64,000 nt of DNA, from assembly GCF_001658005.1 (NCBI RefSeq), contig NZ_CP015986.1:1489501-1553500 (forward strand), written 5' to 3'. Shown piece by piece: positions 1 to 64,000 of the stretch. The translations under genes were made by a program, and so were the position numbers. Position 1 is the stretch's first letter. Each line of letters starts with the position of its first letter. The stretch is from Sphingobium sp. EP60837 (GTDB taxonomy: Bacteria; Pseudomonadota; Alphaproteobacteria; Sphingomonadales; Sphingomonadaceae). The notes beneath the pieces were generated by a model, which searched no databases, had not been told where the DNA came from, and saw only the letters and a list, made by a program, of their open reading frames with translations.

Positions 1-84
1 GGCCATCGCCTCCAGCCGGGTCCAGACATGCTGCTTGAGCGCGTCGCCCGTGTCGACCTGATGCCCGGAAACACGAATATCCAT
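1..84 (-). CDS. hpf: Ribosome hibernation-promoting factor, N-terminal fragment cut by window edge
   Basis: Only the first 28 codons are in the window, read leftward from the ATG at 82-84. The peptide starts MDIRVSGHQVDTGDALKQHV, the opening beta strand and first helix typical of the HPF/RaiA (YfiA) family, which dimerises and silences 70S ribosomes in stationary phase. A purine-rich stretch (AAGGAGAAGG on the coding strand) sits just upstream. It follows dnaQ on the same strand after an 82-base gap. The rest, including any long-form C-terminal domain, lies outside the window, so long versus short HPF cannot be decided. Confidence 0.65.
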   Translation of the reverse strand, partial: MDIRVSGHQVDTGDALKQHVWTRLEAMA

Positions 85-166
85 ATGCCTTCTCCTTGTT
101 CTTGCCGGGCTGCGGGAAGCAGTCCGGGTGGCGCGAAGCATGAAGGGCAGGGCGTCAGACCAGCCT

Positions 167-859
167 TCAAGCCTCCTCCAGCCAGAGCGGCTTTTCCAGC
201 GTCGCGACAAACGCTGCATGCCGTTCCAGCTCCGCCGCGCTGACCGTGAAGATTCGCGCGGGACGAACAGGGCGAACCGCGGCGATGCCCGCAAGTTCCA
301 CCCGAATGGCGTCATTATCCTCCTCTTGTGCAAGACCGAGGCCGATTTGACGGCCGCCGGTCAGTTCGATGTAAAGCTGTGCCAGCAGTTCAGCGTCGAG
401 CAATGCGCCATGCTTGATGCGATGGCTGCGATCGATGCCGTACCGGGTGCAAAGCGCGTCCAGGCTATGCTTGGCGCCCGGATGCAACTGGCGCGCGATC
501 GCGACCGTGTCGATCATCCGCGCCATCGTCACTTCGGGCAAGCCGCAAAGCTTCAATTCATGGTTGAGGAAGCCGAAATCGAACCGTGCATTATGCGCGA
601 CCAGATGGCTGTCCTCCAGAAAGTCGAGCAACTCCGCGACCCCCGCCGAAAAAAACGGCTTGTCCTTTAGGAAGATGTCCGAAAGCCCGTGAATCGCCTC
701 GGCCGCCGACGGCATCGCCCGCTGGGGATTATAATAAGCGTGAAAGGTTCGCCCTGTCGGGACGCGGTTCACAAGTTCAATGCAACCAATTTCCACTAGC
801 CGATCTCCCGATGCGGGGTCGAATCCAGTCGTTTCGGTGTCGAAAATTATTTCGCGCAT
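167..859 (-). CDS. dnaQ: DNA polymerase III epsilon subunit (3'-5' proofreading exonuclease)
   Basis: A 230-residue DEDDh exonuclease. Motif ExoI is DTETTG (D7, E9), ExoII is HNARFDFGFLNHEL around D94, and ExoIII holds H150 and D155. These are the metal-binding residues of the proofreading subunit that partners DnaE. The frame stays open 50 codons further upstream into coaE, but the ATG at 857-859 puts the first beta strand right at the N terminus, as in the family, so I chose it. The C-terminal tail should bind the polymerase subunit. It is the last gene of the leftward ppsR-maf-aroE-coaE-dnaQ run, 34 bases after coaE. Confidence 0.95.
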   Translation of the reverse strand: MREIIFDTETTGFDPASGDRLVEIGCIELVNRVPTGRTFHAYYNPQRAMPSAAEAIHGLSDIFLKDKPFFSAGVAELLDFLEDSHLVAHNARFDFGFLNHELKLCGLPEVTMARMIDTVAIARQLHPGAKHSLDALCTRYGIDRSHRIKHGALLDAELLAQLYIELTGGRQIGLGLAQEEDNDAIRVELAGIAAVRPVRPARIFTVSAAELERHAAFVATLEKPLWLEEA

Positions 860-893
860 CGCCCTCTTCACGCCGACTCTGCCGGACTTGTCC

Positions 894-1487
894 TTATCGG
901 CCCGTCTTTGATCCAAGGCAAGCGACCAAGCGCCGCACCTGGGCCCGCGTGACGGCGAATGTGGTGCCGGTATGGATGATATAGTCCGCCCGCCGCCGTT
1001 TTTCAGCATCAGGCGTCTGCAAGTGCAGGATTTTCCGGAATTTCCCCGCCGTCATGCCGGGCCGCCGCAGCACGCGCTTGCGCTGTTTCCACGCAGGCGC
1101 GGTAACGACGATGACCCCCGCCAGCTTGCGATGGCCATGTTTCTCATAAAGCAAGGGGATGTCGAGCACCACGAAGGCACGCGCGCGGTGGCGGCGCAGG
1201 AAAGCCATGCGCTCTTTCTTCACGGCGGGATGGACGATGGCCTCCAGCGCCTTCAGTTCCTGTGGATGACCGAACACCGCCGCCCCGAGCTTGGGCCGAT
1301 CGACCCCCATCGGACCCGTCGTGCCAGGAAAGCGCGCCTCGATCGCCGGCAACAGCTTACCTTTAGGCCCCTGCAACCGATGCACCTCGGCGTCAGCGTC
1401 GAAAACCGGCACGCCTTCGCGCCGCAGCATCGTCGCGACCGCCGATTTTCCCATGCCGATGGACCCTGTGAGCCCGTAGATCTTCAT
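894..1487 (-). CDS. coaE: Dephospho-CoA kinase
   Basis: A 197-residue kinase that phosphorylates the 3'-OH of dephospho-CoA, the last step of CoA synthesis. The P-loop GSIGMGKS is at residues 8-15, followed by the usual VFDADAEVH substrate segment. Length matches the family (about 200). It starts 2 bases after the aroE stop on the same strand, so the two are probably translationally coupled. The pairing with dnaQ, aroE and maf is a standard alphaproteobacterial arrangement. panC, which acts earlier in the same CoA pathway, lies about 4 kb away on the same strand but beyond the origin. Confidence 0.95.
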   Translation of the reverse strand: MKIYGLTGSIGMGKSAVATMLRREGVPVFDADAEVHRLQGPKGKLLPAIEARFPGTTGPMGVDRPKLGAAVFGHPQELKALEAIVHPAVKKERMAFLRRHRARAFVVLDIPLLYEKHGHRKLAGVIVVTAPAWKQRKRVLRRPGMTAGKFRKILHLQTPDAEKRRRADYIIHTGTTFAVTRAQVRRLVACLGSKTGR

Positions 1488-1489
1488 GG

Positions 1490-2311
1490 TTACACCGCCA
1501 AGAGCAGCGCGCGCAGTTCATCATCCCGTTCGCGCGGCGCTTGCGCATCGAAGAAAATATCGAAAGCCAGCGCCGCCTGCCCGATCAGCATCTCCAGCCC
1601 ATCCAGCGCCTTCAGGCCCTGCTCCCGCGCTGCCTTCAGCAGTCCGGTCTCCAGCGGCGCATAGACAATGTCATAGACGGTCGCGTCCCGCCTCAGCGGC
1701 CGGAGGTCCAAATCCAGCACCGGCTGCCCCACCATGCCGAGCGAACTGGTGTTGACAAGCAAATCGGCGGCGGGAAGCGCATCCGCCATGCCGATCACCC
1801 GCCCCTTAACCTTGGCCCGGTCAAGCAGCGCCTGACCCTTGGCCGGATCGCGCACCATGACCGTGATGTCCGGCACCCCCAGGCTGGTCAGCGCAAACAG
1901 GATCGCCCGCGCCGCACCGCCCGCGCCGACAATCACGGCGCTCTCGCCCTTCCATTTGTCGCGCAGCAACGGCTGCAGGAAACCGCCCGCATCGGTATTG
2001 GTGCCAATCAAAGGCCCACCCGTCTCGCTGGCGATAGTGTTCATCGCGCCAATCCGCTCGCGCACTCCGCCCGGATCGTCGGTATAGTCCATCACCGCGA
2101 TCTTGTGCGGAATGGTGACATTGCATCCCAGCCAGTCAGGATCGGCCCGCCGTTCCAGGAAATAGGCCGCCAGCCCCTCGCTCGTCACATGCGTCTTGCG
2201 ATATTCCGCTTCGATGCTCAGGCAATCGAGCCAGAAATTATGGATGAGCGGCGATTTGCTGTGCGCGATCGGATCGCCGATCACTTCGGCATAGGGGAGC
2301 GTGTCGGTCAT
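1490..2311 (-). CDS. aroE: Shikimate dehydrogenase (NADP+)
   Basis: A 273-residue enzyme reducing 3-dehydroshikimate to shikimate in the aromatic amino acid pathway. The N-terminal substrate domain has IGDPIAHSKSP (residues 11-21), NVTIPHK (64-70, with the catalytic Lys) and NTDA (105-108, with the catalytic Asp). The NADP-binding glycine motif GAGGAAR is at 129-135. Length is normal. Its ATG overlaps the maf stop by four bases (ATGA type) and its stop is 2 bases from coaE, so it is internal to a tight operon. Confidence 0.96.
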   Translation of the reverse strand: MTDTLPYAEVIGDPIAHSKSPLIHNFWLDCLSIEAEYRKTHVTSEGLAAYFLERRADPDWLGCNVTIPHKIAVMDYTDDPGGVRERIGAMNTIASETGGPLIGTNTDAGGFLQPLLRDKWKGESAVIVGAGGAARAILFALTSLGVPDITVMVRDPAKGQALLDRAKVKGRVIGMADALPAADLLVNTSSLGMVGQPVLDLDLRPLRRDATVYDIVYAPLETGLLKAAREQGLKALDGLEMLIGQAALAFDIFFDAQAPRERDDELRALLLAV

Positions 2312-2901
2312 GACGGCAGAACGCCCCGGACACGCAGAAAGTCAAGCAGCGGCAGCAGGGGAAGGCCCTGAATCGCAAACTGGCTGCCTTCCACCTTGGC
2401 GAACAGCTGCACGCCCGGCCCTTCGATCCGGTAATTGCCGACACACCAGCGGCATTGCTCCCATTCCTGGTCGAGATACTGTGCGATGAAGGCATCCGAC
2501 AGCAGGCGGACCGTCATCCGCACCCGCTCGACATGGCGCCAGATCGGCTCGCCATTCATTGCGATGACCGCTGCGCTGTGGAGATGATGCACCCGCCCCG
2601 ACAGCAGGCGCAAAATCCGTTCCGCGTCCGCCCGATCAACCGCCTTGTCGATCATCATGCCGTCGTCCAGGCTCAACGTCTGGTCACAGCCCAATATCAG
2701 CCCGCCCGGCACGCGCCGGGACACTCTGAGCGCCTTCAATTCCGCCAGCGCATCGGCCAGGGCCCGCGCGTCCAAGCCATCGGCCCGCAACGCTTCCTTC
2801 GCCGCCTCCTCATCGACGCCCGGCGACAGCGCCTCGAAAGGCACCCCCGCCGCGCTCAACAGCGCCCGACGGCTCGCGCTTTGCGATGCCAGCACGATCA
2901 T
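2308..2901 (-). CDS. maf: Maf-family nucleoside triphosphate pyrophosphatase
   Basis: A 197-residue Maf/Ham1-fold protein. The N terminus LASQSASRRALL carries the family SxSxRR signature, and the internal segment GCDQTLSLDDG fits the metal-binding acidic motif. Family members hydrolyse non-canonical or excess NTPs (dTTP, UTP or m7GTP according to subfamily). Maf proteins have also been linked to septation arrest, but the substrate here cannot be read from sequence. Four-base overlaps join it to the PPDK/PEPS regulator upstream and to aroE downstream. Confidence 0.9.
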   Translation of the reverse strand: MIVLASQSASRRALLSAAGVPFEALSPGVDEEAAKEALRADGLDARALADALAELKALRVSRRVPGGLILGCDQTLSLDDGMMIDKAVDRADAERILRLLSGRVHHLHSAAVIAMNGEPIWRHVERVRMTVRLLSDAFIAQYLDQEWEQCRWCVGNYRIEGPGVQLFAKVEGSQFAIQGLPLLPLLDFLRVRGVLPS

Positions 2902-3725
2902 GCGTCACTCCCCTCCGCCAGCACGCGGTCGTTGAACAGGTTGATGATGGCCGCCGCCGCTTCCTCGATCGACCGGCGGGTCATGTCGATCACCGGCCAG
3001 CCATTGTCGGCGAACATCCGCCGGGCAAAAGCCAGCTCCTCCTGCACCTTTTCCAGATCGACATAGCTCGTCTCGGGCGCCTGGTTGAGCGACAGCAGCC
3101 GGTTGCGACGAATCTGCACCAGCCGTTCGGGACTGACGGTCAGGCCCACGACCATCGGATGCTTGAGCGTGAAAAGGCTGCGCGGCGGCGGCGACTGCAC
3201 GACCAGGGGGATATTCGCAGTCTTGTACCCACGATTGGCGAGATAGATGGAGGTCGGCGTCTTGGACGCGCGCGACACGCCTGCCAGGACGATATCGGCC
3301 TCCTCCCAATTTTCATGCCCCACCCCATCATCATGGGCGATGGTGAACTGGATCGCCTCGATCCGCGCGAAATAGGCTTCGTCGAGGATATGCTTGCGGC
3401 CCGGCCGATTGCGCGTTTCCTGCCCCAATATGTTGGACAGGGCGTCCGTCACGCTGTCCAGCGCGGCGACATGCGGCAGGCCCAGCGCCCGGCAGCGCGT
3501 TTCCAGCCGCCGCCGCAACTGATGATTGGACAGGGTGAACAGCACCAGTCCCGGATTGGCCGCGATTTCCTCCATGATCCGGTCAAGATGGACATCGGAC
3601 CGCACCATGGGCCAGAAATGGCGCACCGCCTCCACATTCTCGAAGGCGCCGATGGCCGCCTTTGCGACATTTTCCAGTGTCTCTCCGGTGGAGTCCGACA
3701 GCAGATGCAGATGGATACGCGACAT
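2898..3725 (-). CDS. Bifunctional kinase/pyrophosphorylase regulating PEP synthase or PPDK (DUF299)
   Basis: About 275 residues. This family uses ADP to phosphorylate, and phosphate to dephosphorylate, a Thr on PEP synthase or pyruvate phosphate dikinase. The N terminus reads LHLLSDSTGETLENV, and the P-loop-like nucleotide site GVSRASKTPTS lies at about residues 149-159, both hallmark DUF299 motifs. I start at the ATG at 3723-3725 (MSRIHLH); an ATG three codons earlier is also possible. It is the first gene of the leftward operon and its promoter must lie in the adjoining origin region. Its partner enzyme is not in this window. Confidence 0.9.
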   Translation of the reverse strand: MSRIHLHLLSDSTGETLENVAKAAIGAFENVEAVRHFWPMVRSDVHLDRIMEEIAANPGLVLFTLSNHQLRRRLETRCRALGLPHVAALDSVTDALSNILGQETRNRPGRKHILDEAYFARIEAIQFTIAHDDGVGHENWEEADIVLAGVSRASKTPTSIYLANRGYKTANIPLVVQSPPPRSLFTLKHPMVVGLTVSPERLVQIRRNRLLSLNQAPETSYVDLEKVQEELAFARRMFADNGWPVIDMTRRSIEEAAAAIINLFNDRVLAEGSDA

Positions 3726-3748
3726 GAGGCACATCTCTGTGAGGAGGC

Positions 3749-3757
3749 TGTGGATAA
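3749..3757 (-). promoter_or_regulatory. DnaA box, perfect consensus
   Basis: TGTGGATAA on the plus strand, the exact complement of TTATCCACA. It lies 24 bases upstream of the PPDK/PEPS-regulator start, so DnaA bound here could also affect that promoter. Confidence 0.75.
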
Positions 3758-3817
3758 AGCAAGGGATAGGTTGCGGGCAAAACTACCCCTTCTGGATAGC
3801 TCCCATTAGCCGGAATC

Positions 3818-3826
3818 TTATCCACA
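3818..3826 (+). promoter_or_regulatory. DnaA box, perfect consensus
   Basis: TTATCCACA on the plus strand, 61 bases from the inverted perfect box and next to a GAATC methylation site at 3813-3817. Confidence 0.75.
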
Positions 3827-3848
3827 CACCCCCAACAGGCGGCCATTT

Positions 3849-3878
3849 TCATCCACAGCCTGTGGATAGCGTGGATAG
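3849..3878. promoter_or_regulatory. Cluster of near-consensus DnaA boxes
   Basis: TCATCCACA (plus) at 3849-3857 faces TGTGGATAG (minus) at 3861-3869 across three bases, followed by CGTGGATAG at 3870-3878. The first two differ from consensus by one base and form a hairpin-capable inverted pair. Several boxes within 30 bases is the pattern of an origin, not of chance. Confidence 0.65.
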
Positions 3879-4012
3879 AGCGACTGACTCGGATCGGAAT
3901 CGATGGGCCTGGAGAGTCAAGCTGTTGGCAAATCGGGGCACAGCGCATAAACCCCGCTGCCAAGCGCCCTACTATCTCCATCATCCTTTTAAGAATCTAA
4001 ATAAGAGAGTTT

Positions 4013-5074
4013 ATGACGGGACCAGATGCCGGCCTTTCCACCGGGACTTCCAAGCCGCTGCTTTCCGTCCTGAAGGGTGAAAGCCTTGCCGTGCCGCCGA
4101 TGTGGCTGATGCGCCAGGCTGGCCGTTATCTGCCTGAATATCGGGCGCTTCGGGCTGAGAAAGGCGGTTTCCTGGAACTGGTCTATGACAGTCCCGCAGC
4201 GGCTGAGGTCACGCTCCAGCCGCTCCGCCGTTTCGGCTTTGATGGCGCGATCCTCTTTTCCGACATTTTGATCGTCCCCTATGCGATGGGGCAGGATCTT
4301 TGGTTTGAAACGGGGGAGGGGCCTCGCTTGGCGCCGATCCTTAGCGAAACGGACCTGTCGGCGCTCAAACCCGATCTCAGCCGCTACGAGGCGGTCTATG
4401 AGACGGTGCGGCAGGTAAAGGTGGCACTGGACCCCGCTGTCACCTTCTTGGGCTTTGCGGGCAGTCCCTGGACCATCGCGACCTACATGGTGGCTGGGCA
4501 GGGCAGCAAGGACCAGGGCGCGGCCCGCCGCCTGGCTTATCAGGACCCCGAACGCTTTGGCGGGATCATCGACGCGATCATCGATTCCACCGTCCTTTAT
4601 CTCTCCGGCCAGATTCAGGCGGGCGTCGAGGCGGTGCAGCTATTCGACAGCTGGGCAGGCAGCCTCGCACCGCTTCAGTTCGAACGCTGGGTGATCGAGC
4701 CCAACCGGCGGATCGTCGAGAAGTTGAAGGCGCTTCATCCCGGCGTTCCCGTCATCGGCTTCCCCAAGGGCGCAGGCGCGAAGCTTGCCGACTATGCCGC
4801 GGGCACCGGCGTCGATGCGATCGGCGTCGATGAAACCATCGATCCGCACTGGGCCAACCGCGTCCTCCCGCAGGGGCTGCCCGTCCAGGGCAATCTCGAT
4901 CCGCTGGCGTTGATCGCCGGGGGCAGAGCGGTCGAGGAATCGGTCGATAATATCCGCGCCGCCTTCGCGGGCCGTCCGCATATCCTCAACCTTGGCCATG
5001 GCATCCTGCCCGACACGCCGATCGCGCATGTCGAGGCGCTGATCGCCTATGTGCGGCAAGGAAAGAAGAGCTGA
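4013..5074 (+). CDS. hemE: Uroporphyrinogen decarboxylase
   Basis: A 353-residue enzyme that decarboxylates uroporphyrinogen III to coproporphyrinogen III in haem synthesis. The signature PPMWLMRQAGRYLPEYR is at residues 28-44, and GFAGSPWT and the C-terminal LNLGHGILP segment are also present. Length is typical. The ATG at 4013 is the first in frame, directly after the AT-rich end of the origin. Its stop overlaps the hemJ start (TGATG), so the two haem genes are coupled. Confidence 0.97.
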   Translation: MTGPDAGLSTGTSKPLLSVLKGESLAVPPMWLMRQAGRYLPEYRALRAEKGGFLELVYDSPAAAEVTLQPLRRFGFDGAILFSDILIVPYAMGQDLWFETGEGPRLAPILSETDLSALKPDLSRYEAVYETVRQVKVALDPAVTFLGFAGSPWTIATYMVAGQGSKDQGAARRLAYQDPERFGGIIDAIIDSTVLYLSGQIQAGVEAVQLFDSWAGSLAPLQFERWVIEPNRRIVEKLKALHPGVPVIGFPKGAGAKLADYAAGTGVDAIGVDETIDPHWANRVLPQGLPVQGNLDPLALIAGGRAVEESVDNIRAAFAGRPHILNLGHGILPDTPIAHVEALIAYVRQGKKS

Positions 5075-5514
5075 TGCCCTATCTTGGCGCCGCCTATCTG
5101 TGGGTGAAGGCCGCCCATCTGATCTTCGTCATCTTCCTGATGGCGGGCCTGTTCATGATGCCGCGCTTCTTCGTTTATCACCACCAATGCCCGGTGGGAT
5201 CGGACGAGGACCGCAAATGGATCGACCGGGAAGGGCGGCTGCTCAAGATCATCCTCAATCCGTCGCTCGTTCTGGTCTGGGTCTTCGGCCTGATGCTGAT
5301 GGTGGAAATTGGCGCCTGGAATTTCGGCTGGTTCCACCTAAAGCTGCTCTTCGTCCTTGGCCTCTCCGCCTATCATGGCTGGATCGCCGGCTATGCGAAG
5401 AAGCTCGCAAAGGGCCATCGCCCCATGAGCGAGAAGAAGCTGCGTCTGGTCAACGAAATCCCCGGAATCGCGGCGGCGGTTATCGTCGTGGCGGTTATCG
5501 TAAAGCCATTCTGA
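5074..5514 (+). CDS. hemJ: Protoporphyrinogen IX oxidase, HemJ type (UPF0093 membrane protein)
   Basis: A 146-residue inner-membrane protein with about four hydrophobic segments, beginning YLWVKAAHLIFVIFLMAGLF, the classic UPF0093 opening with its conserved His. HemJ oxidises protoporphyrinogen IX in bacteria lacking HemY/HemG. The ATG overlaps the hemE stop, and the pairing with hemE supports the role. Conserved segments FVYHHQ, LKLLFVLGLSAYHGW and the C-terminal RLVNEIP are visible. Confidence 0.92.
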   Translation: MPYLGAAYLWVKAAHLIFVIFLMAGLFMMPRFFVYHHQCPVGSDEDRKWIDREGRLLKIILNPSLVLVWVFGLMLMVEIGAWNFGWFHLKLLFVLGLSAYHGWIAGYAKKLAKGHRPMSEKKLRLVNEIPGIAAAVIVVAVIVKPF

Positions 5515-5524
5515 CTCTGACTCT

Positions 5525-5599
5525 CGTCATCCCAGCGGAAGCTGGGATTTCGCGTCCCGACGCTGAACGTCAAAGATTCCAGCTTCCGCTGGAATAACG
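5525..5599. repeat. REP-like paired hairpin element between convergent hemJ and panC
   Basis: Two small hairpins: ATCCCAGC-GGAA-GCTGGGAT at 5529-5548 and ATTCCAGC-TTCC-GCTGGAAT at 5576-5595. The 24-base unit 5525-5548 and the unit 5576-5599 are inverted near-copies of each other, separated by 27 bases. This is the layout of a paired repetitive extragenic palindrome. It fills the gap between two convergent genes and could also stop transcription from both sides, although there is no clear T-run. Confidence 0.7.
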
Positions 5600-5603
5600 A
5601 ACG

Positions 5604-6452
5604 TCAGGTAACCGGCTCAACCGCAATATTGTCAATCAACCGCGTCCGGCCCAGCTTCGCCGCGCCCAGCAGCCTTGCCGGGCGGTCCAGCACATTCATC
5701 GGCTCCAGCGTCACTGCATCGCACAGCGTCACATAGTCGATCGGATCAAATCCATGCGCCGCGAGCATCGCGATCGCCTTGGCGAGAGCGGCCTCCACGG
5801 CCACGCCCTTCTCCATCTGCCGCGCCGCTTCGCCCAAGGCGCGGGGCAGGGCCAGCGCGTCCTTGCGCTCTTCCTCGGTCAGATAGGCATTGCGCGATGA
5901 CAGGGCGAGCCCATCTTCCGCCCGCTCCGTGGGCACGCCGATGATCTCGACTGGCATGTCCAGATCCCGCACCATCTGCCGGATCATCGCCAGCTGCTGA
6001 TAATCCTTCTCCCCGAACAGCGCGACGTCGGCCTGCACCTGGTTGAAAAGCTTGGACACCACCGTCGCCACGCCATCGAAATGTCCCGGCCGCGCCGCGC
6101 CATCCAGTCCCTCCGTCACGCCCGAAACCGAGATATTGGTGGCATAGCCCGCCGGATACATGACCTCGGCTGTCGGCGCCCAAAGTATGTCCACGCCTGC
6201 CGTCTGCAGCATCTGCGCGTCCTTGGCTTCCCGGCGCGGATAGCTGTCCAGATCCTCATTCGCGCCAAACTGCCTGGGATTGACGAAGATCGACACCACC
6301 ACATGCCCCGCATGCCGCCGCGCTTCTTCGACCAGCGCCATATGCCCTTCATGCAGCGCGCCCATGGTTGGCACCAGCGCGACGCGCCGTCCGTCGCTTT
6401 TCAACGTTTCGATGGCGGTTCGCAGGGCAGGAAGATCACGCAGCGTTTGCAC
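5604..6452 (-). CDS. panC: Pantoate-beta-alanine ligase (pantothenate synthetase)
   Basis: ATP-dependent joining of pantoate and beta-alanine to pantothenate. The signature PTMGALHEGHMALV and VSIFVNPRQFG mark the HIGH-type nucleotidyl transferase site; GEKDYQQLAMIRQMV and LSSRNAYL follow. I take the GTG at 6450-6452 (VQTLRDLPALR), giving 282 residues, the family norm. The frame stays open to an ATG at 6557, but those 35 extra residues are not family-like and would run into the mipZ promoter. Convergent with hemJ, divergent from mipZ. Confidence 0.93.
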   Translation of the reverse strand: MQTLRDLPALRTAIETLKSDGRRVALVPTMGALHEGHMALVEEARRHAGHVVVSIFVNPRQFGANEDLDSYPRREAKDAQMLQTAGVDILWAPTAEVMYPAGYATNISVSGVTEGLDGAARPGHFDGVATVVSKLFNQVQADVALFGEKDYQQLAMIRQMVRDLDMPVEIIGVPTERAEDGLALSSRNAYLTEEERKDALALPRALGEAARQMEKGVAVEAALAKAIAMLAAHGFDPIDYVTLCDAVTLEPMNVLDRPARLLGAAKLGRTRLIDNIAVEPVT

Positions 6453-6556
6453 GGGACGAGGGGCTCCGATATGGCAGCAGGGGACGGGGAATATCCTGCT
6501 AAGGCACGACCCGACAATAGGGTCAAGAATCGTTGCGGCAATAAACGGGGTTATCA

Positions 6557-7366
6557 ATGGGTACGAACACCCAAACGCACCATATCGTCTTCGCCAATGA
6601 AAAGGGCGGGACCGGCAAATCGACCACGGCCGTCCATACCGCCATTGCGCTCACCGCGCTTGGCCACAGAGTGGGCATGATCGACCTCGATCCGCGCCAG
6701 CGCACCGTCACGCGCTACATGGAAAACCGCGCCGAAACCGCTCGCCGCCGCGGTATCGACCTGCCCGCGCCCGACTTCGCCGTGTTCAAGGGCGACACGG
6801 TCGAGGCGTTGGAGGAAGAGGCCGCCGCCGTGGCCGAGGGCAAGGATTTCCTGGTCGTCGATACGCCCGGCCGCGACGATGTCTTCGCCCGTCACATGGC
6901 CGCTCGCGCCCACACGCTGGTGACGCCGATGAACGACAGTTTCGTTGATTTCGACCTTATCGGCCAGGTGGACGCCGAAACCTTCAAGGTCCGCCGCCTG
7001 TCCTTCTATTCCGAACTCATCTTCGAAGCGCGCAAGACCCGCGCCAAGGCCGATGGCGTCTCCATCGACTGGGTCGTGCTGCGCAACCGCGTCCAGCATC
7101 ATGACGCGCGTAACAAGAAACGCGTGGGCGATGCTCTGATGGAACTGTCGCGCCGCGTCGGCTTCCGCGTCATTCCGGGCCTTTCGGAACGCGTGATTTT
7201 CCGCGAACTCTTCCCCTCGGGCCTTACCCTGCTCGACAAGGGGCATCTCGGCGATCTGGGCGTCAGCCATATCGCCGCCCGCCAGGAACTGCGCGAGATG
7301 GTCTCGGGCCTCGCGCTTCCCGCTCGCGCCGAAACCGCACCGCTGGATCTGCTCGGCGCGGCCTGA
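6557..7366 (+). CDS. mipZ: MipZ, ParA-like ATPase positioning the division plane
   Basis: 269 residues. The deviant Walker A motif KGGTGKST is at 16-23 and the Walker B-like FLVVDTPGRDD at about 98-108. In Caulobacter MipZ binds ParB near the origin-proximal parS sites, forms polar gradients and blocks FtsZ polymerisation away from midcell. The segments HIVFANEKGG and IDLDPRQRTVTRYMENR are close to that family and unlike plasmid ParA. It lies 2.5 kb from the probable origin and overlaps the next gene by one base. Confidence 0.93.
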   Translation: MGTNTQTHHIVFANEKGGTGKSTTAVHTAIALTALGHRVGMIDLDPRQRTVTRYMENRAETARRRGIDLPAPDFAVFKGDTVEALEEEAAAVAEGKDFLVVDTPGRDDVFARHMAARAHTLVTPMNDSFVDFDLIGQVDAETFKVRRLSFYSELIFEARKTRAKADGVSIDWVVLRNRVQHHDARNKKRVGDALMELSRRVGFRVIPGLSERVIFRELFPSGLTLLDKGHLGDLGVSHIAARQELREMVSGLALPARAETAPLDLLGAA

Positions 7367-7809
7367 TGGGTCTCTTCGCCCTGCTGCTTATCGGCCTTGC
7401 GGGCTGGCTCATCTGGACGGGACGGTTGCAACGTATGAGCGCAAAGGATGGCATGGCGCTGGGCGCGGCGCTGGTCGGCGCCGTCATGACCGCCAAGGGC
7501 AAGCCGCTCGTCGGCGCGCCGCTGCTCATTGGCGCGACTCTCTTCTTCTTCGCGCAGGGGCAGAAGGCAAAGCCAGCCACGCCGAAGGCGCGGCCCACCC
7601 CGCTGTCCGACGATATCGTCAAAGCGCGCGCGCTGCTTGGGGTCGGAGCCGACGCCGACGCGGGGGAGATTCGCGCCGCCCATCGCCGCCTGATCGCCTC
7701 GGTTCATCCCGACCGCGGCGGGACGGAGGCGCTCGCCGCCCAGATCAACGCCGCGCGCGACCTCCTTCTGGCGCAGCAGGCGGAAAGCGGGCAATCGCCC
7801 GGCCGCTAA
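7366..7809 (+). CDS. Membrane-anchored J-domain protein
   Basis: 147 residues. The N terminus (about 1-20) is a membrane anchor, and a second hydrophobic stretch covers residues 45-65. A C-terminal J domain (about 80-145) carries the HPD triad in SVHPDRGG, needed to stimulate DnaK ATPase. The arrangement resembles DjlA/TIM14-like co-chaperones. The ATG overlaps the mipZ stop (TGATG), so the two are co-translated; whether they work together is unknown. Confidence 0.8.
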   Translation: MGLFALLLIGLAGWLIWTGRLQRMSAKDGMALGAALVGAVMTAKGKPLVGAPLLIGATLFFFAQGQKAKPATPKARPTPLSDDIVKARALLGVGADADAGEIRAAHRRLIASVHPDRGGTEALAAQINAARDLLLAQQAESGQSPGR

Positions 7810-7834
7810 GGCCCGGGTAAGGAGAAGCCGCGTC

Positions 7835-9202
7835 ATGGCGCATCATTTCCACCCTTCGCTCATGCGCGAATATGACATGCGCGGCGTCTTCGGCCGGACG
7901 CTCCGGGAGGAGGATGGCTATGCCGTGGGCCGCAGCTTCGGCACGATCGTCAGGCGCAAGGGCGGATCAAGGGTCGCGGTCGGCTATGACGGCCGGCTGA
8001 GCTCCCCGCCGCTCGAATCTGCGCTGGTTCGCGGCCTTATTGATAGCGGGGTGGATGCCGTGCGCATCGGCTTGGGGCCGACGCCCATGCTCTATCATGC
8101 CGAAACGGTGCTGGATGTGGATGGCGGCATCCAGATAACCGGCAGCCATAATCCCCGCGATCATAATGGCTTCAAGCTGGTGCTTGCGCATGAGCCCTTT
8201 TTTGGGTCGGACATTCTGCGCATGGGCGCGCTGGCGGCCGCTGGCGACTGGACGGAGGGCGCTGGCAGAATCGAAAATGCCGCCGTGCTCGACCATTATG
8301 TCGCCCGCTTGGTCGAGGGCTTCGACGGCGGAGCTTGGCGCATCGGCTGGGACGCGGGCAATGGAGCCGCCGGAACGGTCGTTGAAAAGCTCGTCAAGCT
8401 GCTTCCTGGAGAGCATCACACGCTCTTCACCCAGATAGACGGCAATTTTCCCAACCATCATCCCGATCCCACCGTTGAGCGAAATCTGCAGGATTTGCGC
8501 GCGCTTGTCCTTTCAAAAAAGCTCGATTTCGGCGTGGCTTTCGACGGCGACGCCGACCGGATCGGCGTGATCGATGGCAAGGGCCGGGTCATCTGGGGGG
8601 ACCAACTGATCGCTCTTTTTGCCGAAGTGGTGCTCAAAAACAGTCCCGGCGCGACGATCGTGGCGGATGTGAAGGCTAGCCAAACGCTGTTCGACCGCAT
8701 CGCTGCGCTCGGCGGTCGGCCGCTCATGTGGAAAACCGGCCACAGCCTGATCAAGTCCAAAATGAAGCAGGTCGGTAGCCCGCTGGGTGGCGAGATGACC
8801 GGCCACATCATGTTCGCTGACGATTATCCGGGCTATGACGATGGCCTCTATGCCGCCGTGCGCCTGATCAGAGCAGCGACCAGCCTGGGCCGCAGCATCA
8901 CCGCCCTGCGCAACGCCATGCCCGATCTGCCCGCCACTCCCGAACTGCGATTCCCGGTTCCGGAGACCCGCAAATTCGCTTTGGTGGACGAGATTGCCAA
9001 GCGCCTCCGCGCCGTTGGAGCCCGCATCGACGAGACCGACGGCGCCCGGGTCACGACCGATGACGGCTGGTGGCTGCTGCGCGCTTCCAACACGCAGGCC
9101 GAACTGGTCGGCCGGGCGGAGGCGCGTGATCGTGCAGGGCTCGATCGCCTGCTGGACGCGCTATATTCGCAGTTGCGAGAATCAGGCGTGACGGACGCTT
9201 GA
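7835..9202 (+). CDS. pgmG: Phosphomannomutase/phosphoglucomutase
   Basis: 455 residues of the alpha-D-phosphohexomutase family. The phosphoserine loop TGSHNP is at 102-107 (Ser104), the metal loop DGDADR at 237-242, the sugar loop GEMTGH at 318-323 and the C-terminal phosphate loop RASNTQAELVGRAEA. It interconverts mannose- or glucose-6-P with the 1-phosphates for exopolysaccharide and lipopolysaccharide precursors. Sphingomonads use the PgmG type for sphingan synthesis; the symbol is by family resemblance. The two small-RNA-like/terminator blocks of this region include one directly downstream. Confidence 0.9.
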   Translation: MAHHFHPSLMREYDMRGVFGRTLREEDGYAVGRSFGTIVRRKGGSRVAVGYDGRLSSPPLESALVRGLIDSGVDAVRIGLGPTPMLYHAETVLDVDGGIQITGSHNPRDHNGFKLVLAHEPFFGSDILRMGALAAAGDWTEGAGRIENAAVLDHYVARLVEGFDGGAWRIGWDAGNGAAGTVVEKLVKLLPGEHHTLFTQIDGNFPNHHPDPTVERNLQDLRALVLSKKLDFGVAFDGDADRIGVIDGKGRVIWGDQLIALFAEVVLKNSPGATIVADVKASQTLFDRIAALGGRPLMWKTGHSLIKSKMKQVGSPLGGEMTGHIMFADDYPGYDDGLYAAVRLIRAATSLGRSITALRNAMPDLPATPELRFPVPETRKFALVDEIAKRLRAVGARIDETDGARVTTDDGWWLLRASNTQAELVGRAEARDRAGLDRLLDALYSQLRESGVTDA

Positions 9203-9297
9203 TCCGCCATCAACCAGCGGCTCGAAACTCGCCGGTCCTATTTTCTCGCGCAAGTAACGGGTTCAATTCCCTTACGTAAAGCTGCGCATATCCTGAC

Positions 9298-9431
9298 GAT
9301 TGCGTCAAACGCAATCAACGGCGCTTCTTTCGCATTTGCAACAGATGCGAGTCAGCCGCAAAAGGGACGGGCCTTTCAGGCATCCTCTCCTAAAAACTTT
9401 CATAGCCGTCCTTCGGGACGGCTTTTTTTTT
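9298..9431 (+). ncRNA. Candidate small RNA, copy A, downstream of pgmG
   Basis: The 347-base gap 9203-9549 has no ORF but holds an element nearly identical in plan to one after ftsK (15745-15878). Shared blocks at identical spacing are: hairpin GATTGCG-TCAAA-CGCAATC (9298-9316); GCATTTG; GCCTTTCAGGC, a small hairpin; an unpaired pyrimidine-rich block ATCCTCTCC followed by TAAAAACTTT (9382-9400); and a TTCG-loop terminator. Both are 134 bases from first hairpin to end of T-run. CCTCTCC could pair with Shine-Dalgarno sequences, as in alphaproteobacterial trans-acting sRNAs. The true 5' end is unknown. Confidence 0.7.
9404..9431 (+). terminator. Rho-independent terminator of candidate sRNA A
   Basis: Perfect 8-bp stem AGCCGTCC / GGACGGCT (9404-9423) around a TTCG tetraloop, followed by a run of nine T. 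Confidence 0.93.
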
Positions 9432-9549
9432 GTTCTCGATCGGCCACTTTCCCGAACAAGAAATTAACCATGTCGCTGCTAACCGCCATCCTCAGTATAG
9501 AAGTTTCGCGGCTTGGGGGCCGCCACGACCAGTTTGAGGGGGGATGTAA

Positions 9550-10851
9550 ATGCCTGTTAACCGCCATGCCGCCGCTTTTCTTGTGTCTGCAGCGGTGCTT
9601 TCAGCGGTCCCTTTGCCGGCTCTTGCTGGGGGGTTCTATCTGCAGGAACAATCGCCAAAGGAAACCGGCAGGGCGCTTTCGGGCGGGGCTGCGGCTGCCG
9701 ACGATCCTTCCACCGTTTATTTCAATCCCGCGGCCATGACGCAGCTGCCGGGTATCCAGACTTCGTCTGGTGGCGTCCTGCTGTTCGCATCGGCCCGCCA
9801 GCAGGATCGCGGAACCACGCGCACGGTGCCTGGCCTTCCCGGATCGGTGCCGGTTGGCGGCACCTCAGGCGGCAATCCCTTCGACAGCCTTATTCCCGTG
9901 CCCAGCTTCTATGCGACCGGCCAGCTGTCCGACCGGCTGTGGCTTGGTCTCGGGGTGACGGCGCCCTTCGGGCTCAAGCTCGACTATGCCAATGATTTTT
10001 CCGGCCGCTATGACTCGCTGCATACCGAACTCAAAACCTATAATGTCCAGCCGTCGGCCGCCTATAAGCTGATGGACAACCTGTCGATCGGCGGCGGCGT
10101 CGATGTCCAATATGCAAAGGCAAAGCTGACCAATGCGCTGCCCAATCTGTCGCCGCTCGCGGCCGATGGTCATTTTCAGGTAAAGGGCGACGATCTGTCC
10201 TTCGGCTGGAATGCCGGTTTTTTCTACACCAGCGGCAGGACCAATTGGGGCATCCACTATCGTTCGGCCATCAAACACCGGATCGAAGGCAGCGCAACCT
10301 TGTCGGGCCTGTTAGGTCCGCTGGCGGTCGTCAACGGGACCAGCGATGCCAGCACCCCGCTCAACCTGCCCGATATCGTCACCGCCAGCATGATGCACCG
10401 CTTGAGTGCGCACGCTCGCGCGATGCTGACGGCCCGCTGGTATAATTGGTCGGTCTTCCGCGACATTGCCATCACCTCCGGCGCCGGCACATCGGTCAAG
10501 GAACTTCATTATCGCGATAGCTACAGCGTCAGCGCAGGCGGCGAATATGATGTCAGTCCTGCGCTCACGCTCCGCGGCGGAGCTATGTTCGACCGCACGC
10601 CGACCAATCCGCAATTTCTGACGACGCGCGTCCCCGATGGCGACCGCGCCTGGCTGTCGGGCGGCGCGACCTGGAACATGTCACCGGCGCTGGCGCTCAA
10701 TCTCAGCTACGCCCATAATTTCATCAAGCGGGTGACGATCCTGCGCGCCGACCATTATTATTCCGATCCGGCCGCCGTCACCGTAACGACGCGCTCACGG
10801 ACCAGCGGCAATGTCGATCAGATCGCTGCATCGGTGACGGCGCGGTTTTAA
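9550..10851 (+). CDS. OmpP1/FadL-family outer-membrane transporter
   Basis: 433 residues. The signal peptide is about residues 1-26 (cleavage after PLPALA), followed by GGFYLQEQSPKETGRALSGG, the N-terminal hatch-type sequence of FadL proteins, and the family motif STVYFNPAAMTQLPG. The rest alternates aromatic/polar beta strands and ends in Phe (SVTARF), as expected for an outer-membrane barrel. FadL proteins pass long-chain fatty acids or hydrophobic aromatic compounds; the substrate cannot be told here. It is monocistronic, ending at the terminator at 10872. Confidence 0.9.
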   Translation: MPVNRHAAAFLVSAAVLSAVPLPALAGGFYLQEQSPKETGRALSGGAAAADDPSTVYFNPAAMTQLPGIQTSSGGVLLFASARQQDRGTTRTVPGLPGSVPVGGTSGGNPFDSLIPVPSFYATGQLSDRLWLGLGVTAPFGLKLDYANDFSGRYDSLHTELKTYNVQPSAAYKLMDNLSIGGGVDVQYAKAKLTNALPNLSPLAADGHFQVKGDDLSFGWNAGFFYTSGRTNWGIHYRSAIKHRIEGSATLSGLLGPLAVVNGTSDASTPLNLPDIVTASMMHRLSAHARAMLTARWYNWSVFRDIAITSGAGTSVKELHYRDSYSVSAGGEYDVSPALTLRGGAMFDRTPTNPQFLTTRVPDGDRAWLSGGATWNMSPALALNLSYAHNFIKRVTILRADHYYSDPAAVTVTTRSRTSGNVDQIAASVTARF

Positions 10852-10871
10852 CTTCGCTGATGAATCACTAT

Positions 10872-10901
10872 AGGGGCTCCATCAGCACGGAGCCCCTTTT
10901 T
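10872..10901 (+). terminator. Intrinsic terminator whose 3' arm carries the likely ispG ribosome binding site
   Basis: A 9-bp stem AGGGGCTCC / GGAGCCCCT (10872-10880 and 10889-10897) with an 8-base loop, ending in TTTTT. The ispG ATG is at 10903, and the only Shine-Dalgarno-like GGAG (10889-10892) is inside the right arm. So the hairpin can both terminate fadL transcription and mask ispG translation. Confidence 0.85.
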
Positions 10902-10902
10902 C

Positions 10903-12063
10903 ATGTCCGACCATAATCCCGGCCTGCGTCCCTGGCGCGATATCGCCCGGCGGCAATCCCGTCAGATCATGGTCGGCAATGTGCCTGTAGGCGGCGGCGC
11001 GCCGGTCACGGTCCAAACCATGACCAATACGCCGACCTTCGACGTCAAGGCGACGATCGACCAGATTCGCCGCTGCGAGGAAGTGGGCGTGGATATCATC
11101 CGCGTCTCCTGCCCGGACGAGGAATCGACCGCGGCGCTCAAGCAGATCGTTCGCGCCGCCCGCGTGCCGATCGTCGCCGACATTCATTTCCACTATAAGC
11201 GCGCGCTGGAGGCGGCGGATGCGGGCGCGGCCTGCCTGCGCATCAACCCCGGCAATATCGGCAGCGAGGGGCGGGTGAAGGAAGTGGTCGATGCCGCCAA
11301 GGCCAATGGCTGTGCGATCCGCATCGGCGTCAATGCGGGTAGCCTCGAAAAGGACCTGCTCGAAAAATATGGCGAGCCTTGCCCCGAGGCGCTGGTCGAA
11401 AGCGCGCTCGACCATATCAAGCTGCTGCAGGACCAGGATTTCCACGAATATAAGGTGGCGGTGAAAGCAAGCGACGTCTTCCTCGCCGTCGCGGCCTATA
11501 TGCAGCTTGCCGAAGCGGTTGATTGTCCGCTCCACCTCGGCATCACGGAGGCGGGCGGCCTGATCGGCGGCACGGTGAAAAGCGCGATCGGCATCGGCAA
11601 CCTGCTCTGGGCCGGGGTCGGCGATACGATCCGCGTCTCCCTTTCCGCCGAACCGGAAGAGGAAGTGCGCGTCGGCTATGAGATCCTCAAATCGCTCGGC
11701 ATCCGCACGCGCGGAGTCAAGGTCATCTCCTGCCCCAGCTGCGCGCGGCAGGGCTTCGACGTCATCCGCACCGTGCAGGCGCTCGAGGAACGGCTCCAGC
11801 ATATCCACACGCCGCTCTCCCTTTCCGTGCTGGGCTGTGTCGTCAATGGTCCGGGCGAAGCGCGCGAAACCGATATCGGCCTGACCGGCGGCGGCGCGGG
11901 CAAGCACATGGTCTATCTCTCCGGCCTCACCGACCACACGATCCAGGACGAAGGCATGATCGACCATATCGTCAGCCTGGTCGAAGCCAAGGCGGCAGAG
12001 ATCGAGGCCGCCAAGCTGGAGGCCGAGACGACTGACGCTGGGAATGCCGAGGCGGCTGAGTAG
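10903..12063 (+). CDS. ispG: 4-hydroxy-3-methylbut-2-enyl diphosphate synthase (flavodoxin-type)
   Basis: 386 residues of GcpE, the [4Fe-4S] enzyme converting MEcPP to HMBPP in the MEP isoprenoid pathway. The cluster ligands are C277 and C280 (SCPSC) and C312 ([11 protein letters not shown]), with the usual conserved surroundings. The N terminus [17 protein letters not shown] matches alphaproteobacterial IspG and fixes the start at 10903, only one base after the upstream terminator T-run. The acidic, Ala/Glu-rich tail after about residue 365 is extra and probably disordered. Confidence 0.95.
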
Positions 12064-12154
12064 AGCAGGGGCCTTGCCCATTCGATGAGAGCGGGATCAT
12101 CCATTCCCGTTCGGGTTGAGCGTGTTGAAGCCGATGCCCCGCCCTCCGTTCGCT

Positions 12155-12204
12155 TCGAACGAAGTCGAGAAGCCTTTGCGCATGCCTATCTCGACTTCGC
12201 TCGA
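12155..12204. repeat. Inverted repeat in the ispG-EamA gap
   Basis: Arms TCGAACGAAGTCGAGA (12155-12170) and TCTCGACTTCGCTCGA (12189-12204) are inverted copies with one mismatch and an 18-base spacer. Such CGACTTCG elements are dispersed intergenic repeats in many sphingomonads. A second small inverted pair, CCTTCG and CGAAGG, lies near 12258-12285. Nothing else is recognisable in the 279-base gap. Confidence 0.55.
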
Positions 12205-12342
12205 TATCAACGGCTGTTGACCTGAATCCGGATGCGGCCAACCGGCGGCACCCCTCCTTCCTTCGCCCTGAGCTTGCCTAACCGAAGGTCGCCTAAGCCA
12301 ACGGCCTTTCTTCCCCTTCACGGTTCGATGCTTTAGCTGAAG

Positions 12343-13269
12343 ATGATGGCGCACTCCCGAAGTCTGGCGATCCCCTTCTCCGTCTGCTGCGCGGCCGTCG
12401 CGCTCTTTGCCATTATGGACGCGACGATGAAGGGCCTCAGCCTCTCCATCGGCCTGTTCAACGCCCTTTTCTGGCGCGCGCTGACGGGCAGTCTGCTGGG
12501 GATCGCGCTCATGCTGCTCACGCGGCAGCGCTGGCCTGCGCCAGCCGTGCTGCGCCTCCATTTCCTGCGTGGCGCCGTCGTTTCGCTGATGGCCAGCCTC
12601 TTCTTCTGGGCGCTCATGCGGCTGCCCCTTGCCGAAGCCATCGCCCTTTCTTTCATCGCGCCGCTGATCGCGCTCTATCTTGCCGCCCTGCTGCTGGGGG
12701 AGCGGATCGAGCGCACGGCCATTGTGGCATCGCTGCTGGGTCTGTTGGGCGTCGCCGTCATCCTCTCCGGCCGGATGCAGGGCGGCTATGATTGGGACGC
12801 GCTGCTCGGTGCGGCGGCGGTGCTGCTGTCCGCTGTCCTTTTCGCCTGGAACCTCATCCTTCAGCGGCAGCAGGCACAGCTCGCTTCCCCGGTGGAGGTC
12901 GCCTTCTTCCAGCATATCGTCATGTTCGCGCTGTTCGGACTCTGCGCCATGACCGCGGGCCTGGTGCCGGGACTGGCGGCTTTGCGCCTCGATATGCCCA
13001 CCTTTCATTCCTGGCTGCTGATCGCCATGGCGGCGGCGCTGGCCTTCACATCGCTGGCGTCATTCGCCTGGGCCTATGCGCGGGCGGAAGCGCAATATCT
13101 GATCCCGGTCGAATATACCGCCTTCATTTGGGCCGCGATCATCGGCTGGCTGGCCTTTGGCGAGCGGCTGACGCTCTCAACTTTGGCCGGGGCGGGGTTG
13201 ATCGTCGCCGGTTGCCTCATCGCCGCGCGCACCAGGCGGCCGATCGAAATGCATGAAGGAATCGCATAG
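12343..13269 (+). CDS. EamA/DMT-family membrane transporter
   Basis: 308 residues with ten predicted hydrophobic segments in two EamA repeats (about residues 10-145 and 155-295), the drug/metabolite transporter fold of many amino acid or metabolite exporters. Motifs LPLAEAIALSFIAPLIALYLAA and EYTAFIWAAIIGWLAFGE are the paired helix-loop segments conserved in RhaT/YdcZ-like EamA proteins. The substrate is unknown. The ATG could be 12343 or 12346. A very long antisense frame over the gene reflects high GC, not a second gene. Confidence 0.85.
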   Translation: MMAHSRSLAIPFSVCCAAVALFAIMDATMKGLSLSIGLFNALFWRALTGSLLGIALMLLTRQRWPAPAVLRLHFLRGAVVSLMASLFFWALMRLPLAEAIALSFIAPLIALYLAALLLGERIERTAIVASLLGLLGVAVILSGRMQGGYDWDALLGAAAVLLSAVLFAWNLILQRQQAQLASPVEVAFFQHIVMFALFGLCAMTAGLVPGLAALRLDMPTFHSWLLIAMAAALAFTSLASFAWAYARAEAQYLIPVEYTAFIWAAIIGWLAFGERLTLSTLAGAGLIVAGCLIAARTRRPIEMHEGIA

Positions 13270-13418
13270 CTCGCCTACTGTCGCCTTCTCAAAATCCGCT
13301 CCAATTCGCTATTTCCTTCACTGTTTCGACAAGACGAGCCGAAAAGCCGGACTCTTGACGGCGACTCCTCCCTCGGCGCATTGTGCCGGAACGGAACATT
13401 TGGGGGACATTCGAGACC

Positions 13419-15740
13419 ATGGCTGTCAGCCGCGGAGCCAAGCGCACGCCGGAATGGCGCGAAATGCTGAAACGCAGCCTGATCCGCAGCGGCGCGCTGA
13501 TCAGCGCGATCGCGCTGATGCTGGCGACCCTGTTTCTCGCTCTCGCTCTCCTGAGCTTCCGCTTGAGCGACCCATCGATGATGACGGTCGCCGACGATCA
13601 GGTTCAAAACATCATGGGCTGGCCCGGCGCCTGGATCTCCGCCTTCCTCTTCACCCTGCTGGGCGTTCCTGTCGCGCTGATCCTTCCCCTTCTGGCGATC
13701 ACCGCCCGCCGTCTTTGGGGCGACCAGGACATGACCGGGTGGAAATCCCAGTTCGGCAAATGCCTCGGCGGAATTGCCCTTGTCGGCATCGCGCTCGCCA
13801 TGTTCCAGCCAGACTCCCTGATCGATCTACCCTCGGGCTGGGGCGGTCTGGTCGGTCTTGCGACGGCCAATGGCGTGCGCAGCCTCACGGCCCAAGCGGG
13901 CGCTGCGCAGGGCTGGATCACCGGAGGTCTCGTCGTCCTGGCGCTGATCGGCGGGCTCGCCCTCTGGTATCGTAGCCTCGCCTTGGAAAAGCCGATCCTT
14001 GCTCTCCGCCGCCCGTCCATGCCCAAGCTCGCCCTGCCACGGCCGAGTTTCGCACTGGCAGGCGCCGGCGCCTCGACCGATCTGGATGATGAGGAAGAGG
14101 TGGAGGACCGTGTCGTCAGCCCGCGGCGGACCGTGAGCAACGAACCCAAGCCGCCGATCACCATCCAGACGCCGAAGCCTGCTCCAGCCCAGCGGCAGAT
14201 GGCACCGGTGTCGCAGGACGATCTGTTCGGTAACAGTTCCCTGCCATCGCCCGACCTGCTCAATCCGATCCCGGCGAGCCAGAGCCAGAAGATCGATAAG
14301 GCTGCGCTGGAACGCAACGCCCGCCTGCTCGAAAGCGTGCTCGACGATTTCCACGTCAAAGGCAATATCGTCGAAGTCCGCCCCGGCCCGGTTGTCACCA
14401 TGTACGAGCTGGAGCCCGCGCCCGGCATCAAGGCAAGCCGCGTCATCGCGCTGGCCGATGATATTGCCCGCAACATGTCGGCGCTGTCAGCCCGCGTCGC
14501 GACCATTCCAGGCCGCACTGTCATCGGCATCGAACTGCCCAATGCCAACCGCGAAGGCGTTTCCTTCCGCGAACTGATCACCTCCGAACAGTTCGCGCAG
14601 GAAGCGACGCTGCCGATCATCCTGGGCAAAAATATCTCGGGCGAGCCGATCATCGCCGATCTCGCGCCCATGCCCCACCTGTTGATTGCGGGCACCACCG
14701 GATCGGGCAAGTCGGTGGGCCTCAACGCCATGATCCTGTCGCTGCTATACCGGATGACGCCGGACCAGCTGCGCCTGATCATGATCGACCCCAAGATGCT
14801 GGAACTATCGACCTACGACGATATCCCGCATCTCCTCTCGCCGGTCGTGACCGAGCCGAGCAAGGCGATCCGTGCGCTCAAATGGGCGGTCGAGCAGATG
14901 GAGGACCGCTATCGCATGATGGCGTCGATCTCCGTCCGCAACCTTGCCAACTATAATGAGAAGGTCCGCGCCGCGAAGGCTAAGGGCAAGCCCTTGGGCC
15001 GCCGCGTCCAGACCGGCTATGATCCCGAGACCGGAAAGCCGATTTACGAGGAAGAGCAGCTCGATTTCCAGCCCCTGCCGCAGATCGTGGTGGTGGTGGA
15101 CGAGCTGGCGGACCTCATGATGACGGCGGGCAAGGAAGTCGAATTCCTGATCCAGCGCCTCGCCCAAAAGGCCCGCGCAGCCGGTATCCACCTGATCCTG
15201 GCGACGCAGCGCCCGTCCGTCGATGTCATCACCGGCGTCATCAAGGCGAACCTGCCGACCCGTATCAGCTTCTTCGTAACGTCGAAGATCGATAGCCGCA
15301 CCATATTGGGCGAGCAGGGCGCAGAACAGCTGCTCGGCAAGGGCGACATGCTCTATATGCACGGTGGCAAGGGCCTGATGCGCGTTCACGGTCCCTTCGT
15401 GTCGGATGACGAAGTCCGCGTAGTCGCCGATCACTGGCGCGCTCAGGGTCAGCCCGACTATATCTCCGCTGTGACCGAGGAACCGGAAGAGGGCAGCTTC
15501 GCCCTTGACGGTGTGGACCTTGGCGACGACAGCCCCGACGCCCAGCTATTCCGCAAAGCATGCCAACTGGTCTTTGAAAATCAGAAGGCGTCCACCAGTT
15601 GGCTGCAGCGCCAGCTCCGCGTCGGCTACAACAGCGCTGCACGCCTGATCGAACGAATGGAAGAGGAAGGGCTGGTCGGACCGCCCAATCATGTGGGCCG
15701 CCGCGAGGTGCTGCGTGATGAGAATGGCAATCCGCTTTGA
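13419..15740 (+). CDS. ftsK: DNA translocase FtsK
   Basis: 773 residues from the ATG at 13419 (MAVSRGAKRTPEW). The frame also allows a GTG 12 codons upstream, but GGGGGAC and GAGA purine tracts precede 13419. Four N-terminal membrane helices (about 25-190), a Pro-rich linker, then the RecA-like motor with Walker A GTTGSGKS at about 425-432 and Walker B VVVVDELADLM. The C-terminal winged-helix gamma domain (STSWLQRQLRVGYNSAARLIERMEEEGLV) reads KOPS polarity. It couples chromosome dimer resolution and terminus segregation to division. The short linker is typical of alphaproteobacteria. Confidence 0.95.
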   Translation: MAVSRGAKRTPEWREMLKRSLIRSGALISAIALMLATLFLALALLSFRLSDPSMMTVADDQVQNIMGWPGAWISAFLFTLLGVPVALILPLLAITARRLWGDQDMTGWKSQFGKCLGGIALVGIALAMFQPDSLIDLPSGWGGLVGLATANGVRSLTAQAGAAQGWITGGLVVLALIGGLALWYRSLALEKPILALRRPSMPKLALPRPSFALAGAGASTDLDDEEEVEDRVVSPRRTVSNEPKPPITIQTPKPAPAQRQMAPVSQDDLFGNSSLPSPDLLNPIPASQSQKIDKAALERNARLLESVLDDFHVKGNIVEVRPGPVVTMYELEPAPGIKASRVIALADDIARNMSALSARVATIPGRTVIGIELPNANREGVSFRELITSEQFAQEATLPIILGKNISGEPIIADLAPMPHLLIAGTTGSGKSVGLNAMILSLLYRMTPDQLRLIMIDPKMLELSTYDDIPHLLSPVVTEPSKAIRALKWAVEQMEDRYRMMASISVRNLANYNEKVRAAKAKGKPLGRRVQTGYDPETGKPIYEEEQLDFQPLPQIVVVVDELADLMMTAGKEVEFLIQRLAQKARAAGIHLILATQRPSVDVITGVIKANLPTRISFFVTSKIDSRTILGEQGAEQLLGKGDMLYMHGGKGLMRVHGPFVSDDEVRVVADHWRAQGQPDYISAVTEEPEEGSFALDGVDLGDDSPDAQLFRKACQLVFENQKASTSWLQRQLRVGYNSAARLIERMEEEGLVGPPNHVGRREVLRDENGNPL

Positions 15741-15744
15741 TCAC

Positions 15745-15878
15745 GATTGCGTCAAATGCAATCACTTGCCCGCTCTATGCATTTGTCAAAAGGACCGGCA
15801 CCGTTCAATGAGGGCGTGCCTTTCAGGCATCCTCTCCTAAAAACTTTTCAGGCTGGTCTTCGGACCGGCCTTTTTTTT
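15745..15878 (+). ncRNA. Candidate small RNA, copy B, downstream of ftsK
   Basis: A paralogue of the element at 9298-9431. The first hairpin GATTGC-GTCAAAT-GCAATC (15745-15763) starts four bases after the ftsK stop. GCATTTG comes at the same offset, then GCCTTTCAGGC, the block ATCCTCTCC followed by TAAAAACTTT (15829-15847), and a TTCG-loop terminator. Total length equals copy A. The 32 bases between GCATTTG and GCCTTTCAGGC differ completely between copies, so conservation is patterned, as in a functional RNA. The 5' end is not determined and the first hairpin could be DNA-level control. Confidence 0.7.
15851..15878 (+). terminator. Rho-independent terminator of candidate sRNA B (and possibly ftsK)
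   Basis: An 8-bp stem GGCTGGTC / GACCGGCC with one G-T pair, a TTCG loop, and eight T. Same position and loop as in copy A, but with a different stem sequence, that is, compensatory change. Confidence 0.92.
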
Positions 15879-16017
15879 GTTCTTGCCAGCCCTTACACCC
15901 CGGACGCGCGCTTTAGCCGCTGCTGAGCGTCTGCGTGTTCAGGAACGCATTCAGTTCACTATGGGTTCAATGGGTCATCCCTATTCCTGACCCTCAACAA
16001 AAAGCGGAGAAGAATGC

Positions 16018-16656
16018 ATGAAGCGCTCGGTTGCGCCCCTCCTCCTGGCCCTCGCTGCCGCGCCACTGGCGAATCTTGCTGCCCCTGTCCAAGCGCAGCA
16101 GACACAGGCCGGTCTGGAGCAGGTGAACGCCTATATCCGTGGGGTCACGACCATGACCGCCGACTTTACTCAGACTGACCGGAACGGCCAGACACTGACC
16201 GGCAAGCTCATCATCAAGCAGCCGGGTAAGGTCCGCTTCCAATATCAGAAGGGCGTACCGCTGCTCATCGTCGGCGACGGGAAGGCGCTGACGATGATCG
16301 ACTATGAAGTCCGCCAAGTGCAGCGCTGGCCGATAGGCAGTTCGCCCCTCGGCGCTCTGCTCGATCCTAAAAAGGACCTGTCGCGTTTCGGCAAGCTGAT
16401 CCAGACCGGCGACCCCAAGGTGCTGAGCGTCCAGGCGCGCGATCCGAAACGCCCTGAATTCGGCACCATCACCATGATCTTCCAGCGCGATGCGTCTGGT
16501 CCGGCAGGCCTGCAGCTTTACGGATGGGTCGCACTGGATTCGCAAAATAACCGCACCACCGTCCGCCTTTCCAACCAGCGGTACGGCGTCGCGGTGGCAG
16601 ATTCGGCCTTCCGCTGGAACGACCCGCGGCCCAAGGGGCGCGCTGCTGGGGGGTGA
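16018..16656 (+). CDS. lolA: LolA-family outer-membrane lipoprotein carrier
   Basis: 212 residues. The signal peptide is about 1-27 (LPLANLAAPVQAQ region), then the LolA/LppX fold. Family-like segments are TMTADFTQTDRNGQTLTGKLIIKQPGKVRFQY and GDGKALTMIDYEVRQVQRWPI. LolA receives lipoproteins from LolCDE at the inner membrane and delivers them to the outer membrane. Genes upstream (ftsK) and downstream (xth) are the usual alphaproteobacterial neighbours. The lower-scoring relatives of LolA include other periplasmic lipid carriers, so the exact partner is inferred. Confidence 0.87.
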   Translation: MKRSVAPLLLALAAAPLANLAAPVQAQQTQAGLEQVNAYIRGVTTMTADFTQTDRNGQTLTGKLIIKQPGKVRFQYQKGVPLLIVGDGKALTMIDYEVRQVQRWPIGSSPLGALLDPKKDLSRFGKLIQTGDPKVLSVQARDPKRPEFGTITMIFQRDASGPAGLQLYGWVALDSQNNRTTVRLSNQRYGVAVADSAFRWNDPRPKGRAAGG

Positions 16657-16706
16657 AACGGGTTTGGCATGAGATGGACGGATTCGTCATTAATCCTGTT
16701 CATCTT

Positions 16707-16730
16707 GGGCTCATATCCGAAGCCCTAAAA
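16707..16730 (+). terminator. Weak hairpin after lolA
   Basis: GGGCT (16707-16711) pairs with AGCCC (16721-16725) and is followed by TAAAA, about 50 bases after the lolA stop. It may end the lolA transcript or mark the promoter area of the next RNA element. Confidence 0.35.
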
Positions 16731-16740
16731 AGAACTCCAC

Positions 16741-16860
16741 GGCGCGAGACGAAGACCGGGATTTCCCCCCTGTTACCCGGAACCCCGCTCTCGCCGCAAA
16801 GCGCTTAAAGGGCGCGATCGAGACCCCCGTTCCATGCCCCCGGAGCGGGGGTCTTTCTTT
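16741..16860 (+). ncRNA. Candidate structured small RNA between lolA and xth
   Basis: In the 366-base gap 16657-17022. An outer stem GGCGCGAGA (16741-16749) can pair with TCTCGCC (16790-16796). Inside it, CCGGG (16756-16760) pairs with CCCGG (16776-16780), closing a 15-base loop that holds CCCCCC. A strong terminator with a T-rich tail follows at 16822-16860. C-rich loops flanked by a terminator are the layout of several alphaproteobacterial trans-acting sRNAs. No family is assigned, and it is unrelated in sequence to the two elements after pgmG and ftsK. Confidence 0.5.
16822..16860 (+). terminator. Strong rho-independent terminator
   Basis: GACCCCCGTTCC (16822-16833) pairs over 12 positions, one of them G-T, with GGAGCGGGGGTC (16842-16853). 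The loop is ATGCCCCC and the stem is followed by TTTCTTT. It isolates the preceding RNA element from xth. Confidence 0.88.
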
Positions 16861-17022
16861 GTGGTCACGCGAAATCGATCATCCCGGCTAACATGGTCGG
16901 GCGCTCCAATGCCCGCCAATCACCGATCTTGGGTGGGACTGGGCGTCATCTCGACTGGGCACGGCTCGCTCCTTTCATCTACTGCCCTTGCACGCCCCGC
17001 CGCACGGTCTTAGGGGATCAGC

Positions 17023-17820
17023 ATGCCGCAGACACTCAGTATCGCCTCCTGGAACATCAACAGCGTCCGTGCCCGGATAGACATTGTAGAGCGGTTCCTG
17101 ACCGAAGAAGCGCCTGACATTTTATGCCTGCAGGAAACAAAGGTGGTGAATGAGACATTCCCCACCGACATGTTCCGCCGGATGGGCTACGTGCATCAGG
17201 TGTTGAACGGCCAGCGCATGCACCACGGCGTGGCCATTATGAGCAAGGTGCCGATCCATGAAGACGACCGGTTCGACTGGCAGGCCAATGGCGAAGCGCG
17301 TCATGTCGGCATCCGGCTCGACAATGGGGTGCGGATCGAGAATGTCTATGTCCCTGCGGGCGGGGATGTGCCCGACCGCGCGATCAATCCCAAGTTCGGG
17401 CAGAAGCTCGACTTTCTCGAGCGCATGATCCAATGGTCCTCGGAACTGGAGGACAAGCCGACGATCCTGACCGGCGATTTCAACATCGCGCCCATGGAAT
17501 GCGATGTCTGGAGCCACAAGCAGTTATTGAACGTCGTCAGCCATACCGCAATCGAATGCGAACTGCTGGGACGCTTGCAGGACTCCAATAATTGGGTGGA
17601 TATTGGCCGCAAATTCTTTCCGGCGCCGCAGCGGCTCTACACTTGGTGGAGCTACCGCGCGCGGGATTGGGCGGAATCGGATCGTGGCCGGCGGCTGGAC
17701 CATATGTGGATGACGCAGGATGTAGCGGATAAGGCGATCGGCCATCGCGTCGTCGAACCCGCGCGCAGTTGGACCAAGCCGTCGGATCACATCCCCATCG
17801 TCACGGAGTTCGCCTTCTGA
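17023..17820 (+). CDS. xth: Exodeoxyribonuclease III (AP endonuclease)
   Basis: 265 residues of the EEP nuclease fold, acting on apurinic/apyrimidinic sites and 3' ends in base-excision repair. Visible motifs are SIASWNINSVRAR, LCLQETK (catalytic Glu), GDFNIAP (Asp/Asn), RRLDHMW and the C-terminal SDHIPIV with the catalytic His. Length is the family norm. It lies 13 bases before ribA on the same strand. Confidence 0.94.
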   Translation: MPQTLSIASWNINSVRARIDIVERFLTEEAPDILCLQETKVVNETFPTDMFRRMGYVHQVLNGQRMHHGVAIMSKVPIHEDDRFDWQANGEARHVGIRLDNGVRIENVYVPAGGDVPDRAINPKFGQKLDFLERMIQWSSELEDKPTILTGDFNIAPMECDVWSHKQLLNVVSHTAIECELLGRLQDSNNWVDIGRKFFPAPQRLYTWWSYRARDWAESDRGRRLDHMWMTQDVADKAIGHRVVEPARSWTKPSDHIPIVTEFAF

Positions 17821-17833
17821 TGGGCCTCAGGTC

Positions 17834-18892
17834 ATGAAAGGGCGCGCCGCCGCCCGCGCCATCGATGCGCTGCGCCGGGGCTGGGCGGTGACCGTTCATG
17901 CCCCTGACGGCGCGCTGCGCATCATGGCTGTCGAAGGGGCCGACGCGGTGACGCTGGCCGACTTCGATCCACTGGGCAAAGCCGACATATTGGTGGCGGC
18001 CGCACGTGGCGAAACGCTGAAGCTTGCCAACCAGCTTGCGGCGGCCGATCCGGACATGCCGGTGTTGATTGCCCGTGCGCCGTGGATCGACGGCGATGTC
18101 GCCATGGCCATCGCCGATCCGGTACTCGATCTGGCCTCGCCCCTGAAAGGGCCGTTCGCCGCTAAGCCTGTAACAGCCCCGCAAGCCGCCAAGACTGCGT
18201 TGAAGCTCGCCCGGCTCGCTGGCATCTTGCCGGCCTTCTTCGTGACGATAGATGGCGACAGCGAAGCAAGGGTCAGCGCGGATGAGGTGGAGGCTTATGA
18301 TGACGCCGCCCATCTGGCCATCGCGACGCGGGCGCGGTTGCCCGTCTCCGCCAGCGAAACCGCCGAGATCGTGGCTTTCCGCAGCCCAGACGAGCCGCGC
18401 GAACATGTCGCGCTGATCATTGGCAAGCGCGATTCTTCGCCGCCCGTCGTCAGGCTGCATAGCGAGTGCTTAACCGGCGATGTGCTGGGCAGTCTCAAAT
18501 GCGATTGCGGGCCGCAACTGCACGAGGCTTTGCATCAGATCGCAGGTTCGGCCTGGGGCGTACTCCTTTATTTGCGGCAGGAAGGGCGAGGCATCGGCCT
18601 CATCAACAAGCTGCGCGCCTATGCCCTGCAGGATCAAGGGTTCGACACGGTCGATGCCAATGTCCGGCTCGGCTTCGCCATCGATGCGCGGGATTTCTCG
18701 GTAGCGGCTCGCATGCTGGACCTGCTCGGGATCGGCGGCGTGCGTCTGCTCACGAACAATCCTAAAAAGGTGGAGGGGCTAGAGAAGGCAGGCATCAAGG
18801 TGGCGGAGCGGCTGCCGATCATCCTGCCCGCCAATCCGCATAATGAACAATATCTGGCGACTAAGCGCGACCGCACGGGTCATCAGCTATGA
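17834..18892 (+). CDS. ribA: GTP cyclohydrolase II with N-terminal extension
   Basis: 352 residues. The C-terminal half (about 165-350) is GTP cyclohydrolase II, the first step of riboflavin synthesis. Zinc ligands are C212, C223 and C225 in CLTGDVLGSLKCDCG, with RQEGRGIGLINKL and LTNNPKKVEGLE following. The N-terminal 165 residues do not show the DHBP synthase (RibB) motifs; they look like a degenerate domain of the type seen in other sphingomonad RibA proteins. The stop overlaps the next gene by four bases. Confidence 0.9.
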   Translation: MKGRAAARAIDALRRGWAVTVHAPDGALRIMAVEGADAVTLADFDPLGKADILVAAARGETLKLANQLAAADPDMPVLIARAPWIDGDVAMAIADPVLDLASPLKGPFAAKPVTAPQAAKTALKLARLAGILPAFFVTIDGDSEARVSADEVEAYDDAAHLAIATRARLPVSASETAEIVAFRSPDEPREHVALIIGKRDSSPPVVRLHSECLTGDVLGSLKCDCGPQLHEALHQIAGSAWGVLLYLRQEGRGIGLINKLRAYALQDQGFDTVDANVRLGFAIDARDFSVAARMLDLLGIGGVRLLTNNPKKVEGLEKAGIKVAERLPIILPANPHNEQYLATKRDRTGHQL

Positions 18893-19389
18893 CGGTCATC
18901 CGTGTCGATAGCGCCGCCGGGCGGCTGCGCTTCGGCGGGATCAACATGGCCTGCACGCTGGGCCGAGGCGGGCCTTGCGCAGCGGATGGCAAGCGGGAGG
19001 GCGATGGCTGCACGCCGCTGGGTACATGGCCCTTGCGTGGCGTTTTGCTGCGGCCCGGCCGGATAGAAGCAAAAGGCATACGTCTGCCCTGGCGTTGGGT
19101 GAGGGAAGGCGACGGCTGGTCGGACGACCCCGCCGATCCATCCTACAATCGCCCGGTGCATTTGCCGCGGCCCTTCTCTGCCGAAGCGCTGCTGCGCGAC
19201 GATGATGCCTATGACGTTATCGTCGTCCTGGGGCATAATGATGCGCCGCCGGTGCCGGGACGGGGAAGCGCTATCTTCCTTCACCTGTCCGAAGGCCGCC
19301 CGACCGCAGGTTGCGTCGCGGTTGATCGCCAGGACATGCTGAAGCTGCTGCCGCTGCTGTCGCCCGGCGATGTCATGGAAATCGCGTAG
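18889..19389 (+). CDS. L,D-transpeptidase family (YkuD) protein
   Basis: 166 residues. The YkuD catalytic signature is present as H132...C142 in LHLSEGRPTAGCVAV, the Cys nucleophile of L,D-transpeptidases that form 3-3 peptidoglycan cross-links or attach proteins to peptidoglycan. There is no signal peptide and the protein is short, so it is a compact subfamily often annotated as a catalytic-domain-only protein. The N-terminal motif DGKREGDGCTPLGTWPL resembles the substrate-side loop of YkuD. It overlaps ribA by four bases and converges on glnD. Confidence 0.82.
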   Translation: MTVIRVDSAAGRLRFGGINMACTLGRGGPCAADGKREGDGCTPLGTWPLRGVLLRPGRIEAKGIRLPWRWVREGDGWSDDPADPSYNRPVHLPRPFSAEALLRDDDAYDVIVVLGHNDAPPVPGRGSAIFLHLSEGRPTAGCVAVDRQDMLKLLPLLSPGDVMEIA

Positions 19390-19399
19390 GAGCCGGCCC

Positions 19400-22162
19400 T
19401 TACGCCTGCTCCAGCGCATCCCCCACTTCGCCGCCTGCTGCCTCGCGCAGCCGCCTTTCCAGCGTCTGGATCCGCGCCTTGCTTTCGATCTTCCCGCCCA
19501 GCAGGTCCGTCACATAAAAGGTATCGACTGCCCGCTCGCCATAAGTGGCGACATGAGCGCTGTGCACCGTGACCTTGGACTGGAACAGCGCGTTGGCCAG
19601 GCTGAACAGCAGGGCAGGGCGGTCCCGGGCGTTGACCTCGATCACCGTGAAGCGGTTGGACGCCTTGTTGTCGATCAGAACATTGGGCTCGATCCGGAAT
19701 GCCTCGGCGCGGGTGCGGGGCAGCGGCCGTGCCTCCAGCTTGGTGATCATGCGGTGCCGATTGGCGAGTGAATCCTCGATCGCGTTGCGAATGCGGGTCA
19801 GCTGCTCCGGGCTGTGGAATGCGCCGCCCAATGGATCCTGCACGAGGAAATTGTCGATCGCCACGCCGTCACGCGTCGTATGGATGCGGGCGTCGATAAT
19901 GTTGCCGCCCGCCAAGTGGATGGCGCCGGCGATGCGATAGAAGAGACCCGGATGGTCCGCCGCATAGACGGTTACGAGCGTCGCCCCGCGCTGAGGATAA
20001 TATTGCGCCGCGATCGACAGCGGGGAATCGCCGGACTCCAGAATATGCTGGGCATTGTGGATCAAGATATCCTCCGGCTCCGCAATCCAGTAGGATTCCG
20101 GCAAGCGCTTGCTCAGCTTCTGGAAATCGGCAGCGGACACGCCCAGCGCCTGGCGCAGCGTCTCCTGCTTGGCGGTGACCCGCTCGCTTCTGCCCTTCTG
20201 CTTGTGGCCAAGCCTAAGCACCTCCTCGGCCGCCTCATAGAGGTCGCCCAGCAATTGGCGTTTCCAGCTGTTCCAGACCCCCGGGCCGACCGCACGGATA
20301 TCGACCACTGTAAGGCAGAGAAGCAGCCGCAGCCGTTCGGGGCTTTGCACCACTTCGACAAAGTCCAGGATCGTTTTGTAATCGGCCAAGTCGCGCTTGA
20401 ATGCGGTCGCCGACATTAGCAGATGGTGCCGCACCAGCCAGGCCACAGTCTCGGTTTCAGCCGCACTGAGGCCGAGCCGGGGACAGAGATGCTCCGCTAC
20501 CTCCGCGCCGAGCAGGCTATGATCGCCGCCCCGCCCCTTGGCGATGTCATGCAGCAGAACGGCGATGTAGAGTACGCGGCGGGACAGCAGCCTTCCCATG
20601 ATCTCGGTCGAAAGCGGATGATCCTCCTTCAATTCTCCCTTTTCGATCCGCGCCAACAGGCCGACGGCGCGAATGGTATGCTCGTCCACCGTATAATGAT
20701 GGTACATGTCGAACTGCATCTGGGCGACGACGCGGCGGAAATCGGGGATGAAGCGGCCGAACACCGACGATTCATTCATCCAGCGCAGCACCGTCTCCGG
20801 ATCGCGCTGCGATGTGAGGACATCCAGAAAGGCTGTGTTGGCACGCGGATCACGGCGGATCTTCGCGGTGATGAGACCCGCGTCCCGGCTCGCCGTACGC
20901 ATTGCGCTCGGATGAATGGCGAGCTCATGGCGATCGGCCACCGCGAAAATCTCCAGCAGCCGAACCGGGTCTTCCTGGAAAAAATCATCGCTCGGCAGCG
21001 CCAGGCGCCCGCGGTCCAGCACAAATCCGTCCAGCTTCTTAGGCCTGCGGAAGATGGACGGAATATAACGCCGCCCTTTGGGACCTAGCTGATCATCCAG
21101 ATGCGCCAGGAAAACGGCGGTAAGATCGCCAACTGCCTTCGCGTTCAGGAAATAATAGCGCATAAAGCGCTCGACCCCCGACCGGCCCTGCCGTCCGGTA
21201 AAGTGCATCCGCGTGGCGGTTTCCAGCTGCAGGTCGAAGGTTAGGCGGTCCTCCGCCCGTCCTGTGATCATATGCAGGTGGCAGCGCACCGCCCACAGAA
21301 AATCCTCCGCCTTCTGGAATTGGCGCAGCTCCAGCTCAGTCAGCAGGCCGACATCGACCAGTTCGGCGACCGATCTTACCCGATTTACATATTTACCGAT
21401 CCAGAAGAGCGTGTGGAGGTCGCGCAGCCCGCCCTTGCCTTCCTTCACATTGGGCTCGACGACATAGCGGCTGTCGCCCATCCGTTTGTGCCGCTCGTCG
21501 CGTTCCTCAAGCTTTTCAGTGACAAAGGCGCGCGCGGTGCCCTGCATCACTTCCGCGTCGAAGCGCTTGGCCGTGTCTTCGTAAAGAGCGCGATCGCCCC
21601 AGACATAGCGGGCCTCCAGCAGCGCGGTGCGCACCGTCAGGTCCGCCTTCGCCATGCGCATGGTCTCATCGACGGAACGGCTGGAATGGCCCACCTTCAG
21701 CCCCAAGTCCCAGAGCGAATAGAGCATCGATTCGATGACCTGTTCGGTCCAGCCTGTCGGCTTCCAGGGCGTGATGAAGGCAATGTCCACATCGCTATGT
21801 GGGGCCATTTCTCCTCGCCCATAGCCGCCCACCGCCATCAAGGTGATGCGCTCTCCCGTGCTGCGGTTGCTCGCGGGATACAGATGATGCGTCGTCGCGT
21901 CATAGAGTAGGCGCAATATCTGATCGATCAGGAAGGCGAAGGCGGTGACCGCCTCCCGGCCCCGTGTCGGCTTCGCATCCAGGCGACGAGCGACGTCAAT
22001 GCGTCCAGCGTCCAGTGCAGCCTTCAACTCCTTCACGATCATTCCGCGCAGCTTGGCCGGATCGCTCCGATATTCCTGCGCCAAGGCATTGATGCTGTCG
22101 GAAATCGCGCGCCGATCAATGATCGAGCGGCGCGATCCCAGGGAGGGGAACTGCATGACCAT
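19400..22162 (-). CDS. glnD: Bifunctional PII uridylyltransferase / uridylyl-removing enzyme
   Basis: 920 residues. The nucleotidyltransferase domain has GGYGRGEMAPHSDVD at about 112-126. The HD hydrolase domain contains LLHDIAKGRGGDHS near residue 535. Two C-terminal ACT domains (about 700-800 and 810-900, TVIEVNARDRPALLF) sense glutamine. It modifies PII according to nitrogen status. Full-length for the family (about 930). It lies 9 bases downstream of mutS on the same strand, a pairing common in alphaproteobacteria. Confidence 0.96.
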   Translation of the reverse strand: MVMQFPSLGSRRSIIDRRAISDSINALAQEYRSDPAKLRGMIVKELKAALDAGRIDVARRLDAKPTRGREAVTAFAFLIDQILRLLYDATTHHLYPASNRSTGERITLMAVGGYGRGEMAPHSDVDIAFITPWKPTGWTEQVIESMLYSLWDLGLKVGHSSRSVDETMRMAKADLTVRTALLEARYVWGDRALYEDTAKRFDAEVMQGTARAFVTEKLEERDERHKRMGDSRYVVEPNVKEGKGGLRDLHTLFWIGKYVNRVRSVAELVDVGLLTELELRQFQKAEDFLWAVRCHLHMITGRAEDRLTFDLQLETATRMHFTGRQGRSGVERFMRYYFLNAKAVGDLTAVFLAHLDDQLGPKGRRYIPSIFRRPKKLDGFVLDRGRLALPSDDFFQEDPVRLLEIFAVADRHELAIHPSAMRTASRDAGLITAKIRRDPRANTAFLDVLTSQRDPETVLRWMNESSVFGRFIPDFRRVVAQMQFDMYHHYTVDEHTIRAVGLLARIEKGELKEDHPLSTEIMGRLLSRRVLYIAVLLHDIAKGRGGDHSLLGAEVAEHLCPRLGLSAAETETVAWLVRHHLLMSATAFKRDLADYKTILDFVEVVQSPERLRLLLCLTVVDIRAVGPGVWNSWKRQLLGDLYEAAEEVLRLGHKQKGRSERVTAKQETLRQALGVSAADFQKLSKRLPESYWIAEPEDILIHNAQHILESGDSPLSIAAQYYPQRGATLVTVYAADHPGLFYRIAGAIHLAGGNIIDARIHTTRDGVAIDNFLVQDPLGGAFHSPEQLTRIRNAIEDSLANRHRMITKLEARPLPRTRAEAFRIEPNVLIDNKASNRFTVIEVNARDRPALLFSLANALFQSKVTVHSAHVATYGERAVDTFYVTDLLGGKIESKARIQTLERRLREAAGGEVGDALEQA

Positions 22163-22171
22163 GGGTTTAAT

Positions 22172-24823
22172 CTAGTCTTCGCTACTGGCTGCGGCCAGTT
22201 GTTTCAGGTGATAAAGCTGCTCCAAAGCCTCGCGTGGCGACAGAGCGTCGGCATCGATCGCGTCGAGGGCTGCGCGCAAAGGATCGACTTTGTCCTCCTC
22301 ATGCGCCGCTGCCGCCGCGAACAGCGGAAGGTCGTCTAGACCAGCGGCGATGCCCCCGGTCTTGGCCTTGCCCGCCTCCAGACGCGTCAGCACATCCTTG
22401 GCGCGTTTAAGCACCGCCGGCGGCAAACCCGCAAGCCGTGCAACGGCGAGGCCATAGCTGCGATCGGCGGGGCCCTGTGCCAGTTCGTGGAGCAGGACAA
22501 GGTCGCCCTTCCACTCGCGCGCCCGTACATGGTGGAGCGAGAGCGCCGAGAGCGTCTCCGCGAGCCGCGTCAGCTCATGATAGTGGGTCGCGAACAGGCA
22601 GCGGCAGCGATTGACCTCATGCACCGCTTCGACCACCGCCCATGCCAGCGCCAGCCCGTCATAGGTGGATGTGCCACGCCCGACTTCATCCAGGATGACG
22701 AAGCTGCGCTCCGTCGCTTGGGCAAGGATAGCCGCGGTCTCGACCATCTCGACCATGAAGGTCGAACGCCCGCGCGCCAGATTGTCCGACGCGCCGACGC
22801 GACTGAACAACCGATCGACCAGGGTGAGCGTTGCCGATTGCGCAGGCACATAGGCGCCAGCCTGGGCTAAGATGACGATCAAGGCGTTTTGCCGGAGGAA
22901 AGTCGATTTACCGCCCATATTGGGGCCGGTGACCAGCCAAAGCCGGTCGCTCGCCCCCAGGCGGCAATCATTGGCGACAAAGGGCTGGCCTTCCCGCCGC
23001 AGCGCATCCTCGACCACCGGATGGCGGCCGCCGATGATTTCAAGGCAGGGACCTTCGCCATCCTGCGGCAGGAAGTGCGGCCGCTGCCACCCGCCCTCGG
23101 CCGCTCTTTCGGCCAACGCGGCCGCCACGTCGAGCCTGGCGAGCGCGTCGGCGGCCAGCGCGATCTCGGACTTGCGGGTGAGGGCGGACTCGATCAAATC
23201 CTCCAGATGCGCCGCTTCCGCCGCCAGCGCATGAGCGCCTGCTTGGGCGACCCGGCCTGCCTGTTCATGCAGATCGACCGAATTGAAGCGCACCACCCCG
23301 GCCAGCGTCTGACGATGCGTGAAGCCGCTATCCGGCTGCATCAGCGGATCGGCTGCACGCGCTGGCACCTCTACATGATAGCCAAGCACGCCATTATGCC
23401 GGATCTTGAGCGAACCGATTCCGCTCTGCTCGCGATATTTCGCCTCCAGCGCTGCGATGGCGCGGCGCCCGTCGCCCGCCATGCGCCGCAGTTCGTCCAG
23501 CGCCGGGTCATAGCCATCGGCGATATAGCCGCCGTTTGCCGTTTCCGTAGGCGGGCTCGGCACCAGCGCCCGTGAAAGGCTATCCACCAGCGCGCCATGG
23601 CCATCCAGCGCCGGAAGCAGTTGCAGCAGCAGCGGCGGTTGGTCTGGCAGCCTCCCCAGCCTTTCGCGCAGCATTCGTGCTTCGTTCAGCCCGTCCCGCA
23701 ACTGCCCCAGGTCGCGCGGACTGCCCCGGCCCACTGCAATACGACCCAACGCTCGGCCAATATCCGGGAGCGCCCGCAGCGCGGCGCGGAGCTGGTCGCG
23801 AAGCAGCGGGTCATCGTGGAAAAGTTGGACCAGGCCCAGCCGTGCCTCGATCAGTCCTTGATCCATCAGCGGCGCAGACAGGTCCTGAGCCAGCAGCCGT
23901 GCGCCTGCGCCCGTGACGGTGCGATCCACCGCTCCCAGCAGGCTGCCCGGCCGCGCGCCGTTCATCGTGGTGGTGATCTCCAAGCTTTCCCGTGTCGCTG
24001 CGTCGATGGCGACATGCGCACCGCTCGTCTTGCGCACCGGCGGAGCGAGAAAGGGCAGGGTGCCTTTGCCCGCATGGTCAAGATAGCCGATCAGCCCGCC
24101 CATCGCCGCCAGTTCAGCGCGTCCGAACTGGCCGAAGCCATCCAGTGTCGCAACTCCGAACAACCGCTTCAGCGCCGCCTCGGCCCTGTTGCTGGAAAAG
24201 GCTGCCCGATCGAAAGGGTGCGAGTCTGCCAGATCAAGCGCCAAGCCATCGGGCACCACGACCTCGCTCGGCCGCAGTCGCGCGAGTTCGGCGGGCAGAT
24301 CGGCAGGGCGCAACGTCAATGTCTCGAACCGCCCTGTCGAAATATCGGCCGCCGCGATCCCGATTTCACCAGCGCCGTCGCCTCCTGTCTGCGCCAAGGC
24401 GACGAGCATGTTGTCGCGCCGGGAGTCGAGCAGCGTCTCCTCGGTCAGCGTGCCCGCCGTCACATAGCGGACGATCGCCCGGGCAACGAGCGCCTTGCTC
24501 CCCCGCGCCTTTGCCTCGGCCGGGGTTTCGGTCTGTTCGGCAATGGCGACACGGTGTCCCGCCTTGATCAGCCGGGCGAGATAGCTTTCTGCGCTGTGCA
24601 CCGGCACGCCGCACATCGGGATCGGCGCGCCGCCATGTTCGCCCCGGCTGGTAAGCGCAATGTCCAGGGTGGCCGCCGCCGCCTTCGCATCGTCAAAGAA
24701 CAACTCGAAGAAATCGCCCATGCGATAGAAGAGGAGGCAGTCCTGCGCCTCGGCCTTCAGCGCCAGATATTGCGCCATCATCGGCGTTGGTTGGTTTGCA
24801 GCAAGGTCCTTGGGGCTATGCAT
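22172..24823 (-). CDS. mutS: DNA mismatch repair protein MutS
   Basis: 883 residues. The N-terminal mismatch-binding domain has the conserved GDFFELFFDDA (Phe-x-Glu that stacks on the mismatch). The ATPase has Walker A GPNMGGKSTFLRQ (about 624-636) and Walker B DEVGRGTSTYDG. The C terminus includes the helix-turn-helix dimer region. It finds mismatches and recruits MutL. It is divergently transcribed from maeB across 126 bases and followed closely by glnD. Confidence 0.97.
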   Translation of the reverse strand: MHSPKDLAANQPTPMMAQYLALKAEAQDCLLFYRMGDFFELFFDDAKAAAATLDIALTSRGEHGGAPIPMCGVPVHSAESYLARLIKAGHRVAIAEQTETPAEAKARGSKALVARAIVRYVTAGTLTEETLLDSRRDNMLVALAQTGGDGAGEIGIAAADISTGRFETLTLRPADLPAELARLRPSEVVVPDGLALDLADSHPFDRAAFSSNRAEAALKRLFGVATLDGFGQFGRAELAAMGGLIGYLDHAGKGTLPFLAPPVRKTSGAHVAIDAATRESLEITTTMNGARPGSLLGAVDRTVTGAGARLLAQDLSAPLMDQGLIEARLGLVQLFHDDPLLRDQLRAALRALPDIGRALGRIAVGRGSPRDLGQLRDGLNEARMLRERLGRLPDQPPLLLQLLPALDGHGALVDSLSRALVPSPPTETANGGYIADGYDPALDELRRMAGDGRRAIAALEAKYREQSGIGSLKIRHNGVLGYHVEVPARAADPLMQPDSGFTHRQTLAGVVRFNSVDLHEQAGRVAQAGAHALAAEAAHLEDLIESALTRKSEIALAADALARLDVAAALAERAAEGGWQRPHFLPQDGEGPCLEIIGGRHPVVEDALRREGQPFVANDCRLGASDRLWLVTGPNMGGKSTFLRQNALIVILAQAGAYVPAQSATLTLVDRLFSRVGASDNLARGRSTFMVEMVETAAILAQATERSFVILDEVGRGTSTYDGLALAWAVVEAVHEVNRCRCLFATHYHELTRLAETLSALSLHHVRAREWKGDLVLLHELAQGPADRSYGLAVARLAGLPPAVLKRAKDVLTRLEAGKAKTGGIAAGLDDLPLFAAAAAHEEDKVDPLRAALDAIDADALSPREALEQLYHLKQLAAASSED

Positions 24824-24949
24824 GGTCGTCAGGCGATAGCCGCAAGCGGCACATCAGGAAAGAGCGCGAAAAAACGTGTTTCTCGCGCTTGCCGACAGGT
24901 CACGCTTGCCGCTAGGGCCATTGTAGGAAAAAGTGGGGACGGATGTGTC

Positions 24950-27211
24950 ATGGCCGATAAGTCGAATGTGGAATTTTCTGAGCGCGAGGCGCTGTTTTTC
25001 CATTCGACGGGTAGGCCCGGCAAGATCGAGATCATCGCGTCGAAGCCCATGGCCACGCAGCGTGATTTGTCGCTCGCTTACTCGCCCGGCGTCGCCGTTC
25101 CGGTGCGCGCCATCGCCGAAGATCCCGCAACCGCCTATGACTATACCGCCAAAGGCAATCTGGTCGCCGTCATCTCCAACGGCACGGCGATCCTGGGTCT
25201 CGGCAATCTCGGCGCGCTCGCGTCCAAGCCGGTGATGGAAGGCAAGGCGGTGCTGTTCAAGCGCTTCGCCGACGTCGATTCCATCGATATCGAACTTAAG
25301 ACCGAGGATGTCGATAAATTCATCGACGCGGTCGAACTGATGGAGCCGACCTTCGGTGGCATCAATCTTGAAGATATCAAGGCACCCGAATGTTTCATCA
25401 TCGAACAGACGCTGAAAGAGCGGATGAACATCCCGGTCTTCCATGATGACCAGCATGGCACCGCGATCATCGCGGCGGCGGGCGTCATCAATGCGGCGAT
25501 GCTGACTGGCCGTGACCTCAAGGACATGAAGGTCGTCGTGAACGGCGCGGGCGCGGCGTCCATATCCTGCACGGAGCTGATCAAGGCGATCGGCGTGCAG
25601 AATGACAATGTCATCATGTGCGACTCCAAGGGCGTCATCTACCAGGGCCGCTCCGAGGGCATGAACCAGTGGAAGTCGGCGCATGCGGTGAAGACCGACG
25701 CACGCACGCTTGCCGAGGCGATCAAGGGTGCCGATGTGTTCCTTGGGCTGTCGGTCGCTGGCGCAGTGTCGCAGGACATGGTGAAGGAGATGGCTGGCAA
25801 GCCGATCATCTTTGCCATGGCCAATCCAGATCCCGAGATCACGCCCCCCGACGTGCTGGAGGTGCGCCCCGACGCCATCGTCGCGACCGGCCGTTCGGAC
25901 TATCCCAACCAAGTCAACAATGTGCTTGGCTTCCCCTTCATTTTCCGTGGCGCGCTCGATGTGCGGGCCACCGGGATCAATGAGGCGATGAAGGTGGCGG
26001 CCGCGCAGGCGATTGCCGAACTGGCGCGCGAGCAAGTGCCCGAGGAAGTCGCGAAAGCCTATGGCCGCTCGCACAGCTTCGGCCCGGATTATATCATCCC
26101 CGCGCCTTTCGATCCGCGCCTGATGGAAGTCGTGCCCGCCGCCGTTGCGCAGGCTGCGATGGAAACCGGCGTCGCGCAGAAGCCGATCGCCGACATGGCG
26201 GCCTACCGCCAGTCGCTTAAAGGGCGGCTAAATCCCACGACTTCCGTGCTGACCACCGCCTATGAGGTGGCCAAGGCCAATCCTAAGCGCGTCGTTTTTG
26301 CCGAAGCGGAAGAGGAAGTGGTGCTGCGCGCTGCGATCCAGTTCCGTGACCTTGGCTATGGCATCCCTGTCCTGGTTGGCCGTCACGAGGTTTATGACAA
26401 GCTGCAGGCGCTCGGTGTCCGCGATCCGCAAAGCTTCGAACTGCACAACAGCGTCAATTCGCCGCTGGTGCCGGACATGGCCGATCGCCTTTATGAACGG
26501 CTGCAGCGGCGGGGCCATCTGCGCCGCGATTGTGAGCGCATGGTCAACCGGGATCGCAATATCTTCGGTGCGTTGCTCGTCAGCATGGGTCATGCCGACG
26601 CGATGATCACGGGCGTGACGCGCCCCTTCGCCCAGACGCTGCGCGAGGTGAAGCGCGTGATGGACCCGGCGGTCGATCGCACACCGTTCGGCATCCATAT
26701 CATGGTATCGAAGGACAAGACGGTGTTCCTCGCAGATACGACCGTCAATGAACGGCCCTCCGCCCATGAACTGGCCGACATCGCCGAAGGCACTGTCGCG
26801 GTCGCGCGCCGCATGGGCCATGATCCGCGCGTCGCCTTCCTGTCCTATTCCAATTTCGGCAATCCGCCCGGCGGCCATCTGGAAAATGTTCGGGACGCCC
26901 TCAAGGTGCTCGACAGCCGGGATGTCGATTTCGAATATGAAGGCGAAATGACCGCCGACGCGGCGCTCAACCCAACGGTGATGAAGAATTATCCTTTCAG
27001 CCGCCTGTCCGGTCCCGCGAACGTGCTCGTCATGCCAGGACTCCAGTCCGCGAATATCTCGGCCAAGCTACTGCGCGAATTGGGCGGCACGACGATGATC
27101 GGGCCGATGCTGGTCGGAATGGAAAAATCGGTGCAGATCGCCACCATGGCCTCGAATGCGTCCGAGTTGCTGACGCTTGCGGTACTCGCTTCGGCAGGCG
27201 TCGCTATCTGA
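24950..27211 (+). CDS. maeB: NADP-dependent malic enzyme with C-terminal phosphotransacetylase-like domain
   Basis: 753 residues. The frame is open far upstream antisense to mutS, but the ATG at 24950 (MADKSNVEFSEREALFFHS) is the family start. Residues 1-430 are malic enzyme (DLSLAYSPGVAVPV, FHDDQHGTAIIAAAG, VNGAGAASISC as the NADP fold). Residues about 435-750 resemble phosphate acetyltransferase and probably act in allosteric control by acetyl-CoA, as in E. coli MaeB. It converts malate to pyruvate with NADPH. Monocistronic. Confidence 0.95.
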   Translation: MADKSNVEFSEREALFFHSTGRPGKIEIIASKPMATQRDLSLAYSPGVAVPVRAIAEDPATAYDYTAKGNLVAVISNGTAILGLGNLGALASKPVMEGKAVLFKRFADVDSIDIELKTEDVDKFIDAVELMEPTFGGINLEDIKAPECFIIEQTLKERMNIPVFHDDQHGTAIIAAAGVINAAMLTGRDLKDMKVVVNGAGAASISCTELIKAIGVQNDNVIMCDSKGVIYQGRSEGMNQWKSAHAVKTDARTLAEAIKGADVFLGLSVAGAVSQDMVKEMAGKPIIFAMANPDPEITPPDVLEVRPDAIVATGRSDYPNQVNNVLGFPFIFRGALDVRATGINEAMKVAAAQAIAELAREQVPEEVAKAYGRSHSFGPDYIIPAPFDPRLMEVVPAAVAQAAMETGVAQKPIADMAAYRQSLKGRLNPTTSVLTTAYEVAKANPKRVVFAEAEEEVVLRAAIQFRDLGYGIPVLVGRHEVYDKLQALGVRDPQSFELHNSVNSPLVPDMADRLYERLQRRGHLRRDCERMVNRDRNIFGALLVSMGHADAMITGVTRPFAQTLREVKRVMDPAVDRTPFGIHIMVSKDKTVFLADTTVNERPSAHELADIAEGTVAVARRMGHDPRVAFLSYSNFGNPPGGHLENVRDALKVLDSRDVDFEYEGEMTADAALNPTVMKNYPFSRLSGPANVLVMPGLQSANISAKLLRELGGTTMIGPMLVGMEKSVQIATMASNASELLTLAVLASAGVAI

Positions 27212-27228
27212 TCCGGTCAGCGGGGCGT

Positions 27229-27807
27229 TCAGCCCTGCCGCCAGAGCGCCACTTCGTCGGGCCCGTCGATGTCCAGGCCCAGGCCGGGCCGGTCGATGGT
27301 CAGGAATGGAAGGCGAAGCCGCGCGGCCTCGGCCCGGTGCGCGGCAAAGCTCCCTTCGCCGTAACGGAAACGGAATTGCGATGCGGCGGGCAGGGGCAGG
27401 GACAATGCATTGGTGCCCTTCCCCGCGCGGTCAGGCCCGCCAGCAACAGCGTCCGCAGCTACATCAAGCAACGCCGCCACATCTTCGGGTTCGATCGTCG
27501 GCAGATCCGCAGATAGCAGGAGCAATCGTCCGATCCCCTCCCGGACGGCGGTGTCCCGCGCGCTTGTCACTGCTGCATTGAGGCCACGCCCCGGATCGGC
27601 AAGCAGGCTTATGTCCGCATCCAGCCCATGACGCGAAGGCCCAAGCAGTAGCACCTGGTCCCGCCCGGCCACAGCCTGCGCGGCAGAAACCGTCTTATGC
27701 AGCATCTCGGCCACCAAAGCCTGCCGCTCGCTATCGCCCAGCGCCGGGGAGAGCCGTGTCTTGCACGCCTCTGGAGCCTTGATCGGGATGACGATCCAGC
27801 AGCGCAC
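27229..27807 (-). CDS. cofC: 2-phospho-L-lactate (or PEP/3-phosphoglycerate) guanylyltransferase of F420 synthesis
   Basis: 192 residues. The start WIVIPIKAPEACKTRLSPAL is the CofC/FbiD signature, with the nucleotide-binding K-x-RL motif. LLLSADLPTIEPEDV is the metal-binding DxP segment, and GKGTNALSLP follows. CofC makes the GDP-activated three-carbon acid that CofD joins to FO; different lineages use 2-phospholactate, PEP or 3-phosphoglycerate, and the choice cannot be read here. It is the last gene of cofE-cofD-cofC, 3 bases after cofD. Confidence 0.88.
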   Translation of the reverse strand: MRCWIVIPIKAPEACKTRLSPALGDSERQALVAEMLHKTVSAAQAVAGRDQVLLLGPSRHGLDADISLLADPGRGLNAAVTSARDTAVREGIGRLLLLSADLPTIEPEDVAALLDVAADAVAGGPDRAGKGTNALSLPLPAASQFRFRYGEGSFAAHRAEAARLRLPFLTIDRPGLGLDIDGPDEVALWRQG

Positions 27808-27810
27808 GGC

Positions 27811-28743
27811 TCAACCTGCGATCCGGTCCGCCAGTGCCAGAGCGGCGCGCGCGACTCTCTCCCGATCCTCCAGCGTCTTCATCAGCGTGTCAGTGACGTC
27901 ATGCGGGATCAAAAGGTCAGCCGCATCGTCCCGTCCGTCGATCAGCAGCCCGTCGATCACACCCGCATAATGCGCAGCAATGCTCTGGTTGGTGACGGCC
28001 AGCCCCAACTCGCCCATCAGCTTGGCGGTTGGCCCCTTCACTGCCTGCCCGCCAACGATCGGGGAGACGGCCACGACCGGAGCCTTTGCCGCCGCCAGCG
28101 CCTCGCGGATGCCCGGCACCGCCAGCACCGGATCGACGCTCAGCCAGGGATTGGACGGCGCGATCAGGATGGCCCGTGTCTCCGGATCGCTGATCGCCTC
28201 GATCACGCCGGGCGCTGGGACCGCACGCGCGGCGCCTTCAAATCGGATCGCCTGTACGGCAGGAGCGCAGCGCCGTTGGACGAAATAACGCTGGAAGGGC
28301 AGATCGCCTTCGTCAGTTGTTAGGTGGGTGGCGACCGGGTCATCGCTCATTGGCAACATGGTCAAGCCTAGCCCCCATGCCGCAGCGAAGCGGGCCGTTG
28401 TCGCACTCAACGTCTCCCCGTTCGCCAGCAGGTGTGAACGCAGCACATGCAGCGCCAGATCGCCGTCGCCCAGCAGGAACCAATTCTCGCCGCCCAGCGA
28501 CTTCAGCACATCCATGAAGCTCCAGCTTTCGCCTTCACGGCCCCATCCCTGCGCCGCATTGGCCTTGCCAGCGAGCGTGTAAAGCAGGGTGTCAATGTCC
28601 GGCGAAACCGCCAGCCCCATATGGCGGAAATCGTCGCCTGTATTGACGATTGCCGTGATGTCCTTCGGCCGGCATACCCGCATCAGCCCCAAAACGAGCT
28701 TGGCTCCGCCCACCCCTCCGGTCAGCACGACGATGCGGCTCAT
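27811..28743 (-). CDS. cofD: 2-phospho-L-lactate transferase (FO transferase) of F420 synthesis
   Basis: 310 residues. It opens with VVLTGGVGGAKLVLGLMRV, the CofD Gly-rich substrate site. NTGDDFRHMGLAVSPDIDTLLYTLAG and LIAPSNPWLSVDPVLAVPGI follow, all hallmark segments. It transfers the phospho-acid from the GDP-activated donor to 7,8-didemethyl-8-hydroxy-5-deazariboflavin (FO). Full length for the family. The ATG overlaps the cofE stop by four bases. Confidence 0.92.
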   Translation of the reverse strand: MSRIVVLTGGVGGAKLVLGLMRVCRPKDITAIVNTGDDFRHMGLAVSPDIDTLLYTLAGKANAAQGWGREGESWSFMDVLKSLGGENWFLLGDGDLALHVLRSHLLANGETLSATTARFAAAWGLGLTMLPMSDDPVATHLTTDEGDLPFQRYFVQRRCAPAVQAIRFEGAARAVPAPGVIEAISDPETRAILIAPSNPWLSVDPVLAVPGIREALAAAKAPVVAVSPIVGGQAVKGPTAKLMGELGLAVTNQSIAAHYAGVIDGLLIDGRDDAADLLIPHDVTDTLMKTLEDRERVARAALALADRIAG

Positions 28744-29498
28744 CGGAAAAGATCCTCCTGCAGCGGGCGAACCAGCGCGGCGGCAGGCGCATCGCCATCG
28801 GGCAGCGGCAAGCCGCGGATCAGCACCGCCGGTATGCCTTCCGCACCCTCGCCAGTGGCCAGCGCCGCTGCCGTCGCGATCTGGTCTGCAAGTGCGATCT
28901 GCGTCACCTCCAGCCGGCGGCCGTCTCTGTCTTGCTCGCCTCGGCGATCAACCAACGCGGGCAGTCCCGCTGCGCCGATCGCAACGCCGACCACACCATG
29001 CCGCCATGGCCGCCCGAAACTGTCGGATATGACCACCGCTGGCGCGATCCCGCTTTCACCGGCAAGCGCACGGCTTAGCCCTGCCGCCGACCGATCAGGA
29101 TCGATGGGCAGCAGCAGCGCCCGCTCCGATCCGCCGGGTCCGATGTTGGACCGATCAATGCCGCTGTTGGCCATAACATGCCCCAGCCGGTGGCGGGTGA
29201 TCAGCACATGGGGCACGGCGCGCACGACCGCGCTGCTTTCGCGCAGCACCAGTTCGACCAGCCGAGCATCCTTGCGCGTCGTCTCTGCCAGCGCCAGCGC
29301 CTCGGGGCTGGGCTCCACCTCGTCCAGATCGACCATGCGGCCTTCCGCCTTGGACAGAATCTTCTGGGTCACGACCAGCACGTCATTTGCCTGCACCGGC
29401 CATAGTCCGGGAGCCTCCAGCCCCTCTCGCAGCAGCGTCGCCAGGTCGTCACCGGCGTTGATTTCCGGCATGCCGGTCAGCGGATGAATCGCAATCAT
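28740..29498 (-). CDS. cofE: Coenzyme F420:L-glutamate ligase
   Basis: 252 residues. DVLVVTQKILSKAEGR, VLRESSAVVRAVPHVLITRHRLG, ANSGIDRSNIG and ISDSFGRPWRHGVVGVAIG are CofE signatures (GTP and metal site). It adds glutamate residues to F420-0. There is no C-terminal FMN domain, unlike mycobacterial FbiB. It is the first gene of the operon and diverges from a flavin reductase across 162 bases. Actinobacteria are the classic F420 users; the set is known but patchy in Proteobacteria. Confidence 0.92.
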   Translation of the reverse strand: MIAIHPLTGMPEINAGDDLATLLREGLEAPGLWPVQANDVLVVTQKILSKAEGRMVDLDEVEPSPEALALAETTRKDARLVELVLRESSAVVRAVPHVLITRHRLGHVMANSGIDRSNIGPGGSERALLLPIDPDRSAAGLSRALAGESGIAPAVVISDSFGRPWRHGVVGVAIGAAGLPALVDRRGEQDRDGRRLEVTQIALADQIATAAALATGEGAEGIPAVLIRGLPLPDGDAPAAALVRPLQEDLFR

Positions 29499-29660
29499 AG
29501 CGCGCTGTAACGCGCCCGCGCGCTGGTGGGTAGCCGCTCCATGGCGCGAATCGGCGGCGCCTGCCGATCGACAGCGTGGTTTTCCTTGCCAGCCTTATAG
29601 CAAGGCGCGAACAATCCAGGCTGAACGCCCTCTCAATCCCGACTCTCGGAAAGACCAGCC

Positions 29661-30155
29661 ATGACCGACGCCGTAGAATTTGACAGCACTACCTTCCGGC
29701 GCGTGCTGGGCCATTATCCGACAGGCGTTTGCGTCGTGACCGCGGTGGATCAGGATGGTCCCACCGGCATGGTGGTTGGCTCCTTCACTTCCGTTTCCCT
29801 CGACCCGCCGCTGGTGGCCTTCTTTCCGGCGAAATCCTCCAGCAGTTGGCCGCGGATCGAACAGGCAGGACGCTTTTGCGTGAATGTGCTGGCGAGCGAC
29901 CAGCAACTGCTCTGCCGCCAGTTCTCGGCCAAGGGCGCCGACAAGTTCGCGGGTGTGGCGCATCGCGTGTCTTTCCTGGGCTCGCCAATCTTGGACGGCG
30001 TCGTCGCGTGGATCGACTGCACGCTGGAGGCGGTGCATGAGGCAGGCGACCATTATATCGTCCTCGGCAGGGTCAAGGCGCTGGAAGTCGATCGGCCGGA
30101 CAAGCCGCTGCTTTTCTTCCAAGGAGCCTATGGCGAATTCGCGCATCTCCCCTGA
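29661..30155 (+). CDS. Flavin reductase-like FMN-binding protein
   Basis: 164 residues of the flavin reductase-like split-barrel family (HpaC/NtaB-like). It starts FRRVLGHYPTGVCVVTAV, with GMVVGSFTSVSLDPPLVAF and FCVNVLASDQQLLCRQFS, the FMN-binding segments. Such proteins reduce FMN with NAD(P)H for partner monooxygenases or use the flavin directly. It lies head-to-head with cofE; a role next to deazaflavin synthesis is possible but only contextual. I saw no partner monooxygenase nearby. Confidence 0.82.
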   Translation: MTDAVEFDSTTFRRVLGHYPTGVCVVTAVDQDGPTGMVVGSFTSVSLDPPLVAFFPAKSSSSWPRIEQAGRFCVNVLASDQQLLCRQFSAKGADKFAGVAHRVSFLGSPILDGVVAWIDCTLEAVHEAGDHYIVLGRVKALEVDRPDKPLLFFQGAYGEFAHLP

Positions 30156-30209
30156 CATGGGCGGCTGCGTTACCGCTCCTTAACACGGGTTGGTTAAGGC
30201 GGTCGGATC

Positions 30210-31193
30210 ATGACCGACTTGCTGATCACCATTGACACGGAGTTGTCGGCCCTACTGCACGAGCGCGGCGTCGGCTTGGACGACAATGTCCGCTCTTCGA
30301 TATGGGGTGTATGCGCGCAGGGCCGCGCCTATGGTATCGGTTGGCAGATGGACGAGCTGGAACGGCATGGCCTTAGAGGAGTGTTCTTTCTCGACCCCAT
30401 GCCCGCGCTTGTCCATGGAACCGAATTTCTAAAGCCTATCGTCGCCGCGATCGCTAGGCGCGGACATGAGGTGCAGCTTCATATCCATAGCGAATGGCTG
30501 CGTTGGGCCTCTGGGTCTCCTCTTGGAGGGCGGCAGGGCCGCAATATCGGCGATTTCGCCCTGGATGATCAGGTGACGTTGCTGACGTTGGGGCAACGCT
30601 TGCTGGAACAGGGAGGCGCGCCCGCCGTCACGGCCTTCCGCGCGGGCAATTTTGGCGCCAATGATGATACGCTGCGGGCGCTGGCGCGGGTCGGCATCAA
30701 TTGGGACAGCAGCGTCAATCCCGCTTATCGCCGCTATGGCTGCCGCATCAGCGGCGCGGGCGACCAGATCGGCCCTTCGCACAGGTTCGCCGTCTCCGAA
30801 CTGCCTGTGTCGGGCATTATCGATCGTCCGGGCGGCTTTCGTCCCGCTCAGATCTGCGCCATGTCGGCTGGAGAGATGCGCATGGGGCTGCGTCACGCCG
30901 TACAGGAGCGCCATCCGGCCTTCGTCGTCGTCACGCACAGCTTCGAAATGCTCTCGCGCGACCGGCAGCGTCCCAATCATGCGGTGATGCGCCGTTTCAC
31001 CGCCCTATGCCGGCAGGCCGCGGAGATCGCGAACTTGCGCGTCTGTGGCTTTCGCGACCTTCCCCCCAGCCTTGCCGATGAGAAGAAGCCGCTCCAGACC
31101 CGCGTGCCGCCCAACCGCCTGCGCACCGCCGGCCGCATGGCGCAACAGCTATGGGCAAGCTGGTGTTATGAAAGGCGGCTGATCCCGGCCTGA
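30210..31193 (+). CDS. Polysaccharide deacetylase-like (NodB homology) protein
   Basis: 327 residues. The N terminus LLITIDTELSALL supplies a TxDxE metal/active-site motif, GHEVQLHIHSEWLRW corresponds to the HxxxH metal motif, and TAFRAGNFGAND resembles motif 3 (RxGxF). VVVTHSFEML near the C terminus is the last His motif. There is no signal peptide, so it probably acts in the cytoplasm on a carbohydrate or a related substrate. It starts 54 bases after the flavin reductase; substrate unknown. Confidence 0.7.
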   Translation: MTDLLITIDTELSALLHERGVGLDDNVRSSIWGVCAQGRAYGIGWQMDELERHGLRGVFFLDPMPALVHGTEFLKPIVAAIARRGHEVQLHIHSEWLRWASGSPLGGRQGRNIGDFALDDQVTLLTLGQRLLEQGGAPAVTAFRAGNFGANDDTLRALARVGINWDSSVNPAYRRYGCRISGAGDQIGPSHRFAVSELPVSGIIDRPGGFRPAQICAMSAGEMRMGLRHAVQERHPAFVVVTHSFEMLSRDRQRPNHAVMRRFTALCRQAAEIANLRVCGFRDLPPSLADEKKPLQTRVPPNRLRTAGRMAQQLWASWCYERRLIPA

Positions 31194-31234
31194 CGCCGGC
31201 AGCAGCGGCCGAAGCCGGATCGACGATGGAAAGG

Positions 31235-31326
31235 TGGCGGAGACGGAGGGATTCGAACCCTCGGTACCGTATTCACAGTACGACGGTTTAGCAAACCGTT
31301 GGTTTCAGCCACTCACCCACGTCTCC
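31235..31326 (-). tRNA. tRNA-Ser (anticodon GCU)
   Basis: On the minus strand the acceptor stem GGAGACG pairs with CGTCTCC, then G discriminator and encoded CCA (31235-31237). The anticodon arm AACGGTTTGCTAAACCGT gives GCU. A long variable arm and the T-loop GTTCGAATC identify a class II tRNA-Ser of 92 bases with CCA, reading AGC/AGU. Confidence 0.97.
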
Positions 31327-31558
31327 AAACATGGCCTGAACGCCCGCTTGCGGCGGGACAGCGGCTAGGCGAGAAGCGCTATAACGGCGGCTTTCGCGCA
31401 AGGCAACGGGTCTATGCCACGAAATTCTCGCAATTCTGCCTATCGGATTCGTTCCAGCCCGGAATCGACTCGGATCGCCGTTCGTTCATTGTCGTTTCAG
31501 CTTGCTATCCGATAATCTAACAGATGGTTGAAGAGCGGGAATTCGGGGAGTTGCGGGC

Positions 31559-32356
31559 ATGATCGGGATGGTAAAGCGGATTACGGCCCGCGTCGCGCGT
31601 GGCGGCACATGGGTCTTGGCGACTGCTGGCATGGCGGTGACGCCGCTCGCTGCGCAGGCGCAGGTGCGCACCGTCGATCCCAACACCGCGATTGATGCAG
31701 ACCTCGCCCCTGTTCCGCCATCGAACGGCGCGCCTACCGACCCGGGCGTCGATAGCAGCGTGCCGCCTTCAAGCGCGGCCACGCAGGATTCGGTCCCTCC
31801 TGCTACGGGCAGCAGCACTGCGACGGGCGCGCCCGTCACAGCTAACTCGCCGCCCGCCGCCCTCACTCCAGCTGAGTCCTACCAGGAAGATGATCTGATC
31901 GGCGCGGCCGAGGGCGTGTTCGGCAAGGGCGCCGAGGGGCTTGCCGGCATGATCGAAAAGATCCTGAAGGATCAGGGGCGTCCCAACGCCTATATCGCCG
32001 GGCGCGAAGCCTCGGGCGCGTTCGTTGTTGGCCTGCGCTACGGATCGGGCACTCTCAACCATAAGGTCGAAGGGCGGCGACAGGTCTATTGGACTGGCCC
32101 ATCCATCGGTTTTGATGTGGGCGGCAATGCCGCCAACACCTTCGTCCTCGTATATAATCTCTACGACACGCAGGACCTTTACCATCGCTTCCCAGCGGCC
32201 GAAGGCACGGCTTATCTGGTGGGTGGGTTCACCGCCAGCTATCTGCGCTGGGGCAGCGTCGTGCTAATTCCGATCCGGCTGGGTGTCGGTTATCGGCTGG
32301 GCGTCAACGCCGGTTACATGAAGTTCACGGAAAAGCGGAACTGGCTGCCCTTCTGA
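31559..32356 (+). CDS. EipA-like envelope protein (DUF1134)
   Basis: 265 residues. The N-terminal signal region ends near LAAQAQ (about residue 35) and is followed by a Pro/Ser/Thr/Ala-rich linker (about 40-110). The C-terminal DUF1134 domain (about 125-260) has SGAFVVGLRYGSGTL, YWTGPSIGFDVGGNAANTFVLVYNL and FTASYLRWGSVVLIPIRLGVGYRLG. In Brucella and Caulobacter a DUF1134 protein (EipA) supports cell-envelope integrity; the molecular role is unclear. GGGGAG precedes the ATG by eight bases. Confidence 0.82.
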   Translation: MIGMVKRITARVARGGTWVLATAGMAVTPLAAQAQVRTVDPNTAIDADLAPVPPSNGAPTDPGVDSSVPPSSAATQDSVPPATGSSTATGAPVTANSPPAALTPAESYQEDDLIGAAEGVFGKGAEGLAGMIEKILKDQGRPNAYIAGREASGAFVVGLRYGSGTLNHKVEGRRQVYWTGPSIGFDVGGNAANTFVLVYNLYDTQDLYHRFPAAEGTAYLVGGFTASYLRWGSVVLIPIRLGVGYRLGVNAGYMKFTEKRNWLPF

Positions 32357-32363
32357 TGCCGGT

Positions 32364-33443
32364 TCAGAGCGGGAAGCTGAGTTGCTGTCCCGCCTCTGCG
32401 CCCTCCTCCTGGTCGAGATTGTGCACGCCGAGGCCCAGCAGCCGTGCTCCCATGCGGAGCGGCAACTGAGCGACCAGCAAGGCGCGCCCGGTCTCGGCCA
32501 GCAGTTCCGCCGAGCGAACCGGCGCGCCCATGCTTTTTGACCGGGTGATGATCCGAAAATCCGCAAATTTGATCTTCAGTACCACAGTCCTGCCATAGGC
32601 GCCGCTTTTCTCGATCCTGCTCCACAGACTCTTCGCAATCCGATCGATTTCGGCGACCAGCGCCTCCTCCGTCAGGAGATCGTCGACAAAAGTGTCCTCG
32701 ACGCTGACCGACTTTCTTTCCTGCCGTTCATGCACCGGCCGGTCGTCTTCACCCCGCGCAGCCCGGTAATAAAAGGGTGCGGCGCTGCCGAAATGCTGCT
32801 GCAGGAAGGGAAGGTCTCGCGCTCGCAGGTCCGCCCCGGTTTCTATGCCCAGGACATGCATCCGCTGCGCCGTCACAGGTCCCACGCCATGGATGCGCCG
32901 CACCGGCATCTTCGCCATGAAGTCTGCACCTTCGCCGGGCCGGACGACGCAAATGCCGTCCGGCTTGTTCTGGTCCGAAGCGAGCTTGGCGATCAGCTTG
33001 TTGTAGGAGACGCCTGCAGAAGCGGTGAGGCCGGTCTCCTCTCGGATCATCCGCCTGATCTCTTCGGCGATCATCGTTGCGGATGACATGCCCAGCTTGT
33101 CCGTCGTCACGTCGAGATACGCCTCGTCCAGCGACAGGGGCTGGATGATGTCGGTAAAGCGGGCGAAAATCTCCCGCACCTGCGCCGAGACCGCGCGATA
33201 TGCCTCGAAACGAGGCTTCACGAACAGCAGGTCGGGGCAAAGCCGCCGCGCCCGCGCGCCCGGCATGGCCGACTTTACGCCAAAGACGCGCGCTTCGTAG
33301 CTCGCCGTGGCGACCACGCCGCGGGGCCCGCCGCCGCCAACCGCGATCGGTTTTCCCCGCAGTTCGGGGGCGTCGCGCTGTTCGACCGACGCATAAAAGG
33401 CATCCATGTCGATATGGATGATCTTGCGCGGCGGGCTCTCCAT
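32364..33443 (-). CDS. dinB: DNA polymerase IV (Y-family)
   Basis: 359 residues. IIHIDMDAFYASVEQRD holds the first catalytic Asp and steric-gate region. LSLDEAYLDVT carries the second acidic pair, and GVSYNKLIAKLASDQNKPDG and the little finger domain follow. The C terminus QQLSFPL fits a beta-clamp-binding motif. It bypasses lesions at replication forks and is often SOS-controlled; I did not find a clear LexA box in the short upstream gap. Confidence 0.95.
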   Translation of the reverse strand: MESPPRKIIHIDMDAFYASVEQRDAPELRGKPIAVGGGGPRGVVATASYEARVFGVKSAMPGARARRLCPDLLFVKPRFEAYRAVSAQVREIFARFTDIIQPLSLDEAYLDVTTDKLGMSSATMIAEEIRRMIREETGLTASAGVSYNKLIAKLASDQNKPDGICVVRPGEGADFMAKMPVRRIHGVGPVTAQRMHVLGIETGADLRARDLPFLQQHFGSAAPFYYRAARGEDDRPVHERQERKSVSVEDTFVDDLLTEEALVAEIDRIAKSLWSRIEKSGAYGRTVVLKIKFADFRIITRSKSMGAPVRSAELLAETGRALLVAQLPLRMGARLLGLGVHNLDQEEGAEAGQQLSFPL

Positions 33444-33495
33444 AGCGCGGCTTTATGCCACAGCAGGAACGAAAGGGAAACGCGAAGCCTTCAGC

Positions 33496-34026
33496 TCAGG
33501 GCTTCTTGTCCTTGAGCGACAGCAGGGCGGCAAAGGGGCTCGCCTGCTCCTCGCTTAGCACACCTGCTTCGCGAAGATAGGTGTCGGCATCGAGCGAGCG
33601 CGGATAGGGCGTCATCGCCAAAACCACTGTTTCGGCTACCGCTTCACCCATGTCGATCATCTGGCCATCAAAGCCGATGACATCGCAATCTTCCGAATCG
33701 ATCTCCAATTCTTCCCCTTCCGCCGCCTCGCCGCTCTCGGCTACGAAGCGCAGCAGGAAATCAGTATCGATCTTCTCCGGCACCGCGACGCCCGTAGCGA
33801 CGCATGGCTGGGCCAGCTCAGCCCGCACCCGCCCGCGCGCCACGATCGCGCCATTTTCCTCGCTCATCGCATAGTCGGCTTCCAACCGGTCGAGCGCCAA
33901 CAGGTTGAAGCGCCGCGCCAATGCCTCGCGTTCACTGGCGTCGGCGGCAATGGTGACGCCTTGCGCGTGCCGGGCGATTTGATCGATGCGGACGGGCCGC
34001 GAAAATTCAGGTGCCGGGCTGCTCAT
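33496..34026 (-). CDS. DUF177 / YceD-family protein
   Basis: 176 residues from the ATG at 34024-34026 (MSSPAPEFSRPVRIDQI); 23 further upstream codons are open but lie inside the neighbouring gene. YceD/DUF177 members are linked to 23S rRNA processing and ribosome or plastid development. The family usually carries two CxxC motifs; here only an isolated QPCVAT and DCDVIG remain, so any zinc site seems lost. The acidic segment EEGEELEIDSEDCD matches family members. It overlaps the CBP3-like gene by four bases. Confidence 0.75.
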   Translation of the reverse strand: MSSPAPEFSRPVRIDQIARHAQGVTIAADASEREALARRFNLLALDRLEADYAMSEENGAIVARGRVRAELAQPCVATGVAVPEKIDTDFLLRFVAESGEAAEGEELEIDSEDCDVIGFDGQMIDMGEAVAETVVLAMTPYPRSLDADTYLREAGVLSEEQASPFAALLSLKDKKP

Positions 34027-34538
34027 CCGAGGTCTCCCGTCAGCAGCGCGTCGCGCGACAGCGCGGCGAGCCGAATCCAGCGCGCGCGCAGACAAGATTC
34101 GACATGGGTGATCGCCTCCCCCGCAGGCACCTCCCCGCGGTAGAGGTTGCGTACCAGCGCCTCCCGCAGTTCCGCTTCGCCCGAAAGCGCCGCGCGGTAG
34201 GCGGCCGAACGACCGCCCAAGGCGCTCACCATCCGGCCGATATGCTTGCCGACCACCACATCGCCAATGCCCTCCTGCCGGAGCTGCCCGTCCATGTCAT
34301 CGACGAACAACTCGGTCAGCCATACGCTTTCTTGGCTGGCGCCCAGCGCCTCCAGCCGCATCAGCACCTGCGCCAATATGGCGACGATCATGTCGAACCG
34401 GCCGTCGATCGTATCGGGCACCTTGCCTTCCAGATACCAATGCGGCTGACGTCCTTCATGAACGGTAGCCTGATAGAGCGGCTGCATCGCGTCCTTTGGG
34501 TCGCTGCGCGCAAACAGGCGCTGGAAGAGGTTGGGCAT
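34023..34538 (-). CDS. Ubiquinol-cytochrome c chaperone (CBP3-like)
   Basis: 171 residues from the ATG at 34536-34538 (MPNLFQRLFAR). Segments PLYQATVHEGRQPHWYLEGKVPDTIDGRFDMIV, ELFVDDMDGQLRQEGIGDVVVGKHIG and YRGEVP match the CBP3/UQCC1 family that assists cytochrome b insertion into the bc1 complex. It forms a translationally coupled pair with the DUF177 gene downstream, a conserved alphaproteobacterial arrangement. It is divergent from bamE. Confidence 0.86.
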   Translation of the reverse strand: MPNLFQRLFARSDPKDAMQPLYQATVHEGRQPHWYLEGKVPDTIDGRFDMIVAILAQVLMRLEALGASQESVWLTELFVDDMDGQLRQEGIGDVVVGKHIGRMVSALGGRSAAYRAALSGEAELREALVRNLYRGEVPAGEAITHVESCLRARWIRLAALSRDALLTGDLG

Positions 34539-34678
34539 GATGAAGCGGTTTCCTGGCTGAACGAAGCGGAGGCCCCCTTGCCGGGGCTCGCGCATTTCCA
34601 TATTGATCGCTGGGCCGCGCGATGCAATGGCGGCTTTGGTTTTCGCGTTTTCCGGGCTCGTCCCGGCAGGAGAAGTTC

Positions 34679-35185
34679 ATGCGTCTGTTCAGCCGACATC
34701 TGTTGCTTGCCGTCGGCCTCGGCGCGCTTGTCCTGGGCGCATCGGGCTGCACGCGCATCCGGACCCATCAGGGATATCAGGTGGACAAGCTGCTGGTCGA
34801 TTCGATCCAGCCCGGCGTCGATAACCGCGCATCGGTCGAAGGCACGTTGGGCCGTCCCAGCTTCACGGCGCAGTTTGGCGATCAGGACTGGTATTATGTG
34901 TCGCGCGACATGCGCGCCCTGGCTTTCTCCAATCCCAAGCCCGCGGCGCAGACCATTCTGCATGTCCGCTTCGACGCGGCGGGCAATGTGGTCGCTGTTG
35001 ATCGTATGGGCTTGGAGCAGGTCGCGAAAATCTCGCCCTCCGGCGACAAGACCCCCACGCTGGGCCGTCATCGCAGCCTGTTCGATGAGATTTTCGGAAA
35101 TATCGGCGCGGTGGGCGCCGGTGGTATGGGCGGGGCTGGCGGCGGCAGCAATACTGGCGGCGGCGGCGGTCCCAACGGCAGCTAA
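34679..35185 (+). CDS. bamE: Outer-membrane assembly lipoprotein BamE
   Basis: 168 residues from the ATG at 34679, preceded by AGGAGAAG. The lipobox LGASGC puts the lipidated Cys near residue 24. The SmpA/BamE core follows: QGYQVDKLLVDSIQPGVDNRASVEGTLGRPS and QDWYYVSR. BamE supports the BAM complex inserting beta-barrel proteins. The C-terminal tail is Gly-rich (residues about 140-168) and probably disordered, an addition not seen in E. coli. An upstream in-frame ATG at 34622 lacks a signal peptide and is less likely. Confidence 0.9.
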   Translation: MRLFSRHLLLAVGLGALVLGASGCTRIRTHQGYQVDKLLVDSIQPGVDNRASVEGTLGRPSFTAQFGDQDWYYVSRDMRALAFSNPKPAAQTILHVRFDAAGNVVAVDRMGLEQVAKISPSGDKTPTLGRHRSLFDEIFGNIGAVGAGGMGGAGGGSNTGGGGGPNGS

Positions 35186-35716
35186 GCGTTGGGCAAGTAC
35201 CTGACCCTTTTTCTCCGTTCATTACCGAACCGCAACGATGGACGCATGTAAATAGCGACTGTTGCTTAGAATCCACCATCTCCCGAGTCCCCCGAGCCTA
35301 ATGCAGCGCGACTGGCGCGGACATGGTTATTGGATGCGATCCAAGTCTTTGTTCTGGTTAAGAAAGCCAATTAATCTTGGCTATTAATAAATAGAGACTC
35401 GCAACCTTGCCGGGTGAGGCATATGCTTCCATCATGTCCTCTGCAGTAAGCCAAAAGTAGTATTTCAGGCGCTGCATCTATGACATAGTCAAAAGGGTTA
35501 GGATAAAATTTCCAAGCCTTAACAAACTGTTAGCGGATATTGTCACTAACTCGAAATTTCCGCTCGCAGGTCAGGACTCTGACGGCACAAATGTGCTAGT
35601 CATAAGTTGTTGAAAGAAAAAGAAAGGGTCGCACTGCAGGCATTTAGTCACTGGTCTTTCATGCTTCGTTTGGGGCCTGCTAACGAACGTGAAAGGGATC
35701 ATGAGGGGACTACCCA
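35186..35716. other. 531-base AT-rich non-coding region upstream of the LuxR-type regulator
   Basis: No supported ORF. Base composition is clearly more AT-rich than the flanks. Visible elements are a hairpin GCCAA-TTAATC-TTGGC at 35366-35381 followed by TATTAATAAATAG, and TTAA-N7-TTAG at 35519-35533, one base off a CtrA half-site pair. A purine-rich leader AAAGGGATCATGAGGGG ends just before the regulator ATG. It probably holds the bamE 3' end, the regulator promoter and a long leader. Confidence 0.5.
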
Positions 35717-36478
35717 ATGGCTTACCCAGTCAATGTGCGTCTGTTGTGCGGTAATGCAATCGTTCGAGAAGGTTTGAGCCGGATCCTTATGGATAGGGAT
35801 TTCCGGGTCTGCCAATATCCAAATATTGCCACTGCGCTCCAAAAGGTGGAGGTCCCGGAAGAAGACACCGGGCCATCCTTGCTACTGATAGATAATGGCA
35901 CTGAGGAGCTGGACGCGGACAGCGTTGAAGTCCTTCAGCGGCGATTCCCTTGCTCCTACCTGGTTGTCTTGTCCGACCGGTTTGACTTCCAGACTATGCT
36001 CAAGGCGTTCCGGCTGGGCGCGATGGGTTATATCATTAAGGAAATCAGCTGCGATCGCTTGGTTGCGACGCTGCAGCTGGTCGCGATGGGCGAACGGGTA
36101 CTCCCGCCGCAACTCGCCGACGAATTGCAGTCACGGCCGACGTTGACGGATGCGCTGGAAATAGAACGTCCAGTGGATGCGGCCAGCCTGTCGGATCGCG
36201 AGCTTGAAATCCTGCGCTGGCTCATCATGGGATGCCCCAACAAGGTCATCTCCAAGCGGATGGACATCAGCGAGGCGACGGTGAAGGTTCATGTGAAGGC
36301 CGTGCTGCGTAAGCTGCGCGTCAAGAACCGGACCCAGGCCGCGATCTGGGCGGCGAACCATGGTATGCGCGGCCGTGTGTCGGAAATCGAACCGGCTATC
36401 CCGGTGGAGGTCACCATCCCCCATCCGGCTCAGCTTCCGCCGCTCGAAAGGCTCGCGGCCCCCCTCAGCCGCGTCTGA
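35717..36478 (+). CDS. LuxR-family response regulator with atypical receiver
   Basis: 253 residues. The N-terminal 120 resemble a receiver domain with the phospho-acceptor position as Asp in LLLIDNG, Ser in VVLSDR and Lys in YIIKE. The acidic pair that normally binds Mg2+ near the N terminus is replaced (VRLLCGN), so phosphorylation is doubtful. The C-terminal LuxR helix-turn-helix (about 150-215) is intact: LSDRELEILRWLIMGCPNKVISKRMDISEATVKVHVKAVLRKL. A Pro-rich tail follows. No histidine kinase is adjacent. Confidence 0.85.
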   Translation: MAYPVNVRLLCGNAIVREGLSRILMDRDFRVCQYPNIATALQKVEVPEEDTGPSLLLIDNGTEELDADSVEVLQRRFPCSYLVVLSDRFDFQTMLKAFRLGAMGYIIKEISCDRLVATLQLVAMGERVLPPQLADELQSRPTLTDALEIERPVDAASLSDRELEILRWLIMGCPNKVISKRMDISEATVKVHVKAVLRKLRVKNRTQAAIWAANHGMRGRVSEIEPAIPVEVTIPHPAQLPPLERLAAPLSRV

Positions 36479-36485
36479 TATCGCC

Positions 36486-36506
36486 CGCGGCCCATAAAGG
36501 GCCGCG
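36486..36506 (+). terminator. GC-rich hairpin after the regulator
   Basis: Perfect stem CGCGGCCC / GGGCCGCG with ATAAA loop, eight bases after the stop codon, but without a T-run. It may stabilise the 3' end or act in rho-dependent termination. Confidence 0.5.
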
Positions 36507-36731
36507 GCGCTGCCCTCATGGTTAGAACTTACTTCAGATCGGCCGTCTCGGTTGAGGGGCGGCCGGCATCTCTGTGCCTGCCTGGCGCAGGGTTGCGGAG
36601 CTGGCCGACGCCACACTCTGGCACGGCCGCTCCGTAACCACATGGCGGCGAAAGATTGGGCGGCCTGTTGATCGGTTTGCAAAACTGCTATGCTTCCGCC
36701 GTCCAAGACTCACGGCAAAGGGAGAGGTCCC

Positions 36732-37364
36732 ATGGCCACGCGCTGGACCATCAAGGGCAAGGAATTCGTGCACTGCAACTGTTCCTACGGTTGCCCGTGC
36801 CAGTTCAATGCATTGCCCACACATGGTCATTGTCAGGCTATCGCTGCAATAGATATCGAGCAGGGGCATCATGACGAAACTGATCTATCCGGGCTGCGCA
36901 TTGGCCTGATCGTCGCTTGGCCAGGGCCGATCCATGAAGGCAATGGCCAGGCCGTGCCGATCGTCGATGAACGCGCCGATCTGCCTCAGCGCGAGGCGTT
37001 ACTGCGCATCATGAGCGGCCTCGACACCGTGCCTGGCGCCACTTTCTTCCAAGTTTTCTCCACCACCTTCACCAAGGTGCATGAACCTGTCTTTGCCCCT
37101 ATTGACCTGCGGGTCGATATAGACCGCCGATCCGCGCGGCTGGACATTCCAGGCTGGATCGACGCGCGTGGAGAACCGATCGTCAACCCGGTGACGGGGG
37201 AGGAGCATCGCGCGCGCATCAACCTGCCTCAGGGATTCGAATATGACGTCTGCGAAGTCGGCCGCGGCTGGGCGCGGACGCAGGGGCCGGTCGATGTGCA
37301 ACTCAGCGATTCCCATGCCCAATTTGCGCAACTGCACCTGACCGAGAGCGGCGTTGTCCACTAG
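36732..37364 (+). CDS. DUF1326 protein with N-terminal Cys cluster
   Basis: 210 residues from the ATG at 36732 (MATRWTIKG). Residues about 12-23 hold CNCSYGCPCQF, four cysteines in CxC and CxC pairs and a likely metal site. The rest has the DUF1326 pattern (GLIVAWPGPIHEGNG, DERADLPQREALLRI, IPGWIDARGEPIVNPVTGEEHRA). It is coupled by overlap to a DUF2182 membrane protein, the usual partner. No function is established for the family; a metal-related role is an inference. Confidence 0.78.
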   Translation: MATRWTIKGKEFVHCNCSYGCPCQFNALPTHGHCQAIAAIDIEQGHHDETDLSGLRIGLIVAWPGPIHEGNGQAVPIVDERADLPQREALLRIMSGLDTVPGATFFQVFSTTFTKVHEPVFAPIDLRVDIDRRSARLDIPGWIDARGEPIVNPVTGEEHRARINLPQGFEYDVCEVGRGWARTQGPVDVQLSDSHAQFAQLHLTESGVVH

Positions 37365-38190
37365 GCAGGCTTCCCCGCCCGGCCGGGCGGGGCTTGCCCT
37401 CAATCACCTGCTCTCCCGCCACAGCCTGATCGTCGGAGCCGCCTTGCTGGCGCTGGGGCTGATGGCCTGGGCATGGCTTCTGTCCCACCCCCATGCGCTC
37501 ATGGCTGACATGCCTGCGATGCCGGGCAGGGACATGGCTGGAATGGAGATGGGCGGCATGACCATGAGTGCCGATCCCTGGTCCTTCGCCTATCTGGCCA
37601 CGGCCTTCGCCATGTGGTCGGCCATGATGGTTGCGATGATGCTTCCCTCCGCCGCGCCGATGATCCTGCTCCATGCGCGGATCGACAGGTCCGACAGCGA
37701 GAGCATGCGGCTGCTGCACAGTCTTTTGTTCGTCGCTGCCTATGTCGCCCTGTGGACCGGATTCTCGGCCCTTGCCGCAGTCGCGCAGGCATTGCTGCTG
37801 CACAACGGCCTCTTGTCCGCCGCCACGCTTGCGCTCGACCAAAGAGGAGCTGCCTCGGCGCTTCTGCTGCTGGCAACCGCCTATGAGTTGACACCCGCCA
37901 AGCATCGTTGCCTCGAAAAATGCCAGTCGCCGCTCATCTTCATCCATCGCTATTGGAAGGCCGGCGCTGCGGGCGCATTCAGCCTCGGTATGCGGCATGG
38001 ACTTTATTGCGTGGGCTGCTGCTGGGCCTTGATGCTGCTGCTGTTCGCAGGCGGCGTCATGAACCTTGCCTGGATCGCTCCGCTCACCATCCTGGCCGCC
38101 ATTCAAAAGGTAGCGCCACCGCGCTGGCGGCTGCACCGCTGGACCGCGGCGCTGCTGCTCCTGCTCGCGGGCCTCCTCGCCATCCTGTGA
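37354..38190 (+). CDS. DUF2182 integral membrane protein (predicted metal-binding)
   Basis: 278 residues with about seven hydrophobic segments. It starts at a TTG (37354-37356) overlapping the DUF1326 stop, with GAGAG upstream. After the first helix a Met/His-rich loop carries about ten Met within some 25 residues (MADMPAMPGRDMAGMEM and MTM), followed by MWSAMMVAMMLPSAAPM. A Cys pair occurs in HRCLEKCQ and again in YCVGCCW. Methionine-rich outward loops usually bind Cu(I)/Ag(I), which fits the predicted metal-binding label; transport has not been shown. Confidence 0.78.
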   Translation: MSTRQASPPGRAGLALNHLLSRHSLIVGAALLALGLMAWAWLLSHPHALMADMPAMPGRDMAGMEMGGMTMSADPWSFAYLATAFAMWSAMMVAMMLPSAAPMILLHARIDRSDSESMRLLHSLLFVAAYVALWTGFSALAAVAQALLLHNGLLSAATLALDQRGAASALLLLATAYELTPAKHRCLEKCQSPLIFIHRYWKAGAAGAFSLGMRHGLYCVGCCWALMLLLFAGGVMNLAWIAPLTILAAIQKVAPPRWRLHRWTAALLLLLAGLLAIL

Positions 38191-38435
38191 CGCTTAAGAA
38201 CTGGCCGGTAGACGCCTGCCGCCTCCACCCCAGGTCTCGCGGGACTATGCCATCTGCACTCACTCACGCCAAAAACCGGATCGGCGAAAGCCGCACCGGA
38301 TGAGGTTTGAGGGTCTTATCGTCAGGCGACGGGAGATCGGATAATGAAAGCAGATTGCTGATCGCTGCCAGCGTGATCCCGATCATGGGCTCATCCGATC
38401 TACGACCCGCCCGGACCTGGTGTACGCGTCGCTCA
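38191..38435. other. Non-coding stretch at the start of the accessory region
   Basis: No supported gene. A short plus-strand peptide around 38420 (VYASLITDPESHLIEV) looks like the C-terminal motif of a glyoxalase-fold protein, but no upstream domain is present, so it is at most a remnant. The stretch runs into the 3' side of a decayed nucleoside hydrolase. Confidence 0.35.
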
Positions 38436-39217
38436 TCACCGATCCGGAGAGCCATCTGATTGAGGTCTTGTCACGCCTGAACCGATCCCAGAGGCACCCC
38501 TTGGAGCCTCGTCCGGCGAAGCGGCGAGTTCTTCCAATTCCGTGTTGGAAAACAGCATCTGCCGATAGGCATCACGCGGCACCTGCCAAATCTCGATGTC
38601 GGATTCGTTGAAGATTACTTGTGTGGCATCCGGATCGATGGAGAAATTGAACCCGATTTCGTCCGGCTGCGGGAGCGGGTTGGCAATGCCTTCATGCTCG
38701 CTGCCTTCAATCCCAGATGAGCTTAAAGTGCTGGCCAATCTGCGTTCCACAAGCCATGCGAGAGCCAGTTCGGTCAATCCCGCGCCCGGTGCATAGAAAA
38801 GCGGTTCGCTAACGTCGGTGCGCATAGCTTCCCGCACGATGGCTGACGAGGCAGGGCTGGGGGTCCATGACGTGCGTGACCGCATTGCCGCGTCAGCACC
38901 GGCTATTGGCTTATGTTTTCCATTAAGGTTCATGACCGTGAGCAGTTCGCGCGCCCGCGCGGCGCCATCGCTTGAGTCACGCCCGCTACTGAAATTGGCC
39001 GGGAGGTGAGAGCTGATTATCAGCGGAATATTCACGGATGACAAAGGTTATGGTGCGCCAGCTGCAACAAGCCATCTGGATCGCCCGCGAAATCATTGTC
39101 TAGGATGACGGGTGCAACTTTGCGTCCCTCATCAGTCCTAGCAGAGAAGCATGGTACCGAAGCTAGCGGCGAGAGCGAAGACTGAGCCGACAAAGCCCTG
39201 CGATGCACTTCAACCAC
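38436..39217 (-). pseudogene. Decayed nucleoside hydrolase, frameshifted
   Basis: Two frames on the minus strand together read as a nucleoside hydrolase. The upstream frame (39217 to about 39047) carries VILDNDFAGDPDGLLQLAHH, the Asp-rich calcium/ribose-binding start of the family (DNDFAGDPDG). The next frame (39044-38436) continues with IPLIISSHLPA, ARARELLTVMNLNGKHKPIAGAD and AREAMRTD-type sequence. The join is a single-base shift near 39045-39050. The C-terminal metal-binding part is missing, so it is also truncated. A sequencing error could explain the shift but not the lost end. Confidence 0.65.
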
Positions 39218-39636
39218 CTTCGTCTCCCCTGAAGTCTATGACGAATGCTGATGGCGAAAAAGTCGGAGGAGGCATAATATGGATTTTTAAAAGGGTATAG
39301 CTCTGCGCTATGCGTTGGCTAAATATATGAAGCAGCCCAATGCTTTATCTAAATGGCCAACCCACCGAACGCCCAGGAGGCACTTGTCATTTTGAGCTGC
39401 GGCCGGTCCGCTTTTGCATGCCATGCGCAAATTAGTGGCTTGATGTAGTTGTCCTTCGAATGGGTCGAAAGCCAACAGTCTTGATAGCAATCGACTTGGC
39501 TCGGACATGGAGGGTTTCGTAGATCAGCAGCGACCCTGCCGCAATGTGTGCGTCCGCCTTCGGCAAGATCTTCAGCAGATCGCACGGCGTTCAGCGAAAT
39601 TGAAGGTGGAGTACCGCTCGGCCGGTTGACCTACCA
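39218..39636. other. Non-coding debris, possible adenosine deaminase trace
   Basis: No intact gene. On the minus strand, around 39580-39480, one frame reads DLLKILPKADAHIAAGSLL then IYETLHVRAKSIAI. This resembles the start of adenosine deaminases (LPKAELHxHLEGSL, with the metal His). It has no start codon and a stop soon follows. With the neighbouring nucleoside hydrolase trace this suggests a lost purine-salvage pair, but the match is short. Confidence 0.3.
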
Positions 39637-39666
39637 CTTGTATGAGTATATTTGCTTGTATGAGTA
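39637..39666 (+). repeat. Tandem 12-bp repeat, possible operator of the sugar-acid operon
   Basis: CTTGTATGAGTA occurs perfectly at 39637-39648 and again at 39655-39666, with a six-base spacer (18-bp period, near two helical turns). It lies 156 bases before the aldehyde dehydrogenase start and is AT-rich compared with its surroundings. A same-face pair of sites is a good candidate for the GntR-type regulator encoded at 42390. Confidence 0.6.
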
Positions 39667-39822
39667 AATCAGCTCCTGAGCCTTCATGGTGAACGGAGCC
39701 GAACGACCGTGGCGATCTTCATGGCCATATTCGTCCAACATTGATGCCATTCTGCCGCTGACATCATTGCCAAGGGGCGGTGGCCCGCCTCGGAATTGCT
39801 GAAATAATCTGGAGATTCACTT

Positions 39823-41388
39823 TTGATCGATGGTAGCATCCTGATCGGCGGCGAAAGCCGTCAGCGCGAGCCAAGATTTCAGGGCTTCGATGCGGCAAGC
39901 GGCGTGGCACGCGCCCAAAGTTTTTCCAGCGCGGGGAAGGAGGATCTGGCCGACGCCTGCAGGCTGGCTGCAAACGCTGCGGAAAGCTTCGCCATGCTCA
40001 GTCCCGAAACTCGTGCCGGCTTTATGGAGGCGGTCGCGCAGGAGATCGAAGCGATTGGCGACGATCTGATCCTCAACGCCATGGGTGAGAGCGGCCTGCC
40101 GCGTGCGCGACTGGAAGGCGAGCGCGCGCGTACTATCAACCAGCTCCGCCTTTTCGCGTCCGAAGTTCGCGTGGGCCTGTGGCTCGACATAACGATCGAT
40201 TCCGCGCTTCCTGATCGCGTCCCGCCACGGCCTGACCTGCGCCGTATGAATGTGCCGCTCGGCCCCGTCGCGGTTTTCGGCGCATCGAATTTCCCCCTCG
40301 CCTTTTCCGTTGCCGGCGGCGACACCGCCTCCGCCTTCGCGGCTGGGTGTCCAGTAGTCGTGAAGGGCCACCCTGCGCATCCGGCCACCGGGGAGCTTGT
40401 CGCGCGGGCTATCGTGCGAGCGGTTCTCGGGTGCGGCCTTCATCCCGGAACCTTCTCCTACTTGCCGGGCGCATCTCACGAACTGGGCAGTGCGCTTGTG
40501 GCTGATTCGCGCATCAAGGCGGTTGGTTTCACCGGCTCGCGTTCTGGCGGACTGGCGCTCGCGGCTATAGCGGCAAAGCGGCAGGAGCCCATTCCAGTCT
40601 ACGCGGAAATGAGCTCCATCAACCCTGTCATACTCATGCCCCACGCCCTTAAGACGCGCGGCGAAGCTCTCGCTGCAGCCTTTGTGGGATCACTGACCCT
40701 CGGTGCGGGTCAGTTCTGCACAAATCCTGGAATCGTGATCGCTCTTGAAGGACCTGATCTCAACCGCTTCCTCGCCGCCGCGAAAGCCGCTGTCACATCC
40801 GCATCACCCCAAGTGATGCTGACGCCCGCTATTCGCACCGCCTATTCGAAAGGGGTCGCCGCATTGCGCGACAATCCTGGCGCCGATTTGCTGGCAGTCG
40901 GACCCGACGATGCAACTTGCGGCAGCGCCGCTTTGTTCGCCACCAGCGCCGAAGCTTTCGTCAGCGACGCCGCCCTGCGCGAGGAGGTGTTCGGCGCATC
41001 GTCGGTGGTGATCCGGTGCAAGGATGCCGATGCGATGGCGCAGGCGATCAAGGGGCTAGAAGGACAGCTGACAGCCACGATCCACCTCGACGCGGAAGAT
41101 GAGGCAGCCGCTTTGCGCGTCCTGCCCCTCCTCCAGGCGAAGGCTGGTCGTGTGCTTGCCAATGGATGGCCGACCGGCGTCGAGGTAAGCTGGGCAATGG
41201 TCCATGGCGGTCCCTACCCTGCGACCACGGATGGGCGCACCACGTCCGTCGGCACCTTGGCGATGGCGCGCTTCCTGCGGCCGGTCTGCTATCAGGACAT
41301 GGCTGACGCGCTGCTGCCGCCCCCGCTGCAAGAGGCCAATCCGTGGAAACTACCCCGTCGTCTCAATGGTGCGAAGGAGGCCGCATGA
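39823..41388 (+). CDS. Aldehyde dehydrogenase, probable alpha-ketoglutarate semialdehyde dehydrogenase
   Basis: 521 residues of the ALDH superfamily (KGSADH-like). Catalytic Cys in LGAGQFCTNPG and Glu in YAEMSSINPVIL; the NAD(P) loop is FTGSRSGG. This branch oxidises 2-ketoglutarate semialdehyde to 2-ketoglutarate, the last step of oxidative pentose and glucarate/galactarate pathways. I accept the TTG at 39823, with GGAG eight bases before it. It overlaps the AraD1-like gene by four bases, which supports the pentose/sugar-acid role. Confidence 0.85.
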   Translation: MIDGSILIGGESRQREPRFQGFDAASGVARAQSFSSAGKEDLADACRLAANAAESFAMLSPETRAGFMEAVAQEIEAIGDDLILNAMGESGLPRARLEGERARTINQLRLFASEVRVGLWLDITIDSALPDRVPPRPDLRRMNVPLGPVAVFGASNFPLAFSVAGGDTASAFAAGCPVVVKGHPAHPATGELVARAIVRAVLGCGLHPGTFSYLPGASHELGSALVADSRIKAVGFTGSRSGGLALAAIAAKRQEPIPVYAEMSSINPVILMPHALKTRGEALAAAFVGSLTLGAGQFCTNPGIVIALEGPDLNRFLAAAKAAVTSASPQVMLTPAIRTAYSKGVAALRDNPGADLLAVGPDDATCGSAALFATSAEAFVSDAALREEVFGASSVVIRCKDADAMAQAIKGLEGQLTATIHLDAEDEAAALRVLPLLQAKAGRVLANGWPTGVEVSWAMVHGGPYPATTDGRTTSVGTLAMARFLRPVCYQDMADALLPPPLQEANPWKLPRRLNGAKEAA

Positions 41389-42362
41389 TACGCTCGCTGA
41401 TACAATTCACCGATGGCGCGGGGCGGGGGGTGGCCGCGCTCAATGCGGACGGCGAGACGCATCGGCTGGTCGCGGTCTCATCCATCCGCAGCCTGGCGCT
41501 TGATGCCATCGCGGCGGGCGTCACGCTGCTGGAACGCGCCAATGCCTGCCGCGGGAATCGGATTTCACTTGAAGGAGTGACCATCCTGCCACCGATTGAT
41601 CATCCGGACCCAGCGCATCTGATGATAAGCGGCACGGGCCTGACGCATCTGGGGTCGGCCGAAGGGCGCGATAAGATGCACAAGGCCGCTGCGGCAGGAC
41701 ATGCCACCGACAGCATGCGCATGTTCCTGATGGGCGAAGAAGGCGGAAAGCCCGATCCCGATCAGGAAGGGGTGCAGCCGGAATGGTTCTACAAGGGTGA
41801 CGGATCGATTCTCGTCTTGCCAGGCAATCCTTTCGCCATGCCGTCCTTTGCAGGTGACGGCGGGGAAGAGCCGGAGATTGCGGGCATTTACCTGAACGGT
41901 CCTGACGGTACGCCCTTCCGCCTCGGCTTCGCTCTGGGAAATGAATTTTCCGACCATGTGACGGAGAGGGTTAATTATCTGTGGCTTGCCCATAGTAAGC
42001 TTCGGCAGGCGGCACTGGGCCCGGAACTGCTGCTGGGCGAATTGCCCGCGGACATTCGTGGCTCCAGCCGCATACTGCGCGATGGCGCAACGCTGTGGGA
42101 GCGGCCGTTCCTGTCAGGCGAAGCGAACATGTCGCACAGCATCGCAAATCTCGAGCATCATCATTTTAAATATCAGCAATTCCGGCGGCCAGGCGATGTC
42201 CACGTGCATTTCTTCGGAACCGCCACACTCTCCTTCACCGACAAGGTAGAGACGCAGCCGGGAGATGTGTTCGAAGTCATGGCCGATTGCTTCACCTTGC
42301 CCGCCCGGAATCCGCTGATCCGTGCAGCGGACGAAGGCTTGGCAAGGGTGAGGGCGCTTTGA
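41385..42362 (+). CDS. AraD1-type fumarylacetoacetate hydrolase-fold dehydratase
   Basis: 325 residues from the ATG at 41385, inside the ATGA overlap with the upstream dehydrogenase. The C-terminal FAH-like domain has LGFALGNEFSDHVTE, GSSRILRDGATLWERPFLSGEANMSHSIANLEHHHFKYQQFRRPGDVHVHFFGT. The AraD1 family belongs to oxidative L-arabinose/D-xylose type pathways (2-keto-3-deoxy sugar acid dehydration). The next dehydrogenase step is encoded just upstream, so the pair would turn a 2-keto-3-deoxypentonate into 2-ketoglutarate. Confidence 0.8.
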   Translation: MIRSLIQFTDGAGRGVAALNADGETHRLVAVSSIRSLALDAIAAGVTLLERANACRGNRISLEGVTILPPIDHPDPAHLMISGTGLTHLGSAEGRDKMHKAAAAGHATDSMRMFLMGEEGGKPDPDQEGVQPEWFYKGDGSILVLPGNPFAMPSFAGDGGEEPEIAGIYLNGPDGTPFRLGFALGNEFSDHVTERVNYLWLAHSKLRQAALGPELLLGELPADIRGSSRILRDGATLWERPFLSGEANMSHSIANLEHHHFKYQQFRRPGDVHVHFFGTATLSFTDKVETQPGDVFEVMADCFTLPARNPLIRAADEGLARVRAL

Positions 42363-42389
42363 CCGGTTCATTGCAGAGGGGCTGAGCGC

Positions 42390-43154
42390 ATGAAATCGCG
42401 CGAGCATCATGAGCAAGACAGGAGTCTGCGGATTCATCAGTCCGTCGCGCGCCAATTGGGCATTGCCATCCTCTCAGGCGAATATCTGCCAGGTCATGTG
42501 CTAGGCGGAGAAATCGGAGCATCGGAAGCCTTGAGGGTCTCGCGCACCGCATATCGCGAAGGCATTCGGCTGCTCACAGCAAAGGGTCTGCTGGAGAGCC
42601 GTCCGAAGGCCGGCACGCATGTGACCCCGCGCTCGCGGTGGAACATGCTGGATCCTGACCTGTTGGCCTGGATGTTCCTGTCGGGACGGCCGGATCCACG
42701 CTTCGTGCGCGAGTTGTTCGAACTGCGCGGCCTCATCGAGCCTCCCGCTGCCGCCATGGCCGCCGCACGCCGCACGGACGATCATGTGCGGCAACTGCGC
42801 GCAGCGTTGGACATCATGCGTGAGGAAGGCCTTGCCACAGCAGAGGGCCGCGCGGCTGACCAGCGTTTCCACAGCACCATCCTCGAGGCGGCGGATAACG
42901 AATTGCTCGCATCACTGTCCAGTTCGGTAGGTTCGGCAGTCACCTGGACCACACGCTTCAAACAGGAACGCAGCATCGACCCCCGTCCATCCTTCGCCGA
43001 TCACCTGGCCGTTTTCGACGGAATTGCGGCCGCTGATCCGGTACGCGCCCGCGCCGCTATGGAAGAACTGCTGCGGCTTGCGCTTGAAGATATGGGAATA
43101 ACTGGCGAACCTGAAGCGGGTGCCGCCAACGCTTCGCCTAACCCCGGGGCTTGA
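42390..43154 (+). CDS. GntR/FadR-family transcriptional regulator
   Basis: 254 residues. An N-terminal winged helix (about 10-75, IHQSVARQLGIAILSGEYLPG, SRTAYREGIRLLTAKGLLESRPKAGTHV) is followed by an all-helical FCD domain (about 95-235) with the metal-ligand pattern of the family (FELRGLIEPPAAAMAA, DQRFHSTILEAADNELL). FCD regulators usually sense sugar acids or other carboxylates, fitting the two genes upstream. It starts 28 bases after AraD1. The tandem repeat at 39637 is a likely target. Confidence 0.87.
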   Translation: MKSREHHEQDRSLRIHQSVARQLGIAILSGEYLPGHVLGGEIGASEALRVSRTAYREGIRLLTAKGLLESRPKAGTHVTPRSRWNMLDPDLLAWMFLSGRPDPRFVRELFELRGLIEPPAAAMAAARRTDDHVRQLRAALDIMREEGLATAEGRAADQRFHSTILEAADNELLASLSSSVGSAVTWTTRFKQERSIDPRPSFADHLAVFDGIAAADPVRARAAMEELLRLALEDMGITGEPEAGAANASPNPGA

Positions 43155-43196
43155 ACTGAAAGGCGTCCAGCGCACTCAAGAATGAAAGGAAGACGA

Positions 43197-43436
43197 ATGA
43201 TCGCCAACGAGTTTGGAGCCAGAGGTATCCGCGCCAACAGCATCGCGGCAGGCGGCGTGGCGGACGCACCCATGTCCGGCGGCGGGATGGCCATTCCTGC
43301 GATGCGCCAGCTCTACATGCGGGAGATCCCGCTTTAGCGGTCAGGCATGTCGGTGGACGTCGCCAATGCAGCGCTCTGGCTGGCAAGCGAGGAATTGAGC
43401 TTCGTGACAGGTCAGGTGATCCATGTCAGCCCATAG
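43197..43436 (+). pseudogene. C-terminal fragment of a short-chain dehydrogenase
   Basis: Eighty codons reading IANEFGARGIRANSIAAGGV, then a TAG at 43335-43337, then VDVANAALWLASEELSFVTGQVIHVSP. This is the C-terminal third of an SDR, from the helix after the catalytic YxxxK to the final strand. The Rossmann N terminus and active site are absent and the frame has an internal stop. It is left from a deletion next to the sugar-acid operon. Confidence 0.8.
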
Positions 43437-43631
43437 ATCAGCGTCGTCGATGTCGAAGCGCAGAAGCGCGAGATTGGGATCGGTTTTCCCGCCGGGAAAC
43501 CAGGCTTCGGCAGGTTTTGACCAAAGCTTGTCGATCATAGCAAAATGCAAAAATTTCGGACTCCAACTTGACGCGGCGGATATCCAATTTCGTGCAGCCA
43601 ATAGGGCAGCGCTGCGCATTCAATCTGCGGG

Positions 43632-45987
43632 CTAAGCAACAGTTAATCTTGCGCTCTTGAGGTTCGCAGAACTGTTGCCTGCGAAGATTGTGAACTCACC
43701 CGGCTCCACGCGCCAATTCATTCCCTTGTCCCAGAAAGCAAACGCATCGGGGGTGAGATCAAAGCTGACGGTGCGCCGCTCCCCCTTGCGCAATGTCACG
43801 CGGCGGAAGGCCTTGAGCTCAAGTACGGGGCGGGGCACTGACGCCACCATGTCGCGAACATAGATCTGCACCACTTCGTCCCCGTCGCGACCGCCACTAT
43901 TGGTCACGTCCACCTCGACCCGCACGGTCTCCATCTGGCCGATGCTCGATTTCGCCAAACGAGGCTCCGATATGTCGAAGCTGGTGTAGCTGAGGCCGAA
44001 GCCGAACGGGAACGCCGGGGTCCGCTTGCCCTCGATATAGGGCACTTTGTCCGCCGAAGGCTGGTGGTTATACCAGTCCGGCAGTTCACCGACGGATGCG
44101 GGAAAGGTGACGGGCAGCTTGCCGCCGGGGTTCACCCGTCCGAACAGTCCGTCCGCAATGGCCTGACCGCCCTGCTCGCCTGGATACCAGGCGACCATCA
44201 GCGCGCTCGCCCCTTTCGCCAGTTCGTCGACGATGAGCGGACGACCGTTGATGAGTATTCCGACGACCGGCTTGCCGCAGTCCAGCACCGCCTTCACCAG
44301 CGCATCCTGATCGCCGAAGAGGTTGAGCGTTCTGCGGTCACCCGGCAGCATAGGCACGACCGCCTCTCGCGTGGTCGCCTCGGTATCGCCGACGCACAGG
44401 ATGACGATGTCGGACCGGCGGGCGAGCGCCACCGCCTCCGCGATGCGGCGCTGGTTGTCGGCGGCGGGGACAGGCCGGATGGGCACGGTTTCGGGCGCGC
44501 CGACGCCCGGCATGTTGATCCACACGCCGTCGGTCTGTTCGATCACGACGCTCTTGCCCGCGCCGGCGCGCAGCCCCTCGAGGATGCCGACTGCATGGGT
44601 GGGTTCGCCGGAATATCCGCCGCGCAGCGCCTCGCGCGAATTGGGACCGATCAGGGCGATGCGCGTCGCGCGCTTCGGGTCGAGCGGCAATATCCCGTCA
44701 TTCTTGAGGAGGACGAGGCTTCGCTCGGCCAGCCGGCGCGCCAGCACCGGACCCGCCGGGTCGTTGAGCACCCGGGCGGCCCTGGCTGGATCAGCATAGG
44801 GATGCTCGAACAACCCTGCCTCGAACTTGAGGGTGAGGACGCGCGATACCGCCGCGTCGATGGTCGCCTCATCCACCTTGCCCTCGCGCAGCATCGCAGG
44901 AAGACGGGCATAGCTGGCGCCTTCCGGCAGGTCGACATCGACGTCGGACCGGATCGCCAGCACCGCCGCTTCACCAGTGTTCGCCGCCATCTTGTGCACG
45001 GTCGCGTTCCGACACGCCGTTATAGTCGCTGAAATAGGCCCCGCTGAAACCGAGCAGCCCCTGCCCCGTCCGCTGGAGAAGGTCCGCATTGCCATGCGCC
45101 GGGACGCCGGCAACCTCGTTATAGGACGGCATTACGATGGCGGCGTGGGCGTCGCGGACCGCGCGCTGAAAGGGCGGCAGATAGACTTGACGCAGCGTTC
45201 GCTCCGACATGTCGGATGGGCCGACGTTCAGGCCATTTTGCGGCGTGCCATGGACGAAATGCTTGAGCACGGCGAAGACGCGGTCCGGCGCGATCGGCCG
45301 GCTCGGCCCCTGAAGGCCGCGGACGGCGGCCGCGCCCATCTCCCCGACATGAAACGGGTCTTCCCCAAAAAACTCCTCGCTGCGACCCCAGCGCGGATCA
45401 CGCAGCAGGTCGAGCACCGGACTAAGACCGACGGTGATGCCGCGGAGCCGCGCCTGCCGCCCAACGAGCGCAAAGCCCTGCTCCACCAGATCCGGGTCCC
45501 AGGTACTGCCCAGCCCCGTGGGCGTCGGCAACATGGTCGCGCCCTTGACCGCAAGGCCGTGGGCCGTCTCCTCGTGAAACAGCAACGGAATTCCGAGACG
45601 GGTCTGTTCCACCGCGAAGCGCTGCATGTCGTTGATGAGGGCGACGGCGTCGTCAGGGTTCCGGAAGCGCTCGGTGGCGAACTTGTTCGTGCCGGCCTTG
45701 TCGGAGGGGCGCCCGATCTGGCCGATGCCATTGGGAAGCGCGATCTTCGCCTTCTCGGCTGAGAATTTGCCCGTTGCGGGATCCAGCAGCTTGCCTTTGC
45801 CGAACCAGGCGCACTGGAGCTGCGCGACTTTCTCCTCCAGCGTCATGCGGGAGAGGAGGTCCTTGACGCGCCGATCGGTCGCAAGGCGGGGATTCTTATA
45901 ATCCGGCTGGGATGCGGCCATAACCGGGGTTGCCATCAGGGCGCTGGCGGTCGCCGATCCCAGCAATGTTCGCCGCGAAACTTTCAT
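43632..45987 (-). pseudogene. GH3 beta-glucosidase/xylosidase-type glycosidase, split by a frameshift
   Basis: Frame 1 (45987-44971) has a Tat-type signal (SRRTLLGSATASALM), the GH3 N domain (LLSRMTLEEKVAQLQCAW, GIPLLFHEETAHGL, VLKHFVHG) and the nucleophile in YFSDYNGVSE. Frame 2 continues as HKMAANTGEAAVLAI, the C domain (PGDRRTL, GEQGGQAIADGLFG, PFGFGLSYTSFD) and the fibronectin III-like end (VLELKAFRRVTLRKGERRTVSF). The single-base shift lies near 44995-45010, just after the nucleophile. All other domains are intact, so it is either a recent mutation or a sequencing error. Combined length about 790 residues is normal. Confidence 0.85.
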
Positions 45988-46088
45988 GCAGGCCTCTCCA
46001 TTCCAGATCGTTAATTCATACGCGCCCGTTCAAAGCTGATGAGGTTGTACCGTGGGGGGCCTCAGCTTCTCACAAGCAAAGAGTAGTT

Positions 46089-46107
46089 CGCGATAACTTG
46101 TATCGCG
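46089..46107. promoter_or_regulatory. Palindrome upstream of the GH3 gene
   Basis: CGCGATA-ACTTG-TATCGCG, perfect 7-bp arms with a 5-base spacer, 102 bases before the GH3 start and beyond the GH2 stop. It has the form of a LacI/GntR-type operator; no regulator is adjacent on this side. Confidence 0.45.
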
Positions 46108-46179
46108 GGCGATGCTTCACTTGCGATGAAGTTGTGAATTATGGCCGCCACCTCGAGCAGAATCCATGCGACGGTATGG

Positions 46180-48747
46180 TTACGTGGATATCATGTCCAG
46201 CGACAGCATCGCGGGCTTCAAGCCTTCGCTTTCGATCCTGACCAGGGTTCGTCCCGCTTCGCCAGTGGGCCGCAGGATCAGCAGCGCGCGCCCATGCCAG
46301 CTTTTGGCGACAGGCTGCTGGAAACTGGCGACCCCGCGCGGATTGGCGTTGCCGAAGCCCACCAGTTCCGCCGGACCCTTGCACTGGCTGGTCAGGACAT
46401 GGGCAGCGTCGGGCACCAGCCGCCCGGCCGCATCCACGACCTCCACCGTTACAAAGGCCAGGTCGTTGCGATCCGCACGCAGCTTCATGCGATCCGCTTT
46501 CAGTCGCAGCGCGTTGGGCGCGCCTACCGTTTCCAGCGCCCGTTCGCCGATCTTGCGACCGTTCCGGAAAGCGCGGGCGACAAGGCGTCCCGGCGCAAAT
46601 GGCACATCGAATTGCGCGACCGATCCGTCGTTCTCGGTCAATGCCTTCTCTGCCACCCGCCTGCCGTTCAGCAGGAGTTCGACTCTGTCGCCGCGGGTGT
46701 AGATCGACACGTTCACCGGCCGCCCTTCCGCGCCGGGCCATGTCCAACTTTGCAGCTCATCGCGCCAGCCCCACGGCGTTATCTTTTCCCTGGCATCTGC
46801 TTGGAGCGGGCGCTGCACCGTCATTTCAACCGTGCTGAGGCCCCAGATCACGTCGCGCAGCAGTGACTGTGGCTTTTGCTGGCCGATAAGGTCGATGTCG
46901 CCGCAATTGGCGCCGAACCACGGATATTTGGCGCCGGAGAAATCGGGGGTGGACAATTCACCCCGTCCGATGCCTGCTTCGCCGAGATAGTCCATCGCGG
47001 TCCACACGAAGTCGCCGATCAGCCAGGGGTGGCGTTCGGTCCTCCGCCAGATCGCATCGATATCCTTGGGGAAGCTTTCCGTGCCGACGAACACCCGATG
47101 CGGGAAACGCGCATGGTCCGGTTCATAGCTTTTCGGCCTGTAATTATAGCCGGCGACATCGAGGAACTGGGTCCCGGCCTGATCGGGCTTGCCATCCGCC
47201 CGCACCACATCGGGTCCGTTCGGCGTGTTGATCGCCTGCGTGATCGGCCTTGTATTGTCCAGGCGGCGCAATTCTGTGGTCAGCATCCGGGCGGTCTTGA
47301 CGCCTTCGGGCGATCCGGTTTCGGGGATCTCGTTGCCGATGCTCCACATGATGATGCTGGGGTGATTGCCGTCGCGCGCGACCGTCGCACGGAGGTCTTC
47401 CCGCCAATGATCCTTGAAATACAGCGCATAATCATCGGGGTTCTTGCCCACGTTCCAGCAATCGAAGGGCTCTGACATCACCAGCATGCCCAGCCGGTCG
47501 CACGCGTCAAGGAAAGCGGGGGATGGCGGATTGTGGGACGTACGCACCGCATTATAGCCGCGCGCCAGCATCAACTCGACCTTGCGCTCCTCTGCCCGGT
47601 CGATCGCGGCCGCGCCCAGATGGCCATTGTCATGATGGACACATCCGCCACGCAATTTGACCGCAACCCCGTTGATCCGTAGGCCATGCTCGGCATCGAC
47701 CTCGACAGACCGGATGCCGAACGGCACTGCCAACTTGTCCATCTGCTGGCCGTTAATGTCCAGCCTGCATTCGGCGCTGTAAAGACTGGGATTTTCCGGC
47801 GACCACAGGGCAGGGCGGGGAAGCTCGATCGTCAGCTGGCTTTCGGCGGCTGCCGCCACTTCCTGCCGCGCGACGCTGCGGCCCCGCGCATCCTTGATCT
47901 CGACCTGCAACATCGCGCCGGGCGCCACGCCTTCGACACGCGCGCGGACCTGCATGGTGGCAGAGGACGCGGAAACTCGCGGCGTCGCAACCGCAATGCC
48001 CCAGAGCGCAAAGCGCAGGCTGCGCGTCACGTTCAACCTGACATGCCGGTGAATGCCCGATCCTGAATACCAGCGGCTGTTGTGGCCCAAATTGGCGACC
48101 CGCACCGCCAAGACATTATTACCCGACGGATCGAGGTGCGGCGTGAGGTCGAAGGAAAAGGGCGTGTAACCATGAATGTGCCGGCCCAGGCTGACACCAT
48201 TCAGCCAGACCTCCGCATCCATATAAACGCCGTCGAACATCAATTCGACGCGCGCATCCTGTGGCAAGGCGGGCAGGCGCAGGCTCTTGCGATACCAGCC
48301 GACGCCACCGACGGTGAACCCCGTGTCGCGCGCGCCGCCCGACCGGCTCGTCGCGCCCATGAGGGCGCGTCCGCCGTCGAACGGCCCCACCGACTTGGGC
48401 ACGCCCTTTGCGGATTCCCACAAGGGCGCTGTATCGAAAGGCAATATGGTCGAACTGACCTTTATGTCTGAGGAATCGAGGTCCTCGATGCTCCAATCAT
48501 GGGGCAGATCGACTGTTCGCCACTTGGCGTCGTCGAAGGATTTGGACGCGTAGTCGCTGCCGTCGCCGCGATAAAAGCGCCAGCCGAGCGACAGCGGCTG
48601 ATCACGTCGATCAGCCAATGCTGTCTCCGGAACTGCCGCGATCGCGCGCACCGGGGCCATCGCCCACAAGGTCATGGCACTGCCGATCTTGAGCGACGTC
48701 CGCCGCGAAAATGTCTTTTCCAGGACCAAAGCCTCTCTCCCGATCAT
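46180..48747 (-). CDS. GH2-family glycoside hydrolase, beta-galactosidase type
   Basis: 855 residues. The N terminus has a twin-Arg type export signal (SRRTSLKIGSAMTLWAMAP). Then come the jelly-roll domain (GWRFYRGDG, PHDWSIED, GVGWYRKSLRLP), the immunoglobulin-like domain, and the TIM barrel with the acid/base Glu in MWSIGNEIPE and nucleophile Glu in FVGTESFP. C-terminal DUF4982-type domains follow. GH2 members of this length cleave beta-galactosides, often in plant or algal polymers. The start could also be at an internal Met. Same strand as GH3. Confidence 0.87.
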   Translation of the reverse strand: MIGREALVLEKTFSRRTSLKIGSAMTLWAMAPVRAIAAVPETALADRRDQPLSLGWRFYRGDGSDYASKSFDDAKWRTVDLPHDWSIEDLDSSDIKVSSTILPFDTAPLWESAKGVPKSVGPFDGGRALMGATSRSGGARDTGFTVGGVGWYRKSLRLPALPQDARVELMFDGVYMDAEVWLNGVSLGRHIHGYTPFSFDLTPHLDPSGNNVLAVRVANLGHNSRWYSGSGIHRHVRLNVTRSLRFALWGIAVATPRVSASSATMQVRARVEGVAPGAMLQVEIKDARGRSVARQEVAAAAESQLTIELPRPALWSPENPSLYSAECRLDINGQQMDKLAVPFGIRSVEVDAEHGLRINGVAVKLRGGCVHHDNGHLGAAAIDRAEERKVELMLARGYNAVRTSHNPPSPAFLDACDRLGMLVMSEPFDCWNVGKNPDDYALYFKDHWREDLRATVARDGNHPSIIMWSIGNEIPETGSPEGVKTARMLTTELRRLDNTRPITQAINTPNGPDVVRADGKPDQAGTQFLDVAGYNYRPKSYEPDHARFPHRVFVGTESFPKDIDAIWRRTERHPWLIGDFVWTAMDYLGEAGIGRGELSTPDFSGAKYPWFGANCGDIDLIGQQKPQSLLRDVIWGLSTVEMTVQRPLQADAREKITPWGWRDELQSWTWPGAEGRPVNVSIYTRGDRVELLLNGRRVAEKALTENDGSVAQFDVPFAPGRLVARAFRNGRKIGERALETVGAPNALRLKADRMKLRADRNDLAFVTVEVVDAAGRLVPDAAHVLTSQCKGPAELVGFGNANPRGVASFQQPVAKSWHGRALLILRPTGEAGRTLVRIESEGLKPAMLSLDMIST

Positions 48748-48827
48748 CCAGGGTCTGCCACCTGTACTTATTGACCGGCGGCCGAATTAACTCCTACAAT
48801 AACGAACGACGCCGTGCAATTAGGGAA

Positions 48828-48845
48828 TTATTGCAGTAGCAATAA
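48828..48845. promoter_or_regulatory. Palindrome upstream of the GH2 gene
   Basis: TTATTGC-AGTA-GCAATAA, perfect 7-bp arms, 81 bases before the GH2 start and just before an IS3 remnant. It is a possible operator, or the scar of the insertion. Confidence 0.4.
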
Positions 48846-49110
48846 GCGTCTAGGCCAACCTGAAAGCGGCAAGCCGATCAACAATGCATTCATCGAGGTG
48901 TTCACTAGCAAACTGTGCAGCGAATGCGTGAACATGGTGATCAGGAACATCCAACGACAATGCATGCAAACCCAAGCAGGGCAACCAGCCTGTTGGACCC
49001 GCTCCAGGCAGAAACTCTTGGCCCGAGCGGTCCAAACTCGGTTGGCAGCGCACCTGCGCCGCAGTTTGCTTGAGCGGACCCGCCGCCGTCACCGACGCAT
49101 CACAGGCTGA
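48846..49110 (+). pseudogene. IS3-family transposase (OrfB) remnant
   Basis: The frame reads GQPESGKPINNAFIEVFTSKLCSECVN, the C-terminal part of an IS3-type DDE integrase, with the catalytic Glu in NAFIE. After that the sequence leaves the family, so the last helices are lost or out of frame. No start, no orfA and no terminal repeats were found. It fills the 380-base gap between the GH2 gene and the flavoprotein gene. Confidence 0.6.
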
Positions 49111-49127
49111 GGTCTGAGTTCTTGGGA

Positions 49128-50942
49128 TCAAGATAGGCTCGCAACGTGAGGGCCTGAGGCATAGATTCCTGCTGCGGCAATCGCCTTGGCCGCCCGGCGA
49201 CCCGAATAGATGCAGTCGGCGAAGCTGAGACCGCTGACGTAGAGGTTGGAGCAGATGCCGACCGCGCTGCGCCCCGCAGCATAGAGGCCGGGAACGGGTC
49301 CGCCAGACAGCCCTTTGACCGCGCCGGTCGCCTCGTCCACGAGCAGGCCGCCGACCGTCATGCAGGAGAGCGGGAACAGGCGCGCGTCGGTGGAGGCATC
49401 GACTGCGTAGAACGGACCGGTGGTCAGTTCGGCCATCTCGTCGGGCGCCTTGTGGAATGGGTCTGCGATGTCCCCGCGCGCGGCGCGATTGTACTTGTCC
49501 AGCGAACTTGCGAATACCTCCCGCGAGAAGCCCATCTTGGCCGCGAGGTCCGCCGGCGTGGCCGCCTTGGTCGCGCCGACCAGGCAATTCACCAAGGTGA
49601 TGTCGCGTTGGAAGCTCAGCACGCCTTCGCCGAAGGCGTCCTTCAAGGCTTGCCGCCATAGCTTACGGTCCATGATGATATAGGCCCGGCCATCATGCCG
49701 CTCGAGCATCTCGTCACCGATGCGGGCGCCGTACCAGGTCTCGTTGAGGTAGCGCCGGCCTTCTCCGTCCACCACCATGGCCCGGCCCCAGGCGTGCGGC
49801 GGCGAGAGAAAGCGCCATCCGGACACGCGCTCCATCAGGCCGGTCTGCCCGCCGGCCGAGACGCCCAGCATGATGCCGCTGCCATTGTCACCCAGAGTGC
49901 CGTTGGGCAGGCCGGCCGAGCAATGCGGGGCGAAGTGCCGGACCATCTCGGGGTTGCAGATGAAGCCCCCCGCGCTCAGGACGACCCCCTTTCGGGCACG
50001 CAGCCACAGGCTGGTGCGCGCGTCGGCCGCGAGCGCTTCTGCCTTGGCGAGGTAGCGATAGCCGATCGCGACGGTCAGCTGCGCGCCGGGCAGAGTCGAG
50101 GGTAGCATGGTCATCCACTTGTTCGCCTTGGCGATGAGCCGCGAGTGGCGCTCGCGAACGACGGGATCGGCGAGCCGCTCGGCCCGGACGCCGATGACCC
50201 GGCCGTCGGCATCGACCGCCACTTGGCGAACGTCGGAATGCGTATGAAATTTCAGACCTCGCGCCAGCGCCGCTGCTTTCAGCGGTGCGTAGATGCCCAC
50301 GCCGAGACCGAACGGGTTCTTGCCGTTGCGGTGGACCGTCCGATGCCCCCGGGCCGCCGGCCGGGTGAGATCGCGGAACGGGCCGGCCAAGCTGCTGTCG
50401 GGGTGGTAGAGGAACTTGTCGAGCGGCGGGTAGCTGGTTTTCTTGGCATAGAGCGTGGCGCTGAACGGCGCGCCGTGCTGCCGGAGCCATTCGAAGGTCT
50501 CGGCGCTGGACTGGCAGAAATCGCGCAAGGTCTCGGCCGAGACCACATTGCCGACTTCGAAGCGCAGGTACTCTTCCATGCTCGCCGGATCGTCCTCCAC
50601 GCCAGCTTCCTGCTGGATCGATGTGCCCCCTCCGGCATAATAGACGCCGCCATTGGCCGCGGTGGAGCCACCGCCTTCATACAAGTCGAGCGCGATGACG
50701 GACAGGCCTCGTCCAAGGCCGTCGAGCGCGGCCGCGACCCCCGCGCCGCCCAGGCCCACGACGATCATGTCGGCTTCGTCGTCCCAGGCATGCCGCTCCG
50801 GGTCGTCGAGCCGAAGCGGCGCATCGATGGCGAGGCCCCACTGGCTGATCGGCTGACCGGCAAGGGGAACCGGAGCAGGCGGGCGCAGGTGCCACGGATC
50901 AACCGGCAAGTGTGTCGCTGCCGTTTTCTCGGTGTAGTCCAA
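49128..50942 (-). CDS. FAD-dependent oxidoreductase, 3-ketosteroid dehydrogenase/fumarate reductase-like
   Basis: 604 residues. The FAD-binding fold opens with MIVVGLGGAGVAAALDGLGRGL at about 59, then STAANGGVYYAGGG, and ends with VPGLYAAGRSAVGICSNLYVSGLSFADCIYSGRRAAKAIA, the flavin-closing motif of KstD/FrdA-like dehydrogenases. A separate substrate domain lies between. The N-terminal 50 residues are an unusual Pro-rich extension. The substrate is probably a ring or enone compound. A divergent TetR gene and a palindromic operator suggest local control. Confidence 0.8.
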   Translation of the reverse strand: MDYTEKTAATHLPVDPWHLRPPAPVPLAGQPISQWGLAIDAPLRLDDPERHAWDDEADMIVVGLGGAGVAAALDGLGRGLSVIALDLYEGGGSTAANGGVYYAGGGTSIQQEAGVEDDPASMEEYLRFEVGNVVSAETLRDFCQSSAETFEWLRQHGAPFSATLYAKKTSYPPLDKFLYHPDSSLAGPFRDLTRPAARGHRTVHRNGKNPFGLGVGIYAPLKAAALARGLKFHTHSDVRQVAVDADGRVIGVRAERLADPVVRERHSRLIAKANKWMTMLPSTLPGAQLTVAIGYRYLAKAEALAADARTSLWLRARKGVVLSAGGFICNPEMVRHFAPHCSAGLPNGTLGDNGSGIMLGVSAGGQTGLMERVSGWRFLSPPHAWGRAMVVDGEGRRYLNETWYGARIGDEMLERHDGRAYIIMDRKLWRQALKDAFGEGVLSFQRDITLVNCLVGATKAATPADLAAKMGFSREVFASSLDKYNRAARGDIADPFHKAPDEMAELTTGPFYAVDASTDARLFPLSCMTVGGLLVDEATGAVKGLSGGPVPGLYAAGRSAVGICSNLYVSGLSFADCIYSGRRAAKAIAAAGIYASGPHVASLS

Positions 50943-51003
50943 TGCATGTCTCCCATGTGGATCAGGGCTGTCGATCCGCGCCTCTCGCTGCTTCGTAAAC
51001 TTA

Positions 51004-51024
51004 AACTTGACGTATGGTCAAGTT
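51004..51024. promoter_or_regulatory. Palindromic operator between the flavoprotein and TetR genes
   Basis: Perfect 8-bp arms AACTTGAC (51004-51011) and GTCAAGTT (51017-51024) with a 5-base spacer. TTGAC inside each arm can serve as a -35 hexamer in either direction. It lies in the 158-base divergent gap, the classic place for a TetR autoregulatory site. Confidence 0.75.
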
Positions 51025-51100
51025 GTTGTTTGTCCGCTATCGCACGGCGAGCGAAAGTGACATGAGGCGCAGCCCGGACAATGAGAAGCGGTGAAAATCC

Positions 51101-51724
51101 ATGAGGTCTCGAAGGGGGGGGCGGCCGGAAGCCGCGGAAACGGCGAGATTGGGGGGTACTATCCTCGCTGCTGCCGAGGCGGCTTTCCTTAAGTTCGGCT
51201 TCAGCAAGGCGAGCATTCAAGCGATCGCGGCAGCCGCTGGCACAAGCAAGCAAACCGTGTTCGCGCGCTTCGGCAGCAAGGAGCGGCTGTTCATCGAGGT
51301 GAGCAACGCCCTGCTTAGGGAGCGCTTCTCAGCCGAACCGAGCCGAGGCGCGCCGGTGCGAGACAAGCTGATCGAGGTGGCCGCGCAAGCCTTGGATGCC
51401 ATGCTCGATCCCAAGATGGTGATGATGTTCAGCATCATCATGGGCGAGGCCAAGCGATTTCCCGAGCTTGCGCGCTTGGCCGATGAAGATTCGACTTTCC
51501 CCGGACGAGAACGGATGCTGGCGATCATCGCCGAGGCCGCCGCAGCGGGCGAAGTGCGGTGCACCGATCCGCGCCGGGCGATGCTGATGTTGCAGGACAT
51601 GGTTCTGAGTTCTCCACTCCGGGCGGCCATCGCCGGCGCGGACGACATGCCGGCGGACGCGCGGCGCAACTGGGTGACCGACGCGGTCGATATCTTCATG
51701 GACGGTTTGCGGTCTTCCAATTGA
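51101..51724 (+). CDS. TetR/AcrR-family transcriptional regulator
   Basis: 207 residues. The N-terminal helix-turn-helix (about 15-65) reads ILAAAEAAFLKFGFSKASIQAIAAAAGTSKQTVFARFGSKERLFIEV, standard for TetR; the C-terminal ligand domain is helical and not assignable to a ligand class. Start uncertain by a few codons because the first residues are Arg-rich. It probably represses the divergent flavoprotein gene through the 51004 palindrome. Confidence 0.87.
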   Translation: MRSRRGGRPEAAETARLGGTILAAAEAAFLKFGFSKASIQAIAAAAGTSKQTVFARFGSKERLFIEVSNALLRERFSAEPSRGAPVRDKLIEVAAQALDAMLDPKMVMMFSIIMGEAKRFPELARLADEDSTFPGRERMLAIIAEAAAAGEVRCTDPRRAMLMLQDMVLSSPLRAAIAGADDMPADARRNWVTDAVDIFMDGLRSSN

Positions 51725-51725
51725 C

Positions 51726-52314
51726 CTAATTTGCGCTCGTCGAGAGCTGCAACGCTGAGTTGGCGGCGATTCCCTCCAGGGCGGGTTCTGGTCGCCTTGC
51801 CATGTTCGCTAAGCGCCCCTGATCTGCGCCGTCGCGATTGCGGACTCCAAGCAAGGAGAAGTTTCCCAAAGAACTTTCCCTGTCGTGATCGCCGCTTATC
51901 AGGGCATGCGATTGAATGTCCAGCTGCTCCTCGCTCTTCAACTCGACGAACCGCATCGTTGGTCGGGTCGCGGCTTCCGGGATTGCCTCCGCGTCACGGT
52001 CGTCGTTCTTCTGCGCTTTGACGTAAGGGCGCACATACTCGGGCGGCATGAGCTTGACCGTGTGACCTTGGGCGAGCAACAGGCGGCCGAGATAATGGGC
52101 GCCACAGCACGCCTCCATTGCGACCGCGCATGGCGCATATTTCGACGCAAAACTCACGATACCCGCCGATCGCATTCGTCGACGCAGCACCACCGCGCCC
52201 CGTTCGTCCAACGCCGCGACGCTGCAGCTGTTCTTGCCTAAGTCGATGCCGATCATCACAATGGTCATGGCTCGCTCCTCTCTGTTAGCACCGGCATCCT
52301 ATCAGATGCCGGAG
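51726..52314 (-). pseudogene. IS110-family transposase remnant
   Basis: The minus-strand frame from 52268 begins IVMIGIDLGKNSCSVAAL, the DEDD RuvC-like start of IS110 transposases, with MEACCGAHYLG and the Asp pair in KNDDRDAEAI. After KSEEQLDIQ the sequence jumps to unrelated residues and stops at 51726, so the C-terminal Ser-containing domain (Transposase_20) is gone. A perfect hairpin CCGGCATC-CTATCA-GATGCCGG at 52291-52312 lies just outside the start and is probably part of the element end. Confidence 0.8.
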
Positions 52315-52341
52315 AGGTGGGGCGGGCCATTCCATAAACGA

Positions 52342-53862
52342 TCAGCTCTCGATCAGGGCAACCCCTTCTGCTGGGAGATCGAACTGCAACTCGCGCTTCG
52401 GCCCGAGGCGTACTGTCTGGGCGGGAGCGATTTCGCTCGCCCGGCGCAGGGTCGCAATCTGTGCAAGCGTGGGTAACTTGGGAGACCCCATGGCGTGCCA
52501 TGCCGACACAAAGGAACCGCGTTCCTGATCGACATATCGCACCTTGATGGCCTGTCCAGGCTTCAAATCGGGTAGGCTGACGACCATGCGTTTCGCAGAG
52601 CCGACGACCGTACGGGCGGGATTGGCGCCTGGAATACCTGCAGGTTGTGATGTTTCCGCGAGATTCCACACCAGTGCCGCCAAGCGGCCGTCTCGGCGCC
52701 GTGAGGCGAGCGTCGGTCCGTTCGCGACGAGCCGCTGGTCGCCGAGCGCATGCAATAGCCGGTAGGTGTTGTAATTGGGTCGGGGGATACCGCGGTTCAT
52801 CATCCCGAACCCCATCGCACCATCCTGCAGAAGATAATCGGTCGGTCCGAGTTCCTCGTACGTGCCGCTGAGCGTCCAGTGCGACATCATGTCTGCCTCG
52901 CCCAGAACGTTCGCCAGCACATGAGCGATCATCGCCGGGGAGTCCGATGCCCATTCGTCAATATAGAGTGGCAAGTTGGGAAAGGCGCTGGCTCGAACCT
53001 TCGCTCGGGCGCGCCGCACAGCCTCCGGCACTACGTCGTTAACCGACAGTTTCAGGTCTGACCCGAAAAGTTCTTTCTGTGCGTCGCCCGGATAGACGTG
53101 AGTGGAGACAAAATCGACCGGCGCATTCTCCGCCTTGCAGAAGGCGAGGAACTCAGGAATCCAGGATGTCGCTGAGGTCGCCGGGCCGCCCACCTGCAGC
53201 CTCTGGTCGATGCCCTTCACTGCGACGGCAGCCGACTTGTAAAGCTTGAAATAGTCGGCCTGCGTGCCCGACCAGAACCAGGGTGCTAAATTTGGCTCGT
53301 TCCAGACCTCGATCGGCCATCGAGCGACTTTCTCGATCCCATAGCGTTCCACCAGGAAGCGGGCGAAATCACCAATGAATTTGCCCCAATCTTCGTAGCT
53401 GGTGGGCGGTGTGTTGATGCCACGGTAGTAGCCGAAAACGCTCGACCCCGCGGCTAGCTTTTTCGGCATAAAGCTCAGCTCGATGATTGGGGACAGGTCA
53501 CGTTCTACCAGCCCGTCGTACACCTCGGCGACATTCTTGAAATTGGGAGTACGGGCGCTGCTCCGCTGTAGCGTCGAGACATATACGCCGAGTTCGTCGT
53601 TTAAGATCCCATGGAAACGAACATAGTTTAGATCAATTTCTTTGCGAGCCTGATCGATGTCTCGGCGCCAGCTTTCTCGCATCGTTATGGCCGCACGATC
53701 GCTACCAACCGCATTCCAAATGTGCTTCAGCGGGCCGGCAATAGCGGAGCCTATGGTGACGCGGAGAATTTCAGGCGCGGCCACGGCCTGCGCGATCCCA
53801 CGCGTGGCTGTACCCAGAGTTAGGGCGGCGCCAGCTCCTGCCACGAAATCCCTGCGGTTCAT
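52342..53862 (-). CDS. GH39-family glycosidase (beta-xylosidase type)
   Basis: 506 residues. It has an N-terminal twin-Arg type signal (NRRDFVAGAGAALTLG) and a (beta/alpha)8 barrel with the acid/base Glu in IEVWNEPNLAPWFW and the likely nucleophile Glu in PLYIDEWASDSP. The segments YVRFHGILNDELGVY and FVSTHVYPGD are GH39-like. The C-terminal beta domain (about 375-506) completes the usual plan. It would cleave xylo-oligosaccharides or related pentosides, in keeping with GH2/GH3 nearby. Transcribed away from the IS21 insertion, so its original promoter region may be disrupted. Confidence 0.83.
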   Translation of the reverse strand: MNRRDFVAGAGAALTLGTATRGIAQAVAAPEILRVTIGSAIAGPLKHIWNAVGSDRAAITMRESWRRDIDQARKEIDLNYVRFHGILNDELGVYVSTLQRSSARTPNFKNVAEVYDGLVERDLSPIIELSFMPKKLAAGSSVFGYYRGINTPPTSYEDWGKFIGDFARFLVERYGIEKVARWPIEVWNEPNLAPWFWSGTQADYFKLYKSAAVAVKGIDQRLQVGGPATSATSWIPEFLAFCKAENAPVDFVSTHVYPGDAQKELFGSDLKLSVNDVVPEAVRRARAKVRASAFPNLPLYIDEWASDSPAMIAHVLANVLGEADMMSHWTLSGTYEELGPTDYLLQDGAMGFGMMNRGIPRPNYNTYRLLHALGDQRLVANGPTLASRRRDGRLAALVWNLAETSQPAGIPGANPARTVVGSAKRMVVSLPDLKPGQAIKVRYVDQERGSFVSAWHAMGSPKLPTLAQIATLRRASEIAPAQTVRLGPKRELQFDLPAEGVALIES

Positions 53863-53864
53863 AT

Positions 53865-54220
53865 TTAGCCTTCTCTAGCTGTGTCGGGGATTACAGAGAG
53901 ATATGCACGGCTAATTGCCGCCTGCATCTCGTTCACTGACAATTTTCTCATGATAAAGCGGTCGATTGCCGACACTAAGACGCCCCCCTCCGCGCAAACT
54001 TTAATGATACTATATCGTTCGATAGTAGCAGGGCTGGCGAGACAAACAAGCGGCTTCGCGCCGCAGTATGAGGATAGCTGGCTGTCGGTATGAAATGGTC
54101 CGCACTGGGTGCCTCGCTGTCTGGCAGCTGCCAGACTCTCGAACGACCGGTTGTAGCGTTGCCGCCATTCCCACAATGGCACCGGAACGGCGGAAGCTGG
54201 TCGAGAGCCGACGCCGGGCG
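53865..54220 (-). pseudogene. Truncated 3' end of an unrecognised gene next to the IS21 element
   Basis: A minus-strand frame ends at 53865 with ASPATIERYSIIKVCAEGG, VLVSAIDRFIMRK and LSVNEMQAAISRAYLSV. It enters the IS21 element (from 54221) without a start of its own, so it looks like a gene beheaded by the insertion. It lies 2 bases upstream of the GH39 start on the same strand. The pattern loosely recalls the C terminus of 2-dehydro-3-deoxygalactonokinases, but this is too weak to name. An 18-bp palindrome (GTCTGGCAG and its complement) lies at 54119-54136. Confidence 0.4.
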
Positions 54221-54293
54221 TGTTAGGCGACATGCAAAACTGACCCCCTCGCGTCACTGAAAACTGGCCCCCTCCGGAAGGAGGACGGGACAG

Positions 54294-55589
54294 ATGAATA
54301 TGGATGATGAGACGATCTCCGCAGTTGGCTTGCGGAGGGACGCGATGCTTGAGCCTGATGAGGTGACGGCGATGCTGAGGTTGAGGAAGCTGGGCTGGGG
54401 CAGCAAGCGCCTGGCGCGAGAGTTTGGCTGTTCGCGCACGACCGTAAAGCGATATCTTGGGGCAGGCCGGTGGCAACCCTATCAGCGGCGGGTACTTCGC
54501 GGGATGTTGGCCGGTCATGAGACATGGCTTCGTGAGCGATTTTTCCGGCACCGGGGCAATGCCGATGTCGTTCGGCAGGATTTGGCCCGTGAACTCGGTG
54601 TCGTAGCGAGTTTGCGGACGGTTGAGCGAGCAGTGGCTGGCTTTCGGCAACAGCTGGCGGCAGAAGCGCGCGCGACGACACGGTTCGAGACGCCGCCAGG
54701 TCACCAGCTTCAGATCGATTTTGGCGAGAAGCGCGTCTGCATCGGTGGTGATAGGGTCCGAATATATGTTTTTGTCGCGACCCTGGGCTATTCCCGCCGC
54801 CCCTTCACGATGGCATTCCGCCATGAGCGGCAGTCGGCCTGGTTCGATGGCATGGAGGCAGCCTTTCGCCATTTTGGCGGCGTAACCGAAGAGGTGCTGC
54901 TGGATAATGCGGCGGCGCTGGTCACGCGCCATGACGCGGCGACGCGGGAAGTTGTGTTCAACGATCGGCTACATGCTTTCTCACGTTACTGGGGCTTTCG
55001 GCCGCGGGCATGCGCGCCCTATCGTGCTCGCACCAAAGGCAAGGACGAGCGCGGCGTCGGCTACGTAAAAAACAATGCACTAGCGGGTCATGGCTTTGCC
55101 AGCATGGAGGCACTGGAGCAGCATCTGGCCTGGTGGATGCGCGAGATCGCGGATTTACGCTGCCATGGTTCGACCGGGGAACCCCCGCTGCAGCGCTTTG
55201 TCCGTGACGAGGCGAGCAAGCTCAGGCCCTTGAATGGCCGGCCGCCGTTCCGGCAGATCCGCGAGCTGGTGCGCAAGGTGCACGGCGACTGTGCCGTCGA
55301 GATCGATACGAACGCCTACTCGGTTCCCTGGCGCCTGGTGGGCGAAACCGTGCAGGTAACAGTCAGTGCTGGACGTGTGTCGGTCTTCCATGCGGGGCGG
55401 TTGGTTGCCGAGCATGCCGAGGCTGCGGGTCGCCATCGCCGGCTGACAGACCCTGCGCACTTTGTCGGCGTTGCGGGCGCCAACGGTCCTGTGCGGCGTG
55501 CCGAAACCTTCGAGGAGCCACGGCTGCATCTGCCCGAGTTGCTGCGCCCCCTGGCTGAATATGAGCAGCTGGCAGGAGGGCGTTGGTGA
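54294..55589 (+). CDS. istA: IS21 transposase IstA
   Basis: 431 residues. N-terminal helix-turn-helix (LRLRKLGWGSKRLAREFGCSRTTVKRYLG) followed by a DDE core: Asp in LQIDFGEKRV, Asp in EEVLLDNAAALVTRH, and Glu near GKDERGVGYVKNNAL. The C-terminal beta-rich region (NAYSVPWRLVGETVQVTV) is typical of IS21. It catalyses strand transfer with IstB as ATP-dependent helper. Its stop overlaps the istB start. Confidence 0.95.
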   Translation: MNMDDETISAVGLRRDAMLEPDEVTAMLRLRKLGWGSKRLAREFGCSRTTVKRYLGAGRWQPYQRRVLRGMLAGHETWLRERFFRHRGNADVVRQDLARELGVVASLRTVERAVAGFRQQLAAEARATTRFETPPGHQLQIDFGEKRVCIGGDRVRIYVFVATLGYSRRPFTMAFRHERQSAWFDGMEAAFRHFGGVTEEVLLDNAAALVTRHDAATREVVFNDRLHAFSRYWGFRPRACAPYRARTKGKDERGVGYVKNNALAGHGFASMEALEQHLAWWMREIADLRCHGSTGEPPLQRFVRDEASKLRPLNGRPPFRQIRELVRKVHGDCAVEIDTNAYSVPWRLVGETVQVTVSAGRVSVFHAGRLVAEHAEAAGRHRRLTDPAHFVGVAGANGPVRRAETFEEPRLHLPELLRPLAEYEQLAGGRW

Positions 55590-56386
55590 TGGCTATCGAC
55601 CATGAAACGCTGCTGGGCTGGCTGAGCCGGCTGAAGCTCACCGCTATCCGCGACCAACTCGATACGTTGCTCGATGAGGCCGCGCGGCAGGATCTGACCA
55701 TGCGCGAGACATTGGCGTTCCTGTGTGAGCGCGAAATCGCGCGCAAGGACGAGCGCCGGGTAGAGATGGCGATGAAGATCGCTCACTTCCCGCATGCCCG
55801 CGAACTTGACGGGTTCGACTTTGACGCCCAGCCCAGCGTCGATCCCCTTCAGATACGGGAGCTCGCCACGGCCCGCTGGGTCGCCCATGGAGAAGCAGTG
55901 CTGCTGCTGGGTCCACCGGGCGTGGGCAAATCACACCTGGCGATCGCGTTGGGCCGGGAGGTGATCCGCCAGAACCATACCGTGCTGTTCACCACCGCGC
56001 AGGCGCTGGTTGCCGCCTTGGTAAAAGCCCATGGCGAAGGGCGACTTGAAGAGCGCCTCGCCTTCCTTGCCAAACCTAAGCTGCTCATCGTGGACGAACT
56101 GGGCTACCTCCCGTTCGACCCAAACGCCGCGCATCTGTTCTTCCAGCTAGTGTCACGCCGTTATGAGCGAGGAGCGATGCTCATCACTTCCAACCGCAGC
56201 GTGGGAGAATGGGGAACCGTCTTTGGCGATCCGGTGGTGGCCACCGCAATCCTGGATCGTCTTCTTCACCACAGCCACGTCATCACGATACGCGGCGACA
56301 GCTACCGATTGCGCGAAAAGCGACGGAGTGGCCTTTTGCAAAAGGCCACTCCGTCGCTTGAACCAGCAGGCAACGAACCATCATGA
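55589..56386 (+). CDS. istB: IS21 helper ATPase IstB
   Basis: 265 residues from the ATG at 55589, with AGGAGG about nine bases before it; a TTG two codons upstream is less well placed. AAA+ ATPase with Walker A LLGPPGVGKSHLAIALG and Walker B LLIVDELGYLP, plus the sensor segment ITSNRSVGEWG. It regulates target choice and stimulates IstA. The 3' end of the gene lies within a 42-bp perfect palindrome. Confidence 0.95.
   Translation: MAIDHETLLGWLSRLKLTAIRDQLDTLLDEAARQDLTMRETLAFLCEREIARKDERRVEMAMKIAHFPHARELDGFDFDAQPSVDPLQIRELATARWVAHGEAVLLLGPPGVGKSHLAIALGREVIRQNHTVLFTTAQALVAALVKAHGEGRLEERLAFLAKPKLLIVDELGYLPFDPNAAHLFFQLVSRRYERGAMLITSNRSVGEWGTVFGDPVVATAILDRLLHHSHVITIRGDSYRLREKRRSGLLQKATPSLEPAGNEPS
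56318..56359. repeat. 42-bp perfect palindrome in the 3' end of istB
   Basis: A 21-base arm starting AAGCGACGGAGTGG is followed at once by its exact reverse complement, centre between 56338 and 56339 (TTTTG|CAAAA). It encodes the istB C terminus (KRRSGLLQKATPSL), so it lies within coding DNA, with no spacer. In RNA it would be a very stable hairpin just before the stop codon. Confidence 0.9.
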
Positions 56387-56628
56387 AAGGGGGCCAGTTT
56401 TAGGTGTCGCTAAGGGGACTCTTTCCGATGTCGCTTGAAAGGGCGACCGGCAGCTTTCCTCAAATCCCGCCTCCGAACCGGACATTCGCCTCCGGCCAAC
56501 TCTTGTCGTTTTCTGTCTGTGTCCGACGGTCCCATTTGGGCCATTTGCTCGCCACCGGTATATGTTCTGTGTCGGGAAACAAGATCGATGGTTTGACCCC
56601 CGGTGGAGCCGCAGCTACCGCCGAAGCT

Positions 56629-57381
56629 ATGATCGTTCTGCTATCTCCAGCGAAGACGCTCGACTTCGAGCGTGCGTTGCCGCCCCTGACGGTTACTGCG
56701 CCGCATTTTGCGGAGGAGGCGTGCAGCCTCGCCCGTTCGGCGGCAAATCTGTCGCAGAAGCGGCTTGCAGAGCTGATGCATATTTCGCCGCGCCTCGCGA
56801 AACTCAATGCCGACCGCTTTCGTGATTTCTCCGATTTACCGCAAAGGCAGGCGCTCTATGCTTTTGCCGGTGACGTATATACCGGCTTCGAGGTTGACAC
56901 GCTCGACGAGGCCGGCGTCGCTTTTGCACAGGATCATGTGCGGATGCTATCGGGGCTGTATGGGTTACTCCGGCCTCTTGACGTCATTCGACCCTATCGT
57001 CTGGAAATGGGAACCCGGTGGGCGCCCCGCCACAGAAAGCTGACCGACTGGTGGGGCGATCGAATTGCCGCGCTGCTGCGGGCGCAGGTCGCGGAAGAGG
57101 GATCGGGTGTCGTGCTCAATCTGGCCAGCCAAGAATATTTCGCGGCTGTCGAAGGCAGGCTCGAGGGCCTGCGCGTGATCCACGTTGATTTTCGCGAGCC
57201 GGGTGCCAACGGGCCTCGTTTCGTGAGCTTCAATGCGAAGAAGGCGCGGGGCATGATGGCGCGGTGGATGTGTGAACACCACATAACCGACGTTGAGGCC
57301 ATGCGCGGCTTCGACAGTGACGAATATCGGTTCGACCCGGCTGAGAGCGACGCTGTGCATTGGCGTTTCATCCGGTCCTGA
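56629..57381 (+). CDS. yaaA: YaaA-family protein (peroxide stress)
   Basis: 250 residues from the ATG at 56629 (MIVLLSPAKTLDFE), the family start; upstream open codons run into the IS21 border. Conserved YaaA/DUF328 segments are QALYAFAGDVYTGF, RMLSGLYGLLRPLDVIRPYRLEMGT, VLNLASQEYF and FNAKKARGMMARW. In E. coli YaaA lowers free iron and oxidative DNA damage under peroxide stress. A LysM-like purine-rich RBS is not clear. Its promoter region borders the IS element. Confidence 0.9.
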   Translation: MIVLLSPAKTLDFERALPPLTVTAPHFAEEACSLARSAANLSQKRLAELMHISPRLAKLNADRFRDFSDLPQRQALYAFAGDVYTGFEVDTLDEAGVAFAQDHVRMLSGLYGLLRPLDVIRPYRLEMGTRWAPRHRKLTDWWGDRIAALLRAQVAEEGSGVVLNLASQEYFAAVEGRLEGLRVIHVDFREPGANGPRFVSFNAKKARGMMARWMCEHHITDVEAMRGFDSDEYRFDPAESDAVHWRFIRS

Positions 57382-57453
57382 GCAGTGTACGAACTGACTA
57401 CCTGCACCTCGGTGCCGAAATTCGATCAGCCTCGGGAATGAAGCCTTTGACGG

Positions 57454-58341
57454 CTACTGCCGGGCTGCGTCATCTTCTCCCATCCGTCGCCCGTAAACCG
57501 GTGACACATCACCGCTGGTGCGTCCATGGAGCGCCTCGATCTCAGCCTTGCGCTGCTCCAGATACAAGTCGCGATAGGCAGCATAGGGATCATCTTCCTT
57601 GCGGATCTGCTGGACGGTGTCGTCAAAGGCGGCACGCTCGCCAAGCTGGTTGAGGATCGTCGCCGGAATGACATAGGCTGGTTTAGTGAATGGCTTTCCG
57701 ATCAGGAAAGGCACTGCCATCTTGTCCACGGTGTCGCCGATGATATCCCGCAAAGTAGTCGGTCCAACGATCGGCAGATACATGTAGGGACCTGGTCCAA
57801 CGCCATAATAGCCCAGCACATTGGCCAGACCGTTGGGACGATAGCGCAGGAAAAAGGGCTTGCGCTTTGCCATGTCGAACAGCCCAGCGACGCCTAGCGT
57901 CGAGTTGATGGTGAAGCGCCCGGCTGTTTCCATTGCCTTGCCGGGCTTCAGCTGCAGCATATAAGCCGCGAAGACCACCGGTTCCTGCAAGTTGGCGAAG
58001 AAGTTGCGAAAGCTTTTGCGGACTGGCTTGGGCAGGCCCTTATTATAGGCTTTCGCCACTGGCTCGACCACTGCTCTGTCCACGGACTGAACCGCCTCGA
58101 AGCTTTTCGCATTAAGATTTTCAAACGGGTCTCCAGGCGGAGCCCGTTCTGCGCCGGTCACGACGATGTCATGGATCTGGTCGTCCGCGCCGTTCGCCGA
58201 AGGAGGAGCTACGGCTATACCCAAAGCGGCTCTGGCGCTTGCCACATCCACCAGTGGCGAAAGTTCGGGTGCCGGTGCATCCAGCCTCGCCGCCTGCGCA
58301 CCCATCATCAACATTCCCGCGGCCAGGCCCGGTAGCAGCAT
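57454..58341 (-). CDS. mlaA: MlaA-family (VacJ) phospholipid transport protein
   Basis: 295 residues from the ATG at 58339-58341, preceded by AAGGACG. The first ~20 residues (LLPGLAAGMLMMGAQA) form a signal or anchor region without a clear lipobox Cys, unlike E. coli MlaA. The MlaA core shows DPFENLNAKSFEAVQSVDRAVVEPVA, FFANLQEPVVF, GVGPGPYMYLPIVGPTTLRD and the FxP-type C-terminal helix. It removes mislocalised phospholipids from the outer leaflet. The remaining Mla genes are not in the window. Confidence 0.85.
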   Translation of the reverse strand: MLLPGLAAGMLMMGAQAARLDAPAPELSPLVDVASARAALGIAVAPPSANGADDQIHDIVVTGAERAPPGDPFENLNAKSFEAVQSVDRAVVEPVAKAYNKGLPKPVRKSFRNFFANLQEPVVFAAYMLQLKPGKAMETAGRFTINSTLGVAGLFDMAKRKPFFLRYRPNGLANVLGYYGVGPGPYMYLPIVGPTTLRDIIGDTVDKMAVPFLIGKPFTKPAYVIPATILNQLGERAAFDDTVQQIRKEDDPYAAYRDLYLEQRKAEIEALHGRTSGDVSPVYGRRMGEDDAARQ

Positions 58342-58681
58342 AGTCCCGTCCTTTTGCAACGGCCAATCGCCACACGCGGCCAGGCCTTCACGTTCAAATT
58401 GCATTTCGGACCTACTCTTCAAGTGGTCTGCGCCTGCGCCGCTAAATGCGACGTCGCGCCCCGTCAATAGAGCTGATTTTCCGTTAGGACCGGGCTTGCT
58501 GATGCTTCAAATCATGACGGTGAGGTGCGCAGCGGACGGTACCGGCTGGTCACTCATCTTCAGAGGTTAAGTGCGATATCGCCTTGGGCGTCACATTCCC
58601 GTCTGCTCCAGTGCCAGCCAACCCTCTCAACAGCATCGGCAACCATCAACCATCAACTTTGTACGGCTATGCTCTTCAGGC
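58342..58681. other. Non-coding gap upstream of mlaA
   Basis: No supported ORF. It contains the mlaA promoter side (minus strand) and then meets the 3' end of the degenerate integrase. I see no repeat or att-like duplicate of the tRNA-Leu 3' end here. Confidence 0.4.
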
Positions 58682-59705
58682 TTAAGTACGTGGGTTGCGG
58701 GCTAGGTCATCGAGATAATCGGACCATGCTTGCATCATCGCTACACGTTCTTCGCAATACTCTCCCCGGGGCATAGGCCCGCCGAACCGCGTCGGCTTCA
58801 GCATGTGCTAATCGGCGTTCAACAGCGTCCGGATGCCATTTACCCATTCGTTGAGCAGGGTGCTCGCCCTGGCTCGAAAGCTGTGACTTGTCATCTCGTC
58901 GCCAGAGTGGCCCAGTCTACGCAGCGCTCCGTTCAAAGCGTTCTCGGACATCGGGCGCTTCATAGACTGGAAGCCGGGAAATACAAACTTCCCTGCCCCA
59001 GTGACCTTCTGAATGGAAGCAAGGATTGCCAGCGACTGCCTCGACAACGGTACGCGATGGGGTCGGCGCATTTTTCATCTTTTCCGCCGGGATGCACCAC
59101 AACGCCTTGTCGAAATCGATCTTGGCCCATTCGGCGTGACGTAGCTCGCCGGGGCGGACGAAAACATGAGGCGCAAGTCGCAGAGCTGCCCGTGGGACCG
59201 CATGGCCGTCAAAGGCCTCGATCGCCCGCATGAGCGGTCCGACCTGCTGACTGTTGGTGATGGCGGCCAAATGCTTGCCCTTAGGGGTAGTCAGCGCATC
59301 TCGCAGCTTGGCCGATAGGTCATGCTCTACCCGCCCGGTGGCGATTGCGTAGCGAAACACCCTGCCACAGACGCTTCTCAACCGTCTCGCGCTCTCGTTT
59401 TGCCAGCCACTCTTCGGCCACCGTACGAAAACCGGTGGTTGCTTCAAACGGTTCGCGCGCCTCAGCCTCCTTGCGCGTTGCTGTCGGGTCCGAGCCGGCC
59501 GCCAGCAGCTTGCGGGTTGCTTCTCGTTTCTCTCGCGCTACCGCTAGGGTGATCAATGGGAACACTCCCATCGCCATTGTCTTGGCCTTGCCCTCGAAAC
59601 GGTAATTCATGCGCCAGTAGCGCCCCCCCTTGAGGAGTAATCAGAAGATAGAGTCCGTGCCCCTCTGCGAGCGTGTAGGGCTTCTCGCGAGGCTTCGCTT
59701 TTTGA
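58682..59705 (-). pseudogene. Degenerate P4-type tyrosine integrase beside tRNA-Leu
   Basis: Pieced together from several minus-strand frames. The N-terminal DUF4102 domain is PREKPYTLAEGHGLYLLI, then GGRYWRMNYRFEGKAKTM, then VFPLITLAVAREKRE. The core SVCGRVFRYAIATGRVEHD and VFVRPGELRHAEWAKID contain the first catalytic Arg. A frameshift near 59065 leads to HRVPLSRQSLAIL, then SHSFRARASTLLNE (H-x-x-R box). Another leads to AHAEADAVRRAYA and GEYCEERVAMMQAWSDYLD. About 60 residues are missing near 59400. The catalytic Tyr segment (RRAYA) is out of frame. Not functional. Confidence 0.85.
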
Positions 59706-59727
59706 GCGCAAGGGATGAAAGTGCCAG

Positions 59728-59776
59728 GAGGGTATCTCCTGTGGCCATGCCGGCCGATACCCGCGAAGATACCCTC
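59728..59776. repeat. Inverted GAGGGTATCT repeats between the integrase remnant and tRNA-Leu
   Basis: GAGGGTATCT at 59728-59737 and its exact complement AGATACCCTC at 59767-59776, with an extra GATACCC at 59756-59762. Three copies of one heptamer in 49 bases next to an integrase start fit arm-type integrase binding sites or an autoregulatory operator. Confidence 0.5.
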
Positions 59777-59829
59777 AGGTACCCCGAATTCTCAAATTCA
59801 CGAGCGGAAACCAGCGCACACGAGATATA

Positions 59830-59857
59830 AAAAAACCGCTGAATTCAGCGGTTTTTT
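59830..59857. terminator. Bidirectional terminator downstream of tRNA-Leu
   Basis: A 28-bp perfect palindrome with A-run and T-run ends around ACCGCTGAATTCAGCGGT. On the minus strand it lies 32 bases past the tRNA 3' end, giving a stem followed by T residues; it works equally on the plus strand. Confidence 0.85.
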
Positions 59858-59888
59858 CGAGCTCTGCGGATTTCGCCGGAAGAACAAA

Positions 59889-59975
59889 TGGTGCCCAGAA
59901 GAGGACTCGAACCTCCACGACCTTGCGATCGCCAGCACCTGAAGCTGGTGCGTCTACCAATTCCGCCATCTGGGC
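59889..59975 (-). tRNA. tRNA-Leu (anticodon CAG)
   Basis: On the minus strand acceptor GCCCAGA pairs with TCTGGGC, discriminator A and encoded CCA (59889-59891). The anticodon stem CCAGC/GCTGG encloses TTCAGGT, giving anticodon CAG (reads CUG). A long variable arm and T-loop GGTTCGAGTCC identify tRNA-Leu, 87 bases. Its 3' end faces the integrase remnant, the usual target of P4-type integrases. Confidence 0.97.
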
Positions 59976-60119
59976 ACGGGGTAGGACGGCGCGATTAGCC
60001 TTTGCCCTTCACCCTGTCAATCTCGCCCATACCATTATTTTGCTTCCTTTCTGGTTTTCTGCGAACCAGCTTCTATTGGCGCGAAGCAGGACGCATCCTT
60101 CTTCCAATGGAGAAAAGCC

Positions 60120-60875
60120 ATGGCCCCTTTCCAAGCCGCGCCGCCCGCGCTGTTCGCCCGTCCCGATGGCGTCCGGCTCGCCTATCGCCACCGCGCGGGC
60201 GCGGGGCCGACGATCGTCTTTCTGCCCGGATATATGTCCGACATGGAAGGTGGGAAGGCGGTGGCTATCGATGCCTGGGCGGCGAAGACCGGCCGGGCCA
60301 TGCTGCGCCTCGACTATGCAGGCAACGGCGCCAGCGAGGGCCGGTTCGAAGATGGCACGCTCGCCAGTTGGCGCGACGACGCGCTGCTGCTGATAGATGC
60401 GCTGACGCAAGGGCCCTTGCTGCTTGTCGGATCGTCCATGGGCGGCTGGCTTGCCTTGCTGATTGCGCGCGCCAGGCCCGATCGCGTGGCGGGGGTCGTC
60501 GGCATCGCCGCTGCGCCGGATTTCACGGAATGGGGCTTCAGCGACGCGGACAAGGCGCTGCTTGCGACGGAGGGACGGCTCCTGGAGCCCACGCCCTATG
60601 GCGACGATCCTTTGGTGACGACGCTCGCCTTCTGGCAGTCCGGCCAATCGCTGCGCCTGCTCGGCGGCGAGATTGCGATCGACTGCCCCGTGCGCCTGCT
60701 TCAGGGGCAGGAGGATCGCGACGTCCCCTGGCAGACCGCGCTGCGGCTGGCCCAGCGGCTGCGTTCATATGATGTGCAGACACTGCTGATTAAGGACGGC
60801 GACCACCGCCTGTCTCGCGACGGGGATATTGCGCTGCTGATCGGCACGCTCGGCAGCCTTTTGGACACGCTCTGA
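60120..60875 (+). CDS. Alpha/beta hydrolase
   Basis: 251 residues of the alpha/beta hydrolase fold. The nucleophile elbow is GSSMGG (Ser near residue 108), the acid lies in GQEDRDVPW and the catalytic His in KDGDHRLSR. LPGYMSDMEGGKAVAIDAWA and LDYAGNGASEGRFEDG are like the ABHD10/YtpA group of small thioesterase or esterase enzymes. There is no signal peptide. It overlaps the TPR gene by one base (TGATG). Confidence 0.85.
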   Translation: MAPFQAAPPALFARPDGVRLAYRHRAGAGPTIVFLPGYMSDMEGGKAVAIDAWAAKTGRAMLRLDYAGNGASEGRFEDGTLASWRDDALLLIDALTQGPLLLVGSSMGGWLALLIARARPDRVAGVVGIAAAPDFTEWGFSDADKALLATEGRLLEPTPYGDDPLVTTLAFWQSGQSLRLLGGEIAIDCPVRLLQGQEDRDVPWQTALRLAQRLRSYDVQTLLIKDGDHRLSRDGDIALLIGTLGSLLDTL

Positions 60876-61744
60876 TGCCTTTCTTCCTCTCGCTCCTCCT
60901 CCTGACCCCGCAAGCCTACGATCCGGAAACGGAAGCAGTCCTGAACCGCCCGAAAAGGGCGAGAGCCGCGCCCGTCGCGCCCTCCACTCCGCCATCCGCG
61001 CAGCCTGCCGCCGCGGACGGCCGTATTCCTGTCCCGGAAAAATTCGCCAAGCCGTTTCAGGCGTGCCTTGACCAAGCGCTGGAATCTCCCGACCAGGGCA
61101 TCGCTTTCGCGCAAAAATGGCGGCTGGAGGGGGGCGGCTTCTACGCCCGCCATTGCATGGGCTTCGCCTATGCCCGTGCCGAGCGGTGGGCGCCCGCTAT
61201 CGTCGCCTTCGAACAGGCTGCGGATGAAGCCGAACGGGGCGGGGAGATGGCCCAGAGCGCACGCCTTTGGGCACAGGCCGGTAACGCCGCCCTGGCGGCT
61301 GGCGACCCGGCGAAGGCGCGCAGCGGCTTCGACGCGGCGCTGGCGCGAGGTCTGCCCGATGGCATTGAAAAGGGCGAGACCCATCTTGATCGCGCCCGCG
61401 CCTTGGTCGCCCTCGGCGACGCCAAGGCCGCTCGCGAATCCCTTGATGTCGCGCTGACGCAAGCGCCGCAGGACCCGCTTGCCTGGCTCTTGTCCGCCAC
61501 GCTGGCCCGCCGATCGGGAGAATTGAAGCTTGCCCAGGCGCACATCGCGCGCGCGGTGCAGTTGTCGCCCGATGACGCATCCGTCGCGCTGGAGGAGGGC
61601 AATATCGCCGTCCTCACCGATCATGCCGATATCGCCCGTTCGGCCTGGCAGCGCGCCGTGAAGCTGGCGCCCCAGTCCTCTGCGGGGAAGGCGGCTGCCG
61701 ACAATCTCACCCGCCTGCCTGCCGCAACCCCGCCGCCGAGGTGA
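60875..61744 (+). CDS. Tetratricopeptide-repeat protein
   Basis: 289 residues. A short N-terminal hydrophobic stretch (FFLSLLLLTPQAY) suggests export or anchoring, then an Ala/Pro-rich linker and TPR-like helical pairs from about residue 70 to 275 (for example GGEMAQSARLWAQAGNAALAAGDPAKARSGFDAAL and LAQAHIARAVQLSPDDASVALEEGNIAVL). TPR proteins act as scaffolds; partners are unknown. Co-translated with the hydrolase. Confidence 0.78.
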   Translation: MPFFLSLLLLTPQAYDPETEAVLNRPKRARAAPVAPSTPPSAQPAAADGRIPVPEKFAKPFQACLDQALESPDQGIAFAQKWRLEGGGFYARHCMGFAYARAERWAPAIVAFEQAADEAERGGEMAQSARLWAQAGNAALAAGDPAKARSGFDAALARGLPDGIEKGETHLDRARALVALGDAKAARESLDVALTQAPQDPLAWLLSATLARRSGELKLAQAHIARAVQLSPDDASVALEEGNIAVLTDHADIARSAWQRAVKLAPQSSAGKAAADNLTRLPAATPPPR

Positions 61745-61750
61745 TGGCGG

Positions 61751-62455
61751 TCAGTTCAGGTAGAAATCGACCGTCGTGACCACCCGCACCTTTTTGTAGG
61801 GCGTGTCGCTCGACCCATCGGCCTCGCCGTCGCGCGGGTCGATCGAGAAATAGCCCTGCGTAGCACTCTTGATCCCGCCGACACTCGCCCCGCTGTCGCG
61901 TGCGAACTGTTCAGCCGCCGCTCGCGCGTCCTTGGTCGCGGCCGCAACCATCGGCGGTTTGACGTCATTAAGCTTGGTGAAGCTATACCGCATGCCCGAC
62001 CCTTCCTGCAGCGTCACGCCGCGCCGAACCAGATCGAACTGCTGCGCCACGGCCCGCTGTGCGCGTGCGATGTCGGTCGTGCGCAGCAACATGCGTTGCG
62101 TGATGGTGATCGTGTTCACGCCATTGTTGATGTATTGATTGACCCCTGCGCCGGTCGGCGTCAGCGCCTCGGGCTTGAAGCCGAGGCTCGTGAAATAGGC
62201 TTTCAACTCCTTGGTATTATTGTCGATCTCCGCCCGCACCGCAGGCAGGTCGAAGCCCGTCGCTGCATAGCTGATCGACCAGGTCGCGAGGTCGGCCGTC
62301 ACATTGCGTTCGGCCAATCCCCGAACGGTGACGGAGCGATCCGCTGCCTTCGCCCGCTTCAGCCCGTCGCCCAGCAAATAGCCGCCGCTCATGAGCCCAA
62401 GCGCCAGCAATCCGGCACAGCCCAGTAGCACCTTGTCGCGATACTCCAGCCCCAT
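61751..62455 (-). CDS. SIMPL-domain (DUF541) protein
   Basis: 234 residues from the ATG at 62453-62455, with AGGAGAGG before it; an ATG six codons earlier is also open. One N-terminal membrane helix (about 8-30, LLGCAGLLALGLMSGGYLLG) is followed by SIMPL domain sequence (VRGLAERNVTADLATWSISY, TITQRMLLRTTDI, GMRYSFTKLNDVKPPMV, ATKDARAAAEQFA). Family members form periplasmic oligomers and have been linked to oxidative stress tolerance; no enzymatic activity is known. Converges on the TPR gene. Confidence 0.83.
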   Translation of the reverse strand: MGLEYRDKVLLGCAGLLALGLMSGGYLLGDGLKRAKAADRSVTVRGLAERNVTADLATWSISYAATGFDLPAVRAEIDNNTKELKAYFTSLGFKPEALTPTGAGVNQYINNGVNTITITQRMLLRTTDIARAQRAVAQQFDLVRRGVTLQEGSGMRYSFTKLNDVKPPMVAAATKDARAAAEQFARDSGASVGGIKSATQGYFSIDPRDGEADGSSDTPYKKVRVVTTVDFYLN

Positions 62456-62557
62456 CTGCCTCTCCTCTTTCATCCCAGCCCGCGCCGCCCTATCTTGGGA
62501 ACATTCCTGCCTTACCCGAGATGAACCGTTGCTTTATGGCGACGAACGGAGCGACCC

Positions 62558-62992
62558 TTGACCAAATATCTGCACACGATGATCCGTGTAACCGACATCG
62601 ACCGCACGGTCGCCTTCTTCAACCTGCTCGGCCTTCAGGAGCAAAAACGCTTCGACAGTGAGCAGGGCCGCTACACGCTCGTTTTCCTCGCCGCGCCGGG
62701 AGATGAGGAGGCGCAGGTCGAACTTACCTATAATTGGCCCCCGGAAGATGGCAGCGCAGGCGAAACCTATGGCGAAGGGCGCAATTTCGGACATCTCGCC
62801 TACCGGGTCGATAATATCTACGACGTCTGCCAGCGGCTGATGGACGCAGGCGTCACGATCAACCGCCCCCCGCGCGACGGCCACATGGCTTTTGTCCGCA
62901 CGCCGGACAATATTTCGATCGAGCTGCTGCAGGATGGTTATCTCGAACCCGCCGAGCCGTGGGCCTCCATGCCAACTAGCGGTCATTGGTGA
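62558..62992 (+). CDS. Glyoxalase-fold (VOC) protein, probable lactoylglutathione lyase
   Basis: 144 residues of one betaalphabetabetabeta pair. Ligand positions fit glyoxalase I: His in KYLHTMIRV, Glu in VELTYNWPPE, His in NFGHLAYRVDNIYDVC, and Glu in ISIELLQDG. I accept the TTG at 62558, with GGAG six bases before, since it restores the His-containing first strand. gloB starts within 10 bases, making a methylglyoxal detoxification pair. GloA identity is likely but not certain among VOC proteins. Confidence 0.82.
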   Translation: MTKYLHTMIRVTDIDRTVAFFNLLGLQEQKRFDSEQGRYTLVFLAAPGDEEAQVELTYNWPPEDGSAGETYGEGRNFGHLAYRVDNIYDVCQRLMDAGVTINRPPRDGHMAFVRTPDNISIELLQDGYLEPAEPWASMPTSGHW

Positions 62993-62997
62993 GCGCC

Positions 62998-63720
62998 ATG
63001 CTGCAGGTCGTTCGCGTCCCCGTCCTCTCCGACAATTATGTCTGGCTGCTGCATGACGACGCCAGCGGCGAGACCGTTGCCGTCGATCCCGCCGTCGCTG
63101 ACCCGGTGCTGGTCGCAGCAGCCGAGCGGGGCTGGACGATCGGTCAGATATGGAACACCCATTGGCATGGCGATCATGTCGGCGGCAACGCGGCGATCAA
63201 GGCAGCGACGGGCTGCCGGATCACCGGACCCGCTGCGGAAGCGGGGAAGATCGGCACGCTTGACCGGCAGGTGGGGGAGGAGGATCAGGTCCGCATTGGC
63301 GGTCATGTGGCGACCGTCATGGAGGTGCCGGCTCACACTGCGGGGCACATCGCCTATCATCTTGCGGACGACCGGATCATCTTCGTCGGCGACACGCTCT
63401 TCGCCATGGGCTGCGGCCGGCTGTTCGAAGGGACGGCGGAGCAGATGTTCGCCAATATGGCGCGGTTCGCAGCGCTCCCGGACGAGACGACCGTCTATTG
63501 CGCACACGAATATACGCAGGGTAACGGTCGCTTCGCCCTTACGGTTGAGCCTGACAATCAGGCCCTGGCCGCCCGGATGAAGGAAGTGGATGCCGCGCGC
63601 GCTCGGGGCGAAGCCACCGTGCCGACCACCATAGGACAGGAGCGGGCTACCAATATCTTCATGCGGGCTGGCGATGTCGCGGAACTCGCGCGGCGCCGCA
63701 CTGCCAAGGATACGGCCTGA
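62998..63720 (+). CDS. gloB: Hydroxyacylglutathione hydrolase (glyoxalase II)
   Basis: 240 residues from the ATG at 62998 (MLQVVRVPVLSDNYVWLL); a GTG at 62989 is a possible earlier start. Metallo-beta-lactamase fold with THWHGDHVGG, later His in PAHTAGHIAYHL, Asp in FVGDTLFAMGCGRLFEG and His in YCAHEYTQGN. The C-terminal glutathione-binding helices end in RARGEATVPTTIGQERATN, typical of GloB. It hydrolyses S-lactoylglutathione to lactate, completing the pathway begun by the neighbour. Confidence 0.95.
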   Translation: MLQVVRVPVLSDNYVWLLHDDASGETVAVDPAVADPVLVAAAERGWTIGQIWNTHWHGDHVGGNAAIKAATGCRITGPAAEAGKIGTLDRQVGEEDQVRIGGHVATVMEVPAHTAGHIAYHLADDRIIFVGDTLFAMGCGRLFEGTAEQMFANMARFAALPDETTVYCAHEYTQGNGRFALTVEPDNQALAARMKEVDAARARGEATVPTTIGQERATNIFMRAGDVAELARRRTAKDTA

Positions 63721-63775
63721 CGGTTCCGGCGTTACTCCACCGTCTCCTTAAAAGGAGAAAAGCTGGAGAAGTGCC

Positions 63776-64000
63776 ATGCGGAAATGCATATATTTGGCGC
63801 CGCTGATATTGGCCGCCTGCGCGGGCGGGAACGAGCCTTCGCGCCTAACCGAAAGGCAGGCCGCTCGGCTCGAAACGGCGCTTCAGGGCAAGGTGGCGGG
63901 TGAACCGGTCAGCTGCGTCAATCGCAACTCCGCCGCCAGTCTGACGGCGATCAGCGACAGTGTGCTGCTCTACAGGGTCAGCGGACGGTTGATCTATCGC
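63776..64000 (+). CDS. Small lipoprotein, cut by window edge
   Basis: The first 75 codons, open to the window end. A signal peptide ends in the lipobox ILAACAGG, with lipidated Cys at residue 15. The sequence after it (SRLTERQAARLETALQGK and CVNRNSAASLTAISDSVLLYRV) resembles a small lipoprotein family I have seen only as unnamed proteins in sphingomonads. CTGGAGAAG precedes the ATG. No function can be given. Confidence 0.6.
   Translation, partial: MRKCIYLAPLILAACAGGNEPSRLTERQAARLETALQGKVAGEPVSCVNRNSAASLTAISDSVLLYRVSGRLIYR

Follow-up and report, generated by a model that had tools for sequence, protein, structure and literature searches.

The elements and their surroundings

The window considered here, a stretch of 64,000 nucleotides from Sphingobium sp. 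EP60837, carries two elements of 134 bases, copy A (9298-9431) behind pgmG and copy B (15745-15878) behind ftsK. Besides these, a scan of the window against Rfam gave, at gathering cut-offs, only two minus-strand tRNA genes (31238-31326 and 59892-59975). The genes and predicted features are:

7835-9202, plus strand: pgmG (phosphoglucomutase/phosphomannomutase), upstream of copy A (NF046027, 751 bits, cut-off 600)
9299-9315, no strand: copy A inverted repeat ATTGC-N7-GCAAT, predicted LysR-type operator IR1, centred at 9307 (about -63), from repeat comparison
9336-9341, plus strand: copy A predicted -35, TTGCAA, within the conserved block TTTCGCATTTG, from copies aligned on TTG
9359-9364, plus strand: copy A predicted -10, CAAAAG (family consensus CAnAnA), weak by sigma-70 standards
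9370-9431, plus strand: copy A predicted SuhB transcript, about 62 nt (RF00519 match 9364-9438; start placed by promoter spacing)
9371-9381, plus strand: copy A 5' mini-hairpin GCCTTTCAGGC, with three core pairs present in 172 of 172 unique RNAs
9382-9390, plus strand: copy A anti-Shine-Dalgarno seed ATCCTCTCC, single-stranded; it stays mostly unpaired when the 63-nt piece is folded
9404-9431, plus strand: copy A predicted intrinsic terminator, TTCG loop and T run, from the fold
9550-10851, plus strand: OmpP1/FadL-type outer membrane transporter, downstream of copy A (PF03349, 290 bits)
13383-15740, plus strand: ftsK, upstream of copy B (PF01580, PF09397)
15746-15762, no strand: copy B inverted repeat ATTGC-N7-GCAAT, predicted operator IR1, directly 3' of the ftsK stop codon (ORF end 15740)
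15783-15788, plus strand: copy B predicted -35, TTGTCA, from alignment on TTG
15806-15811, plus strand: copy B predicted -10, CAATGA, from alignment on TTG; a poor -10
15817-15878, plus strand: copy B predicted SuhB transcript, about 62 nt (RF00519 match 15811-15886, 51.4 bits)
15818-15828 and 15829-15837, plus strand: copy B mini-hairpin and seed, followed by a terminator, all inside the predicted transcript
16018-16656, plus strand: lolA, downstream of copy B (PF03548)

An earlier, sequence-only reading had proposed that the two elements share named blocks at fixed offsets around a hypervariable middle, and the alignment agrees with this. Compared without gaps, A and B are identical at 92 of 134 positions; copy B shuffled 10,000 times gave a mean of 34 identities with copy A and a maximum of 54. 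Block by block, identity is 18/19 in GATTGC..GCAATC, 5/14 in the 14 bases 3' of it, 7/8 in the CGCATTTG block, 12/33 in the 33-base middle, 29/30 in the CCTTTCAGGCATCCTCTCCTAAAAACTTT(C/T) block and 21/30 in the terminator. The same reading took each element as a whole for a trans-acting sRNA, and this held only in part: the suhB/mmgR class, the terminator fold and the CU-rich block stand, while the 5' hairpin, the GCATTTG block and the middle are not supported as RNA.

Membership of the suhB/mmgR family

Both elements score above the gathering cut-off (41) of RF00519 in Rfam release 15, copy A with 46.2 and copy B with 51.4 bits, which confirms the class that had been suggested from the sequence; by this model, A and B are members of the suhB/mmgR family. 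The matches cover the elements from 9364 and 15811 onward, that is, the 3' half of each, and display the structural features of RF00519, namely a 5' mini-hairpin, a single-stranded CU-rich block and an intrinsic terminator. The 10-mer core of the alphaR8 group, UUUCCUCCCU, does not occur in A or B, which have AUCCUCUCCU in its place; among the 29 best-scoring RF00519 loci from outside the host family, 28 have TTCCTCCC (L405 was not anchored). Since the seed AUCCUCUCC differs from the alphaR8 core of Caulobacter, the sphingomonad RNAs form a divergent branch, and on these sequences A and B belong to that branch of RF00519 and are not canonical alphaR8 RNAs.

The predicted RNA consists of the mini-hairpin, the seed AUCCUCUCC and the terminator, about 62 nt for each copy judging by promoter spacing. 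To compare it across copies, 172 unique RNAs were excised under a fixed rule, each beginning 12 bases 5' of the seed (median length 63 nt, range 45 to 70). The three pairs of the mini-hairpin core are intact throughout and scarcely variable, and say little about structure because they hardly vary. The terminator is more instructive: up to six pair types occur at one position, with pairing kept in 156/161 to 159/161 RNAs in the middle of the stem, 135/160 at its base and 126/144 beside the loop, so that the earlier claim of stems that change in sequence and keep their fold is mostly borne out. The CU-rich anti-Shine-Dalgarno block, also predicted to be unpaired, is present, and the seed is mostly unpaired in the fold, between mini-hairpin and terminator. 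We suppose that A and B each encode a trans-acting sRNA of about 62 nt, presumably Hfq-dependent, whose single-stranded AUCCUCUCC would pair with Shine-Dalgarno regions and block translation.

What had been described as a pair is in fact part of a larger set. The genome (4.26 Mb, four contigs) contains eight RF00519 matches, six of them above the cut-off; these six close copies (L001-L006) are spread over three contigs and, when aligned, have seed, mini-hairpin and promoter blocks in common, with the inverted repeat, exact or slightly degenerate, in all six. The two weaker matches, L007 (39.9 bits) and L008 (30.1 bits), differ from them in seed and promoter. Across the genus, RF00519 was found in 61 of 61 genomes (our own included) with 2 to 11 matches each, and in seven genomes from which every listed match was fetched (our own and six others) the copies with the CATCCTCTCC seed number 6, 6, 6, 6, 7, 5 and 5, the repeat being kept in 39 of these 41. 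In a survey of the family under stricter filters most other genera had 1 to 3 matches, with a maximum of 7, and RF00519 was absent from 17 of 149 genomes. Among loci long enough to show their neighbours, 15 copies (13 from the genus and two from other genera) stand next to pgmG and/or the FadL-type gene, and 15 from the genus, our own included, have ftsK beside them, with or without lolA. Copies A and B are old, because their flanking genes are conserved in other genomes.

Some features of the other matches deserve mention. L007 (outside the window, at C1:2492142-2492219; L007:1400-1580) is another RF00519-like RNA, with seed TCTCCTCCCTGAACC and a promoter resembling TTGAAA-N17-TATCTT; similar matches occur in congeners (L121-L123, L125, L126, L134), and it is possibly nearer to canonical alphaR8. 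L001 lies on the 269-kb contig C3, perhaps a plasmid, where two neighbouring frames look by eye like an IS21-like transposase and an HU-like protein. On contig C2 the SuhB copy is followed downstream by a ROS/MUCR-type regulator gene (PF05443, L005:548-1282).

Probable promoter architecture of the 5' half

From the host family 193 RF00519 loci were fetched, of which 177 carry the seed. Upstream of the seed, in a 26-base search range, TGC-N7-GCA is found in 156 of the 177 (103/108 from the same genus, 53/69 from other genera; shuffled sequences 0.7%) and is missing in 21; it lies 79-82 bases before the seed in 155 copies and at 74 in one. A -35 block lies 48 to 51 bases before the seed in 175 of 177, reading GCAnTTG in 167 and GCGnTTG or ACAATTG in the remainder, and in 149 of 154 copies 30 or 31 bp separate it from the repeat. 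Alignment of the 175 copies on TTG gives a logo of RTTGCA-N5-TGCAAY, a free stretch, TTTTCGCAcTTGC, 17 bp, CAnAnA (its first A in 98% of copies) and the start of the mini-hairpin. Read as a promoter, this gives an operator, a -35, a spacer, a -10 and a start in that order, and what had been called the 'hypervariable middle' is spacer and flank. Homologues without the conserved blocks would have told against the earlier reading; they keep the blocks, though as parts of a promoter and of an RNA. The GATTGC/GCAATC hairpin, GCATTTG and the variable middle, which had been assigned to the RNA, are placed in the 177 copies like an operator, a -35 and the spacer between -35 and -10. Both blocks are lacking in all 16 fetched family matches with another seed. 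In the 29 loci from outside the family the seed and a relative of the regulator described below were found in none, and the repeat in one, off its place. Three of these loci (L395, L410, L414) have a GCAnTTG block without the repeat, possibly related to the sphingomonad promoter design.

The predicted operator has the format of a LysR-type site, a 15-bp inverted repeat with T-N11-A whose distal copy lies near -65 (PMC5002191), and TTGC-N7-GCAA is centred at -63 from the predicted start. That format has a second site about 22 bp further downstream; here there may be one near -42, for which the right half CGCA is present in 149 of 175 copies and the left half (TG at -14) in 37 of 69 copies from other genera and 7 of 106 from the host genus. 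We envisage, as a proposal, six dispersed genes with one promoter design, in which RTTGCA-N5-TGCAAY is centred close to -63, the TTTTCGCA block holds a second site that is half conserved, CTTGCR contains the -35, and 17 bp separate this from the CAnAnA of the -10. The copy linked to the regulator, L002, has an imperfect repeat, ATGC-N7-GCAA. A search of the family with the pattern RTTGCANNNNNTGCAAY, which served to spot repeats at regulator genes unlinked to SuhB, gave matches in 34 of 49 genomes, most of them not placed. The 17-mer GTTGCACAAAATGCAAC occurs in both genera, at C1:273693-273709 of our own genome (L049) and at G088:C2:266422-266438; L049 is a seemingly intergenic stretch, not among the SuhB copies, and a possible further operator site.

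A divergent LysR-type regulator

Divergent from L002, with the operator between them, is a LysR-type gene (PF00126, PF03466). Its best NCBIfam model is GcvA (NF008352), at 197 bits against a cut-off of 288, so that it is GcvA-like and not GcvA; its nearest named relatives are in Sphingobium, with up to 94% identity. Of the RF00519 loci inspected for it, 36 show at least part of a relative. Its start could be placed in 33 of them, and there the distance upstream to the SuhB seed, on the opposite strand, is 167 to 215 nt. When the nearest 80 of 564 named regulator loci were inspected, which are mostly from Sphingobium and Sphingomonas, a divergent SuhB was found within 320 bp in 75, with the operator at a fixed place in 73; Sphingobium sp. 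SYK-6 (L358) is among the five without it. In 30 regulator loci from genomes of many genera SuhB is adjacent in 10, which means that the linkage is absent in part of the family.

Regulator and sRNA also occur together across genomes. With the regulator counted at 50% identity or more and RF00519 at E <= 2e-6, criteria that were set after the lists had been seen, the regulator is present in 67 of 70 tested genomes that have RF00519; among 8 genomes whose matches are weaker it is present in 2, and none of the 17 genomes lacking SuhB has it (Fisher p 2e-15; pooling the weak and the empty genomes gives 1e-16; neither value is corrected for phylogeny). Each of the 67 has one regulator match, that of G202 being a fragment; more distant LysR matches of 36-37% in G144, G072 and G158 were left out of the count. 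The three exceptions are of two kinds. In G204 the regulator was not found, and of its two SuhB matches the one that was read has the -35 block and lacks TGC-N7-GCA; if this reading is right, G204 is a natural double loss of repeat and regulator. In G152 and G194 (94% and 77% complete) the regulator was not found despite the repeat.

Taken as a whole, sequence comparison makes evident the family membership, the six copies with one promoter architecture in common, a terminator that covaries, and a regulator gene that is divergent from SuhB and occurs together with it across genomes. We propose that the inverted repeat is the operator of the GcvA-like regulator, whose single-copy gene stands divergent from one SuhB copy, and that this one regulator most likely activates the whole SuhB family, as GcvA activates the divergent gcvB, activation and not repression being the presumed direction. 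Two further roles were considered and set aside. Autoregulation through the repeat where the regulator is unlinked to SuhB does not hold as a rule, as the repeat lies upstream of the regulator in only 4 of 20 such loci, two of them convincing by eye (L263, L273). Feedback of SuhB on the regulator was likewise dropped: the seed complement GGAGAGGATGC precedes the LysR gene in some Sphingobium loci (L020, L021, L023, L025, L142), as if opening a short frame, at a point further upstream than the start codon used, and was not found upstream of the gene in our own genome, where the list of seed complements contains only the SuhB copy there.

Alternative explanations

We consider it likely that the elements belong to a six-copy family of SuhB sRNAs of about 62 nt, with a shared operator, one divergent GcvA-like LysR regulator and PhaR-like sites on some copies, and three other explanations must be set against this. 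The original one, a single trans-acting sRNA of 100-134 nt in which the 5' hairpin GATTGC/GCAATC and the variable middle are transcribed, draws on the strong 5' hairpin in the folds of both 134-mers, and L007, another RF00519-type RNA of the genome, may be longer. The pairing of the repeat offers a test between them. At flank positions -11 to -8 pairing exceeds almost all shuffles, which an RNA helix would produce and a symmetrical operator also predicts. Across 143 distinct sites the A-C and G-T counts are 21 and 14 at -9, 20 and 21 at -8, and 11 and 22 at -3; the last is what an RNA helix would show, but summed over the three positions the two combinations are about equally common (A-C 52, G-T 57), which fits a DNA palindrome better than an RNA helix. 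The test favours the DNA reading without proving it. Added to this, the supposed RNA contains a spacing like that of -35 and -10, the full-length Rfam match begins at 9364 and SuhB is reported as 61 nt (PMC6563040). The 5' half is thus best explained, on the comparison of copies, as promoter DNA and not as part of one 134-nt RNA, which makes a long sRNA very unlikely.

It is less improbable, though still unlikely, that the sRNAs and the operator are as described and the binder is another protein, such as an IlvY-type LysR, a Fur-type or an unlinked factor, with the divergent LysR gene a bystander. The consensus is the same as the published IlvY site (PMC5002191), 20 of the 30 regulator loci are not adjacent to SuhB, and G152 and G194 have the operator with no regulator detected; yet the divergent arrangement in 75 of the nearest 80 (of 564) named loci, 73 with the operator between, the co-occurrence of 67/70 against 0/17, and the repeat and regulator both wanting in G204 all speak for the divergent LysR protein. 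Two candidates taken from related systems fit poorly, since by eye the repeat accommodates neither box: that of PhaR/AniA is TGC-N3-GCA, where the repeat is TGC-N7-GCA, and that of VtlR is GCAT-N3-TG-N3-T, where copy A reads GCATTTGCA and copy B GCATTTGTC. Finally, there might be no sRNA genes at all, A and B being the terminator regions of pgmG and ftsK with conserved 3' ends. Both do stand directly downstream of co-directional genes, but the other four copies of the genome are beside other genes, the element is divergent from a LysR gene in those same 75 of 80 loci, and it has a promoter-like signature of its own, so that we give this explanation almost no credence.

Comparison with known systems

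A close counterpart by description is the SuhB of Sphingopyxis granuli TFA, an Hfq-dependent sRNA that is reported to bind the thnR 5' UTR and to repress translation, helping to decide when tetralin degradation is switched on, with expression that follows growth rate (PMC6563040). It resembles the RNAs predicted here in coming from a sphingomonad, in its name and in length (61 nt against about 62), a likeness by description. It differs in being presented as one sRNA tied to growth rate and PHB state, and the portion of PMC6563040 drawn on here describes no operator or multi-copy family and names no regulator. The present result would supply SuhB with one candidate regulator gene and one predicted operator, and the shared operator would explain the upstream 'hairpin' common to the siblings. 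No link between a LysR regulator and SuhB was met in the open-licence literature among the matches listed, and PMC4741004 does not mention SuhB.

Among alphaR8 RNAs, SisA-D of Caulobacter crescentus are likewise described as dispersed siblings with an anti-Shine-Dalgarno core, a weak 5' hairpin and a terminator (PMC12559287). In contrast to the copies here, their core is UUUCCUCCCU and not AUCCUCUCC, their promoters are described as lacking a conserved motif (PMC12559287) where our six copies have operator and -35 in common, and no FGase gene stands immediately beside A or B. MmgR of Sinorhizobium meliloti, also alphaR8 and RF00519, has a promoter to which PhaR is reported to bind, at a PhaR/AniA site resembling the -10 sites of L002 and L004 (PMC12542648); it differs in its reported length of 77 nt and its control by NtrC and AniA, and the part of PMC7143759 used here describes no LysR operator for it (PMC7143759).

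The regulatory arrangement has an analogue in the enterobacterial gcvA-gcvB pair, in which a LysR regulator is divergent from an sRNA that it activates through two 15-bp inverted repeats, the distal one at -65 (PMC5002191, PMC1557403); here IR1 is predicted at -63, and our regulator scores best against the GcvA model. The GcvA site is given as ATTAG-n5-CTAAT, with IR1 at -65 and IR2 at -43 from gcvB, while that of IlvY is TTGCA-n5-TGCAA with IR1 at -65, and IR1 of MetR is at -63 (PMC5002191). The systems are distinct in that site and in the number of sRNA genes, one there and six here, and the scan of the window gave no Rfam match to GcvB. A LysR regulator that activates anti-Shine-Dalgarno sRNAs is also described for alphaproteobacteria in VtlR/LsrB-AbcR (PMC7486931, PMC8844928); however, the VtlR box (GCAT-N3-TG-N3-T, PMC7486931) is unmatched here and the AbcR RNAs of S. 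meliloti are given as 114 and 121 nt (PMC8844928).

We lean towards a dedicated sphingomonad LysR-sRNA circuit. Its single-copy GcvA-like regulator would bind TTGCA-N5-TGCAA in the promoters of the SuhB genes and let one metabolic signal dose the whole family at once, combining a redundancy like that of Qrr with a switch like GcvA/GcvB, while PhaR sites would let PHB status gate a subset. If this is true, the genome carries the operator at SuhB promoters on two large contigs and one smaller, many species have the regulator gene back to back with one SuhB gene, and the arrangement stands in contrast to the Caulobacter siblings with their unrelated promoters. It would offer a case of sibling sRNAs that keep a common control while some gain extra inputs.

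Possible storage-polymer input and candidate targets

Of 175 copies, 68 have the PhaR core YGCRNYGCR between the -35 and the start, against 0.6% in shuffled sequence, and 59 of these occurrences share one position, which runs into the -10. In our own genome it is at that position in L002 and L004 and one base off in L001, and there is none between -35 and start in A, B or L005. The genome has a PhaR gene (PF07879, 109 bits), and PhaR-like sites at the -10 of some copies, A and B not among them, would add an input from storage polymer to the common control by the LysR regulator.

With regard to targets, the seed complement GGAGAGGATG occurs 33 times in our own genome, compared with five for the reversed pattern, and six of the 33 occurrences are the SuhB copies themselves. 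Of 30 such loci that were read, five are SuhB copies, and among the other 25 eight have an open frame, possibly a gene, of at least 60 codons at the ATG concerned; this count gives no firm ground for taking pairing with Shine-Dalgarno sequence plus AUG as the rule. By analogy with SisA, TonB receptors and transporters would be expected among the targets. One occurrence, at C2:126532-126541 (L234), starts a frame that by eye resembles a TonB receptor, and this is a candidate SuhB target.
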